In this document: positions 1 through 64,000 of the stretch, piece after piece
Layout: every line of letters starts with the position of its first letter
How positions within the stretch are numbered: position 1 is the first letter of the stretch
Source: Diprion similis
Taxonomy: Eukaryota; Arthropoda; Insecta; Hymenoptera; Diprionidae
Direction of reading: 5' to 3'
DNA length: 64,000 nt
NCBI RefSeq assembly: GCF_021155765.1
Contig: NC_060115.1
Coordinates: 11,822,493 to 11,886,492, forward strand
Translations under genes and position numbers: made by a program
Notes under the pieces: model-generated
Database searches by the model: none
What the model saw: the letters and a program-made list of their open reading frames with translations, nothing else
What the model was told of the DNA's origin: nothing

Positions 1-3000
1 CGTTTATTGTTCGCACCTGGAATCGCCGCGGTCACGTGACATAACTTCCTCTGACAGAAGAATAGAAGAAGCTTCTTTCATAAATTCATACATGTTTATT
101 AGGGTGGAGCAGAATCTAAAAAATTCACGCGAAAGAAGTTTTTTATGGGCCGACGTCTTCGGGTTTCTAGAGGAATCATTAAATTTTTTTTTCGGCAATT
201 TTGATCTGTATACTAAATGTAACAATTCTTAAGTCATCATGATATACATATAATCACATAATGTATTATACTATATAAAATATACACTACCTAATTGATT
301 TTAACTGACCTGATGCCCAGAATGAGCTATTTATAATATATATTATAATAACATGCTCATTGTTGTAACGATGCTGATAATTTTTCAGCTTCACGAGAGA
401 TAGCCCTTTTGCAATCCACTATACAGAAATAAGTACAAGATATTATTCAATCCTAGTATTGCTTTTCGAATAGTCGATATTTGTAGGGATCATTTCAGCA
501 GGATTATTCAAACTGAAATCGGCGGTAGCATATATCAGGGATTCGATCAATTCTTTGTACAGTAAAACTTGGCAATTAAAGACAACCTATTAATTATGAG
601 AATGCCAACTAATCGGAGGGTAACTATTATTACTAATGTTTTACGTGGTATAGAACAGCAATCTCATCGGCTGAATGACACAATTTCACGTAAAAACCAA
701 ACCAACCTAACGGAAGTTTAACCGCAAAGCGAACAATGAGGCGTTTTCTGATAAAGGTATAATTGCTACCTCGTATGTATTGATTCATTCGGAACAAAGT
801 TCAAAATGTAGAAAAGCCTTCACATCGCATTGCGTGAATATCAGAAATATTTAGATTCATTTGTAAGGTACATATAAACCCTCAAAATCCAATATGGTCG
901 CTGAGATCCCTGGAGCGGGCACATCATAGAACTTACATACCGAAGGGGCATGCTTGATGTTTTGGAAAACCGTCGAACCTCTTGGCAATATACAATTAAC
1001 TACAAAATCGTTCCATAACAGCTCTACAAAAGCTTAAAAGTGATTCAGTATCTCACTATTCCATATGCCGCAATTTGCAAGTCAGTTATACCCTGCCAGT
1101 TATGTATATATTTTATAATAAGCACTGTCTATGACTTATAACAATTTCAATATTTCTTTCAACATTGCAGAATACTTCTTTAATACATTATAACCCAAGC
1201 AATAATTGATGCATTCACATATACAACATAGCTAGGTGAATTGCTTGTAATTGTTCAATGTGTTCTTCTTGTAATGGTACATTGAAATCAACAATATAAG
1301 ATATTCTGTAAGATGATTATAAATATACATCAATGATATCTTCTAAGAAACAACAGAGAGGTCCAGCTATAGAGGGCGTGGCTTTTCCGTTGCCTATGGA
1401 TGCGCTGCTTACAGATTTAGGACATCCAATATTGCTTGTACAGTTATATGGACCAATGTTATTTTATACCGGATGTCGTTGATTCACACGGTAAGAAGAA
1501 GAATTCGATCGTCTTGCCATTCGTGTATAACAACTTTACAATCATTTTGGTGTGGTGTACTTTACACCGATAGATACGACACGTCCTGTGTAGTACAAAC
1601 ACAAAATAATCTGCTTTTAGTACAAAAATAATTGCCGCTTGAATTGCTAACCGCAGCAGACGAACGAGATCGACAATCCCAAAGACGTTATTATCTATAT
1701 CCCTACTAAAAATAATAAAAATTCTACAGGATACTGACGTCGATATTTTTTGTAAGGATACCTATCATTCTAAGAGTAAAGCATGTTATTGTTAGTAACG
1801 AGTGTTGCCAAGGTATCGGAAACCTGTACATGACCCCGAGAGTTTGTGATATAGTGTATACAGAGAAAGCAGAGAGTTAAACTTACACCCGGTGGAATGT
1901 ACCTACAATACAGTACGTCCGCCTAAATTGGGAAGTGGGAATCAGGTTGTGATCATCATATACCTATATAAGAGTCTTATATCTTCTTGCGTTATATCTA
2001 TACAAGTGTGAACGTACACAAGAGAAAAAAAAATTAATTTATCGTACAAGTGATGAAAATGATGAATTTTTCGTCTAGGAACACATTAATTAATTTCTGC
2101 ATCACGATACAGCGTATAATAAATGCAGATGACGAACGAGTGTACGAATAAAACAACTGGTTGAATTATCATCGCATTATACGCCATTAACGTATTCCGG
2201 CACGAGAGTATCTAAGCCCAGAAAATAACTGTAAATTTTTCATTTTATCATACACGTTCATCATTGCGAGTTCTTATTTACACAGAGTACGAAGTTGTAG
2301 CGTAAGTACCATAAATATGTGTAGATGCTTATAGGGAAGGAAACTTATAAACGCAGTTGTGAGCTTTGAGTATTGCGTGCAGATGCGTAATGTCGACAGG
2401 TGAGTGTGTAGCATCTGTGGTCGTAACCGAACCCCACCAGGCCTGAAGAATTGTAAAGTTTACCAGTATACAAAGCGAAGTTTAGTACAGTTGTATATCG
2501 TAGCTGGTATGCTGGTGGAGGTAAGCGTTCGTCGCTGCAGCGAAAGTAGCTTCAGAACTCAGTCCGTTCCTAAAACCCGTCCCGTGTAGCTGTGTAACGC
2601 CTCGCCAAGCGTTACCCGTTATAACACTTATAACATTTAACATTTCTTATTTGTTAGTTCTATTATCAGTGTCTATAAAGTCAGTGCTATTCGATTTGAT
2701 TTGTTCCTGAGATACGTCCTGCGGTTTATCCAAGTTGCAGATACTTTGTTAAGGAGGTCAGAAAATCATTCACAACTGTTTGTTTACTCTATACTTATAC
2801 AATAACTGATTAATCTATCTACCTAGATCTTGGATCCAGGGTTTTGAGTTTTGATTTGCTTTCCGAAAAACGTGATATTTAGATACGGGTTATATCTTTC
2901 ACCGGGACTAACTGTATTATACGCTTAATCAAATATATACTTGGCTATAAATATACGTGCATACAATGCCTGTGAATAGCTGGTACATAACATTAAACTA

Positions 3001-6000
3001 CTCCAAAAACCGTTACAAATTACGACCGCACGTAGATTTCACCAACTCATTTCCTGGAATGTAAAAAAAGCTGCTGGTACATCAGGTAGAGGAATGAACG
3101 GTTAGTTTTTTCACTCTCCAAGTTGGAACTCTTTTCAGAATGCTATTATAGCGTGTAGTTATAAACAACACGCGGCGTGGGTCACGCCTATTCGTATATA
3201 ACAATACCCAAACCATTTCCAGCAAAACCAATTTAACCCACCACGGTACTAACAATTATCCAACTTCAACGAGTGTGACGAGGTATGATATCAGCTCCAA
3301 AACAACGAGATTCCAAGATTATTAAATTCTCCCCAAATAGCGTCGCTTTCAATATACACCCTTTACCTGGCATATACAACAAACACTCGTATCGAAAGGT
3401 GCCAGAGTTGCTTACTACCGATTCACCTAATGCGTCGTGCAAGCTCTTACTACAATGAATCACACATACTGCGTTCATGATCGAGGCTGCGATATGCCTA
3501 CACACGCTGTAGGTACTCTGAGCGTAGCGTAAAACTCTACGTAAAACCGGATGACCTCGGTTTGGGTTACTTTCGGAGCCATCTTTCGTTGTGTCGGATC
3601 CTGCATCTCCATCTCGCTCGTCCTCGGAACTGCGTAGACTCGCGTTATAATACGCTTTGACTGTTACTCCGCATTACCCTGCACAGCTGCAGCTTCCCTA
3701 TTATACCTATTTATTCTGCTTCTCGCCCACTCCCAAGATGATCACCGTTTCAACGCCGCGTCAGCCGCTTGTTTAATGCTACAAGTGGGAAGGACCGTTC
3801 TTAACTATAACGAATGGGTTACAGAATTGAGCCCAGAAAAAATCGAAAGATAGTACTTTTAAGTGTTAATTCGGAAACTTGATCTATAGGGGATAATGAT
3901 TTTGTAATCAACCCCAGCAATTTATCTAAAACTATGTCAAACAAAAGTTGTTTAGGGACAAAGAAAAACGTAAATAAGTATCCTACGTTCATCTTTGTAT
4001 TATCAAAAATAAGATCAATTTTCCGGATTCATACCTAAGAAGTACCTTTCATGCTTATTTATTGGACTAAATGGCAGCCCTGTATTTTGGTTTCCGGTTT
4101 TGCTTTGCAATTTTGAACGTGCAGTAGAAATATTCCTCTGTAAAATTTCAGTTAACGCCTCGCGTAAGTACTATTTTTCAAAATAACAATTTCCAAGTTT
4201 TCAAATACATCCTTACATTGGCAACAGTGGATACAGTGCAAATTCACGTAAAGCAACGCGTTGCAAATGTGCAGATAGATATTACGTTATCGCGTCATTG
4301 AGAAAGAAATCATGCTGTTTTTAACGTTACAAGTTTAACTAATAATTTTCATGCACTTCGGCAGTGTCTTCTGGCAATTAACACTCACAGAACAGAATTA
4401 CATAATTCTAAGTATAATTTCCACGGTTATTGATTGTACATCACACTTTGCTCACTTGGCTCTACTGTGGGTGTCGATAATCAGTAAATATATTTGAAAT
4501 TGGTCCGCTTTGAGTACTCGGTTGAAAGATAACTCGAGAAGTCGACTAATTGCCAAGATTTAAATTACCTAAAAGACGACTTGAAGAAGTCGACTATACG
4601 CAGGCATTTTGCCTTCTGTGCTGTCTGGAAAGGTATATGTATAGTATATTCCTCTCCCATTCCCGCCGTGAAAGTCAGCCTTACCGCTTTGGAGTGGTAG
4701 GAGTAACGCACAAATTTAGGTCTTACTCAACTGATGCGAGATGTAAGAGCTAGTTCTTCGGAGTGCAAGTTAACTAGGCATATACGTGTATCCACCGTAT
4801 CCGTCCGACTGAATGGTTGCAGCGAGAATGAACCTTGGCCGAGACAAGATCAAAGGCGAACGATTCGCTAATTGACCTACTGATTTAGTGCACAGCAAAG
4901 AAAAAAAAAAAAAAAGTAAAACAAAAATAAAAACAGCGTGAAATTGTCGAGTACATTGATGAGTATATGCAGACAAGGTCACCGCTCACAATTCTTCAAG
5001 ATACCAAAATTGAATCGTATGTACACGAAGCTTTTGCACAATTATTGCAGCATTCAAGGTATCGATTTTCGTTAAGCGCGCACTTCAAGCAGTGTTACTT
5101 TATTATATACTTTCCTCGTTTCCTATCGTATCTTTTATACAGCGGATTCCTTTCATACAAGAATCTGAATCCTGTTGCGTTATCTTTGCTCAAGTTCTTT
5201 ATTATGTTTTCTTTCATTAATTTCTATGCTTGTTATGAGGTATAATGTTCTTTCAGCTTTAAGATTTTCGTCTTTCTTCGGTTGTTTGTTTACATCGCTG
5301 TCGATTGTAATTCTTGCTACTCATCTTTGTCCAATATTGATATGGGATTAACAAAACCATCTATTCTATTCTTGCATAATCTCATGCATGTTGTAAAATG
5401 ACGTCGGTCATAATATCAATTGCAAATAAAGGAAAATATAAAAATAAAACTGATTCATTTGGTTGCCACAAGGCTGATGCATAACATGTCAGACGTGCTT
5501 TTACACGACGGTTAAACTGACCTCAAATTTCCCCCGGATAACAATTTCCACACTACGATATCGCTATAGCAACGATAATGTATGATCGTTTCGAAGATAG
5601 AAGTGAATTAACTTTGAATATTTGTATAAGGTAATTTTTTCGCATGGAGGATCAACTGCGTAGGATTCAATGGTGATATGATAAAAAAAAAATAGAAAAG
5701 TCACTTTAAAATAAAATGATAAATATCACTAATGAAATGAACAACAGGTGTGGACGAATATGTTTCGTGATTGTATCAACGAGTACTTTGAGAATTATAA
5801 AATCAGTCGAAATCTGAATTTCACGTGTCTGTCGACCGCAAAGCGAGGCCATACAAAAAGTACGTACTCGAGATATCTGTAGGTACTTGAATAACCAAGT
5901 AGAAAATCCTGTGATTTGAATTCGAGATAAATCAAACGCGTAATGTTCACCTCCCTGGTAAAAATTTCGTTAAACGCGGACAGGAACTTACAGAAAATGT

Positions 6001-6732
6001 GACAAGAACCGTAAAGAAACGGAGAGGAAACTGATTCCGCGCGATTTTTTGTGTGTTTTTGTGCGTGTCTATTTTCGTCTAATGGAATTTTTACCAGGGC
6101 TTGGGTGCGCATTAAAAGATGCACTCACCACGATTGACGAACCACGGTCACTTTGAATCATTATTCTCAGTGGGAGGACAAGCTCGGAAAGGACTCGTAA
6201 TTAGTTCGCGCATTCGCAAGCGATGAAGAGTCAGAGGCGTAGCTTGGTTTTTAAACTATCCCGATTACGTCATCGCCGCATGCCTCGTGCTGCACGCGAT
6301 TACAAAATAATTTCCTACAGGTGGTAACCGGAAAAATTACATGGACTTACCTATACCTACACGTTCATACATTCAGTAGAAGGCCAAACCGAACCTGGAC
6401 TATCCTTAAATAATATTAATAGCTTATGAAATAATGTAGGATGACAAAGACAATCACGCGGCGCTATATGCTGATTTTGCACGTTCCTGCGCAATGGAGA
6501 ATCGGTTGAGGAATATCGGTGTTGAAAATTTTTCACTCGAAGTACAAATACGATCATTTTAAATTGATATCGTATGTATATCGGTATAGGAACTGCCTAT
6601 AATGCACTTTATATGTAATAATGCACCACTTGTTTTTTTTTTTTCTTTGCAATAATCATTACCCTGCATTTTCGCATGAATAAAAGATATCTTGTACATT
6701 ATGGCTTTCAGTTCAACAAGTAATACGCAGGA
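1..6732. other. Spacer without recognisable gene
   Basis: This AT-rich stretch holds only short, unconvincing open frames (none above about 110 codons, none with a recognisable domain or a coherent series of splice junctions). A poly-A run lies near 4900-4915. The base before the tetraspanin start codon at 6733 is preceded by a splice-acceptor-like CAG at 6728-6730, so one or more 5' non-coding exons of that gene probably lie somewhere in this stretch, but I cannot place them. Confidence 0.5.
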
Positions 6733-9700
6733 ATGGGCTACGGCACTGAAATAGATGGCTGCGGCCGTTTTATGAAGTATTCGCTATTCTTCACGAATTT
6801 CATCATCTTCGTAAGTATTTCTGGTCTCTTTACTGAGTATGGTTCTTTACTTACGATTACATTAGAACACAGAAGTAACTTTGACTGTTGAAGTAATAAT
6901 AAAATTACCGATTCGAATGTTATTGATGATCCTTTTCAGATTGGAGGTGTAGCTATTGCTGGGTTGAGTATCTGGTCATTGGTGGATAACGTGACAGCGA
7001 TCTCGGAATTGATCGGGACGAACTTGCTGACAGGAGCTGTCTACGTATTGCTTGTAGGAGGAATCGTAATCGCTTTCATATCTTTCTTGGGATGCGTCGG
7101 AGCGTCGCGTGAAATCAAGTGCATGCTTCTAAGTGTGAGTAAAACACCTGAATCACATATTCAATAGCATAACTGCACGTTCCGAATGAAGCTAAGTCTT
7201 TAAATCTCACTTGAGACGGCGAAAATTTCAACTATAAATTTGCAGTTTGAACACGCGCGCAACGCATAGCGCCTGCGTAACGCAACCCGTTTAACGCGTA
7301 CGTATTGCGGTAACCGATTTGTGCAATCGTACAATAGTTACAGGCGTGAATCGACGAGTTACGATATACCAAGATATACATTTTGCAACGATTGAGTAAA
7401 AATTTCTTTTTTCAAGTTTATCTAATTTTCCTTGCAGTATTTCATCGTGGTTCTTCTGCTTTTCGTCACCGTTCTCATCGGCGGAGTTCTCGGCTACGTG
7501 TTCCGTGAAAAGGTAAAATCCAACGTCCAACAAGACTTGAAGAATTCAATGAGCCAATACGACAAGCACTCGCGGGTCAGGGACGCCTGGGACATCACTC
7601 AAAGCACGGTACCTTGTTTAGTTGAATTATTATTTTTGCATGATAAATACCGTTATCATTCCTTTTCTATTCCGGTTATATACGTATGATATTTATATGC
7701 ACGTTGACTGATTTCATTCTCACTAATTTAGTGCATACATTGCATAAGAAACTGTTTAGTTAGTACTACTGTAAAATATTACTTTCCCAGAATTCAGGAT
7801 TAGGATAAATCCAATTGATTCCTGCAATTTTAAAATTTTATCTGTAGTTTCGAACCTGAAACACTTTTTGTTTAAGCACCGCGTATTTATAGGTTTCGCG
7901 GAGTAATTATTCATTTTGATTCTGTCCCGTGTAATTATGTGTCTTTCTTCCGTTATAACTGAATCTTGTTGAGTTGAAGTTGAAGGCGATGACTATCAAA
8001 TAAATTTGATAAATTTTGTACTTAGCTTTGGTTTTTTTTTTTTTTTCTATAATCTAGTTTTATTTTCAAAAAACATTTCACCCAAGTGAAGGTACGATTA
8101 ATCTACAAGATAAACCATGTAATAAATTAAATATTGATTTCGGTCATAACATCTTATGATTTATCACACGAACATTTTCTGCAGGGATTACAAAAGATGT
8201 AATGAATAAATTCTTGTAGGATGGATATTATCACATTTTATATAATTTTAACCACATAATATAGGAGATATAATTAGATTTAACTTTCATCATAAAGGTT
8301 TTTTTTTGTATTAAGACTGTATAACATACCCTTCATAACGAAATCCACTCTAACCACGCATCTTATATGTAGTTGCTATAAGTGGCCTATTTTTACAACA
8401 TGTCTCTTATCAACCACTTCCGTCATTAATATTGGCGTAGAAGACGGCTTGTGATGCGGAATTACTGGAGGCGGTATTATTTAGCAGACTATTAACGTAT
8501 ATACACTTAAGTTGATGTCACTCATTAATATAAATATGACGCGGTCACTCTTACGCGGGACATTTTGTCAGACTGCATTATTAAATCATTACTCGTAAAT
8601 ATCTGCAAGTAAAGGACAAAAAATTACTGCAATTGGAATGTGAATCGTACATCGTGAGCTCGCTTAATTCGCATCGAGATATTAACAAGTTCAATTTCGT
8701 GGCATTTGATGGAAGCGTGGATCGAGCCAAATGTACTTCAGATGGTTCTCTCTACTATTTTCATAAAAAATTAACATCTCATTGGGTAGGCTAAACATAT
8801 TGTTTATGAATAAAAAAAGTGACCTGCATTTTTTTGTTTTTGATCACGCGTTACCGAAATTCTTGAGAAATGAAAACTTTTTTCTTAAAATTAACGCTAT
8901 ATCTTTCGAAAGAATCGTTGCAACTACTTGATCTTGAACTCATTTTCTAGGGTTTTTTCCATTCTTTTGAAATCTGGGGATAAATTTAAGGATTTTCAAA
9001 AATTGACGAAATTACTTTGATTTTTGATGAAAACAGTACGTCAAAAAAAAATCAGCGACCATATGACATAGTGTCTTCATAGAGCTGGTCCCCGGGGTAT
9101 AGACCCCCTTTCATGACGTAAGTTTCTTGCTGCTTAAAGCTTGCACAAAAGATGATTTTGTAATCGCGAAACATAAAGTTATCTATTACATCACACCTAT
9201 GTTACATTCCACGTACTTAGATCCAACCATTTGGTTAGCGCACGCCGATAAATCAGTCAAGCAGTGCATTTTCCTGAATTCCAACAAAACTTACTTTTAT
9301 CAAATTGACTTATAGCCTATGTTTCTCAGAAATAGTTAAGCTTTTTATTAGTGAAAGAACTTTTAAAATCGGTTCAGTAGTTCCAGAGATCACCCCGTAC
9401 ATACAAACGCGCAAACATTATTTCTTTACAATATTAGTATTGATATGCCAATATATTATCCTTTTTTTCCATTGACATTTACCGCTGGGTGAAATATAAG
9501 GTCGCACTCAAAATAATCATTTCTATCTCTCATTTAGCTCCATTGTTGCGGTGTGAAGTCCTGGGACGACTGGAGACAATATGAACTTCAAGTACCGAAA
9601 AGTTGCTGCAAAGAAATATCACCAGGACGGGTAATGAATCCTTAACTATTATTATTATTGTTGTTATTATTATTATTATTATCATCATTATTATTATTAT

Positions 9701-10217
9701 CGTTGTTGTTATCATTATCTTGATATCTAAACGAGGCTTAACGATTTATGGAAAATCGTTGAAGTGTTTATAAATCATATGTTTCGTCCTGCTTTCAGTA
9801 CTTCGACTGTAGCGGAGGATCGGACAAATCCAATCCGTCGAATACCTATCAGGTTGGATGTTTAAACAGTACTCAACTCTACGTACAAAAACACGCTGCT
9901 ATTATCGGCGGCGCGGGAATTGCCGTTGCCTGTTTGATGGTGAGTTTTTTTATCGAAGTGATTTGCCTTTGATTTCACATGTATTTTATGTAGAGAGTGA
10001 ACACGTTGTTTTTGGTAGAATCTAGGGCTGTGCGGTTATTCGTTTCATCGTAGAATTCGATTTATTGTTTATCAAATTGTTCGATTGATTAATAATTAAA
10101 TCGGTTCACCATATATAATTTTTTTCCAAAAGGTAAAAAAATATTTCAAATTACGTTCTTCGTTTTTAGTTTTTCGGTATGGTCTTCTCGTGCGCTCTAT
10201 TTAAAATGATAGAATGA
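6733..10217 (+). CDS. Tetraspanin, 241 aa, six coding exons
   Basis: Exons: 6733-6810, 6940-7134, 7438-7608, 9538-9630, 9799-9939 and 10170-10217, all GT-AG and all phase 0, giving exactly 241 codons plus TGA. The protein has the full tetraspanin plan: a short cytoplasmic N-terminus, TM1 (about residues 15-37), TM2 (58-80), TM3 (88-113), a large extracellular loop and TM4 (211-236), then a very short tail. The loop carries the signature CCG (C151-C152-G153), a P-K-S-C-C motif (C171, C172) and two further cysteines (C183, C200), so six loop cysteines that should form three disulphides. Tetraspanins organise receptors, integrins and proteases in plasma-membrane or endosomal microdomains. A CAG acceptor just before the ATG suggests an upstream non-coding exon. 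Subfamily (Tsp42E-like, CD9-like or CD63-like) is not decided from sequence alone; family assignment is firm. Confidence 0.93.
9120..9416 (+). mobile_element. Probable 3' end of a non-LTR retrotransposon in a tetraspanin intron
   Basis: Lies within the third intron of the tetraspanin gene (7609-9537). The stretch 9312-9416, with 'aaaatcggttcagtagttcc' at 9365-9384 followed by a CCCCGTACATACAAAC-type end, resembles from memory the 3' untranslated tail shared by many insect RTE/CR1-like retroelements. A 62-codon open frame (9127-9315) just upstream may be the decayed end of the element, but shows no reverse-transcriptase motif. No target-site duplication could be fixed, and the left boundary is a guess. 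A compact GC hairpin-like segment, GGTCCCCGGGGTATAGACCCC, lies just left of it near 9087-9107. Confidence 0.5.
9647..9719. repeat. (ATT)n-like microsatellite
   Basis: Interrupted ATT/GTT/ATC trinucleotide array of about 73 bp in the fourth intron of the tetraspanin gene. Confidence 0.9.
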
Positions 10218-13200
10218 CGCCAGGACGACTACGTCCTCTAAGAGGAGATATCACCACCTACCGACTAAGAAGTACCTCGTGTGTTGTTCTGCGCATTATT
10301 TCACAAAAAAATTTCATAATTATTATAGACATAAGTATAATATTATTTAATTTCAATACGAATGATATTATTTAGCAATCAAAATACAGCCTCATTTACT
10401 TCATTTTTCATATCAAAATGATTACTACATCTTTTCTGTACTTTATTCCTGATTCGCACATTGAATATTATACTAATATATACAGCGTTGAAGTATATTT
10501 TCAAATTTCCCATATATATCTTAGATTTTATTCATTATTATCATAATAATATATTATATTATTACATATCATATAATGTGCATAAGTATAGGTATATAAT
10601 ACGCTGGAGTATGAATGCGTAAGCATATACCAGTTTACATATTTTGCATATGATAAACAATACTTGTTCGCACAATTTACCATTAATTTTACCTTTTGTA
10701 TAATTGAACTTTTTGTAAGTTGTTTTCCAACATATTGTAATAGAAACGAATATCTTAATTGTAGAAATGATTATTATTGAATATTCATCATCCCTATTAA
10801 TCCCAGCATCATCGATAGATTATCAACAACTTCCAAAACCATTATACGATAATTATCGTGACTATTAAAAATTTGAAGCTAAGGGAATCCAGTTGAAATA
10901 ACAAAAACATAATTCTATTTCACTTTTAGTAGTTGACAACAAAAATTCATATTCACCTTTATAGATACATGAATAATAATTGAAAAAAATACCAGACTGA
11001 TGGAGATTGATTTATCGGGAACAGTATAAATTTATATCAAAAAACTAAGATGCTTCCTCTACAGTGTACTGGATAGTACTACCCATATGTATTTTGATCC
11101 ACCATTATATCATCACCTTGCACAAAATATGCTGTATTAATAGTATCTGACCAAACACATACTTTACGAAAGCCCTCAAAATACTCGTAGCTATTCGTAG
11201 AAGTAACGTCACATTTCCCGACAGTTTAGCTTCAACGCACAGATTGGTATCATGGCGTTTGAGTCAAAGATGAAATCATAAATCATAATGCTTGCTGCAG
11301 GTCTGCGAATATTAGTAAGTATTGTTTCACATTTCCATTGAATAGGTCATTTTCTTTCGTAAACCTCAATATAATCGATCTGACCGTTCAGAATTAGTTG
11401 GAATTCAGGATACAATATTTCTGCACGACCACATATGTCCACACGTACGCACACACACACACACACACACACACACGCCACACATGTTGGAAAATGCTAG
11501 GCAATGGTTGGGTGAGGCATAAAATGTGTTTTGAAATAGCACATATTTATGTTGCGAGGTAACTTTTTTGCGATGACGACTACAATATAACTCCGTTTTA
11601 CAGTCGTCCCTGGTGCCTATAATTATGTAGGTATAATTTGATGACGCAAGAATGCTATTCGTAGAATACTAGCTGTTATTTAGCGATCCTAGACTTGCGA
11701 TTGCGCTTTTGCAATAATTTACATACGACTGACAAATTGCCGCTATGTATTGTACCAGGCGTAAATGACAGTGTTGATTACCTGAAGAATAGCAAAAAAA
11801 TTAATTTCCAGATACTGAAATATAATATGCAAATCATCATTTGTATTTCCAAAAAAACAAACGACTTTCCCTTTGACCTTTTTCATTTTGTGACCATTTT
11901 TTTCTACAGATCAACTCAATGCGATAAAATTGGACCATTATACCAGATCCAACTAAGGAATTTTTCTTTTATAGCTCCGAGCTTATTACAATTCTATACG
12001 CTTTACTGTATTTTAAGACATGGATTTTAGTTTAATTCACACAATAACAGTTAAACTGTAATTCGATTATCGGTTGAATTTCAACTAACTTCTAGTCAAA
12101 TTTCAATTAACAGATGAAAGTAATTTTTGGGGTAGTAACTATGGTAGTATAACTGGGGTAGTAAAATTGTTAAATATCTCCAACTCTAATGATCAACAAG
12201 AATTATTGGGCACTAGTGGTGTTACGGACACGGTTTTATCGCGTCCCAAAGATTAAACAAATATGTTGAGATGCTCGATTAAAACCAAACTTGTCAGACG
12301 GAGAAAGGTAATGCTGAAGTCTCATTTTTGAATCGATAGACTCTTCTCTTCGAAGTCTGTGCTCAACAAATCTGGTGTTCAATAGAACTTTCGTTTCTTT
12401 TAGGTGTCCTATAATGATGGTGTCCGATTGGATGGTATCCAAACAGGGTTCACCTTTTTCGATTTATTACCTTACTCCATGTAAGTCTACGAGCGTATAC
12501 GTCGATTGGACGTTTAAATAGACTACACATGGTGACCAACTACGTAACGCAGGTCGGTGTTCACCGAATTGCCGTCGTCCGCGGCGACAGGCGAGCGGAC
12601 ATCGCGAGCGAGGAGGTAACAGTATCTATGAACGATAGTGCCCTAGATTACGCAGCCCATTGGAGATTGATTTGTATTATTTTTGAAGATAGTATCTACG
12701 TTAACTACAAATATATATAATATATAAAGGTAATATTAGCCTGTACTACGTAGATATCACGGGTTATAAGTTTCAGAGTGAATAAATTCCGGTATTCTCC
12801 ATAGCTTCATGTTATTTGATACAATTTTCTTTCCTGAATTCTTGGATTATAAAGCACAGTCGAAATTTAAACCGATCTTATTCGGTTGTTTATCCTGTAA
12901 ACAAAAAATTAGAATGAGATATTTCGGCCGGTAAGAGAGGGACCAGTATATGGCCTTAAGGCTGATTTATATCTACGAGCAAGCACAACTCACCATCAGC
13001 ATTCATTAAAAATGGTCCCCTCGACCACGGTCGTGTTATTGACTGAAAAAACAGTCTTGTAAACACATGTGGAAATGGTCCTAATTTTCAGGCGATAAGG
13101 AGAGCCCTCATTTTGAGATAAACTCCGTAGTTTCATCACGGCAATGCGGGTCACCATACATGTAGGGGTATAGTATACCATGTTCATGTATTTTCATATT

Positions 13201-14191
13201 TCACAATAAAAATTGAAAATAATGACGGTTATCTTATTCAAAATATACAAACGATTGTGTAATCGAGTAAAGTGTGAATACCTGTTCTAACGATCAGCCC
13301 AAAAACGGTACAATCACTTTCATCACAAGACAGTATAGTTGTGTTCAAGAAAAGGCGGAGTCTTACCGCTTTAATAATTACCCGATTATTAAGTAATTTT
13401 CGGGATTGCTGTTTGAAATTGACTTAAAACTATAGTCGACGCTTGGGTTGACGGTTTCTTGTAGGCATTGACTGAAAATTTTATAATTTTCGATCAACGT
13501 TGACGGATACCTAAAATACGGTTATAGATGTGGTTTTCCGTACTCCTACCCATCAGCGCTTCGAGCGGCCAAGATATGAACCACAAAACCAGCTTCAAAA
13601 TGAGGGCTTCCCACGCCAGCGATCGTCTCCAAGTCAACGTCTCCAGTAAGTCCGTGGTCTCCAGCATAGAACCCTATATACAAAACCATGGCTCAGGATA
13701 TAACAGAAAATACAGAAATCCAGCAGTGGATATCGCTGTTCTTCTTCTGTCAAAATGGACGAGTGTAGTGGTTTGTTTAGTGGTTAAACTGGTGAAACTA
13801 TGCGACGACGATATTTATTTATAGTTTGCGTCCGCAAGGGACGTCAATAGCGAATACCGTTCGGAGCAAATGACGGTTATCGAATAATTACATGATCGCA
13901 GTATTGAATGAAAGCGCATTAGACAGAAAGTGCACGCTGACATCTAGTGAAAATAACCAAATATTTTTAACAAGAGTGCGCACACTGTATCAGTGCACAC
14001 ATATTCATACACATTAGTTTATAAACAACAGAAATAAAAACGTCATTAACAAGTACTTTTGACCCCTTATTCCCAGCTGCATTAATAATTTCTAATGATA
14101 GTTATTTGAAGAATAACTAGAGATTATCACGATTTTACTCATTGACCTATAACCAAATCGGAAAGAATAATAAAAAAAAAATAAGTAAAAC
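10218..14191. other. Spacer between tetraspanin and PCM1
   Basis: Contains the tetraspanin 3' UTR (end not determined), an AT-rich stretch around 10300-10600, a CA microsatellite at 11450-11476, and unassigned open frames (11695-12030, 12529-12720, 13528-13824) that show no domain and no consistent splice structure. The PCM1 promoter and 5' UTR should lie at its right end; no TATA box is evident there. Confidence 0.5.
11450..11476. repeat. (CA)n microsatellite
   Basis: Uninterrupted CA dinucleotide run of about 27 bp. Confidence 0.95.
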
Positions 14192-17100
14192 ATGTCACCC
14201 GGTATAAATGATCGACCACGTTACACAGGTACTGTCCCGAAAAGTAATCGTAGAAATGATAGAAATCGCGAAAGGTCCAACAGTAATCAAGTAATGATTG
14301 GACCAATTGATCAGAGGGATGTTTCACACCAACCAAATAATCTGGTAAGCCAAAATCAGTCATTTCGATCTGCATCCTCTTCCTGATAATGTTTAAAAAA
14401 ATGCATTTGAATCAAATGTCATTATTATTCATTTTATATGAAGTAGAATTGAATATAAGGCTAACTTTTGACATGTGTAAGAGCATGAAAATGGATTCCA
14501 AACTACAATACACTAACAATTTCCTCACTTAATAAATCGTAAAAGAAAAACTATTTTTTACATTAAGATTAGCACCTGATTTACTTTTCATTTTCGTTGA
14601 GTGTATCACACGGTATGTTCAATGTAACGGGTGGTAAACTATCACATTAGATTCAAAATCCGTCTATAAATAGGGTATGAAAAAGCGGGGAGTCTTTTGC
14701 GCTAAGAATATACACTGCCGACACATAAATGTAGTCAAGCTTGTATTCTCAGCTGCAAAGCCACCACGGTTTAGATACCAAAGTCAATCCAATCAATCGG
14801 ACCTCAGAAGAAAAAAATAATCTGGTATTATAGGTGTTTTTACATTTTCCAATTATTGTTCATATTGAAATTTCATATAATTTATTAATTTGTACAATTG
14901 TTGCAGCTCGAGTGGCACCTGGTAACTGATCCACACAGGTCGGAAAAAAATAGTAATACTCGATCCACATCATCCGCACCTTCCATAGGCTACCAGGATC
15001 TCGCAGAATTTGGTATTGATTTGAAACTGCTATAATTGAGAAGTTATGGATGCAAAAATCTGTGATTCTCCTCGTAGAAAATTATCCTTTTATAAAAATG
15101 ACCAGTTTACTTGAAAAATAGTAAGATACATTTCAATTAGCTCATATTATTCTTGTGTCTGCGATTATCATAGTACAGGCTGATCTCGAAATCTGTTTCA
15201 CAGTACTAGATGTAGATTGACATATTTGAAAATAACTTTAGATTGCAGTAGCCAACAGCGTAACCACATAGGCGAAGATCGTACTCAGTGGCATAGAATG
15301 GCACCACCAGACTCTCACACCCAATCACCACCACCGCAGTCACAGGGGAACAAGCCTACAAATGTAGATAAGATGGTAGAATATTTTGCTTTCAATGAAA
15401 ACATAAAATATCAGTGAATGGCTGTTCGTAATAGTATCTGAACATTTCAATTTTAACAGCCAGATAGAGGACAAGTTGAAAGTCGACTTAATCAAATCCA
15501 GGACTACATTCGGGTGACTTCTACAATGATGGATTCACTGAGTCAATCCAGCGACCCTGTAAGTAAATCAGTTTTGTTCATCCATTTATTACTACACTGT
15601 AATGTTCCTACTGTAAATTGTTGATTTAGCGCGCAGTTACGCAACATGAGAAGTTGTCTAAAATGGTGGAGGATCTTTATGACAGTGAAAAAAAATTGGC
15701 CAATCTTCTAGAGACTTATCAAAATCGGGGAATTCCTGATGAGGTTGTTAATACGTTACTTGTTTGATGTTCTGTTGTTTACTAACAATAAAACTTGCAT
15801 GCGATTTTAGTCTGGTGATCATTCAGTGCAGCGGTCCGACCAAATGAGAAGATTCAGTGATTTAATGGATGTTCTAACTTTACAAGAACGATTCATCTTG
15901 ACTAACCCTAACTGCATGGTGCGTTGTACTTTCATAACTCAACTTAGAACTTATAGTTTGATTGGATCGAATCAATTTCAGTAGATTTAACTTGCGGTTT
16001 ATTCGATGCAGAATGGTGAAATTGACGAACATGGAGATGGCGGCAGAGAAGCTCAGCTCCAACGCAAGGTAGAAGAAACTCAAAGGAAGCTTGCCCAGCT
16101 TCAAGAACAAGAAGCTTCTCTATTAGGAATGCATTTGCGAGCTAAAGAAAGATTGAATGCAGCACGTCAAGCCCAACAAGTATTTTTGCAACAAGGTGAA
16201 CAGGGTGCCTGGGAAGGTCCAGACAGGCAACAGCATCAAGGACAATCAAACGCCGATGAACTGGAATCGGAACATGCCGCCCTTAGGGGAAAGTTAGTTC
16301 AGTTACAAAATAAGAAGAAAAGAATGGATCACCTCGTCGCAGAGTTGCAAGCAGTGGATGCTTTTGACAGAGGCAGCTGTGTTAGTATACAATGATTGAT
16401 ACCTAATCATTTAAAATCTACTTATTAGCCAATCAGAACAATTTTTGTATCCTGATTGCAGAGCTCTGAAGGTTCACGCGCACCGGGAAGAGATAAAGTC
16501 GCCGAATTGGATGCGATGAAAGCACAGCTGGCACGCCTTAAAGCTCTGATGGAAGATGCTACACGAGATCGACATCCATCAGAATCTGAAATTGAACCGG
16601 AAGCTGATGAAGAGGTCAGAGAAGAAGTGTCGGCTAATAGTTCTCGTAATTCAATAGATCGACAGAGTGAGCCTAATGATTTGTCGAGAAGGAAGGCTGG
16701 TAACTTTGCAGATGCACCCTCGGTTGACCAAGTTCAAGTAAGCCGTTAACTTTAAATTTTCATCACGTTTAATATTTCATAAAATGTGAAAATCGCACTC
16801 TAACTGAAAAGCTGCCTTTCAAAATTACCAAAATTCATCTGCAGCTAATCAATTTCTACCATCTACGTTTGAAAAAACAAAGTTGAAAAATAATTTATTC
16901 CCTTCAAATGACAGGCTGTGACTAGGGAACTCAGAGAACAGTCTGTATTACTGCAGGCCGCTCGTGCCGAATTGCAACGCCTAAAGCAAACGACTCCTAC
17001 ACCCGTTGTTACCTCATCAACTCCACCTCCTTCTCTTCTTGGACTCAATCTATCTGAGAAGAAACAGAGTAACAACAATACTAATAGCAGCAGTAATGAC

Positions 17101-20100
17101 GAACGTTGCGAACTACAATTTGCACAAGCTAAGAGACGCCAGCTGGAAGACTTAATGAGAAAGGTTTGGAGCAGATTTTATACCCATCATCTTGTGCTCA
17201 GTAAAATATAAATATTTTCTTTCATGAAAATATACTTTTACATAGGAACAGGGACACTCATCTAGTGTGAATCAAGATGTTGGTAGAGGAGATTGGGGTG
17301 GCGTTAGAGAAACCAATTCACAACTTAGTAACACTAGCGTTGCAGCAAACTTGTGGCCTTTGCCGAATCCTGCAACAGGTTAGTAACGAATATATAGTAA
17401 CTTTAACGAAAATAAAATCAATTTATAATGTTCATAAAATTGGTTTTCCTTCATTACTCTTATTTCATTACAGGTGAATCTAACGAACAAAGTGTAGACG
17501 GTGTGTCAATTTCTGAAAATTTATTAGATGTCGGACCTAACGGCAATGCTACGACGACAAATGGTAATTGGTGGGGTGCTCCCCCGCCAATTGGAATGGT
17601 TGAACAGCCTCCACAAGGTGAGCTTAAAATCTACTTCATCTCCCAATTTACCTTTTTGAAATTAAGAAATGAAAATCTAACTGTATTGCAAAATTAAGAA
17701 TCGACGGATTAAATACTGTCTAGCAGGAGTGGCGGGTATGGCTGAATATTATCGACAGCTGTTATTGGGCTCTCAAGCACAACAACTGCAAATGATGGGA
17801 ATGACTATGCAGCAATGCTGCCAATTATTGTGGGCTCAACAACGAGAATTACAATCAATGCGAGCAGCAATTGTTCAACTACAATTACAGCTACGACAAC
17901 CACAGCAGCTACAACAGCAACAGCAACAGCTACAAGGACGGGCCAATAACAATTATAGTAATGTAGGAAATGCTGAAGAGTATTCCAATCTTAATCGTGC
18001 TGTGCAACACAATGGAAGTTCATTGGACGCTACTTTGCCACCGAGCTCATCACTTCCTAATCTCGTTGCTTTACCCACACCTACACCCACACCAGCGCCT
18101 GTTCCTATACCCAATTCTCCACACCAACAACAACAGTTGAACAACCAAGTTCCACCAGGAAATAGAGCCAACAACTATTGGGACAACTTTCGAAGGTAAT
18201 TCGTGAAAGTCTTAATGTAGGTTTATCGAGTTATAGTCATGTTTCGATGTTAGTACCAAACTATTCATTTGCTTAGTTTCAATCTCTTAACTCTTCATAT
18301 GAATGTTCAATGACCATTTTATTCAATTTATGGTGATCTGGCTGCAAATCTTTCTGTAGATGTTGGTTTTTTTTTATATGTCACACTATTTAGTATTTCA
18401 TCATTATTTCTTCAATTTCAATTTGATAACGTACCTATTTTCTTTTAAGATGTTCCATTTTAATTTCGCTTACATTATTGTTTAAAATTATATCTGAGCA
18501 GAGATTCTGGGTTAATCATAGCCATCCTGTAAGTTATTATCCCCGGTTTAAACACGAATGTTAGTTGAGTGTTTTTGGGAAAGACGCTTTGTAACTTCTC
18601 GTTAAGTTTTTTCGACATCCTCAGTTGAATATAAAACATATGAATTCAATTTCGAACTTCACGAGTCGAATTAAAATATTGTACAACTCCGACGATCATA
18701 TATAAAATAAAATCATTTTCTGCGCATTCATTTTCGTGTACTTCTATTTACTCGTAACCCCTGTTAAATCATGTTCACAAGCATTGCTTGTAGTATTGAA
18801 AATTGTAACGTTTCTGTTTAAAAGGCCCTAGGTAGGTTTACATTATACTCCTCTTGCCTTACTTTATTGAAATAGCTTGATTGGTGTGTTTGACATTTGC
18901 TTTTCACTGTAATCACTAACACGAAATTCGTTATGTTGCCCTTTTCTTGAAATTAGACTGCACAGCAAAAGTTGTAACAATAACTTGAAAGATTGATTAA
19001 CTATTTAAAAGTGTGCCATCTAACAACAGTTCATCACAATTAATCAGTTCAGTCAGTACACCATAAGTCATTTACTCACAGATATTCCCTTCCATATATT
19101 TTTCAATAACAGATTTTGAATATTAATGTTTTACGCATGAGATTTGGGTTTGCTGATTGTTCCCTTTCAGTTACTCGAGGCAAAATTTACTCTCGGTGAA
19201 TGGAAAAACTGCATCGGATCGCAACCCACACACAACTGCAAGTACTCCAACCACAAACACTGTATCTTCTGCACCAGGTACTGCGTCTGGCGGGGGAAAC
19301 AACACTGGACTCACGTATGCACAATTTATCAATGCATTATTCATAAAGTTAAATCTTGTACTTACTAGTTATTTATGTAAGAAGTGGGAGTTTTGTGTCA
19401 GATCGATTGAATTTCAGACCACCACCATCGATTTGGTTAAAATTAGCATGATCATTATCTGTTCGAGTTAAGATAAGTCTCTTAGGGTGTAATATTACCC
19501 GTACACGAAAGCAAAGGGTGATTTTCCCCAAATTATTAAGAAAACTGAATTAATATTATAACATAAAATATTAATTCATTTTTGTTAAATAAATTGGAGA
19601 TGCCAACCATTAATTTTGAATAGATCAAGTAAAAAAAATTTAATCTGGTAGATCTGTAAAAGCAATTTCTTAAATAATTCGCAGAGAAATTAAAACTAGA
19701 TACCTAGATAATAGGTAATAATCTTGACATATACAAAAAGCGTACCAACTGGTTTCAGCTGAATTGGTGACGGTAGTCCAAAATGCAATCTGTCTGACTC
19801 AAAATTGCTAACACATGAAAATGGAAAATTCGAATCTTCAAGTATCCAAAATATTCGATTTATGAAATTGTATTGACTTGCAATAACATTGGATTTAGGT
19901 CTAGAAAAGACAAGCGCAATAGAGAGCATGGATTGGAGAATTTGTCGTTACCAACTTTGTTATCCGCTGAGATGCAGTACCCACAAAATCTTCAGCTGCA
20001 ATCTAATTTTCAACAGCAAGAAGTTGTAAATTCAAGGAGTAGCTTAAGTAATGTCTTAGCCAATGATACGACCTTACAACAATCGCATCATGTGGACAAC

Positions 20101-21485
20101 TTTTTTGATGAGCAACAATTGGCTTGCACTCGATCAGTACCTGCAAATAACGATGGTCAGGTTTGTCTGCGTCAGCTTAGGTAAGATGGTCTTGTCAACA
20201 GATGATTAACCTTCTAATATTATAAAGAAAAACTAGCATTAATATCATATAATGCAGAACGTTTGCTGATTCTTAGCGCTAACTTCACAGTCTGTATTCA
20301 AAACTTTTCATTTGCAATATCAAAAAATTGTACTACAAGGTCGCAAACTCTTGAATCACAATTATTCTGATTTATAGCAATGAAATGAGCGACGCAGTGT
20401 CATCGCTAGTAACTGTGAATACTTCAAGACCTGGCTACCTCGTTCGGGTGCTGAGGGAGGTTAAAATTATTTGCGAAGATCACAGGTTACGTCCTCGTCT
20501 CTTGCGTTCACTGAGGGCTTTGCGGGATTCACATTCATCCAATAATCCTTTGGTAATCAAAGTTACCATATAGTAATAATTATTTGCTCGAAGCAGTAAC
20601 AATTAAAAACTTAGCTTTTACTCGTATATTGAAAATAAATCATAATTGGTTATAAAATCTATTAGCATTACTCGACTCAAATGTGTAAGATCTATTTATT
20701 GATCCGTTGAAATTTTTTCTAACCAGGTTGGATGGTTACAAAATGAAACAACTGATCAGACAGCCAGTGAAAGTTGTCAATCTAGTGATGAAGATTCTGA
20801 CACGGGTACCCTCAATAATACAGTAGGAAGTGCAGTGAATGCAGTTGGCGCTTTGTCACTACCCCCACCTCCGTTACCTCCACCACCATTGTCTATGACG
20901 TTACCACTTTTGCCAGTAAAATCAGGTTTAGAGAATATGGTGAGAAAAAAGTAGATATTATGATAAAACCTAAAAATGCTGTCAACTTTGCTGACTAATC
21001 AGATCTCTGTCATTCCACTAGAAACAATATTTATAAAGTAAATTGGACGTGGTAACACTTATATTAGAAGAAACTAATTTATATCACAGATAACAAAGAA
21101 CAATTCTCTTACATCTTACAGGGAGGATTTCAAGCAGAAAGTGTAGGCATTAATGCATCGGCATCTGTAACACCGGGTTACAATGAAGACTTGGCAGAAG
21201 CTGATCAATCGCGACCCGAAGCTTCTCACAATCCCCAGGTACCATTCTATTTTACACTCGTATATTATATTTGATTATTACAGTTGCATTTTAAAGCAGG
21301 TTGCTAGTGACGAAAATGCTGGTGAAGAAGGTGGAGGAGACACATCAACAGCTTCAGCCAATGCTTTGATAGCTGATTTGGTAGCAGAGATGGAATACAT
21401 GGAAGAGGATGGAGAAAGAAGTGATGATATCGGGCTTGATAGAGTTCCTACTCGATTATATCATCAGGCAAATGAGTCAATTTGA
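14192..21485 (+). CDS. PCM1: PCM1-like pericentriolar material protein, about 1146 aa, 18 coding exons
   Basis: Exons: 14192-14344, 14907-15012, 15272-15375, 15460-15558, 15630-15743, 15811-15918, 16012-16380, 16462-16737, 16915-17163, 17246-17378, 17474-17617, 17727-18195, 19171-19314, 19899-20180, 20378-20552, 20727-20939, 21122-21238 and 21300-21485; the sum is 1147 codons with stop. Recognition rests on the order of blocks known in vertebrate PCM1: VESRLNQIQDYIR (exon 4), the coiled coil QRKVEETQRKLAQLQEQEASL (exon 7), and QLQNKKKRMDHLVAELQAV (end of exon 7), followed by Gln-rich coiled coils (exon 12) and YSRQNLLS (exon 13). The middle is rich in Gln, Asn and Pro. PCM1 scaffolds centriolar satellites, which carry proteins to centrosomes and basal bodies along microtubules. 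The protein is clearly shorter than human PCM1 (about 2000 aa). The weakest junction is exon 2-3: the acceptor at 15271/15272 keeps frame, whereas an acceptor at 15248/15249 would need a poor donor at 14938. Confidence 0.88.
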
Positions 21486-22208
21486 AATCTGGTAGCTGGC
21501 TTTATTTGCACTTAATTGACCTCACGCTCTCGGTGCTCCCACACTATTATTGAAAATTACAATCTACATTATCGGCTAAGAGCATCCATGGTTACGGCTA
21601 TGTACAAATGGAACGATGAATATGAGTAAATAGGTGCATGGTCGTACTTTTTGTAGCCCGTGTGTTTAATTTGAGCAATTTGAAAATGACTACCTAACAC
21701 TGCATAACTCGGTGTACTGATTGCAAGGAATTTTTGTGTTCTAATATGGCTAAGGATTAAATTACTGTTAATATTTTGCTAAAATATTATAGGTTACTGG
21801 TTTGTCTTTGATTTTAAATGAAACATGCTTGACTAAGTGCATTGCTACCCAATTACAGTACAGAAATATAGTAAGCGCTAGTATAGCCAATGCTCTAACC
21901 CACCTTAGTTTCACTAGTTTTTCCAAGCCCACTATAACGTGCTTGACATGAAATATGAAAATCAGCAAAACGCATTATTCTGAACATGGAAAACATTTAT
22001 AACACGTGTTTGTTACATAGAAAAGTAAATATTTATTCATCTCATACATATAACTTGATTACTTAATATCGTACCAATTGCAGTCCCATACATTGAAAAT
22101 CTTGACGAGTATGAGTGGTAACGACGTATTGCATGTCAACTGGTAAGAAAAACAATTCGTGAAAAAACATTGAACAATTATTAAACGATTTTTAAGTGCC
22201 ACCAAATT
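21486..22208. other. Convergent 3' ends of PCM1 and the unknown Cys-rich gene
   Basis: The two genes end tail to tail 723 bp apart. The stretch is AT-rich and must hold both 3' UTRs. I could not assign the cleavage sites; a TTTATT (AATAAA on the minus strand) occurs near 22030. Confidence 0.5.
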
Positions 22209-23855
22209 CTAAAATTCTGCTTCCTCAATTCCACTTTGTGATTGAAATCGTTGATGATGGTACACCGAGCACCCATGTGTTTCTAACAACATTCTCTCGT
22301 ACTCGGCGTCATCGTGGCTGTTTCTCAACTTTAAATTATCATTCAATAGATTGTTACATTTTTTACTATCGTGATAAACTAATTTACTACGGTTACCTGC
22401 TGCCCAAAAACAGCTATTAACCGTAGCCATCAATTCCTGTTCCTCACGATATTTCAATTCTCCATTTATGCACAGTCGTGCCGATTTACAACGCACCTCG
22501 GCCAATCCACAGTCTTTTGCGTACGTTCTACCATGGTAAGTGCAGCAGTTACCACTACCTCTGAAAAGAAATACTCTCTTATTAAGTGCCTAATCAATTC
22601 TGTCCGCCACAAAGAAATAAAAAATAAATAATGGCCGTATCTTTATATCAGAACAACATAACGACGTGCATATATTATACTATGAAAGTTACAGTCGCTT
22701 AATAAATAAATTATTACTAGTCTTAATATTAATTACTTGGGCTCATTCGACGAGTAGACCCAGCAACCTGTGGTATGCTTTACTCTACTATTGATAACGC
22801 AAGGTGTAGTTCACAAAGGATTGGAAGGCTCTCAAATTATCTTCGTCTCTCGTTCGATTCCGTTGGCCATCGTTTTTAACAATAAAAGAGAAAGGAGAAA
22901 ACGGAGAGAAAAACATTTTCGAAACTAAATTTGGCTGTTGGAAAAATTGTATGATCAAAAGTTATCTGTGTAATTGATTTGTTCGTTTGTTCATTCGTTT
23001 ACACTACTCAGCAATTTCAAATGGTGGATTTCAATTGAATAGGCGACATCACCGATTCAAAGAACATGCAAAACTATCTCGCATCAGCGGTATTTTTAGC
23101 AACCATTTTCAACAGTGGCGCTCTTTGTTTCCGTAAGAAAAATACACACTCCGTGCCACCAGACAGACCGAAGTTTTTATGTTCTATTCGGCGAAATGAA
23201 GCTGAAATATCGTACAGGTAAACGAATGCGTATCTGTATGCGTGAGAAAAGATATATTGTATATACAAACACGTATGCAGATAGGTATGTAAATACTGAT
23301 TAAATATAACTTATGACACATGATTTACGTACATATATAAATATAGCGCTCGATTATTTCGGGTATAATCCATGGAGTCCATACTCAACATACGTTAAAG
23401 GAAAATGGATAATCAAAAATTATACCTTTCCGTAATCTTTTGAACTGATCCGGGTCAGCGAGCATCAGCTCCCCGTTATTGTTGCGTTTCCGGTTGTTTC
23501 GTCGTCGCGCGGCATCCTGACACGCTTGCTGCCGGGCTTGGCCGAAAGCGCAGAGTCTCAGTACCGGATGATCGTGATCGTCCGGAGAAGGAAAAGCAGC
23601 CGGATTAGCCCCGCGCAAAGCTTCTGGAATCACGCAATAGTTATTTACGAGATCAACGGCGCGGCCTTCGTCATCGGTTTCCATTGCACCGTGGCAGTTT
23701 CCGCTCGTTGTATCTTTCATATTCACGTCCCAGCAGCCACTGCTACAATTACCCGGCTGCAGGTTCGCGTTATTTTGCGGCACAAAACCGTAGTACGCGT
23801 TAGCCGATACGTAAGATGCACCGCTGATACCATAATACGCCTCGCTAACAGCCAT
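22209..23855 (-). CDS. Unrecognised Cys-rich basic protein, 259 aa, two exons
   Basis: Exon 1 is 23855-23426 and exon 2 is 22558-22209; the junction adds one base plus two and keeps frame for 260 codons. An in-frame TAA lies four codons before the ATG, which fixes the start. The N-terminal half is Tyr/Ala/Asn-rich with scattered cysteines and an acidic stretch; residues about 112-143 are strongly basic (RRRNNRKRNNN, then FKRLRK), which looks like a nuclear localisation signal. Exon 2 opens with a compact Cys/His-rich block (GNCCTYHGRTYAKDCG, then VRCKSARLC), possibly a metal-binding or disulphide module, and ends in an acidic His/Gln-containing tail. There is no signal peptide and no membrane segment. 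I do not recognise the family. An alternative donor at 'gcag|gtaacc' (about 22406) could shorten or replace the C-terminal 60 residues. Confidence 0.75.
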
Positions 23856-26735
23856 CGTGTTATTTTATTTGATATAGCAACAATATATGCACGAAACGAG
23901 AATCAAAAACGGGAAACAAACCACACGCGCAATGAGACGCTACACGATGCTAAGAGATTGTAGGTTCAATGTTTGCACCGTTACTACCGGTTGCTACCTG
24001 ACGACAACTGTTGTCTGTGGACAACTGAACTGAACTGAGTAACTGACACTGATCGCTGAATCGCTCGGTCTCCCTCCACACCCTACCTCGGCGGAAAACG
24101 GGCAACATGCGTCGCGTCCTACAATCCATTCGCCCCCCCCTAACCCCAACGGCCGGTATTTCTTGTAAGCAGAATTGACTTACCGTGGTAAGTTGTCCAG
24201 TAATCAGGGTTGCCAGAAAAATAGTACCGCAGGTCGCCAAAAGAGAGCGCACAGGTAGCCCAATGTGTAGCAATTCAAATAAACGAGACAGTCAAGACTC
24301 CTAATTAATAAAAACCAAATATATCTTTTACTCAAAGGTATTGCGAAGAGAATATAACAAGCGTCGTTAAAGAGAATAATAATTGAACAATTAGAAAACA
24401 AGTGAAGGCGTGGTGAGCTATGCTGGTCTTGTTGCTATCCGTCTAGGGAAATCTGTTGTGCGCATCATGTGGATATAGCATGAGGTTGAACATCATGTGG
24501 ATGCGGTATAAGGCAGAGTGAATTCCACAAATGTAGCCAACCTCCCGACTAACAAATAATCCCTAGGTTATAGTAAAATAAAGAAATTGACTACGTGTGT
24601 CTCAGATCAAACGATTGGCGGATACAAAAAGATGAGATATTTTTTCAAAAACGCAAAAGACTATTCTTGGGGCTTTACTCTAAATTGTAATTTTATCATT
24701 TTTTCGCTGGCTGTTGCCCGATTCTATGCGTTGTACAGAACAAAGATCAGAATATCTTCAAGCGCATTCAATTGTTATTCGTTATCAATGCTTTGTCATC
24801 GTCCTACTTCATAGTCAACGGATCTTGGCGGGATTTGCGACTTTACGCTGGAGTTCGGATACAAACAACTGACAATCGGCAGAAAATTTTTCTTCCTGCC
24901 TCCAATTTACCGGACGGGTCTTGGCTTGCCGTTATCGTATGATTGTTATTTTCGTTATTGAAGTTAAAGAAATATGAAAAGTAGCCGCGAATATTCTGTT
25001 TTACATTTGTAATTTGTCGCGTGCAAAGATTCAGGCCACAGAGGTATGAATATAGCAATCAACTGGCACCATAAAGTCATTTAGCCTATGAAAAATTCAT
25101 AGAGTCAATTGTTATTCGTTATTGCAAGCTAAGCTCAGGTAACATTCGAAATTATTTACGTAAGTTCCAATGCTCTGTGTCCGATCTTCTAGTCAAAATT
25201 TAGTCACGATGAATGTTATTGTTATAGCAAGTGCAGCGCGTATTTTAGAGAGCGAGTTTATTCTATTTATTGCGAGGTGAAAAATTATAGTGGGTTCTCC
25301 ATCAGTGATATTCTTTATTTGTCTTGCCAATGAATGAGTGCCATTTCAGGATAAAACAATTTACCTCAGTGTTCTCCAGAGTAATATAAAATTTATTTGG
25401 TATTCTCCGAGGAAATATGAAATTTATTCCTTTATCTCCATATACATACATATATGTATAGGAATATGTAATTCATGACGGAAGGGATTCACTTTAGATG
25501 GTGCGGCTGGACCGATTGTCAAAATGCAGCATGGGTAAGTCGCATGAATTTAATATCATGTGTCGAATGAACGTCAATGTCTGGTGGCAGTTAGACTGAC
25601 GAATCGCTATTTAATACTTGACGCTATAGCTAATTGCAAATTATTGCCTTTTTATCTCGACTGCTGATGGTAAACTGAAAACCTAATAATAGTTGACGTC
25701 GGGTGTTACCTTTACTATGATATTTCAAAGGACATCGCGCACTCTTAGCCAATATGCAGTCAACAATATGATCATAATATGCTTATTCCCAGCTGACTTG
25801 AAATAGTTAACGAAGAATTTCTGTCGATATTAAGTCAACTAACAGCCAAGAGTGTGTTATCTGGATTGTGACTGTCCGCTATTTGAAAATGTTCAGTTGT
25901 ACTATGATAAAAGTATTCGAAACTTCCACTTGTAATTTAGTTACTAATGTCATAGCACCTATAGATCACCACGAAAGGGTAATAGTTTTTAAGCGTTTTG
26001 AATGTTGGCCAAATTCAATTGGGCAACTTTTTAATTTAGGGTAGTAATTAATTTTTTTGAAAAATTAATGGCTTGTTGATCTGAACAAATTTTAAGATGA
26101 ATTTAACTATTCAACCGACAAGGAAATGTCACAATCGATGCCCAATAAGGTGATTTAAAAATAATCACTATTTCTGTTGCATTTTTTCTCAATTAACAAA
26201 TATTTTGTGTGTAATTCTGTTGACAAAATTTTTAAGGCTTGACCGTACAATAAATAGGATTAATTACTGAGCACATACTTTGCGTAGTCGAAGGGAAATT
26301 AATTAGTTTCGAACTAGCATCTGAATATAATCACAATCTAAAAGTTGTAAAAGTCTTGTTTATTGATTAATTATTATCTTCGTTACACAGATGTGCACAA
26401 TATAGTAAAATTTTCCTCTTAATTAAAATGTGTTTTCATTTTATGCAAGTTTAGTAGTGAAGTTTTATGTAACTACAGAATGAACCAGCAGTTATTGCTT
26501 TGAATTTCTATTATGACGCAGCTTTACATATCATTTTTAAAGAACAGTTTCTTTTGTTCCTCGTTTCTATGGTCATATTGGAATGTAGAAACAAGTTTAT
26601 GCCATTCAGTATATATCGAAATGTGTTTACATGGATTCAGACTTTCGGAGCATTCGTTCTGTAATGCAAATTGATGTTGGGTCAAACGCATAGACTTGTA
26701 GAATAGATTGAACTCTCCCATAAGAGCCCAGTAAG
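23856..26735. other. Upstream region of the Cys-rich gene and spacer
   Basis: 23856-24150 is richer in GC and CpG than its surroundings and probably holds the promoter and 5' UTR of the minus-strand gene; no clear TATA box. The rest, to 26735, is AT-rich with no gene that I can support. Confidence 0.45.
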
Positions 26736-26757
26736 CCCCCCCCCCCCCCCCCCCCCC
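26736..26757. repeat. (C)22 homopolymer
   Basis: Twenty-two consecutive C residues, about 230 bp left of the foldback element. Confidence 0.95.
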
Positions 26758-26975
26758 AAACCGGTGTCTAAAAGTTGCCTTTAAGATGTCTGTTTTCAGA
26801 TAACTTATCAACACCATTTAACGTCGACTTCAAGATAACTTACCTAAGATACCTTGAAAACGTCCACAAGGAGTTATCTTGTACAAGTTGTCTATAAGTC
26901 AACCGATCAAGACAACTGCTAGTCTGCTGGTAGTTGCAATATCTATGTTACGCATGTCTGGTGGTCAAGACGTAC

Positions 26976-27599
26976 GTGCTCAATAGACTGTATCAAAAAA
27001 ATTGACTATTTTTTTTTTTTTTGAAAAATATACTGAAAATATTGTTCAGGATAGCGAAAAAAGGTGCCTGTTAAAATGGGAGCTCTTAATTTTAATACTA
27101 AGAAGTGCCTCATTGCGATTTTCTACTTTCCATAAGAATAACATGGCAAAAATGGTTCTTGCTCCTTGCGATTTTTATAACTAGATAACGACGCGTCGTA
27201 CAGAAAATTGATAAACATTTTTTTGTAGAACGTTCAATTTCCTACAAAAAAATGTTTATCAATTTTCTGTAGGACGCGTCGTTATCTAGTTATAAAAATC
27301 GCAAGGTACAGAAAATTGATAAACATTTTTTTGTAGAACGTTCAATTTCCTACAAAAAAATGTTTATCAATTTTCTGTACGACGCGTCGTTATCTAGTTA
27401 TAAAAATCGCAAGGAGCAAGAACCATTTTTGCCATGTTATTCTTATGGAAAGTAGAAAATCGCAATGAGGCATTTCTTAAAATAAAAATTAAGAGCTCCC
27501 ATTTTAACAGGCGCCTTTTTTCATTATCCTGAACAATATTTTCAGTATATTTTTCAAAAAAAAAAATTGTTAATTTTTTTGATACAGTCTAGTGCTTAA
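26976..27599. mobile_element. Foldback (long-inverted-repeat) non-autonomous DNA transposon with 8-bp target duplication
   Basis: The element proper is 26984-27591 (608 bp). It begins TAGACTGTATCAAAAAAATT and ends with the reverse complement (AATTTTTTTGATACAGTCTA). The two arms, about 215 bp each, stay nearly identical inward through a shared stretch (TGGCAAAAATGGTTCTTGC on the left at 27142-27160, its complement on the right), so most of the element would fold into one hairpin. Flanks are GTGCTCAA (26976-26983) and GTGCTTAA (27592-27599), an 8-bp target-site duplication with one mismatch. Eight-bp duplications are typical of hAT and P superfamily elements; terminal TAG with this duplication size leans towards hAT, which is inference. 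There is no transposase; the open frame at 27002-27184 is inside the arm and not a gene. The close match of the arms suggests a fairly recent insertion or arm homogenisation. Confidence 0.88.
27199..27414. repeat. 108-bp tandem duplication at the centre of the foldback element
   Basis: The unit 27199-27306 recurs at 27307-27414 with about three differences. Each unit is itself a hairpin (TACAGAAAATTGATAAACAT to its complement, loop AACGTTCAATTTC) plus a 36-bp piece of the right arm (GACGCGTCGTTATCTAGTTA and following). Confidence 0.9.
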
Positions 27600-30441
27600 T
27601 ATGCTCATATGAGCATATATTGCTTTTATTATTATATTATAATAAGGGTTAATTATTGATACATCTTGCAGATTATTAAAAAGTAATGCATACTTTATTT
27701 GTTTAAAGGTATGAAAGTTTAGGCCATGACTAAGTATAAAGAACTTGGAAATTTTGTAATAATGGCTCTGAAATATCGCCTGTCATTGTTATATATAAAT
27801 GCATTCGAATAAAATATGCTACATCCTACTGAGTATATATTATACATCTTCCTATGTGGTAAAGATAAATATACATACATGTATGTCGACATATATAAAT
27901 ATATACGTGGGTCTTATAAACCCTCACAATTTGAAAACAACGTCCAGTTACTCGTGTAAGAAACATTTAGATCACTCCAAGAATGGTCAAAGATACCTTT
28001 TTCGAATACAACAAGATGTCTAAATTTCGACTATCGTTCGGGTCGTAAAGTCATCTTTGAACCATCCTACAGACAAGAAAGAGGCAACATATAAATGGAC
28101 ATTCGTTGACTCACTTATATTGTCTAGATAAGTTGTTGGTTCGGCTCGCAAAAAGGTAACTTTTGTCTACGAACGTCATCTGACAGACAACCACCAGACG
28201 ACATCTTGTTAATAAGCCGTAGTCAGTGGAACGAAAATTCAATCGCATGTAATAATACATGTTTGTAATATAGCATTAATTTATTCTTTTCGAAGAGCCA
28301 TTTGTGAATCAGGCACAATTTTTCACATTTGGTATCACAATGAAACTGAGTGACTATTTTCATTCATAGTATTATATAATGCAGGAATTTTTTTGTCACA
28401 CAATACCTATTGAATTCTTAAGGTCGTGCAAGCTGTGCTGTAAGACTGCTGCTTTACGACCTGGACCATGATTATGACTATTTTAATGATCTGAAAAAGA
28501 TAAGCCAGGCACATTTGTGATCGTAAGACTTGTCTCTAGCGTCTGAAAAATGATGGTATTTTTTCACATCTATTTTTTCAATCACAGAGTGCACTCTGGG
28601 TCTGTGAGACTCTGTGCTTTTTTCATAGTCTACCATTTCAGAACTACTCATTCCATCGACTCGAAAAAAATTCTCATTGTTAGATATTCCTTGATAGAAT
28701 ATATTGTAGAATTAATGCTGGTAGTTTAAATGCCTCTTTAGAGTTATTACTCATCGCCAAAAATTCGTGAAAAAGTATTTTCTTTTACGAAAAAAAGGAA
28801 ATTTCGTTACAAAATTGTAATAATTAAAAATATTTCATATTTTGGATAAAAATTTGAAGAAATTCGGGTGAAATAGTGGGAAAATCAAAACTTGAGGACA
28901 GGATCCGACTGATTCAGTGTGGAATCGAAATAATTTAACAGAATGGTGCAATTTTGAAAACCTGATTTTTCATGTGATGTAAAACTTGTTGACCTACAAA
29001 GCATAATTTAAATATTTAAAAGTTGTCTGTAGTCCGGACGGAAGCAAGATGCAAGGTGAGTTTTTAATAGGCTCTCCAAATTTGAAGTTAATCTGTTCAT
29101 TGCTTGCTAAAATATTGCAGCCTTAAGTTGCAAAAAGTCAGTTTTGAGAAAAATGTGTTTAAAGTTTTTCTTGCCGTCTCGATAGGGCTAATAATAATAA
29201 TTATTTTTGCAAGTTACTGCACATAATCAGCAATTCCTGCGCTATACTGTGGACCTTTCACCTCCAGGAGCGGGTCAAAGACCAACAATACAGTAACAAC
29301 AGCTGCTGCACATTCGCTGCCTGGCACGATGAGGATGTTTGAAAATTTCATGAAAATTTTACGAAGTATTACTCTTTCACATGCCTTAAACTTGAATCAG
29401 ATAGTTTTTTTATTATACTTTTAAAAAATTGGATAAAATTTGTTTTATTCAACCTTCGGAATCTATGTAACCCAAGCTGCAAAAGGTTTGACAAAAATGC
29501 ATCCAAAAATTGTGTGTGCAGAAAGTTTTCAGATGAAAAAAAACCACAAGCTGGAAAATTATAGCTGATCCCCTTCGCGAGATATTCAATTTTCAATGAG
29601 TTTTCAATTAGTGTTAAATATTAACTACTTTTTGCATAATACAGGATCAACAGCGTGGACGTCGGTGTGGTAATTATAGCCCCGTTTTTATATTTTTCAT
29701 GTTTTTTTACGTTGTTTTCTATTTGACAATTTTTCTTTTGTGAATTTTTTTCCGTTGCGATACTTTTTTACAAAGTGCATGACTTATGGTCACAGAAAAA
29801 AAAGAAAAAATTAATAAATAAATAAATAAAAAAAAAAACCATTCAATAAAAAATATGACGTATTATATGAAGTATTTGACTAATTTCGTTTAAAAGATTC
29901 CACTAATTTTTTGAAATACACCTGTGTAATTTTCGTAATCGAAGAATAACAATTTATATAACGATCTAGAAAATACGGTAACGGTCAGCTGCATCAGCTA
30001 ATTCGATGTACAATATATATATTGTTATTATGCACCTGTGAATTATCAATTCAAAATTCAAGGCTTTAAAATGCTCTTGCTTTCGTGAATAATTTTCCAC
30101 AGTATATATATATGCATGCATGCGCAATACACCGATTTCGATTTTTTTTTTCAAATGAAACGCACACCATGTCAGCACATCTGTATTAGGCCACACGAGC
30201 TCTGATTGGTTCGTAGCGGAGCGATATTTCTCACTGACCAATGACAACCGTTTCATTCCTACGTTATGATTTTCCTCCAATCGAAGCCTAGGACACACAA
30301 GTTCCAGAATTCGAACTTATGTCGTGTCAGTTGTTACGTCGTTGCGACGTTGGACTCCGTCAGAGCGATGTTGGCTGTTGGCGGTCAGATCGTCGCGCAC
30401 AATCGGTGGCGACAGCCGCGAGTGGATTTAGCATTTCAAAC
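27600..30441. other. Spacer left of the MBOAT gene
   Basis: AT-rich with no gene I can support. 29030-29330 reads like decayed repeat sequence but could not be classed. The last 150 bp (about 30300-30441) rises in GC and CpG and probably contains the TATA-less promoter and 5' UTR of the MBOAT gene. Confidence 0.45.
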
Positions 30442-33400
30442 ATGGCCACCGAGGGGATTAGCCAGGGCTGGTTGGCAGGCTTAGCGACATCATTAAACGT
30501 ACCTGAAGCTGCAGTTAGACTTTTGGCTTCAATTCTACTAGGTAAAGTGATGTTTTTTAATTTCATACTTATTACTAGGTCGTTGTCATTAATCGGATTA
30601 CAATAAGATGGCACTTTTTTCTCTAACGGTCAGGAATCTCGGTCATAACCTAATTTCTTTTGACATTTGTAGATCACTGATATATACTCGTTTTCGTTGG
30701 CTTTGAAAGCTGAAATAAAAATATTCGATATCGTTGTGAATTCGGGTTGTGATTATTCTTTTTATCGAGTATTTTTGTACCGAATGTTGACACTTGGATT
30801 CCTGTAAATATTTATTATTATCAATACAAATTTTAATTAATATATACTGAAATTTTTTGTTTAATTTTCAGGTTTTCCATTGGCATTGTTTCACAGGTAT
30901 AAGCTATATGGCAAGGAACAAACCACGCAACATATATTTTTTATACTTTCCGGGTTGAGCATTGGGTATTGGAATTACGGTAAGACTGTTATGCTTGGAG
31001 AAGTTTCTATCATACACATTGTGCAATCCTATAAATACCGTTTAAAGATTGATCTATAATTATAAACACAATTACACGACTGTTTCAGCCTTTTTATTTT
31101 TTACCTTTTGCTTTGCTATAAAGTTTCTTTCACCGGGAAGTTTTTTGCTTTGCTAGTGTACACTTGGCTTCTTATTAATCAAAGTATGTTCAAGATCTTG
31201 AAGATATTGTGATATGTTCAAATCCACTTGTCCATTTGTTGGCTGACAAGTTCAGTTTATTGTTTGATTTTTGATATCAACTTTAGTTGTTTGATCAGTC
31301 GTATTGTTATAAATCCAAAGTAAGAGCTCTTGTATGTAGACAAATTGAAAGAAGTTAAATTTTAAAAGCGGAGGCTTATTTCTTTATTTTTAATTTTTAT
31401 GTTATTATTAATTAGTATCTTTTGTTTCACACTTTTGAAATATTTATTCAGTTTTGTTTCAAGAATATGAGAATATGATCTTAATGCAAGTGCAAAATTT
31501 GTATAAAATATGATACGCTAAAAAATAATAGCTGTTTGAAAAATTGCCATATCTTAGTTTTAATTTTTAGGGAAGTTTGTCTGGCAAATACCTAATTATA
31601 GCTTTATGTAAATCAGATTTCATTCAATTTCTAATAGTATCACAAGATTGGAAATGAGTTCAGTAGATTTCAAAATATAGAGAAGATGGCGCAAAATTAT
31701 GCAACACTTAATTTTAGAGTTGAAGGATTTTGTGGTATTTCAAATGTTTTCAAAAGGATATTGTAATAAATTGTACAAAGTAGCTAGTAAGAGAGTTACG
31801 AGTGGTGATATTTTTTATTTGAGCCAAGGGAGAAAAATATATCAGTTATAGAACTGAATACTGAATAACGTATAATTAAGAAACTTTCATCCAAATGTAT
31901 TTATACGTATGTGGTGAATTAACAGAGTTCTGTCAGCTAACAGTTTTATAATATTATATATTTTAACTCGAATAGTGTAACATTTATCAACTGATAGCAC
32001 AAGGCTGAGCTACATCTCAGATAAGATAGTCATTGCCTTGCTTATGCTACATTCCCTTTTTCAAGTTTTTGCGCATCGTAGTTGTGTTATCTCAACACAA
32101 GTTTTCTGTTGTTGTTAATTGTAATACGCATATTTTCAATTATAAATATTTCTAGGTCCGGATATCCTGCACTCTGCATTTTCACTATGTGTTACCTACT
32201 TGATACTGAGGATAATCGGTGGAACGAATTTATCGGTGATCATGTCTTTTGTATTCAACATGGCATACCTGCTAGTGGGTAAGCAAAATTCATTGTCATC
32301 ATGAATAATTAGCTTTGGAACATTCTGTGACCTCTGATTCTATAATCGTCGTAAGAGTAAAGTCGATACAGTCTATTATTTAGCTTTCAGTGACATTCAA
32401 TTTGATAGAATGAATTTTATTTCTTTTCATTTTTGTAATATCTTTTTACTGCTCATAAATCAATGTTATATTATTTAAAATTGTATTTATGTGCTCAAGA
32501 ACACAATGGGTACAATTGCAATTATGGCTTAATTTACTCTTTGTGAAGATAAGTCTAAAAACCGATATTTTGTTCCGAACAAGAAACGCAATTTACAAAT
32601 AGCTCCTATTAAAATGCATAACAGCATAATTCAATTTCTGATCGACATTAATGTATGGTTTATACTGTTTATAATAATATGATAGCCAAGCTACAGACAA
32701 GTAAATACTATTGAAAAAAACAACAAACCTGTTTACAAATGCAAGCAGCTTGATGAGAATGACCACATTTTCTTATTTATACTATGGGTCAAAGTTGAAG
32801 TATGTCAAGATATGAATTTGACTCATGTGTCATCGCATAAGCATATAATGCACTTGACGATAAAATTTTTAGGATAATCTAACTGTAATTTGAAATGTAT
32901 GTAATACAAAAAACGTATTTCTCCAGTGATTGCAGAAACTCAAACACTAACTGAAATATGTTTGGCATTAGGAAGTTTTATTAAAAAAATGTTACCATTA
33001 TTTTATTCAGTTACTTGCTAAAGTATTGATTCATTCATTCTCAATTTTTGTTCTAAGGATATTATACAACAAGTACAGAAGATTACGATATAAAATGGAC
33101 AATGCCACAATGTGTACTGACCTTAAGGCTGATAGGTTTAGCATTCGATGTATGTGACGGCAGAAAAAAAGAAGTAATTATAAAACTGTATTTATTTTTA
33201 CAAGTTGCTAGGAATGTAACTCACAATTCATTGATTGTGTCTGATCAAAAAATTTAGGAAATGCTGTCAGCGTCCCAGAAGGAGACAGCTTTAAAGTCGA
33301 CGCCATCGTTTTTAGAGATCGCAGCCTACATATATTTTCCTGGTTCGTTTTTAGTCGGTCCACAATTTAGCATGAAGCGATATCTCAAGTATGTCAATGG

Positions 33401-34798
33401 CGAATTGAGGGGTCCGGTATGTCAGTTTTTACTTAATACTTTCCTCATTCATTGTTTTCTTCCATCTCTGAGAGCAGTTATTCTTCAATTTTATTTCACA
33501 ACTTTACTGGTAATCAATTGTGGTTGTGTTACAGGACTCCTCAAACGAATTGCCACCATGTATAGTTCCTGGTCTTTTGAGAGCTCTGGCTGGTTTTGGC
33601 TACATTGTAGTCTTCCAAATTGGCTCTATGTACGTTTCTGACGACTATATAGTTGACCCATCGTTTTCTAATGAGAGCTTTTGGAAGCGGTGGCTCTTAT
33701 TGGGACTGTGGGGTCGAGTTAACTTATATAAGTATATCAGCTGCTGGCTGATAACTGAGGGGGTAATAACTACTTACCTAACAATTGAATCACTTTATTT
33801 AAAGAAAAGTGAATCGAAATATTTGAACGTAACGGCTTATAATTTTTTCTTAGGTTTGTATTGTTTTTGGTATAACTTACAATGGAAAAGACAAAAACGG
33901 GGTTGAAAGGTGGGATGGTTGTGCCAATGTCGAGCTTTTGGTATTCGAAAATGCGACACAATTCAATCACTACATTCTTTCCTTCAACACGAATACTAAT
34001 CACTGGTGTGCCGAGTATATCTACAAAAGATTGAAGTTCTTAGGATCAAAAATCTACAGCCAAACAGCAACTTTATTATTTCTTGCCGTTTGGCACGGTT
34101 TTCACAGTGGATATTATCTATGTTTCTTCATGGAATTCATCATTATGAATTTCGAAAAAGACGTAAGTTTTATTACTATTGCCTCTGACTACTGATTCTA
34201 GTATTCATTATCTCATCAAAGTTCTCAGCATCAGGAAATGCTATTGTTTTTTTTTTTCATATCAAACTGCAATTAGTAGCGATGTAGTGTGCACTAAGAA
34301 AAAAAAGTAAAAAACCTGTATGCTAAACACAGTTTATCAAATTTGGGTTAAAATTTGCGTTTATAGGTTTTTAAGATTATGATGTCCAAATTGTGTCTCT
34401 TGATTTGCATGAAATGTATTATCTTCCGCAATCGTTACCACAAAACAATTTATCTTTGTTCATCGAGTATCATTCGATACTTTGTCTAATGAGAATGGTA
34501 ACTGTGATGATAATTTGTTTTTCAGATTGGGCCTGTACTTAATTCAAATAAGAAGCTGCAGGCACTTTTGAACAATCCAATAATAGCTGTGCTTGTCTGG
34601 TTTGTCATGAAAATATACACGCTTGTATTCATGGGCTATGCGCTAATACCATTTGTCTTACTTAAACACAGTAAATACTTGCAAGTATTTGCAAATTTCC
34701 ATTTTCTCGGACATATATTATTCATGGGTTATCCATTGATAGCCCCATTTCTGAAATCACTTATTCGAGAAAAGCGACAGAGATCACACGAAGAATAG
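30442..34798 (+). CDS. Lysophospholipid acyltransferase of the MBOAT family (LPCAT3/MBOAT5, nessy-like), 471 aa, eight exons
   Basis: Exons: 30442-30541, 30872-30979, 32156-32278, 33058-33173, 33258-33416, 33535-33762, 33854-34162 and 34526-34798; total 472 codons including TAG. The protein is a multi-pass membrane protein throughout. The MBOAT catalytic histidine is H359 in LAVWHGFHSGYY, and the upstream conserved Asn lies in FNTNTNHW (322-329), followed by YIYKRLKFLGSK, all typical of the LPCAT3/MBOAT5 branch. Such enzymes sit in the endoplasmic reticulum and transfer polyunsaturated acyl-CoA to lysophosphatidylcholine and related lysolipids (Lands cycle). The length is close to the roughly 470-490 aa of the family. 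I chose ATG 30442 (context AAACATGG); an in-frame ATG at 30319 would add 41 residues of low-complexity Arg/Ser sequence and is less likely. The C-terminus is basic (REKRQRSHEE). Intron 2 is 1.2 kb. Confidence 0.94.
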
Positions 34799-37638
34799 AG
34801 AATATATGTAAATTCATATTCCATGCGAATTTATTCCGGGTACTTTTTACACTCAACATCCTTTTTCGCTTCGCCAAATAATCAAAGAAATTAAATGTTC
34901 GACTCTTAATGATTGTGATGAACTTTTTTGTCGTACTCTGTTTAAATGGTCTGTAGATTTGGGCGTTCTTGTATCAAACAATGGCAAAGACGATAATATT
35001 TGATCACGTGTTGTTGTATCTTCATACGCAGTTTTAGTTGAAAAAATTTATTCCTGTACTGAATTTCCAACACAGTCAATTCTGAAACTATCTGTGCAAA
35101 TTCTTAATTGTTGCGACTAACAACCTGAAAACTCTACCTCTAAAGATTGAGATAGAAAAGCGTATTATAGCTGTATTATAGATGTGCAAGTATATATGTA
35201 ACTAATGGTAAAGTGAGCATCATTTTATGAGCGTGTCAAATCCAATCGGAAATTCATTTGAAAGAATGCACAATATAATCGAATAGTAGATCCGACAGAG
35301 TGTGGCAGTGGAACAGAGTATTTTGTAATTTTGTAAGTAAATCAGTGAAAAGGTGGAAAATACGTAGAGATTTCGGCACGTAATTACTTCGAGACAGGGA
35401 TTTCATTCATGTGCAAAGTTGTGTCGATCAGATAATTAAACTGCTCGAGTGACTTTGTCGTGTAATACATAGGCAATTTATTTCTAGTTTATGAGAATAA
35501 CGAAATATCTTTTCCTATGCAATCTTTTTGGGAAAGATGGTAAAGAAATTTCTAAAACTTTATTAAAGTCAAAAGCTCAAATTAGTTCTTATGTCCCACA
35601 AAGTTTATCATAGCCCAACGCATTATTTATTTATTTATGACAACATGTATATTAATATAATTTTTCGGTCATCAATGGTCTTCAATGTACTTTATTATAT
35701 TACGTTAAACAAAACTAGGACAAATCCCAAAGTATTTGCCACAAATTAGCAATTAAGTGTGACTTTGTAAGAGTATTTCTCATTTGCTCCATAAATATAT
35801 TTTTGAGCATTGTAAAATATTTTTCTTTAACTCCCTAATTCTAGGAGTTATACTGCTGTCTGTCGACTTTCTTCACCTCTATTCAAAGTGAATTTATGTA
35901 CAGATTTATAAAACTGCATCTGTGGAATCTAACTAACAAACCGTCACTGTTTTATGGTATCGAATTAAAAGTTAAATTTTATTAATCCAGTTGTTGCTAA
36001 TGTGGAAGCACTGTTTTCGAAATAATGAATTTATTATCATTCAACTTTACAATTGCTATTTATATATTTACCTTTCGGCTTCCTACATTGATCTCATGAA
36101 GCAGGGAGATTTGAAATATTTTTGATCGAATATTCAGAAAATCGGTCAACGATTATCCAAAAAAATTGAAGCTGGTTTCACACAATACTATTATGAAAAA
36201 GAAAATTGAATATGGCAGCTAAAATTTTGCACTTTAGATTCTATATATTTTTTACGCTACCTCCTTCAAAAACTCGATTAGGAACTTTGTAGTTTCAGTT
36301 TTTTACTGGAGGTATCACAGAATATAGGATTTTTGGCATGTGGGCATATACGAACTTCTTGACACGTGTGAGTTTCGCACTTGTTACGAAAATAACTATT
36401 ACATGTTAAGAATTCATGTCATTTTTATCGAAACTCGCGGAACTTACATTATTTGGTTAAATGTTGAAGTATATGAGGTGGTAACGAAAATTCGGAGACA
36501 AATAAAAATAGTTAGAAACTCTGTGGTAGAATTCTATATTATGAATGAACTTGACTTTGATGCTATTTTGAAACTTTAATAAATTGAGACATTTGGAGGA
36601 TTCGAGTCTTCGAATTGGTAAGATCCGACTTAATGTCTGACTGAGCCTGAATGTCAATCACATTTGCAATTTTGATGTACTCCCGTTAGTGTGATATGTC
36701 TTATCGACGCTGGCGTCGACTAAATGAGTTGACGTTGAATATTTAATACGTTTTCAATATTTTATAACGAATTTACCAGTTATTTCGAAAGAAAACCGGT
36801 TGTTTATTATTTATTGAACGATGATTAAAAGAAAAAGAAAAATAAGGTCACAAAATATCGAACTTCAAATCAGAAAGAATATTTATACGGTTTTCTTCTT
36901 CGTTGTCTCTCCCTTTTCTCTGCAGAATTCTGCTATAAACATGCTCCGTTACTTGCGATAAATGGGTTTTTCAAAATGAATTTTTAACCCGCCACAAAAA
37001 GCAGCACTATTTGTTTCTTGATCTATTGAATTGTTGTCATACACATTATCAGGCTGTTATTGAATGCGGGATAACGGGAGCGACACATTCTGAAGTTTTT
37101 AAATATTGAAACGTTGTATTTTCATAAGTTTTCTTACAAAATAGACAACTTAATATTTAGACTTACTGCCTACGTTATAAAAAATATAAAATTACAAAGG
37201 TACTTAGAGACAGGTTATAAGTAAGTTTTATGAGTTTCCGCGTTAGCTGATTGACTTTTTACCCTTGTGCTCTGATTAACTCAGTGCTATTAAGAAATTT
37301 CGAGTTCTTTTAATATGTCTGTTACCCTGCCTTTAGTTCGTTATTCCAAACATCGTCTCATCGTCAAAAATTTCAACATTCATATTTAACATTTGGCAGC
37401 TGCAGCAGTATTTTGTATTGCTGTATGTCAGGTTGTCTATATCCCCGGCTTTGATGTAATTTTATTCCTAATATCTACATATTGCCTACTGGCTACTAGT
37501 CAAATAGCTGTCTACAATTGAACCATAAAAGCGCAGTCATCAGGGTCGTACCGAAACTCGACGTTACATATTGCCAATTGACGGTGATAAATACGCGATA
37601 GTGATTAACGATCGCCGTCGTGTACTGTCAACATATGA
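34799..37638. other. Spacer between MBOAT and Tweedle genes
   Basis: The 3' UTR of the MBOAT gene at left and that of the minus-strand Tweedle gene at right. Otherwise AT-rich, with no supported gene; the open frame 36340-36579 has no recognisable feature. Confidence 0.45.
37461..37466 (-). terminator. Candidate polyadenylation signal of Tweedle gene A
   Basis: AATAAA on the minus strand, 173 bp beyond the stop codon at 37639-37641. It is the nearest canonical hexamer; use is inferred. Confidence 0.45.
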
Positions 37639-40600
37639 TTAGTAAGGTCCGCTCGCCGAGGGTGCTGGTGCGCCGTAGCTGTCAGAAACTGAACCAGATG
37701 AAGATGACCCATGGCCAGATGGTGCTGGGGCTCCATATTCGCTTCCAACGGAAGCTGGGTATCCACCCTGTTCCTTCTGTTCATGAAACATCGAATGTCA
37801 TTTTATAAAGTCACGTAAAAAACAGCTCCGCCAATTCCATGTGGCCAAATCATCACTCACCTGCGTCTTGTATCTGATGAAGTAAACTTCCGGTTTGCTT
37901 GGTTGAGTAGGCTGTTGAGTCGGAAGAACGACCTCTGGCGCCTCTTCTGGCTTCTTGACCAAGACGTAGATCAGAGTCTTTTCCTCATCCTGTGGTGGCA
38001 GAGGTGGTAGTACTGGAGCAGTTGGGGTTGGTGGGGTAGGTGCCTTGATGAAGACGATTTTGTAGTGCTTCTGGGGTGGTGGAGGCTGGTATACGGGCTT
38101 AGGGGCTTTGTACTCCGGGGCTTCTGGCGGTGGTACGTGGACGTAGACGTGTTTGTGGATCACAGCCTGCTGGGCTGGAGGTCCGTACGATTCCTGGACA
38201 ACCGGAGAACCGTAACTCGCGCTGGGTAGTGATGGTGCCGGGGGGCCGTAGGACGAGGAGGAACCAAAGCTGGATGGTGGAAGGTACGATGGTGGTTCCG
38301 GCCTTGCCAAGGACACTGCGCAGACCGCACTGAATACCTGGAACAATCGAATGATTTCTCTTCTTTAATTTCTCCTCTGGCACTGGTTCCTTAACTGATT
38401 GCCTGAATCGGTGGTTTGGCGATGAGAGTGTGTTGTGTTTTCTTATACCTACAGAGCTGTGTTTCACCTTCGGCATTTATATGTAGTGAAAGAATAATTG
38501 GCAAAAGTTGTAGCGAGAAAAATGATGTTATATAGGTTAAGAAATACACGAATTGTATGCCTTTCGAGGCTGGCGGGTATGCCGTCTTGACGCCCAAAGA
38601 TGTTATATAGTGCAATGATGATGGATTTCACGCTTTCGTAGGCATCGTAATGCCCTGCCGTAATTGCTACAATCTCGTACACGTGTTACCTCCTAATTAC
38701 GTCCGGTAGAAAATTGACTCCAACATATCCCGGAAAATAAGTCCTGAATATTATAAATGTTGCGTCAGTAAATTGTAATCTATGTCCTGTAGGTTATGCC
38801 CTTCCTAATTTTGTATCTCGGAGTGTGGATTGCGAAATTTGTTATTGTGCCACTTTTCCCGTTTCGGATTTTTGAATATTGACCTTAGTCCCAATACGAT
38901 CTACGCCTACAATTTATATTTATGAATTTTAAATTCTTGGTATAAACAGGACCGTAAAGATGAATGGTAACCTAGGAATATCAGAGATTGTGTAACGTCA
39001 TAAAATATCACATAGATCTTCGTTCGCGATCATATTATACCAGTTACAGAATGAGTTGTTTTTTTTGGGTCCAGAGAATTTTCCACAAATCAATTTTGTC
39101 ATCTGCTGTATAGTTGCATAATAATTGGCCAAGTATAACCAGCTATTGATAATGATAAATAATTCATATCTTACTAATTCTTAGAGATGTTGCGTGGTAC
39201 TTCATGTGAAGCTGAATAAGTTTGTAGCTAATTGAAATTCTGCTATAATACTTTCAATATTTCATTCAAATGTTTTTTCGGTTGGGTAAAAGATTATGAT
39301 TTGTGAATACCTTTAATTATACATGCAAGAGAAAACCAACGAAATGGAAAGTTAAGTGAGATGTATAATTTATAAGCATTCCTCTGCTGGTTCATAATTA
39401 TATGTTTCAATGTGACTCGGTGGTATTTCTTGCTCTGCTCGACGGTCAGATATTAATGATAAAACTATATATGTATAGAAAAGCCATATATTCGACTGCC
39501 GCCGGATATAATGATTCTGTCGACCTTATTTTTAGCTTCGCTTCAAGTTCAAGAACTCCCTAACGACTCGTCGCTATGAAAGTACCAATAAAAATTACTC
39601 CTTTTCCTACACCTAACGGTCATTTTGCTGATCAGATTAAATATATTTCTGGCTTCAGTCAGTTCTGTTGAATACTAAAAATCCTTTGCGTTTTTTCTTG
39701 CGCATTAATAAGCTAAACCAGTTTTTACTCATTTGTATTCTATTTCTCTGTTTAAACAGCAATCAAAAAAGAGAAAAAAAAAGACAAAATATAATGTAGA
39801 GCAAAAACTTTTACTCGAAAATCTCCGAGGAAAATTGCTGCCCTCATTAAGTTCATTAAGACAGTTAGTTTTGTCATCCGGGTAACAGAGCTTTTTGGCA
39901 TATGTTCACGCGATCGCCTGGACGTATTGTCCGTGAACAAAAAAAAAATGTTTGTATTACGGGTACACTAACTTCTTAAACTGATGTTTATAATCCTGGA
40001 AATCAGAGTTAATACTAATTGCGTACTTGCGAAGACAGTGAAATCAATCATCGGATGATATGAGATTATACAGCGTCTAAAATTTTTGTGCGTCGGAGAA
40101 ATGAATTGTGCAACAAGAATTATTACTTCATTTATATCCAAACATTACTTCTCAAATTGTTACTCAGAAATCATGGTTTAATATCAAATAATGAGATTAA
40201 GTCTCATAGAGGAAGAGGAAATAGTGCGGTAATAACGTGAACGTTAGGAAAAATGATTATACGAATTATTTGAGAAATTAAAACTTGTGACGAAATATCC
40301 GTTAACATTATTTTAGTTCGATCTACACCGACTATACCAGCGCAAATGAAAAGTGAATCTTTCGAAAGCTACAATTTTTAGCAACAAAGTTAAACGTCCC
40401 CTCGAACAGTTGGTCAAAAACCAATGATCAAATATAGCTAAGATGAATTTCGACATTCAGACCTCGAGATATGGTTTATTGACGCGGTTTTTCTTTAACG
40501 TAAAAAAGTTATCCGAACTGGAGAAACAATCACTTTTCAGAAACAATTCCACGTGAAATTCGGCGTTCATGCGACATGCGCTTCGGTTAAAGTCCACGAA

Positions 40601-40666
40601 ATAAAGATCTTTGCATTCGACTTAGACACTCTCAAAAATAATATTACTTACTAATAGGACCTTCAT
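37639..40666 (-). CDS. Tweedle (DUF243) cuticle protein A, 209 aa, three exons
   Basis: Exons: 40666-40652 (MKVLL), 38337-37861 and 37776-37639; 210 codons including TAA, all phase 0. The signal peptide spans the first intron (MKVLL then VFSAVCAVSLA). After a Ser/Pro/Tyr-rich region come the four Tweedle blocks: [14 protein letters not shown] (about residues 67-80), [14 protein letters not shown] (95-108), [13 protein letters not shown] (123-135) and [14 protein letters not shown] (151-164). The last exon adds KEQGGYPAS and a Ser/Gly/Pro tail ending SGPY. Tweedle proteins are secreted, insect-specific, chitin-associated structural proteins of the cuticle. The five-codon first exon is recognised from its GTAAGT donor, the reading frame and a TATA box 140 bp upstream; the first intron is 2.3 kb. 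Tail composition is less Gly-rich than that of the second copy at 61133-63085. Confidence 0.92.
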
Positions 40667-40769
40667 TATATCGCGCAAATTCGAAGGTTTGAACAGATAG
40701 CCTTTTACTCGATTCAAAGCTCGACGATGATGGACCACCTTAGCTCACTGCCTGGTTCATACACAATCA

Positions 40770-40814
40770 CTGACTCAGTATGCCGCGGTAGCGCCTCTTC
40801 TTCACTTTTATACC
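40770..40814 (-). promoter_or_regulatory. Core promoter of Tweedle gene A
   Basis: TATA box GGTATAAAAG at 40814-40805 (minus strand) and an arthropod-type initiator AGTCAGT around 40776-40770, about 33 bp downstream. The initiator overlaps a TGACTCA (AP-1-like) heptamer. The 5' UTR would be about 105 nt. Confidence 0.75.
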
Positions 40815-43004
40815 TTGGCCAACTCCCCCAAAGACCAGCAGCACCCCGCGTGTTGCATGGCTTGTCCGGTTGATTACCGCGTCAGAATTTGCCGGTGGAG
40901 GGGACATGGTAACTCGTGCATGGTGCAAGGCAAGGCGAATCAAGGCCCCGTTTGATTGGGGCATGAGGACCCTCCCAGCGAACTTCTTCCAAGGGATACC
41001 CTACTGCGGTGCTCTACCTTGGTGGTGCAATTTACGACGTGCTAAGTGCCACGCGTAACTCAATCGTTACGATTTAATTCACTGAAGAGTTATAAACCTA
41101 GGAACACTTTTAGAAATATAGATTTATGGAGCATGGGCTTAGTTCTGTACCGATCAATCAGATGAATCCGAACTTTAAATGTGTTATTGATTTATTAAGT
41201 ACCCCTCAAGCCTAAAAGAGAATGAAAAAAATTTTATACACGCATCAGTAGTGTTAATGGATGACTTGTTGAATTCACGTCGCAGATATAAACATGAAGA
41301 GTAGAGAAAAGGAATATATAAGTATTTAGGTTTAAAACAGTTTACTTTTTGGATTAAGTTCAGCCGAAGTAAAAGTATTTCGAATGTGATTTCTCGAGTC
41401 AATATTCTGTTGTGATCATCGTAAAAAGTTTACGTCACTGTAACTTACCTGATCACAGTGTGAAAATCTGGATTTCTCACATTCAACATGTTACACGTCA
41501 TAGATAATAGTGCTGGACATTTTGGAGTTGAATTTACATACACCGAATCGTGTTTGGCTTGAATGCTGGATGGGTTAAGAATCTGGGATATATGGAAGGT
41601 TGGATTTGGCATCAAATTCGCACTACTGAAGGCTCATGCTAATGTTATCTGAAATTAAAACCAACTCGTTAAGGTGTAGGATAGTCGATTTTTTACTTAA
41701 AAAATGCAACCTATCCAGCTTTGGGATGCTCAGGATTAAACAATATCGTCTTTTCCAACCGCAGTAATAAGTCAACATAAATATAAAACGTCTGTATCAT
41801 TTTGACTCAAACTGATGCACTACAAGTTGCTTTAATTTATGCTTATTATATCAGGGAAAGGAGTTTGAAAATGGTGTGTTTGACTAGTTTCAAGATAATT
41901 CAACGACAGCAAAAAAGATTAAAAGATAGTAAACAGTATATTTTTTCTAATGCACTCCTGAAGCTCACTACTGTAGCCATAACACAAAAACTCTTAACTG
42001 GGCTTTGGAGCTGCAGATTTTTGCTCCTTTGGAAATACCGCTATAACGATCCACGAAATTGTCATGTTTTAAAGCTCTGCTTGCACCAATCACCCGCGAT
42101 AATCAGCGTTATCAATTATGGGATTATTTTACTTTTGCTTTTAATGTATCGAAACCATCAAAATATGTCATGAAACATAGAAAAGAATGAACAAACTTTG
42201 CGGAACTTCGAAAGTCCTTGTTCCGTCTCTTTTTAGCCATCAGGTATGTGCATTGTATATCCATATAAGTATAACGGCATGCACTTATAAGTTTGTGACA
42301 GGTGCAGCACGTAATTAGTACCCCAATTTCAAGATATATTTGAGGAATTTTTCGCACGGATAATTATTTGCGACATGACTTATACTTGTATGATAAGCTA
42401 TTGAACGTGCTTCAATTAGTTTTAAGGATTTTGCAGTCATTATTTTCTTCCTGTTTTATTTCTCACTGCCCTATATATATATAATATATATAGCATATTG
42501 TGGGTATTCTAAATAATACAGATGATATTTATTTCGAAGTATTCATTTAAAGTGCAGCAGAAATTTATTTCAGAATAACAAGATCGACTTGATGTGCATA
42601 ATCGTTGGATATTTTTCTTTTCTGCATCTGGTCCGCTACGGTTTCCACATTAATTCCTTCGTCATACTTTCTCCGCTGACCAAATAATTACAAGGTGTCC
42701 TCACCTTGGGATGAATTATACTCGCTGTAACCTGCATGTAGATCACATATTCTTACATAGTTAGTCGTTGGTTTGGTCTATCAAATTATATGCAACCGCG
42801 TTACGAACTATCATAGGTCTTCGTTACGACAATCATGGATTTATGATCAGTTCAAAATCGTGATTCAAATGCTACCAGCGGGCAGCAGACGTGATTTGGA
42901 TGGCCAAGTCGCGTGAAAGAATTTCACTTTAGTATTTTATTTAGGCTTAAGCGAGGCAGTATGCAGAGAGTCGAAGTGCCTTGATAAATGGATCATCTAT
43001 GCTT

Positions 43005-43031
43005 GGGGGGGGGGGGGGGGGGGGGGGGGGG
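43005..43031. repeat. (G)27 homopolymer
   Basis: Twenty-seven consecutive G residues; exact length may be affected by sequencing or assembly. Confidence 0.93.
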
Positions 43032-45813
43032 CTTTCGTAGAACTTGCGTACTAGCAGGAGATATTCCTCGATATGTTAATTCGAGTTACGCTAACTTGAG
43101 AGCCGCGGATGGTTGTTAACCAATAGCTTATTGCGTACTGTATTTAAAGGAAAGAAAGAAGAAGACGCAGTTTCAAAGAGAAAATTCGTATATTTATCTG
43201 CTTATTAACTACCGTAATGATGACGCGAATAAATTGAATACTTGGATGGTGAATGTTTTGATCAAATTTCAATGTCCACATCGGTTCTGAAGTCCTTGGG
43301 CATAAGTTCATCTCATGAAAGATAAATTTCCATACCAAGGTATAAATTCCTTGATTAGCATTTACTACGTTGGCCAATTTTATACAAGCGTATGTGTGCG
43401 CAAGGATCTAAAGTGACACTGAATCGATGCGTAATTGACAAGGGAGAAGCGATCGGAAATCGAAATGAATTCAAACTTGGGCCCAAATCAACTTCAACGA
43501 TCGTGGCATTACGAGATTGAATCCAAGATTATCGGTTTACCTGTGACAAATATTTATCATTAAAGCATTCACAGATTATACTCATCATAGCACATGAATG
43601 TACCTATACAAGGAAGCCATGATACGGTTTCTATGGAGTAAGGATCCCTATTACTTTGCAAATAAAAGAAAAGAACTGGATTGTCCGAATGATAAAGCTA
43701 TACCGTGCATGGCAATTTAGGAAAATTTATTCCACCTTTCATTTCATTTTCACACGAGGAGGGTGGTACGGCTGTACCTCAAGTTCGTACATTTTTACCT
43801 GCATACCTGACACAACTCTGGATTCACGGTGCGAAGCGTAACGGTTTACGGTCATTAGCCTAATTAGAGTCTAAATTCGTCACGGATCGGATCGTTTCTC
43901 ATATATATTTATTAAAAAAAAAAACTCCCATACGAAATGGTGTTTTTTTCAAAAAGGAAGAAGTCAGGGAAGCTTTAAAAGTTGAAAGTCATTCTTCGCA
44001 TTTGGATTCGGATCTATAAGAATTCAACAGAATATACGTTTTTGAAGTTTGCTTGCCCGTAGTGCAGTCAAATTTCGGCGAGATATTCTCTGACCAGCAT
44101 TCACTCGCGACATTTTCCCCGTGTAATTCACACCTACGTGCTAAACGATAGTGAGAGTTCAGTATGTACCTGTTGTGCATTCTATTATCGCTCTAAAATC
44201 GTGATTACTGTCAGCGTACTAAATTAAGTCCAGTAGGTACGTGCAACCTGTGCGACTGGAGTACTGTTATTGTTGTTAGGTTGAAGAATAACCACACGTG
44301 GATATTCGCAGCGTACTTTAACCGCAAATTTTTTTCCCACCAGCAAGATCAGTACTTACTTACTTGTTGTAAGAAATGGTCTCAAGGTCTCGATTTCATG
44401 TGGGCGAACGAAAATACACAGCTTAAATCGAAAGTGATCGAAGTCACGCGGCATTCTTTTGAATTGAGGTTATGCAAGTGTGATGAGGTAGGTACCTACG
44501 TACACGTATCCCTATCTTAAATGTATAAAATTTGTAAGCTTTGACCGTCCGCTTTGTGTCGCGTCGCGTCGTGTCGGGTCTGCTCTTGAATACCGTCAAC
44601 CAACTTTTATGCCATTCACTTTCTTACTGCATTAATCTCTAATGTGGGGGCGAAATACTTTTCAGATATACTCTTACATTATACGCATACGTAGGTGTCC
44701 GTTATTATCCGCGATGGATTATAATAGAAACAATTTGGGTCAATAATGAATTTTCCGTGTCGAAATCAACAGGTTTTTTGAATCGATTTTACTCCTCCGT
44801 ATGATTTTGTTCATTTTCTCATCACGTGGTGAACCATGATATGAATTTTACAGAGATCAACTGTAGCCACACTTTTACACGATTCATAAATGTCATTGAC
44901 ACATCACAAAGTGTAACGAGTCATTAAAAGTACTCCGAGCGGTCATCAGATGTCGCAAGGCTTTCGACATTCCCACGATGAAAGTAGATCGGGTATTGCA
45001 ATAATAATAATCTGCGATTGAAACTATAAAAACACTTCAGAGTTCAGATTTCATCTGGCGCTCAGTTGTCATTGTCATCTTTGCAACTGTACTGAAATGC
45101 CAAAAACCAGTGTTCAAACCTTGGCAGTGTCACCAAAAAGGAAAAGTTAATTCTGCGTCATATAATCCAGTCGTTTACAGATTGAAATTAATTTCAATGA
45201 TTAATGTAGGTATATGATTTTTTTTACGTAGCGAGACTATTTCGCGATCGATGAGTCCAGCGTCTGTGCAATTGTATTTGTTTGTCATTACAGACACTTC
45301 AAGTAAACAAAAATTTTCAATGGTATTTTCCTTCATTTTTGACTTACACACACACAGGTTCGAATCCTCTTGTTTATTCACCGCATGAAGCAGGTAGGTA
45401 CCTACCGGTTGCGTTTTGCAACGCTCGTAATTGTAATTAGCACGACTTTCTCCATCCGCTGTTGCGGTTCGACGAAATTGGTCTAAACGTACACATATCC
45501 GTCTTACGTATGCCATGGTACGTCTGACAATGAGTAACGGAATTGTTCAATATTACGGTAAAGCTTAACATATTTTTGGAATGCAGTGAGGAAAAATTAC
45601 TACACACACACCCACGATGTTACGTGTTATAAACGTGTGAACGCGTGTGATGTTGGCATTTCATACGCGTATTTTATATACGCCAGGCGATTGGATATAC
45701 TGTAACAGTTTTTGCCATCGTTTGTAAAAGTTGAACTGATCTTCAGCACGGTTTCACTTACTTTCAATGAACATGTACCTCGACTGCGTCTGGATTCACG
45801 TAACCGTCTGCGG

Positions 45814-45848
45814 ATCTTTCATCTTTCATCTTTCATCTTTCATCTTTC
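45814..45848. repeat. (ATCTTTC)5 array
   Basis: Five perfect tandem copies of a 7-bp unit, followed some 40 bp later by a GAT/GGT trinucleotide-rich stretch (about 45890-45920). Confidence 0.93.
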
Positions 45849-46835
45849 GTCAGATTACGAGTTATGCTTGAAATATGACTAACGATGCACGATGATGATG
45901 ACGATGATGGTGGTGGTGCAGGCTGGTTATACCGCAATATTCGTCAGGATATCTTCTAACGATCGGTGATACGTCTAACGAGAAATCTGTCCTCGTGATA
46001 AATAATTATCTTATTCATAGCAATAATTCGTTATAACCCGCGACGATGCAATATACATGCCGTTTTCTTCGTCCATCTTAAAGAGTTCGTTGTTGAAAGT
46101 ATCCATACTCTTATATCTACGTATATGTATAGACGCGTAGGTATATTTCGTGACGGCTGTGAGACTTCGATCATAAATGCTGGAATTATGAACACATATC
46201 TACTCGAATATTTCACACGTTTAGAATATTTTATTATAGAAAATATACAGCCGATCGACGTGAGCCTTAAAATCTACTTGAAGAGAGATGCTGACATTAG
46301 TATTACAATGTCACACTCGCCGCAACAATAATTTACTTTATAAATAAAATTAAATATCTGGAGAACTGTTGTATGCGATTTCTTCTGCAAACCGCCAGTC
46401 TGGAACGTCGTTTTTGGCTTATTGCACGCCCTTAAACGGTTTCAGGCGCATGATTAACCGGCAGTCCCATGGTCTGATCATTATCTGTGACAGAAATACA
46501 CACTCTTGTAACGGCATGCAGGTTAAAGACGTTGAGACTCCATATACAATATCCCTAATGGTGATTCCCTGAGCGAAGGATCACGGGTGTATTTATGCCG
46601 ATTATGCCTTACGACTGTTTCGCGTGATCTCGCGTGTTCCAATGTAGTCAGCGCAGAAACCTGACCACTGTAGTAGACGACTGGTATGATTTCGATAAAA
46701 TTTCGCATAAAACTCAACTTTCGTAACCATAAATGCATCCTGTAAATGTACGTGTATATACATATATATAATATGTATGTGTATGTACACATGTATATTC
46801 ACACTTGAATTTGGTTTTTGAGCGGAACTTTCCTG

Positions 46836-46841
46836 TTTATT
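46836..46841 (-). terminator. Candidate polyadenylation signal of the 921-aa gene
   Basis: AATAAA on the minus strand, about 172 bp beyond the predicted stop codon at 47013-47015. Confidence 0.45.
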
Positions 46842-47012
46842 TCTTAGTTCTTTATGTATCTCCTTTTTTTTTTTTTATCGAACATGAGAATGAGAGGAAA
46901 AAAGAGAAGCAAATAAAAAAGAAACTCGGAAAAAAAACGATCGCTTTCAACTTTCAAACGAGGTTTCGGTCAATGTGGTGATAAAATTTTGTAACATCTC
47001 GTGAAACTATTT

Positions 47013-50000
47013 CTACTGATGGCGCGGTGAACCTGGAGGATAATAGTTTTATGTAGGTAAATAAGTAAAACGTTTATTCACTCACCTGGTGCAATAACTT
47101 GATGCTGTTTATGCTGCACTCTCGAGTAGCCATCGATTACGGTCATGCCACCAAACTGTCGACTGCCTCTTACTTCCGGTATCGAATCCTTTTCACTTCC
47201 AATTACCATCGACCCGTCAGTTTCCTGGGTAGGCGTCTGTCTCTCCGATGTGAGTCTCGTCTGCGCGTTACCATTCGTTATACCATCAGCGAAATTCCTC
47301 CGTTTTATAACCTTGCGCATGAGTCTGGCACCTTTCGTCGTTCCCGATTCTTGTTCCCCAGTAGGTGTAAAACGAACCGTGTCCTCGTCCGCATTCACGC
47401 CGACCTCCGACCTGTCGTTAACCTTGTCCGAATTCGGCGCGTCAACGGCAACCCCTGTTACTTGCGAAGACGCAGAAACGAACGGATCGGACTGATAAGA
47501 ATTCGTCGGTGTTCCGTACGAAGTGAGCGCCGACAAATCTTGTATGAAACGGCTGTTATCACCCTCTGCGAGGTACTGAACATCCTGAAAATTCGTCGCG
47601 TCTTTCACCGGCGGAGTTGCGTAGGTCTTTGCTGGCCCTAGAGGATTCTCAGGGCTCTGATACGACGAAAACGAGACCTGATAAACCGGGGCGGTGATCA
47701 ATGGCTCTTCGTTCTTCGGTGGTACTAGTTCTTCGGCAAGGGCTCCTGTGTCGTCCAAGTTCTGGGACGAAATATCACCGCCATTACCGCGGATTAGTTC
47801 ATCGCTAGCAACGTTGAAGTTCACCTGGTTGCCAGTGTTACCCGTGGTCTGTCCGTAGACCAGAGAAGGTACAAAGTTATCGGACAACTGGGCAGATGAC
47901 TTCGGCTCATTCTCGTTTACGGCCAGAATTTGTCCCGCCTGGACAGTATCGTAATCCTGGTACTGGTGGTCTCGGATGTTTTGATCCTGCTCATAACTGG
48001 TTGAGCTAGTCGACGCGAATGATTGTCCTTCGGATTGTGAAATTGCTTGAATATGTTGATTCTGATACTGTGTATCTAAGTTGCCCGAATTCTGTGAACG
48101 TTCTTGTTCCTGGTAGTAGTATATCGGCTGACCCGACGGAGGAGGAAGTCCTTTGTTTGACTGCTGGTACTGCGCTTGCGCAAAACCTTGTGCGCCACCT
48201 TGGTTTGGAGCAAATGCAGTCGTTTCATAAGCCGGGGGTTTGTAGGTGTCACGGTTTTGCGTGTAGTAGAGATCGTTGTTGGGAGATGACGGTAAGGTTT
48301 GACCATAGATGACAGGAGACTGGGAATCCGTGTTTGTAGTCGAGCTATATGAGCCTGTGTTCCGCACTTCCGACTGTGGAAGATTGTAAGTATATCCAGA
48401 GTCCATGATCGGACCAACGACATGTGGGATTTCGGACTGGGAATCCGTGTTTGTAGTCGAGCTATATGAGCCTGTGTTCCGCACTTCCGACTGTGGAAGA
48501 TTGTAAGTATATCCAGAGTCCATGGTCGGACCAACGACGTGTGGGATTTCGTACTGGGTGAAAGGCACCGAAGGTGCCTGATGGATGGCGATGTTCGACA
48601 CACCCTTGTAGGGCTCAACGATTTTCGAGACGTCCGGTGCAGCATTCGCTGGTAGTTTAATTGCGATGTAGGAGCCTCTGGTCTTTGGGAGATAGTAAGT
48701 CGTTGGTGGGATCGCCGCTGCACTCTCTGTTTGTGGCTGATAAAACAGCGACGGCAAAATGTTTCCTGATGACTCCGTGGTCGGAGTGCCAGCGTTGTTG
48801 GAACCCAGGCCAAATACCGAGGATAAAAATCCGCCGCTGCTGGCTGGCTTCTCTTCCACAGCAATCTCGGCAACCGGTGCTTGGGTCGTTCCTCGGAACC
48901 GGGAGAACAAACCCTCGAAAAATCCTGGACTTGAAGTGCCAGTGTTTTCCTGGATATTAGCACTCTCGTCGTCCTTGACTTCGGGCAGGAAAGGGCCGAG
49001 GCCACCGAGGTTGTCCAAGAAGCTCAAGTCGGGTTTTTCTTCCTCCAGTGACTGGGGCTGGACCAAAGAGCTCTGGCCTTCGCCCAGACCGTACATCTGC
49101 ATTTGTCCTCTTTGGTAGTCAACGCTGTGCAAGTTGGGTGGTCCATAGTTGGCGTGTGGGATTTGTGAAGCCTCCGGAAAAGCTTGTCGGTAATCCGCGA
49201 GTGGCTGAGCCTGAGTTTGCGACTGTGGCGACACGTAGGTCTCATACTTCTGTTGCGTCTGAATGTTGTAGTCACCGGTTTCAGCTGTGAAACCGGAGCT
49301 GTGGTATTCACCAGAGTTATGGTTCTCTACTTCAGCGGGATACGGTGCCGACGGGGATGAATACGTCGGTGAATATCCGGTCGGATAAGTCTCATGAGCG
49401 GGTCCTGATTGCTGGTAACCGTTTGAGTAGCTACTCGAAGCATAGTCCAAGGATGCACTTGACCCCGGCGCATATCCCACCTCAACTATGTCCCCTTCCG
49501 GCGGATATAAGTTCTGTGCCTGAAGATTTACCGGGTGAAGATCGATGCCGTTGTATTTGTGGATTTTCCAAACCGGATATTTGGTCAGATCGATTCCCTC
49601 GGGTATTGCTGTCTCGCCCTGGATAAACCAATCGTTGTTCTGGGGCACCGGAGCTGGATAGATTTCTGGGGCCTCAGTTGTCGTTGCTGAGGAAGTGAAC
49701 GGCCATATACTTCTCGATGCTCTCTGCCTTTGTTGTTCCCCGAGTCCTTTGGACGCCGTTAAATCGATCTGATTCGGTGGTCTCGCCAGAGTTAGCCCAA
49801 GGATGGAAAGCCATAAGATCTAGGAGCGTACAAATTCAAAAGTTCATTAAAACCGAGGAGACGTGGGCGTATAGGAGAATTAAAGTATAGTTCGTCGATA
49901 CTAGGTACTAGACACTCTAGGATGAGAAAGGCATGCAGGTACATATTATATGTCTTAGCGTTTGTCGGTACGGTACATAAAAGTAAGGTCTGGATTATTA

Positions 50001-50678
50001 CCGTGAAGCCGTGACTCTGTCCTATGTTATTACGCGAATTACGGCAATTAAACAACATAATTGTACGTATTAAGTGTGTCATTCTTACGTTGAGAATAGC
50101 GTTCCTCAAATGGTTAATTTTGTCTTTTGTAATTATACGCTCTTTGAAGAGACGCTATTGACAGTGATAATTATTCGATCTGCCAGCGCCGGAACGGCAC
50201 TCGCTGTCCCAATATTGCATGATTTTAGTTGCAAAATGATATTGGCAATACAAGATCCTAACATACGTTTTTTTAGAAAAAAAGGAACTCTACACCGAAT
50301 ATTTTGCAGAATTAAAAGAGGAGTTGAAAAATTCACAACTTGATAGAAACTCAATCGAGATGATGTTTCGTCCTGGATGCATGGATGAAAGAATTTTAAT
50401 CGTTTATTCGATTTCTCTTTTTTTAATATAGTAAAAGCGAATCACGCGAATTTCTTCTAATGATCATTACCAGCACCATAGAATGTTGGAAATGATATGT
50501 TTCACAACGCTGTGAGATCGAAGAGCTCTTTGATAAAAATTTCTTCTTTTTTATCTACCACAATTATCAAGATTTCATATATATATACGTATATAATAAT
50601 TAATGTGTCTACGTAAATCACTTGTGGATTAACGATTAAAGGAAAAATTTGTAGTATATATCGCACCTGGTTTCTCAT
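47013..50678 (-). CDS. Large secreted Gln/Ser/Tyr/Pro-rich protein, 921 aa, putative cuticle or matrix protein
   Basis: Predicted exons: 50678-50667 (MRNQ), 49819-47086 and 47032-47013; 922 codons including TAG. The long middle exon opens with ILWLSILGLTLA, which with MRNQ makes a signal peptide, then RPPNQIDL. A non-repetitive N-terminal segment follows (IPEGIDLTKYPVWKIHKYNG), then long Tyr/Ser/Gln/Pro-rich low-complexity sequence with patches of ordinary composition (GFFEGLFSRFRG; RGSYIAIKLPANAAPDVSK). A 39-residue unit beginning EIPHVVGP is tandemly duplicated. The C-terminal part has a basic ARLMRKVIKRRNF patch. There are almost no cysteines and no known domain. The reading frame alone would stop one codon past the donor at 47085; splicing gives IAPGSPRHQ. 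Exon 1 is the least certain part. It sits between two Tweedle genes on the same strand, so a cuticular role is inferred, not shown. Confidence 0.82.
48318..48551 (-). repeat. 117-bp in-frame tandem duplication in the 921-aa gene
   Basis: Units 48318-48434 and 48435-48551 differ at only about two bases (one gives Thr versus Ile after HVVGP). Each encodes 39 residues including EIPHVVGP, DSGYTYNLPQSEVRNTGSYS and TTNTDSQS. Confidence 0.95.
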
Positions 50679-50824
50679 TTTGTTTTCTACACTCACGCAC
50701 TTAATATTACCAAACGAGAGTTCGTAGTTTATTAATGAATATAAATATATAATATATTATGAGTGAAATAAATAAAATAAATAAGAAAACTTTTGCACCG
50801 TACTACGGTTTGATATGGACTGGC

Positions 50825-50855
50825 CACGGCTGATTTAACCCACTGACTTATATAG
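50825..50855 (-). promoter_or_regulatory. Candidate core promoter of the 921-aa gene
   Basis: TATATAAG at 50855-50848 on the minus strand and an initiator-like TCAGCC about 25 bp downstream, 150-170 bp above the predicted start codon. A closer TCAGTG lies too near the TATA box to be its initiator. Confidence 0.45.
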
Positions 50856-53800
50856 CCGAAAAGTGAAAACCACCCTTCTATTGTAACGGCTGAAACATCC
50901 GTTAGAATTTTCGGCTTTCCCGTAATAGCTGGAATAAGTAGCAACACAGTACTTTCACACGATGGAAAACCGTGTCATTGAGGACCGATAAGACGCACTG
51001 AAATGAGGGTAGGTTTGCTTACCGGTGCGAATGGCGGCCGCCCAGTCTGCAGAAGGTGATTAACGATTAGCTCGACATTCTAAACCTGAAGAAGAAAATC
51101 CAATTTGTCCAAATTATTCGCGAGGCCAAGGCTTCGGCTTTACTTGGGAAAACATAGAGCGTTGTTATTTGGCCACGTTACCGTATGTATCATTCAAGCA
51201 CGCGAGTGTAGATGCTTTAGGCAGGTAATCCAATATATCAGGATAATTTCGTGAAAGCGTATCTCTAAGGGTATCTTGCTCATGCAGCTTATATCGGTTA
51301 GTGTTACATGTGTTAATAGTTTTAATGATAAAAATATTAACACAATATCCAGGCACGCAAAGTGACCATGTTCTCTCCGTTAATTCGCGTTATTGAAACA
51401 CGATCGCGCGGGACGAAGTGTTTTTAATATTTGTTTTGCGTGCAGAAACATCACTCTGAAATAAGAGTTAATTATTTTTTTTCAATTTTGGTAATTACAC
51501 TTCATTACAAGCGTATTCGTGTATTAAAACTTCTTCACGCTTATCTATACGCGTGTGTGTTTGGTTTCTGTTTAAGGGGACAGTTTAAGTAAACTTTGTG
51601 AAACCAAATTTCACATTTATGTACTTACGCATTTAACTGATGCGAGTGATATTCGGTCGAAGAATCACGTATTTCGTGATGACTTGACTCGTAAATTTTC
51701 AAACCTCTACCTGCACTTTCAGTCAGCCATATAAGATTTTTTTATAAACCTCCATGTATAACCGGAATTCAACGATTATTCTATTACTATTCGAACTATT
51801 CGAACGATTTAGATTATTATTCGTATGAGAAACCCTGTTTATTTTATCCCTATCCATTATTCGGATGAAAGTATACCTTGACATCGTGTGCAGTCGAATA
51901 TTTACACTCCAATTAACGGCTATTTAAATTCCATAAAACATTTACGACATTCAGTGTTGCTTTGACTTAAGTAGCCAAATCATTAATGTGCGTAAAATGA
52001 ATATTAGACTTTCAACATTTCACAGACCATAAAAAAGGCAGTTCTCAACTTTTATAACGACAAAGCTAGGTAAACAATTGGCGCCGTCGTGATACGTATA
52101 AACTTGTGCGAAAAATTGTGGAATAGCATATTTCGTTCGGAATTTCAAATTCTGCACAGTCTTCAGATTGTTTTTTTCTTTTTTTTATTGTAATGAATTT
52201 TTGAATCGCAATTTTAACAGAAAAAAGATGCCTTTTTGATCAGCCGCAATTGCGACGTTCTCCGATGAACGGAATATTCCCATTTCCGAGTCGGCTGATT
52301 CTTCATTTATGCCAAGAATTTAGACTTTCCATAATTGTTCTCAGGTGAGCCGAACTAGCATTCAATTTGATAGGATTTTGAATGAAGGCAGAGTTTCACC
52401 AGGGTATACACTATACGTAAGTATACATATATTTGTGGGTATAACCTGTGCGTTTTGTAAGCGGAAGTAGAGGTGAGCGGAGTGCGGATAATCGCTTAGT
52501 TTCGCGGAAGCATATAACTCATGTGAACCCGTATCAGAGATTTTCATTAAAGCGGATCTCAGTGTTTAAAATTACCTCTCATCACGCTATACGGACTCCC
52601 AGGTGAGTTACCGAAAATATGTAAATTATCCGGACTGTTGAAGAGAGAAAAAAAGAAGGAAGAAATATAGAAATAAAAGTAACACATAAATCTGAGGCTA
52701 GAATTTCTTTGCACAACGTACTTTCTTTTCTCAACTATCATATTAGGATCTAAATAATATTATTCGCTGTGTATGTGCATGTGTGCAAGGTTCGTAAAAA
52801 TTCTAACGAGCTTAAAATTCAAGAATTTTTTCACCTTCCGGAGATTTTTACACTGTAATATGCGAAAGTATCCTCTTTGATATTTTTCAAAATATTTGAC
52901 GCCCGTCTTGCAGTTCTCAATAATTTAGCTCAAGCTTGAAGTTTGGCGGTTGCTGAAGTTCGATAATTTTCGACCGATGATACATTGAGATTGAAAAGTC
53001 GTATCCACAAAAACAACGCGTTGATTACATTCATTTCAAATCTAAATTTTTGGAAACGATAAATGGTAGACTTAAACTAATGTTTGAATTGCTCAAAATT
53101 TATTTAAAAGCAAAAACTATTCACACAACTTGGATATCCACGAATTTTTTTCGAAAATTTTGAAGAAAATCGAAAATTTCAAGTGCCTGGCAAAGACGGT
53201 ATGTCTTTACCGGGTTAGAAAATCTGGGTCCCCAAAAATTAAAAAATATCACCAAAAACTCTCAACGATAGTTTGACGAACTTGCACATCAAGAAAATAA
53301 TTTTTTTCAAACCAGCAAAGTAATATTGCTTTATTAGGTAGGAGCATAGAGTTTTTGGTTTTCGGTTTGTCGGTTTTTACCTTTCAAATTAATTTTTTGC
53401 AATCAATGGATTAGAATAAATTTTTGAAAGTTAGTTTGAAATCTACTTCAATCACTATAAGTTATTTTTGTTGATACAACTTGTAAATTCCAAAATATCA
53501 TCGGTTGAAAATAATTGATACACAACGGGATTTGAAAAAAAAATATTGAAAAAAAGGAAAGATATTTTCATACAGTACAAGAAATCCCAAAAGGAAAAGA
53601 AACGAAGATGTTTAGGTCTGGATCGAGGATGATCGCGTTAAATTGGATCTCTCGTTGTATAACAGAAATAAGAATAAAGCGGAAGAAAGCAGAGAAAGGA
53701 GTCTCACTACAACGTTTTCCAATCGAGCTACAGACAGTTTCAATATCCAAAGTAATTGGAATTGTGGCAATATCAACGTGCGCTCACATATTCTTTTTGT

Positions 53801-56800
53801 ATACTCAACTTCAGTACAATAAACTCGAGAATTCTTCAAGCGAAAATTCCTTGATGGAGTCTCAAACAATCGAGCGATCATTTAAAAAAAATTTAATAAC
53901 AAAATAAATTTTCACGTGATTCAGAAGTGTTGAAACGTTCTGCTCAACTTGAATTACTCAAAAATATGAAACATTTTTCAAAATTTGTACCGATTTTTTC
54001 ACACGATTTTTCGCCAATTGCATACTTTTATTTATAGGAGGTGTTCTTCGGACGATTGACGATTGTTACTATTCACACGTGAAGATTTTGATCGAATATA
54101 AATAGTCTTAATCACCATTTTCTCAAATGAATTCAGGAGAATTTCACGTCCAAGACAAAGGTGTACTACTTTCTCCTTAATATAGATATATTTTAAACCC
54201 CGGTGTTGAGCACCTGCTGTACGGTGGAGCGGTTTTATACAGTACACTTAGTGATTTTGGATGTGAGTTTTCCTTGAAATTCAATTCAACAGTAATCTCT
54301 CTGAATTCTCCCCCCGAACGTTTCTGCTTCTGTGAATATCACTTTCATCCGTCAACGTCGTGAGATACAAAACGGTACGTCAGTTTTCTAATTGAAAAAT
54401 TTTTGAAGCTATATTATTTGAGTTATTTGAAGAAATAGGCTTAGCCAATAAAAGTGAAAAATTTTGCACAAGATTCATCACAATTTTTTTACTTTTATCT
54501 TCTCCGGTAAATGATTAGTAAAAGTGCAGCAGAGCAAAGTCTCGTTATCTTCGGATTACGGAGGATGAGACTGCGTGACCAAAGGTAACGCATCTCCAAG
54601 GTAGCAACGGTCGATAGCATATAACGTCAGAAGGAAAGAGAATTGCGTCGGTAAAAAGAGCTCTGGCGCCTAATTCAAAATCACAAGATCTTAGGAGGTC
54701 TAGATGGTACGGTAGAAATACCTCCGAGCTATGATTTCGAGTACGAATATTTACCTAAGGATGTCGCTACTCAACGACGAGGATTTTTTTACCTTTACTT
54801 TTTTGCTGTCCGTTCTTCAGTACCCGGAAATGCAAAACAATATGGAAATGCAATCATATATCTTATGATAAAACGCAAACCTCTAGATTCACCTACATAT
54901 TCAGTAGAGTGAAATGTTGATTGACAAAGAACACGTTTCTCGTAACAGAGAGATTGCACTCGATAAGGAAATCAGTTCAATGCGTTCACTTTTGCAATTG
55001 GGTATACAGAATACGAATTCGGTCATGATTCAATTACTTTTTAGTAGAACTTAGTTTACGAAACTAGAGAATCGAAATTCTGACAATAATCGAGGTTTTG
55101 GTTTATTAATGTCCAGGAATTGACACAATATCAAAAATGATGTTCACAAAAATGTGGACTAATGCGTTTCGTATCAAAAGTTCGAATCAAAATTAACTTA
55201 AGATTTAAGAATTCCTTCTGTTTTCTTATCACTTACTTCTACGTTTAAAAAACTTTTTTCCAAACCATTCTCAACATTTAGATCCTTCAACTGAAAATCG
55301 AATTTACTTCTGTTCCCGTACGTTTGCGTAAACGACGCTGATTGGCTTGATGTAGATGACGTCACTCGTCGCCATGTGGTAACAGCAGCTGTCAGCGAGT
55401 AGTTGGTTTTTATGCACAAAGATGGCATGCAAGGGCGAAATTAAACTTGCTGATTGATTCGGTGAATGTGACGTAACGTGAAGCCAAATGAGAGCTTGAA
55501 TACTGTGATTGAAATTGCAAAAATTTAACCAGACAAACGGAGAATGCACATTTTTTAATCTGAGATGCCGTATTTTCAAGATATGTAAAAAATAGCTGTC
55601 CAAAAATCATCTCGAATTGTTCGGGTATTTGATCTTTGAGAATAAAATAACATAAAGCGATATACAGTGAAGATTTGCGAAATAGTCATTGACTTATATA
55701 TCGCTAATCGTAAGTCAAGCTCAACAACAAAATTCAAATTTCTGGATATTGTCAATTATACCCACCAAAATTAAATTGTCTACAAACAAAAACTTTCTTC
55801 TCAACAGAAATTTGATTTGTCTTGTGACAATAGGGTGGCTTCTTTTCTGGAGATTTCAAAACCTTTGCAATTGATATCTGCAGTTGAACAATCAACTGCG
55901 AATCCTGTACCTGAAGACCCAGTTATTCAGTCCAAAATCACAAAATCCTTCTTTCCATTCGTCTAACACATCAAAATTTTCAGGAAGTAATTACGACGTA
56001 ACTGACTTAACATCTCTCCAGTTTACCAAAGTTAATTCACACACTGCTGCCCGCTCATTATTCAACAGAATGAAACCTGCCACGCGAATACAAGCCAGAT
56101 GCAGACGAGTTCGTGGATGAGAGAGAATTACAAGCCCCGAAAAGACATTGAAGAGGATCGACAATATCGCAATGAAACTACTCTACCAACTTATAAATAT
56201 GTAAGATAATCGAACGGTGCGTGAAAGATTTGGCGTAATTTTAGTCAGAATTCAGTCTCTGTAACGATATAATTGTACTGTTCTTGGGCGTTACGTCATT
56301 CCCGAAGTAGGTGACCACCGGAGACGCTACCGGGTGAAAGCAAGGGTCAGCCTAAAGGCCATCCAGACACTTTGATACACGCGGTGTACATCGACGTCCT
56401 CACATACTCCGTATACGTTGGCAGGTTCTTACGCGGAATGCTGCGCCTCCAACACGTTCGCATCCCCGCCTCGAAGAGCTTCGTCACGCGTCTCTCCAGT
56501 CGCAGTTAACTATTACGTCTTAACTATGAGAGACTCCGTCGATCCAGACGAACTAGGTAGGCAGGTACGCTTGACGTCACGCAAACACGATCATCACATT
56601 TTTAAAGCTGTTGCAAGAAATTCATGTTTGTCGTGCTGATTTTTTCATTTTAGAATAGTTCTGTAGTGACAATTTTTTTTTTAATACCATTTCTACGTAT
56701 TCCTTTGTAATTGTGTACGATTTGGAGGCTCTTTTTCTCTCTCCCTCTCTCTCTGAAAACCTCGTTAATTACTACAAACTACGTATAATTATTTGTAGAA

Positions 56801-59800
56801 TGTCTCGTATATTTATATCTGTAATGGCGGCGAACGCAAGTATTCAGAAAGTTGCTGCAGGGTATTTTGATCTGTAAAAGAATCTTGTGAAACGTCTATT
56901 TATACTTAGGTATGCTCTGGGATCGATCGGTTGATCGAGACACAGTGCGACATATTTTAGGAAATTGACGGTGAATTTCATATTATTCTAGGTATAATTG
57001 ATATGTTCTCCAAGTATAATATGTTTAAATATTTTGGTCTGGAATGATTTCGCCAGAGTTGAATTCTATCTATCTATCTTGGCAGTGTATTTAATTTTCT
57101 GTTTACTTTTTGTGTTTTTATACGCGTTTTTTTCATATCGAGGGCCAACGGCTTCCACAGAACAAACATTATTTAAGTAGCTAAAATATATGTATAACCT
57201 GAAGCTACGGTACGGTTTTTCAACCAAAAAAAAACGAAAAACGCTAAATGACATAAAATTTCATTGCACTATGTCACCACAAATATTTTCAAATCAACAG
57301 GCTAAAACTCTCAAATTTGGCCTTAACTAATTCTGGGTTTGATAACTGCAGCGATAGGACGTGTAAACGGATGAAATATTGAAAAATAAATAAATAAAAA
57401 GCCGGTGAGTTTGCATAAAACACTTTCAGTGAAAGTCACCCCTCCAATTTCCGTTGCATGGTTTCATGTAAATTGCTGAAGGTTCCAGGAAAGTTTGTTA
57501 ATTTCAATAATCTTTAGTTTGGAGAAAGTTGTAAAGAAAAATTTTCTTTGCCAATAACTGAAGAAAATTTCTGTCACGTCCGTTCAGTCTTCGTTTTATT
57601 TGAGTCAAGACATATTAATAAAAATAAAAAAAGAGGCTATAAAACAGCGAGTGAATACCTGTCAACATTTTTAGCGCAGAACTAGTGAGAAATTTTTTTT
57701 TTTCAAGAAGTACTAAAGAATTTCCAACTTTTTGCAATGCTTTCAACATCCCCCTCCCTCAAAAAAACATCGTCTACACGATTCTGCATGCGTAATGAAA
57801 TCAACTTGTTCCAAGAAATTCAGAGAATGTGTGTCGCGCAGCTAGTGTCAACGAATTGGAACAGCAGTGCTTACTTGCCTCGCAAATTTTCGCCAACTGA
57901 CGGAAATGAGGAAAGTATATAAAGATGCAAGGACAAGAAATATTAAACTCGAAAAGAAAGAACAGAAATATGTCAATGTGAGACACGGAAGCCTCGTTAT
58001 CAATGAGATTTTCGGTATTACGGGACGCAAATACCAAAGTTGGTGAAAATTATTCGCGGCTAATTATGTTTGCAACACAGCTTCTTACTCGCATTTACCA
58101 TTCACAATACTCCATCGTTCGCCTCGCACAATTATCCTGTCACAACGACGACGTTGTAGTCTACATGGAATTCCGCATGTAATTCCGGGACACCCGGTGT
58201 ACATACGTGTAAAAGTCCTAACGCACACTCTTGATTAGCGTATGATACATGCGTACCTACGTGAAGACGCTGAAAAATAAATACTTTTGCAAGACAAACG
58301 ACTGGCGCTAATCTTGTTAATGCAGAGTGTAGGTCGTCGTGCGGTAGTCAGTAGAATGCCTAATTTATTACTCGCATATGGTTTTCCTGCATGTCTACTA
58401 TTCCTATTCTCTCGACGAGCCTGATTTGCCTGTTTTGTCGAGGATGTGAGATTCTGTATATATCAATCCTTTCGGCTGCTCTTTACAGCAGAAACGCGTA
58501 TCAGTCTGCGATACCGTTTTTGCGCACCTGATTCAATCAGCAAAGCTCTCTTTACACTGTACTATAGCTAATAACACGGAAGAAATAAAAGTTGAAAGAT
58601 CGTTCAAGTCTGATAAGTTGATTATTGACTACCGCCAGAGAACGCAATGGCCACTAAGAACTTGAGGAATACTTTAGAATGATCGAACAGTACAGCGTAG
58701 ACAGAAGGATTCCACGCAGGGTCAATCAACTATATATTATAACTAGTTTTTTAGATACTTTCTTCGAAATGGTTCAATAATTATTTATTTTTTTCTTTGG
58801 TGAAATTCTCCAAACTTCACGTTCAATCAGAATCTTACGCGAAAAAGAAAAATTTTGAATTCAGGTCATGTGAGAATTTATTTAACAATAAAACGGGATT
58901 AAATCCTATTTGAGAAAAATCAAAAAAAAAAAAAAAAAAATGCAGCAAAATCTTTCCTTGCTTGCTCATTTTCACAACCAACGGTTTTTTTTTCTATGAA
59001 ACACAAACTTATATCTTAGCTTCTTATTTTTATTTACAACACTGACACAAATTTGATTCATTCGCTTTGTTTTCTTATTAACTTCACCAATTTTATTTTA
59101 TCTATAATTAAATTTGCGTAGAGATGATTTAACGCCATCGTATAGCTAAAGATATACATACTTTCATCGTTACTGGTCGTTACGATGAATCTTTAATTAA
59201 ATATCCGCTTTTAAACTGTTGTCAGAAAAATTTTCATTTTCTGCTTGAAGAAAATAAAACTATAACAACATTATAACGATTGGTTTAAAAAATGTAGAAA
59301 GTGGCACTGACCTGACTTTAATGCATATTCATCGTCTCGTTTTAGAAATGATCTGCCTGAGGTGAATAAAATTCTCTGTATAGAGTTTGAAGAAATTTCT
59401 TCCAATAGATTATCTTTCTAAAGAAATATCGTTCAAATCTATTTTGAAAGGTTAAAAAGCCCTGATTAATTCAGGTGTACTTGGAATTCCTTGATAATCT
59501 TCAAAAAATGGGGTAATAGACTCACTTTCGGAGATTCCGACGTAAAATAAATTTTCAGAAAACATATAATTTTAATTAATTTTCGAATGTGCGATGTTTT
59601 AAAATATCAATAACCTGCACTATTTTTAACCTCTACTATTTGACTCGCCTGCTATTACAGCGAATGTAAGCTTCTAAAACAGAAAGTAAGTATAAATATA
59701 GTAAAACAGGGAGTACATCCGCATTATATCCCATGGGAGAATACCTGTTCCCTGGCAAAACAGTAGAGAAACGTACATAATATATCCGAGTGTATAATAA

Positions 59801-60863
59801 CAGGTGGGTAATTTAAAATACGTGAAACCCGTAGAAGGAAATGATTAAATTGTCGATTCCCTACTTTCAAAATCGATCGCTTTCACGGTGAGTGTGCGCG
59901 CGCCGTCGCGCCATCGGAATTTCAAACGTCGAAACGCGAACAACGTATGCAGACAGAATCTGCCTTATATCAACGAGAACGGTGATCGCTCAAGAGATGT
60001 CCCGGTTTTTGAAGGAGGCCGTCGGCCAACCTTTCGAAAGTATATTTTTTGATCTTTTTTTTTTATCAGGTCCCCTTCCTCTTCCTTCGACTTCTCTTTT
60101 CTCTTCCTCTCTTTCTCTTTTTCTTTTCGTTGTTTACACCTTTTTGTGGGTCTTGACGAAAAAATCAAGTCCTTCTCGTGAAAGTTGCCCCCTGGCTACG
60201 TGGGCTGCTGCAAGACGCGTATGTGTAACGTGAAGCACGATAAACCTCAAGTTGTATGGATATTATCCACGTATGTGTATATAATAAGCGTATTAAGACG
60301 AGACTCCAGGCGATCGCCGCGGCAAATTTCATTTGTTCCTTATTCAATGCAGTACGTAGGTATGATTCATGGCGCAAGTTATGAGCTGGACGTGGTTTCA
60401 ATTTACGCGGGTTGGGGTATATATGTAGGGTGGTCACGGCCTACGTGAGTCAGGCAAGTCCGCGTTTCACTTTCGCTCATTCTTCTCCAGTATCCTTTTA
60501 TGGGATTTTAACGTCCATTCTTCAATTTTACTCCGTTACTACTGTTGCGATTTTTTTTTTTACCCGTTTCAGTTATGGGACAAAAGTTTCCAGGAAGATT
60601 AGCACCGTTCAACTAATTTTCAGCAAATATCGACTTGAGATTGTAATAGCTACTGCAGTGATCTCAGTTTTCGAATGCCTGTAATAGCCACCTGCAGGTG
60701 TATTTATAAAAATAAAAGTTGTCCTGGTATTGGCTTGCGTGCAGGTGAAAATATTGTTGATTATCATTATTGGGTTGTGTGATGAATATATGTGTATACA
60801 ATGTATACATATATATTAATTGAATAGATTTTCCAATTTTTATGTAAAACTACATAAAAAAGC
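50856..60863. other. Ten-kb spacer without supported gene
   Basis: Mostly AT-rich with many poly-A/T runs (for example 58922-58940). No open frame above about 115 codons and no recognisable domain. Two patches stand out: 55330-55450 (promoter-like motif cluster) and 56280-56640 (CpG-rich with an open frame and splice-donor-like site). 59880-60240 also has locally high CpG. These may be distal exons or regulatory DNA of genes outside the window. Confidence 0.4.
55339..55432. promoter_or_regulatory. Promoter-like motif cluster
   Basis: Within about 95 bp there are an inverted CCAAT (GATTGG, 55339-55344), a perfect CRE palindrome TGACGTCA (55357-55364), CGCCATGTGG, and AAGATGGC. No adjacent gene could be identified, so this may equally be part of a repeat. 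Confidence 0.3.
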
Positions 60864-60869
60864 TTTATT
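60864..60869 (-). terminator. Candidate polyadenylation signal of Tweedle gene B
   Basis: AATAAA on the minus strand about 264 bp beyond the stop codon at 61133-61135. Confidence 0.45.
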
Positions 60870-61132
60870 TCGCCACCGTTTTCTTGCAAAAAATATGTAT
60901 AAAAAACATCATCATCATCCTCTCATCATATTCGCTTATATAATACAGTCGTATAAAAATAATAGTGTATTCGTTTCGTATAATTATATTACAAATAGCA
61001 GACGAGACCGGGATTGGGCGAGTCCCAAGCATCGTCCCTGTGTGTCTGTGTACGTGTGAGCATCGCGAGTTCGTATGAGTGGGATTTGGGGGTCTTAAAG
61101 GCTGGGGAAAAGGGACCGCGAAATATAGTTGA

Positions 61133-63085
61133 CTAGTAGGGGCCTGAGGCACCAGGGGGACCGTAGTTTGAGCTCGGTCCGCTGGGGCCGCTGCCTCCGC
61201 CGATCGATCCGTGTCCGTCGCCGCCACCGTGACCGCCGCCAAGACCGCCGCCAAGACCGCCGCCAAGACCGCCGCCGTGACCACCGCCGATTCCACCGCC
61301 GATTCCGCCGTCAAGTCCTCCGCCGATTCCTCCGCCGATTCCTCCTCCGATTCCTCCGCCGATTCCACCACCACCGCCGGACGTGACCTCTTTCTAAAAT
61401 GGAAAAATATCAGGTCCCAGGACCGTTAGCTTTGTTCAACGAGTTGAATCCACCTTACATACTTATTATAAAGCTAAACTTGGAGAAACTGTGCAAGGAA
61501 TGCGACATTCGTGTTCTCAATTCCCCGGCAATGCGAATTTTTTTTTCCACTCACCTGGGTCTTGTACTTGATGAAGTAGACCTCTGGCTTGCTGGGCTGA
61601 GTGGGAGCGATGGTTGGCAGATTGATTTCTGGTGCCTCATCGGGTTTCTTGACCAAAACGTAGATGAGAGTCTTCTGTTCGTCCTGTTGAGGCAGAGCTG
61701 GGATGACGGGGGCGGTGGGGGTGGGTGGGGTTGGGGCCTTGATGAAGATGATTTTGTAGTGCTTCTGTGGGGGCGCTGGGGCCTGGATAGGCCTGGCGGG
61801 CCTGTCTTCAGGCGCCTCTGGGGGTGGGACGTGGACGTAGATGTGCTTCTGGATGAGGGAGCCACCGCCGCCTACAGCGCCGCCTCCAAATCCGCCACCA
61901 AGTCCACCCCCGAATCCGCCGCCTGATCCGCCGAAGCCGCCGCCTGATCCGCCGAAGCCTCCAAAGGATCCACCGGAGGAACCTCCAAACGAACCACTGG
62001 AAAGACCTCCAAATGATCCACCTCCGAAACTTCCGGAGCTGCTGGAGCCAAAGCTTGAGAAACCGCCGCCGCCGCCGCCGCCATGGCCGCCCCCGAGACT
62101 CAGACCGCCGCCGCCATGGCCGCCCCCGAGACTCAGACCGCCGCCTCCATGGCCGCCCCCGAGACTCAGTCCTCCCAGTCCTCCACTTCCGGGTGTGCCG
62201 TAGCTTCCGCTAGGAGGCTGCGAGTAAGAGTAACCGGCCTCCGGCCTTGCCATAGCCACCGCGGCTAGCGCCACGATCTGAAAATAATTTAGGTTAGGTT
62301 AGGTTTGCTGAGATTACCGATTCGGCGTGTGAGAAACTAATTTTAACGGTTTTTTTTTTGATTGAAAGAGTAAAACAGAAAACAATCCGGGTTTTCTTTA
62401 CGGTCCGTTTTTTGTCTCGTGTGGTATGATAGAAGAATGTTTAATTATTTGTGGGACGTATACGTCCGGATTTGTGCCGGTTCAGAGAAGATGTTTGCGT
62501 CGACCCGGAACTGCACCCGGCAGTGGGAGGTGAAAGTGAAGTGACTATAAGGAAATATGATACTCGATCTGTTCTTGTTAGTGGAAAAATGAAGTTTTTT
62601 CTTCGTGAAATAACAAAAATCACTACTGTACACGTATGTATATTCCTATGTGAGTGAGAGAAATAGAACTAGAGTGAGTGATCGTTTTTGTCACAGAATA
62701 TAGGGAAAATCTGTTTTAGCAATTTTTTCCGTTTCAGATTCTTTTTCATTTCGAAATTCTGCACTTCGTTATTATTTTTCACAAGGCATATAATCCGTCT
62801 CGTTCCTGATTTGTTGTTCAATAATCCTCAGAATATTTTGAGAGTATCCTTTCTTCCTTTCTTCCTTCCGACGAAGACGATGAAGAAGTTCGTATGTTTA
62901 ATCTCTCGTTATACGTATATTATCTTCCGTCACATGCACCGCGATTCGTCAGTGTAATTATTATCGTCGTTTAGCGAACGGGTAGAGGATGAGAAAAGAA
63001 AAAACCAAACAACGAGAAGAAACACGCTGCCGTAGCTTCGAGGATTCCGTTGAGTATACGATGTACTCACCATGAATGCCCTCAT
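61133..63085 (-). CDS. Tweedle (DUF243) cuticle protein B, glycine-rich, 332 aa, three exons
   Basis: Exons: 63085-63071 (MRAFM), 62277-61555 and 61393-61133; 333 codons including TAG, all phase 0. Signal peptide MRAFM plus [10 protein letters not shown], then RPEAG. A Gly/Ser/Phe-rich stretch of about 125 residues with an 11-residue repeat ([11 protein letters not shown]) precedes the Tweedle core: [40 protein letters not shown] and [14 protein letters not shown]. The last exon begins KEVTSGG and is a second Gly-rich domain (GIGG/GLGG/HGGG tetrads) ending ASGPY. It shares core, exon plan, exon-3 opening (KE) and terminal GPY with Tweedle A, but both flanking domains are Gly-rich here rather than Ser/Pro/Tyr-rich. 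It is a secreted cuticular structural protein; glycine-rich arms probably alter cuticle flexibility or assembly (inference). The coding exons form a local GC-rich island. Confidence 0.94.
62081..62179 (-). repeat. 33-bp in-frame tandem repeat in Tweedle B
   Basis: Units start at 62081, 62114 and 62147 (each opening CCATGGCCGCCCCCGAGACT on the plus strand); they encode three copies of the [11 protein letters not shown]-type unit, the third diverging at its far end. Confidence 0.93.
62278..62303 (-). promoter_or_regulatory. Acceptor region of Tweedle B intron 1 with three CTAAC branch-point motifs
   Basis: On the minus strand the intron ends CCTAACCTAACCTAAATTATTTTCAG. The plus strand reads (TTAGG)3 at 62289-62303, identical to the insect telomere unit, but its position 10-25 bp before the acceptor suggests branch-point use. 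Confidence 0.5.
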
Positions 63086-63110
63086 GGTTGCTGCGGTTCC
63101 TTGATTTGAG

Positions 63111-63150
63111 GACTGATGCTCCGTGGATGTCTTGAGGCCCCCTTTTATAC
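63111..63150 (-). promoter_or_regulatory. Core promoter of Tweedle gene B
   Basis: TATA box TATAAAAGG at 63149-63141 on the minus strand with an initiator CATCAGTC about 30 bp downstream (near 63118-63111). The 5' UTR would be only about 30 nt before ATG at 63085. Confidence 0.8.
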
Positions 63151-64000
63151 AGACTAGGCCCCACTCGCTCCGACCCATCACCCATGAGATGCGGTAGAGT
63201 TATTGCAAATCCAGTCATTGTTCATTTATTTATTTACACCTGTTAGGATGGTCGGAAAAATTTGAAAAAAAATCTATTACAACCGCACTTCGTTTGCCAT
63301 TAAATGAAATATATTAGGAAAATTCATCAGTGAGATTTACACTGTCAGATGCAATGTATTCTGAGAATAGAAAGTCATCATTTAAAAAACACCGCATCTT
63401 CACTGTAGAGTCGCTCGAACGAGAGGTGTCGTACAAAACTTGGACTTTAATTCTTTAATTGAGAGTCAGCCAGCAGTCTTCTTTCTTTCTCAATTTCTCT
63501 TCAAACATCTCACTATGTCTCTCTCTCTCTCTCTATCCAATTGTCTCTAATTCTCCTTCTTTTTAACTTTTCCACCTTAATTAAATCGCTATCAAAAACC
63601 AGCTTGATTATTACCTACATGATTGGGGAAGAAAAAAAAAAATTATTCAAGTTAGAGAAAAACACAAAAATATTAAATTTACGATCCAAATCGAAAGTTG
63701 AGTGAAAATTTTTCAATGCAAATTCATAGAATAATTCGTTTAGATCGGGTGAAAGGCTCCATATTATGAAATCATGGTAATACTGTGTATCTTTCTAGTG
63801 GCAAGCTATTGCCAACGTACTGACGTTTTTGTATTCCTATCTTTTACGAGACTATTTAGGATCCACAGGAGTGCCGAGGCTCACTGACCTTGTACCACTC
63901 TCGTTCAAACCTAATTAAAGGAAACTTAATAGCGATCTGTTTGATATACGGCAATCATTGCATGCAGGGTATGACTCGGATAAACGTAGGTGCCTGTGAA
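63151..64000. other. Upstream flank of Tweedle B
   Basis: No gene seen. A CT dinucleotide run (GAGA on the minus strand) lies at 63518-63534, about 400 bp above the Tweedle B TATA box, where it could bind GAGA-type factors; it could equally be a plain microsatellite. Confidence 0.45.

Follow-up and report, generated by a model that had tools for sequence, protein, structure and literature searches.

The 608-bp foldback element in the window, by which we mean the whole 64,000-nucleotide stretch of Diprion similis DNA that was analysed, probably belongs to a family of palindromic foldback MITEs moved by a putative hAT-type transposase, the resident copies of which would have been cut at the hairpin tip and their arms copied one onto the other, and the window copy would have lost its centre before undergoing a duplication; to this joint reading we assign a probability of roughly 0.7. 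We also lean, if only slightly, toward regarding the family as a natural experiment, namely a few hundred copies of a 649-bp palindrome in which most breaks fall within about 20 bp of the loop, loss is one-sided, TA-rich filler accompanies some of the breaks, and one arm has been copied onto the other.

The genome searched comprises 269 Mb in 60 contigs, and copies were collected in two ways, by similarity to the window element and by terminus. The search with the window element gave 573 candidate places, 40 of which were scored, and the terminal 15-mer, at no more than one mismatch, occurred 587 times in the genome against 51 for its reversed control; by this excess the family numbers a few hundred copies. 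The terminus listing took in 100 of the 587 sites, on C1-C6, and the entries L001-L008, in which the window copy and six others appear again, were counted once only. From 32 near-full-length copies a majority form of 649 bp was derived, whose one loop, of about 14 nt, lies near 318-331. A foldback MITE is expected to have multiple dispersed copies with conserved ends, long inverted repeats that make up most of the element, and a target-site duplication of fixed length, and all three were found here, the second as self-complementarity at 638 of 650 aligned positions and the third as 8 bp, at one mismatch or fewer, in 36 of 50 two-ended copies. The element thus appears to be a non-autonomous foldback MITE and a near-perfect palindrome, ordinary, if extreme, among foldbacks as a transposon. 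The original prediction had called it a foldback DNA transposon and had named a single copy, or copies lacking 8-bp duplications, as findings that would speak against this; the 573 candidate places and the exact 8-bp duplications in 20 of the 50 two-ended copies bear it out.

Within the window, the inverted-repeat element of 608 bp lies where it had been placed, between GTGCTCAA on the left and GTGCTTAA on the right, which differ by one mismatch (Table 1). Its arms, put at 215 bp and called near-identical, are indeed so (220 of 229 aligned positions identical, with 6 gap columns, in the outer 232 bp), but they are longer than was claimed, because the longest ungapped inverted pair reaches 260 nt, at 95% complementarity. 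The middle, overlooked in the original prediction, consists of two tandem 108-bp units, 99% alike, each with a smaller hairpin. Relative to the consensus, the sequence follows the left arm up to about 243 and resumes at about 392, the centre being gone between two TTTTTGTAG repeats. The centre would have been lost at this 9-bp repeat and the new centre afterwards duplicated in tandem as a 108-bp unit. The pattern formed by the centre junction has two exact matches in the genome, both of them the tandem units of the window copy, and since exact matches occur only there, the rearrangement is probably private to that copy. At two mismatches or fewer there were 22 matches against 5 for a control, the sole place with one mismatch being C1:8164282. 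The window copy is a rearranged derivative of the family and not its typical form, so that the phrase "essentially one inverted repeat" suits the family form but not this copy as its representative; the exact junction matches led us to reject the candidate reading that takes it for a typical member.

Table 1. Features of the window copy, in positions of the window.
Feature	Position	Strand	Remark
Left target-site duplication, GTGCTCAA	26976..26983	.	Differs from the right copy by one mismatch; agrees with nTnnnnAn
Foldback element, 608 bp, inverted repeat, ends TAGACTGTATC ... GATACAGTCTA	26984..27591	.	
Left arm, consensus 1 to about 243	26984..27229	+	BLAST maps it to consensus 1-265; last 20 bp ambiguous
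First 108-bp tandem unit	27198..27305	+	Small hairpin inside
TTTTTGTAG, 9-bp repeat, site of centre loss (consensus about 244-391)	27220..27228	+	
Second 108-bp tandem unit	27306..27413	+	99% identical to the first; perfect 31-nt stem 27306-27336/27350-27380
Right arm, consensus 384-649	27327..27591	-	
Right target-site duplication, GTGCTTAA	27592..27599	.	

Beyond the 20 exact 8-bp duplications, 16 more of the two-ended copies have one with a single mismatch, and 1000 shuffles of the flanks yielded on average 3.1 exact duplications and at most 9. The remaining 14 copies have no 8-bp duplication at that tolerance, L014 and L029, with exact 9-bp duplications, being among them. Many targets are TA or TG runs, within which the length of the duplication is ambiguous. 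Among the 36 copies, all 23 sites that are not made of A and T only have T as their second base and A as their seventh (nTnnnnAn), equivalent to 22 independent sites since L032 and L078 represent the same insertion. This suggests that the foldback MITE was inserted as a unit by cut and paste, with a hAT-type transposase acting in trans. The same target rule, nTnnnnAn, is reported for the hAT element Hermes (PMC2803484), and the family accordingly has in common with hAT-derived MITEs and Hermes-type hAT elements an 8-bp duplication of that form, its non-coding character and its multiple copies.

A Mutator-like (MULE) transposase is an unlikely source of mobilisation, although an insect precedent is at hand in Muta1 of Aedes aegypti, a foldback MULE which leaves 8- or 9-bp duplications and has many non-autonomous derivatives (PMC5225508), much as the family shows 8-bp and two exact 9-bp duplications. 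The same account describes no apparent target preference for Muta1, contrary to the 23 informative sites above, and gives it terminal inverted repeats of 145 bp with subterminal tandem repeats (PMC5225508), the two being compared here on features other than end sequence. The genome holds 21 places with a MULE domain, one of them 3.2 kb from L084 and another 8.7 kb from L079, the nearest to any of 160 listed family positions; the nearest of all (L104), however, has inverted repeats of its own, of about 146 bp and unrelated to the family. That MULE-type transposase region, at L104:1183-3368, has long inverted repeats composed of short tandem repeats and is reminiscent of Muta1.

Paralogous sites provide a further view of insertion. 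A GC-rich host repeat was matched at 16 places, 6 of which end exactly at one insertion point (G000:C4:8268768, C12:1325111, C14:1190717, C13:8619679, C5:5475224 and C12:6136411) and 4 of which continue through it. Three of the six that stop are known to carry the element there, as L078, as L032 and as a terminus abutting at C5:5475223. At the four that run through, all of which were read, the flanks are joined with no element sequence between them, as paralogous empty sites; for a clean 8-bp duplication, their TA-rich target is 3-4 bp too short. Because L032 and L078 have a common duplication, the element was probably already inside the host repeat when the latter multiplied.

Many copies are shorter than the palindromic family form, the loss in most cases beginning at its centre. 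The terminus-based samples consist of the 17 exact-terminus pairs in the terminus listing (L015, L028 and L029 among them) and of 20 unpaired termini (17 from C1, the other 3 from the start of C2), and are unselected for arm length, whereas the similarity sample favours long arms. The pairs comprise 4 scored deletions (L080, L081, L082, L085), 4 central insertions that were left uncounted (L078, L079, L083, L084) and 9 near-full-length copies; L029, which lacks about 17 bp of a poly-A/T stretch, was likewise not counted as a deletion. The unpaired termini comprise 8 near-full-length copies, 8 scored events and 4 that were set aside for complexity or excessive divergence (L113, L118, L119, L124), and two C1 termini already in the similarity sample, L098 with a centre break and L009 at full length, were omitted. 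Of 12 scored deletions or truncations, 8 have an edge in consensus 305-345 (L080, L081, L082, L085, L106, L109, L116 and L120) and 4 do not (L105, L112, L121 and L122), where 1.17 would be expected and P = 2.3e-6 if breaks were uniform. The centre zone had been noted as 308-345 from the first cases, before the unpaired termini, and was fixed at 305-345 afterwards; the 8 unpaired-terminus events taken alone, which were read once the centre had been noticed, place 4 at the centre, where 0.68 would be expected (P = 0.0026). BLAST ends, which are accurate to a few bases, serve as the break positions, and L105, L116, L120, L121 and L122 were read over about 760 bp, so that a second arm may lie past a large central insertion, as it does in L078.

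The similarity sample agrees: 8 of its 12 one-armed loci end at 311-344, the remaining four having their ends at 355, 388, 415 and 438, and in L032 the deletion starts from consensus 336. Several junctions lie a few bases beyond the loop, at GACC(T), and TA-rich filler occupies the palindrome centre in L083, L084 and L118, the last of which was left out of the centre breaks since further arm pieces follow the filler and it ends near 404. Most of the breaks, then, lie at the centre of the palindrome, and a plausible cause is that the resident palindrome, as a hairpin or cruciform, was cut at its tip and rejoined after one-sided loss, which would yield many short or half copies.

Palindromes are difficult to sequence and assemble, and the one-armed and centre-deleted copies might for that reason be errors of assembly or of polymerase. 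This we regard as quite unlikely: none of the 12 one-armed loci contains an N, the deleted copies L080, L082, L106 and L109 retain the second terminus together with an exact 8-bp duplication, and many near-intact palindromes of 640-660 bp are present in the same assembly. The possibility that the one-armed loci are the ends of a larger coding element was considered and rejected, since the 2.5 kb past the break is mutually unrelated among the 12, apart from matches at the centre among L083, L084 and L118, and since no second family arm with a matching flank lies in the roughly 6 kb inward of the 12 loci. Diverged relatives at 72% and 78-84% identity, 4.7-6 kb away in L099 and L100, are taken as separate older copies, and 5 of the 12 one-armed loci (L092, L093, L097, L099 and L102) have one further terminus match each at three mismatches or fewer.

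Which transposase moved the family was also approached from the ends. hAT elements terminate in the consensus YARNG, and the family terminus TAGAC agrees with it at 4 of 5 bases, the miss being at base 5. The family thus differs from hAT-derived MITEs and Hermes in this terminus and in being a palindrome over its whole length, its link to a transposase being one that we infer. Two diverged relatives, L113 and L122, have a TAGGG end that fits YARNG; in these a TAGACTG end is paired with a TAGGGTGT end. A TAGGG-type 15-mer is present at 19 sites in the genome against 2 in a control, and the 19, compared by eye, have no transposase domain place within 20 kb.

Transposase domains of the hAT type lie at 116 places in the genome. 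The 160 family positions that were listed, a partial set that includes repeats, have none of these closer than 20 kb. Thirty of the 116 were read with 1.5 kb of flank and contain no exact TAGACTGTATC, only scattered matches at two mismatches. Termini unlike the MITE interior (24 sites against 7 in a control) were searched for an autonomous partner, and among these, the similarity copies and 100 of the 587 termini, no hAT, MULE or P domain place lies inside an element. The two largest two-ended elements that were fetched likewise hold no transposase-length frame: in L078 (2299 bp) the longest frame, of 119 aa, enters from the flank, and no frame in L079 (1577 bp) reaches 50 aa. As a separate observation, the centre of the family copy L078 houses another palindrome, unrelated and about 1.66 kb long (L078:650-2306, G000:C4), 95% self-complementary and beginning with GGCTGGTTCC, with an apparent 4-bp duplication (AGGA).

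Because TAGAC misses the hAT consensus and this partial search found no element bearing a transposase, hAT mobilisation is put forward as the likely rather than the demonstrated source, and because the partner search covered 30 of 116 hAT places and 100 of 587 termini, we classify the family as a foldback MITE whose target rule is hAT-like, not as a proven hAT element. Of the hAT or P type suggested by the original prediction, then, the target rule fits the former, while no autonomous hAT, P or MULE partner emerged from the part searched. A P-superfamily origin resembling that of Galileo is very improbable. The Galileo account (PMC4168063) does describe long arms, two sequence subfamilies, tandem repeats within the arms of one copy, duplications of 7 bp (8 bp in three copies) and no functional copy found in D. 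willistoni, all reminiscent of the family, and the P-type RNase H domain has 89 matches in the genome. None of these nevertheless comes closer than 8.6 kb to a family position among the 160 listed (again a partial list), and Galileo, according to the same account, has a mostly 7-bp target, GTATTAC, unlike the family's rule, and keeps transposase-coding segments in some copies (PMC4168063).

The two arms of a copy also carry a record of exchange. Over arm positions 1-11 and 38-225, arms fall into types A and B, which differ at 26 sites, all within 40-118, and both arms are of the same type in 30 of 32 copies, L030 and L031 being chimeras. In type A, substitutions common to a copy's own arms number 44, against a permutation mean of 8.2 and maximum of 23; the own right arm is strictly closest to the left arm in 5 of 24 copies, with 2 ties. 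The excess is weak in type B (7 against 1.8, P = 0.016), where none of the 6 left arms has its own right arm as strictly closest relative, also with 2 ties. Private substitutions are found in one arm only in 92 cases and in both arms in 10 for type A, and in 43 and 5 for type B. Type A is over-represented in this set of 32 because most copies came by similarity to the window copy; among the near-full-length copies sampled by terminus (L085-L091), 6 of 7 are type B. Inheritance within subfamilies would explain part of the sharing between arms, and the pattern of sharing is consistent with one arm having been copied onto the other, which would keep the arms alike; such copying seems to happen, but not constantly. 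The original prediction that such a hairpin could feed small-RNA pathways names a candidate role. Retention of the hairpin as a source of double-stranded or small RNA seems very unlikely, for although the window element, taken as RNA, has a very stable predicted fold (-415.4 kcal/mol, where 20 dinucleotide shuffles average -110.5; z = -36), similar folding is expected of any palindromic transposon, window 22000-34000 has no Rfam match at gathering thresholds, and selection for pairing is not suggested because copy-private substitutions lie mostly in one arm.

The view that hairpin tips are where long palindromes are cut comes mostly from engineered constructs and from human translocation sites. 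Cunningham et al. in 2003 reportedly dealt, going by the title, with center-break palindrome rearrangement in somatic cells, which would likewise be rearrangement from the centre, in somatic cells rather than in the many genomic copies seen here. In a dispersed family of near-identical palindromes the starting sequence is known and natural outcomes are numerous, so that the positions of breaks, the filler, the direction in which DNA is lost and copying between arms could be counted across a genome and compared among related species. The interest of the family resides less in the type of element than in what it documents of breaks in palindromes and of exchange between arms, the hairpin-tip record being unusually clear. 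A PMC full-text search returned no description of the family by title or start of abstract among the matches listed, Repbase and Dfam lying outside its scope, and by that literature, among the matches listed, the family is a new one of a kind already known.

More broadly, the window contains two DUF243 proteins, a domain which we take to be of insect cuticle type, and an MBOAT fragment. An open frame of 856 aa, which has no Pfam match at E up to 0.001, includes a 117-bp tandem repeat (97%) at 48318-48558, and single-base runs of 22 C and 27 G are present at 26736-26757 and 43005-43031, respectively.
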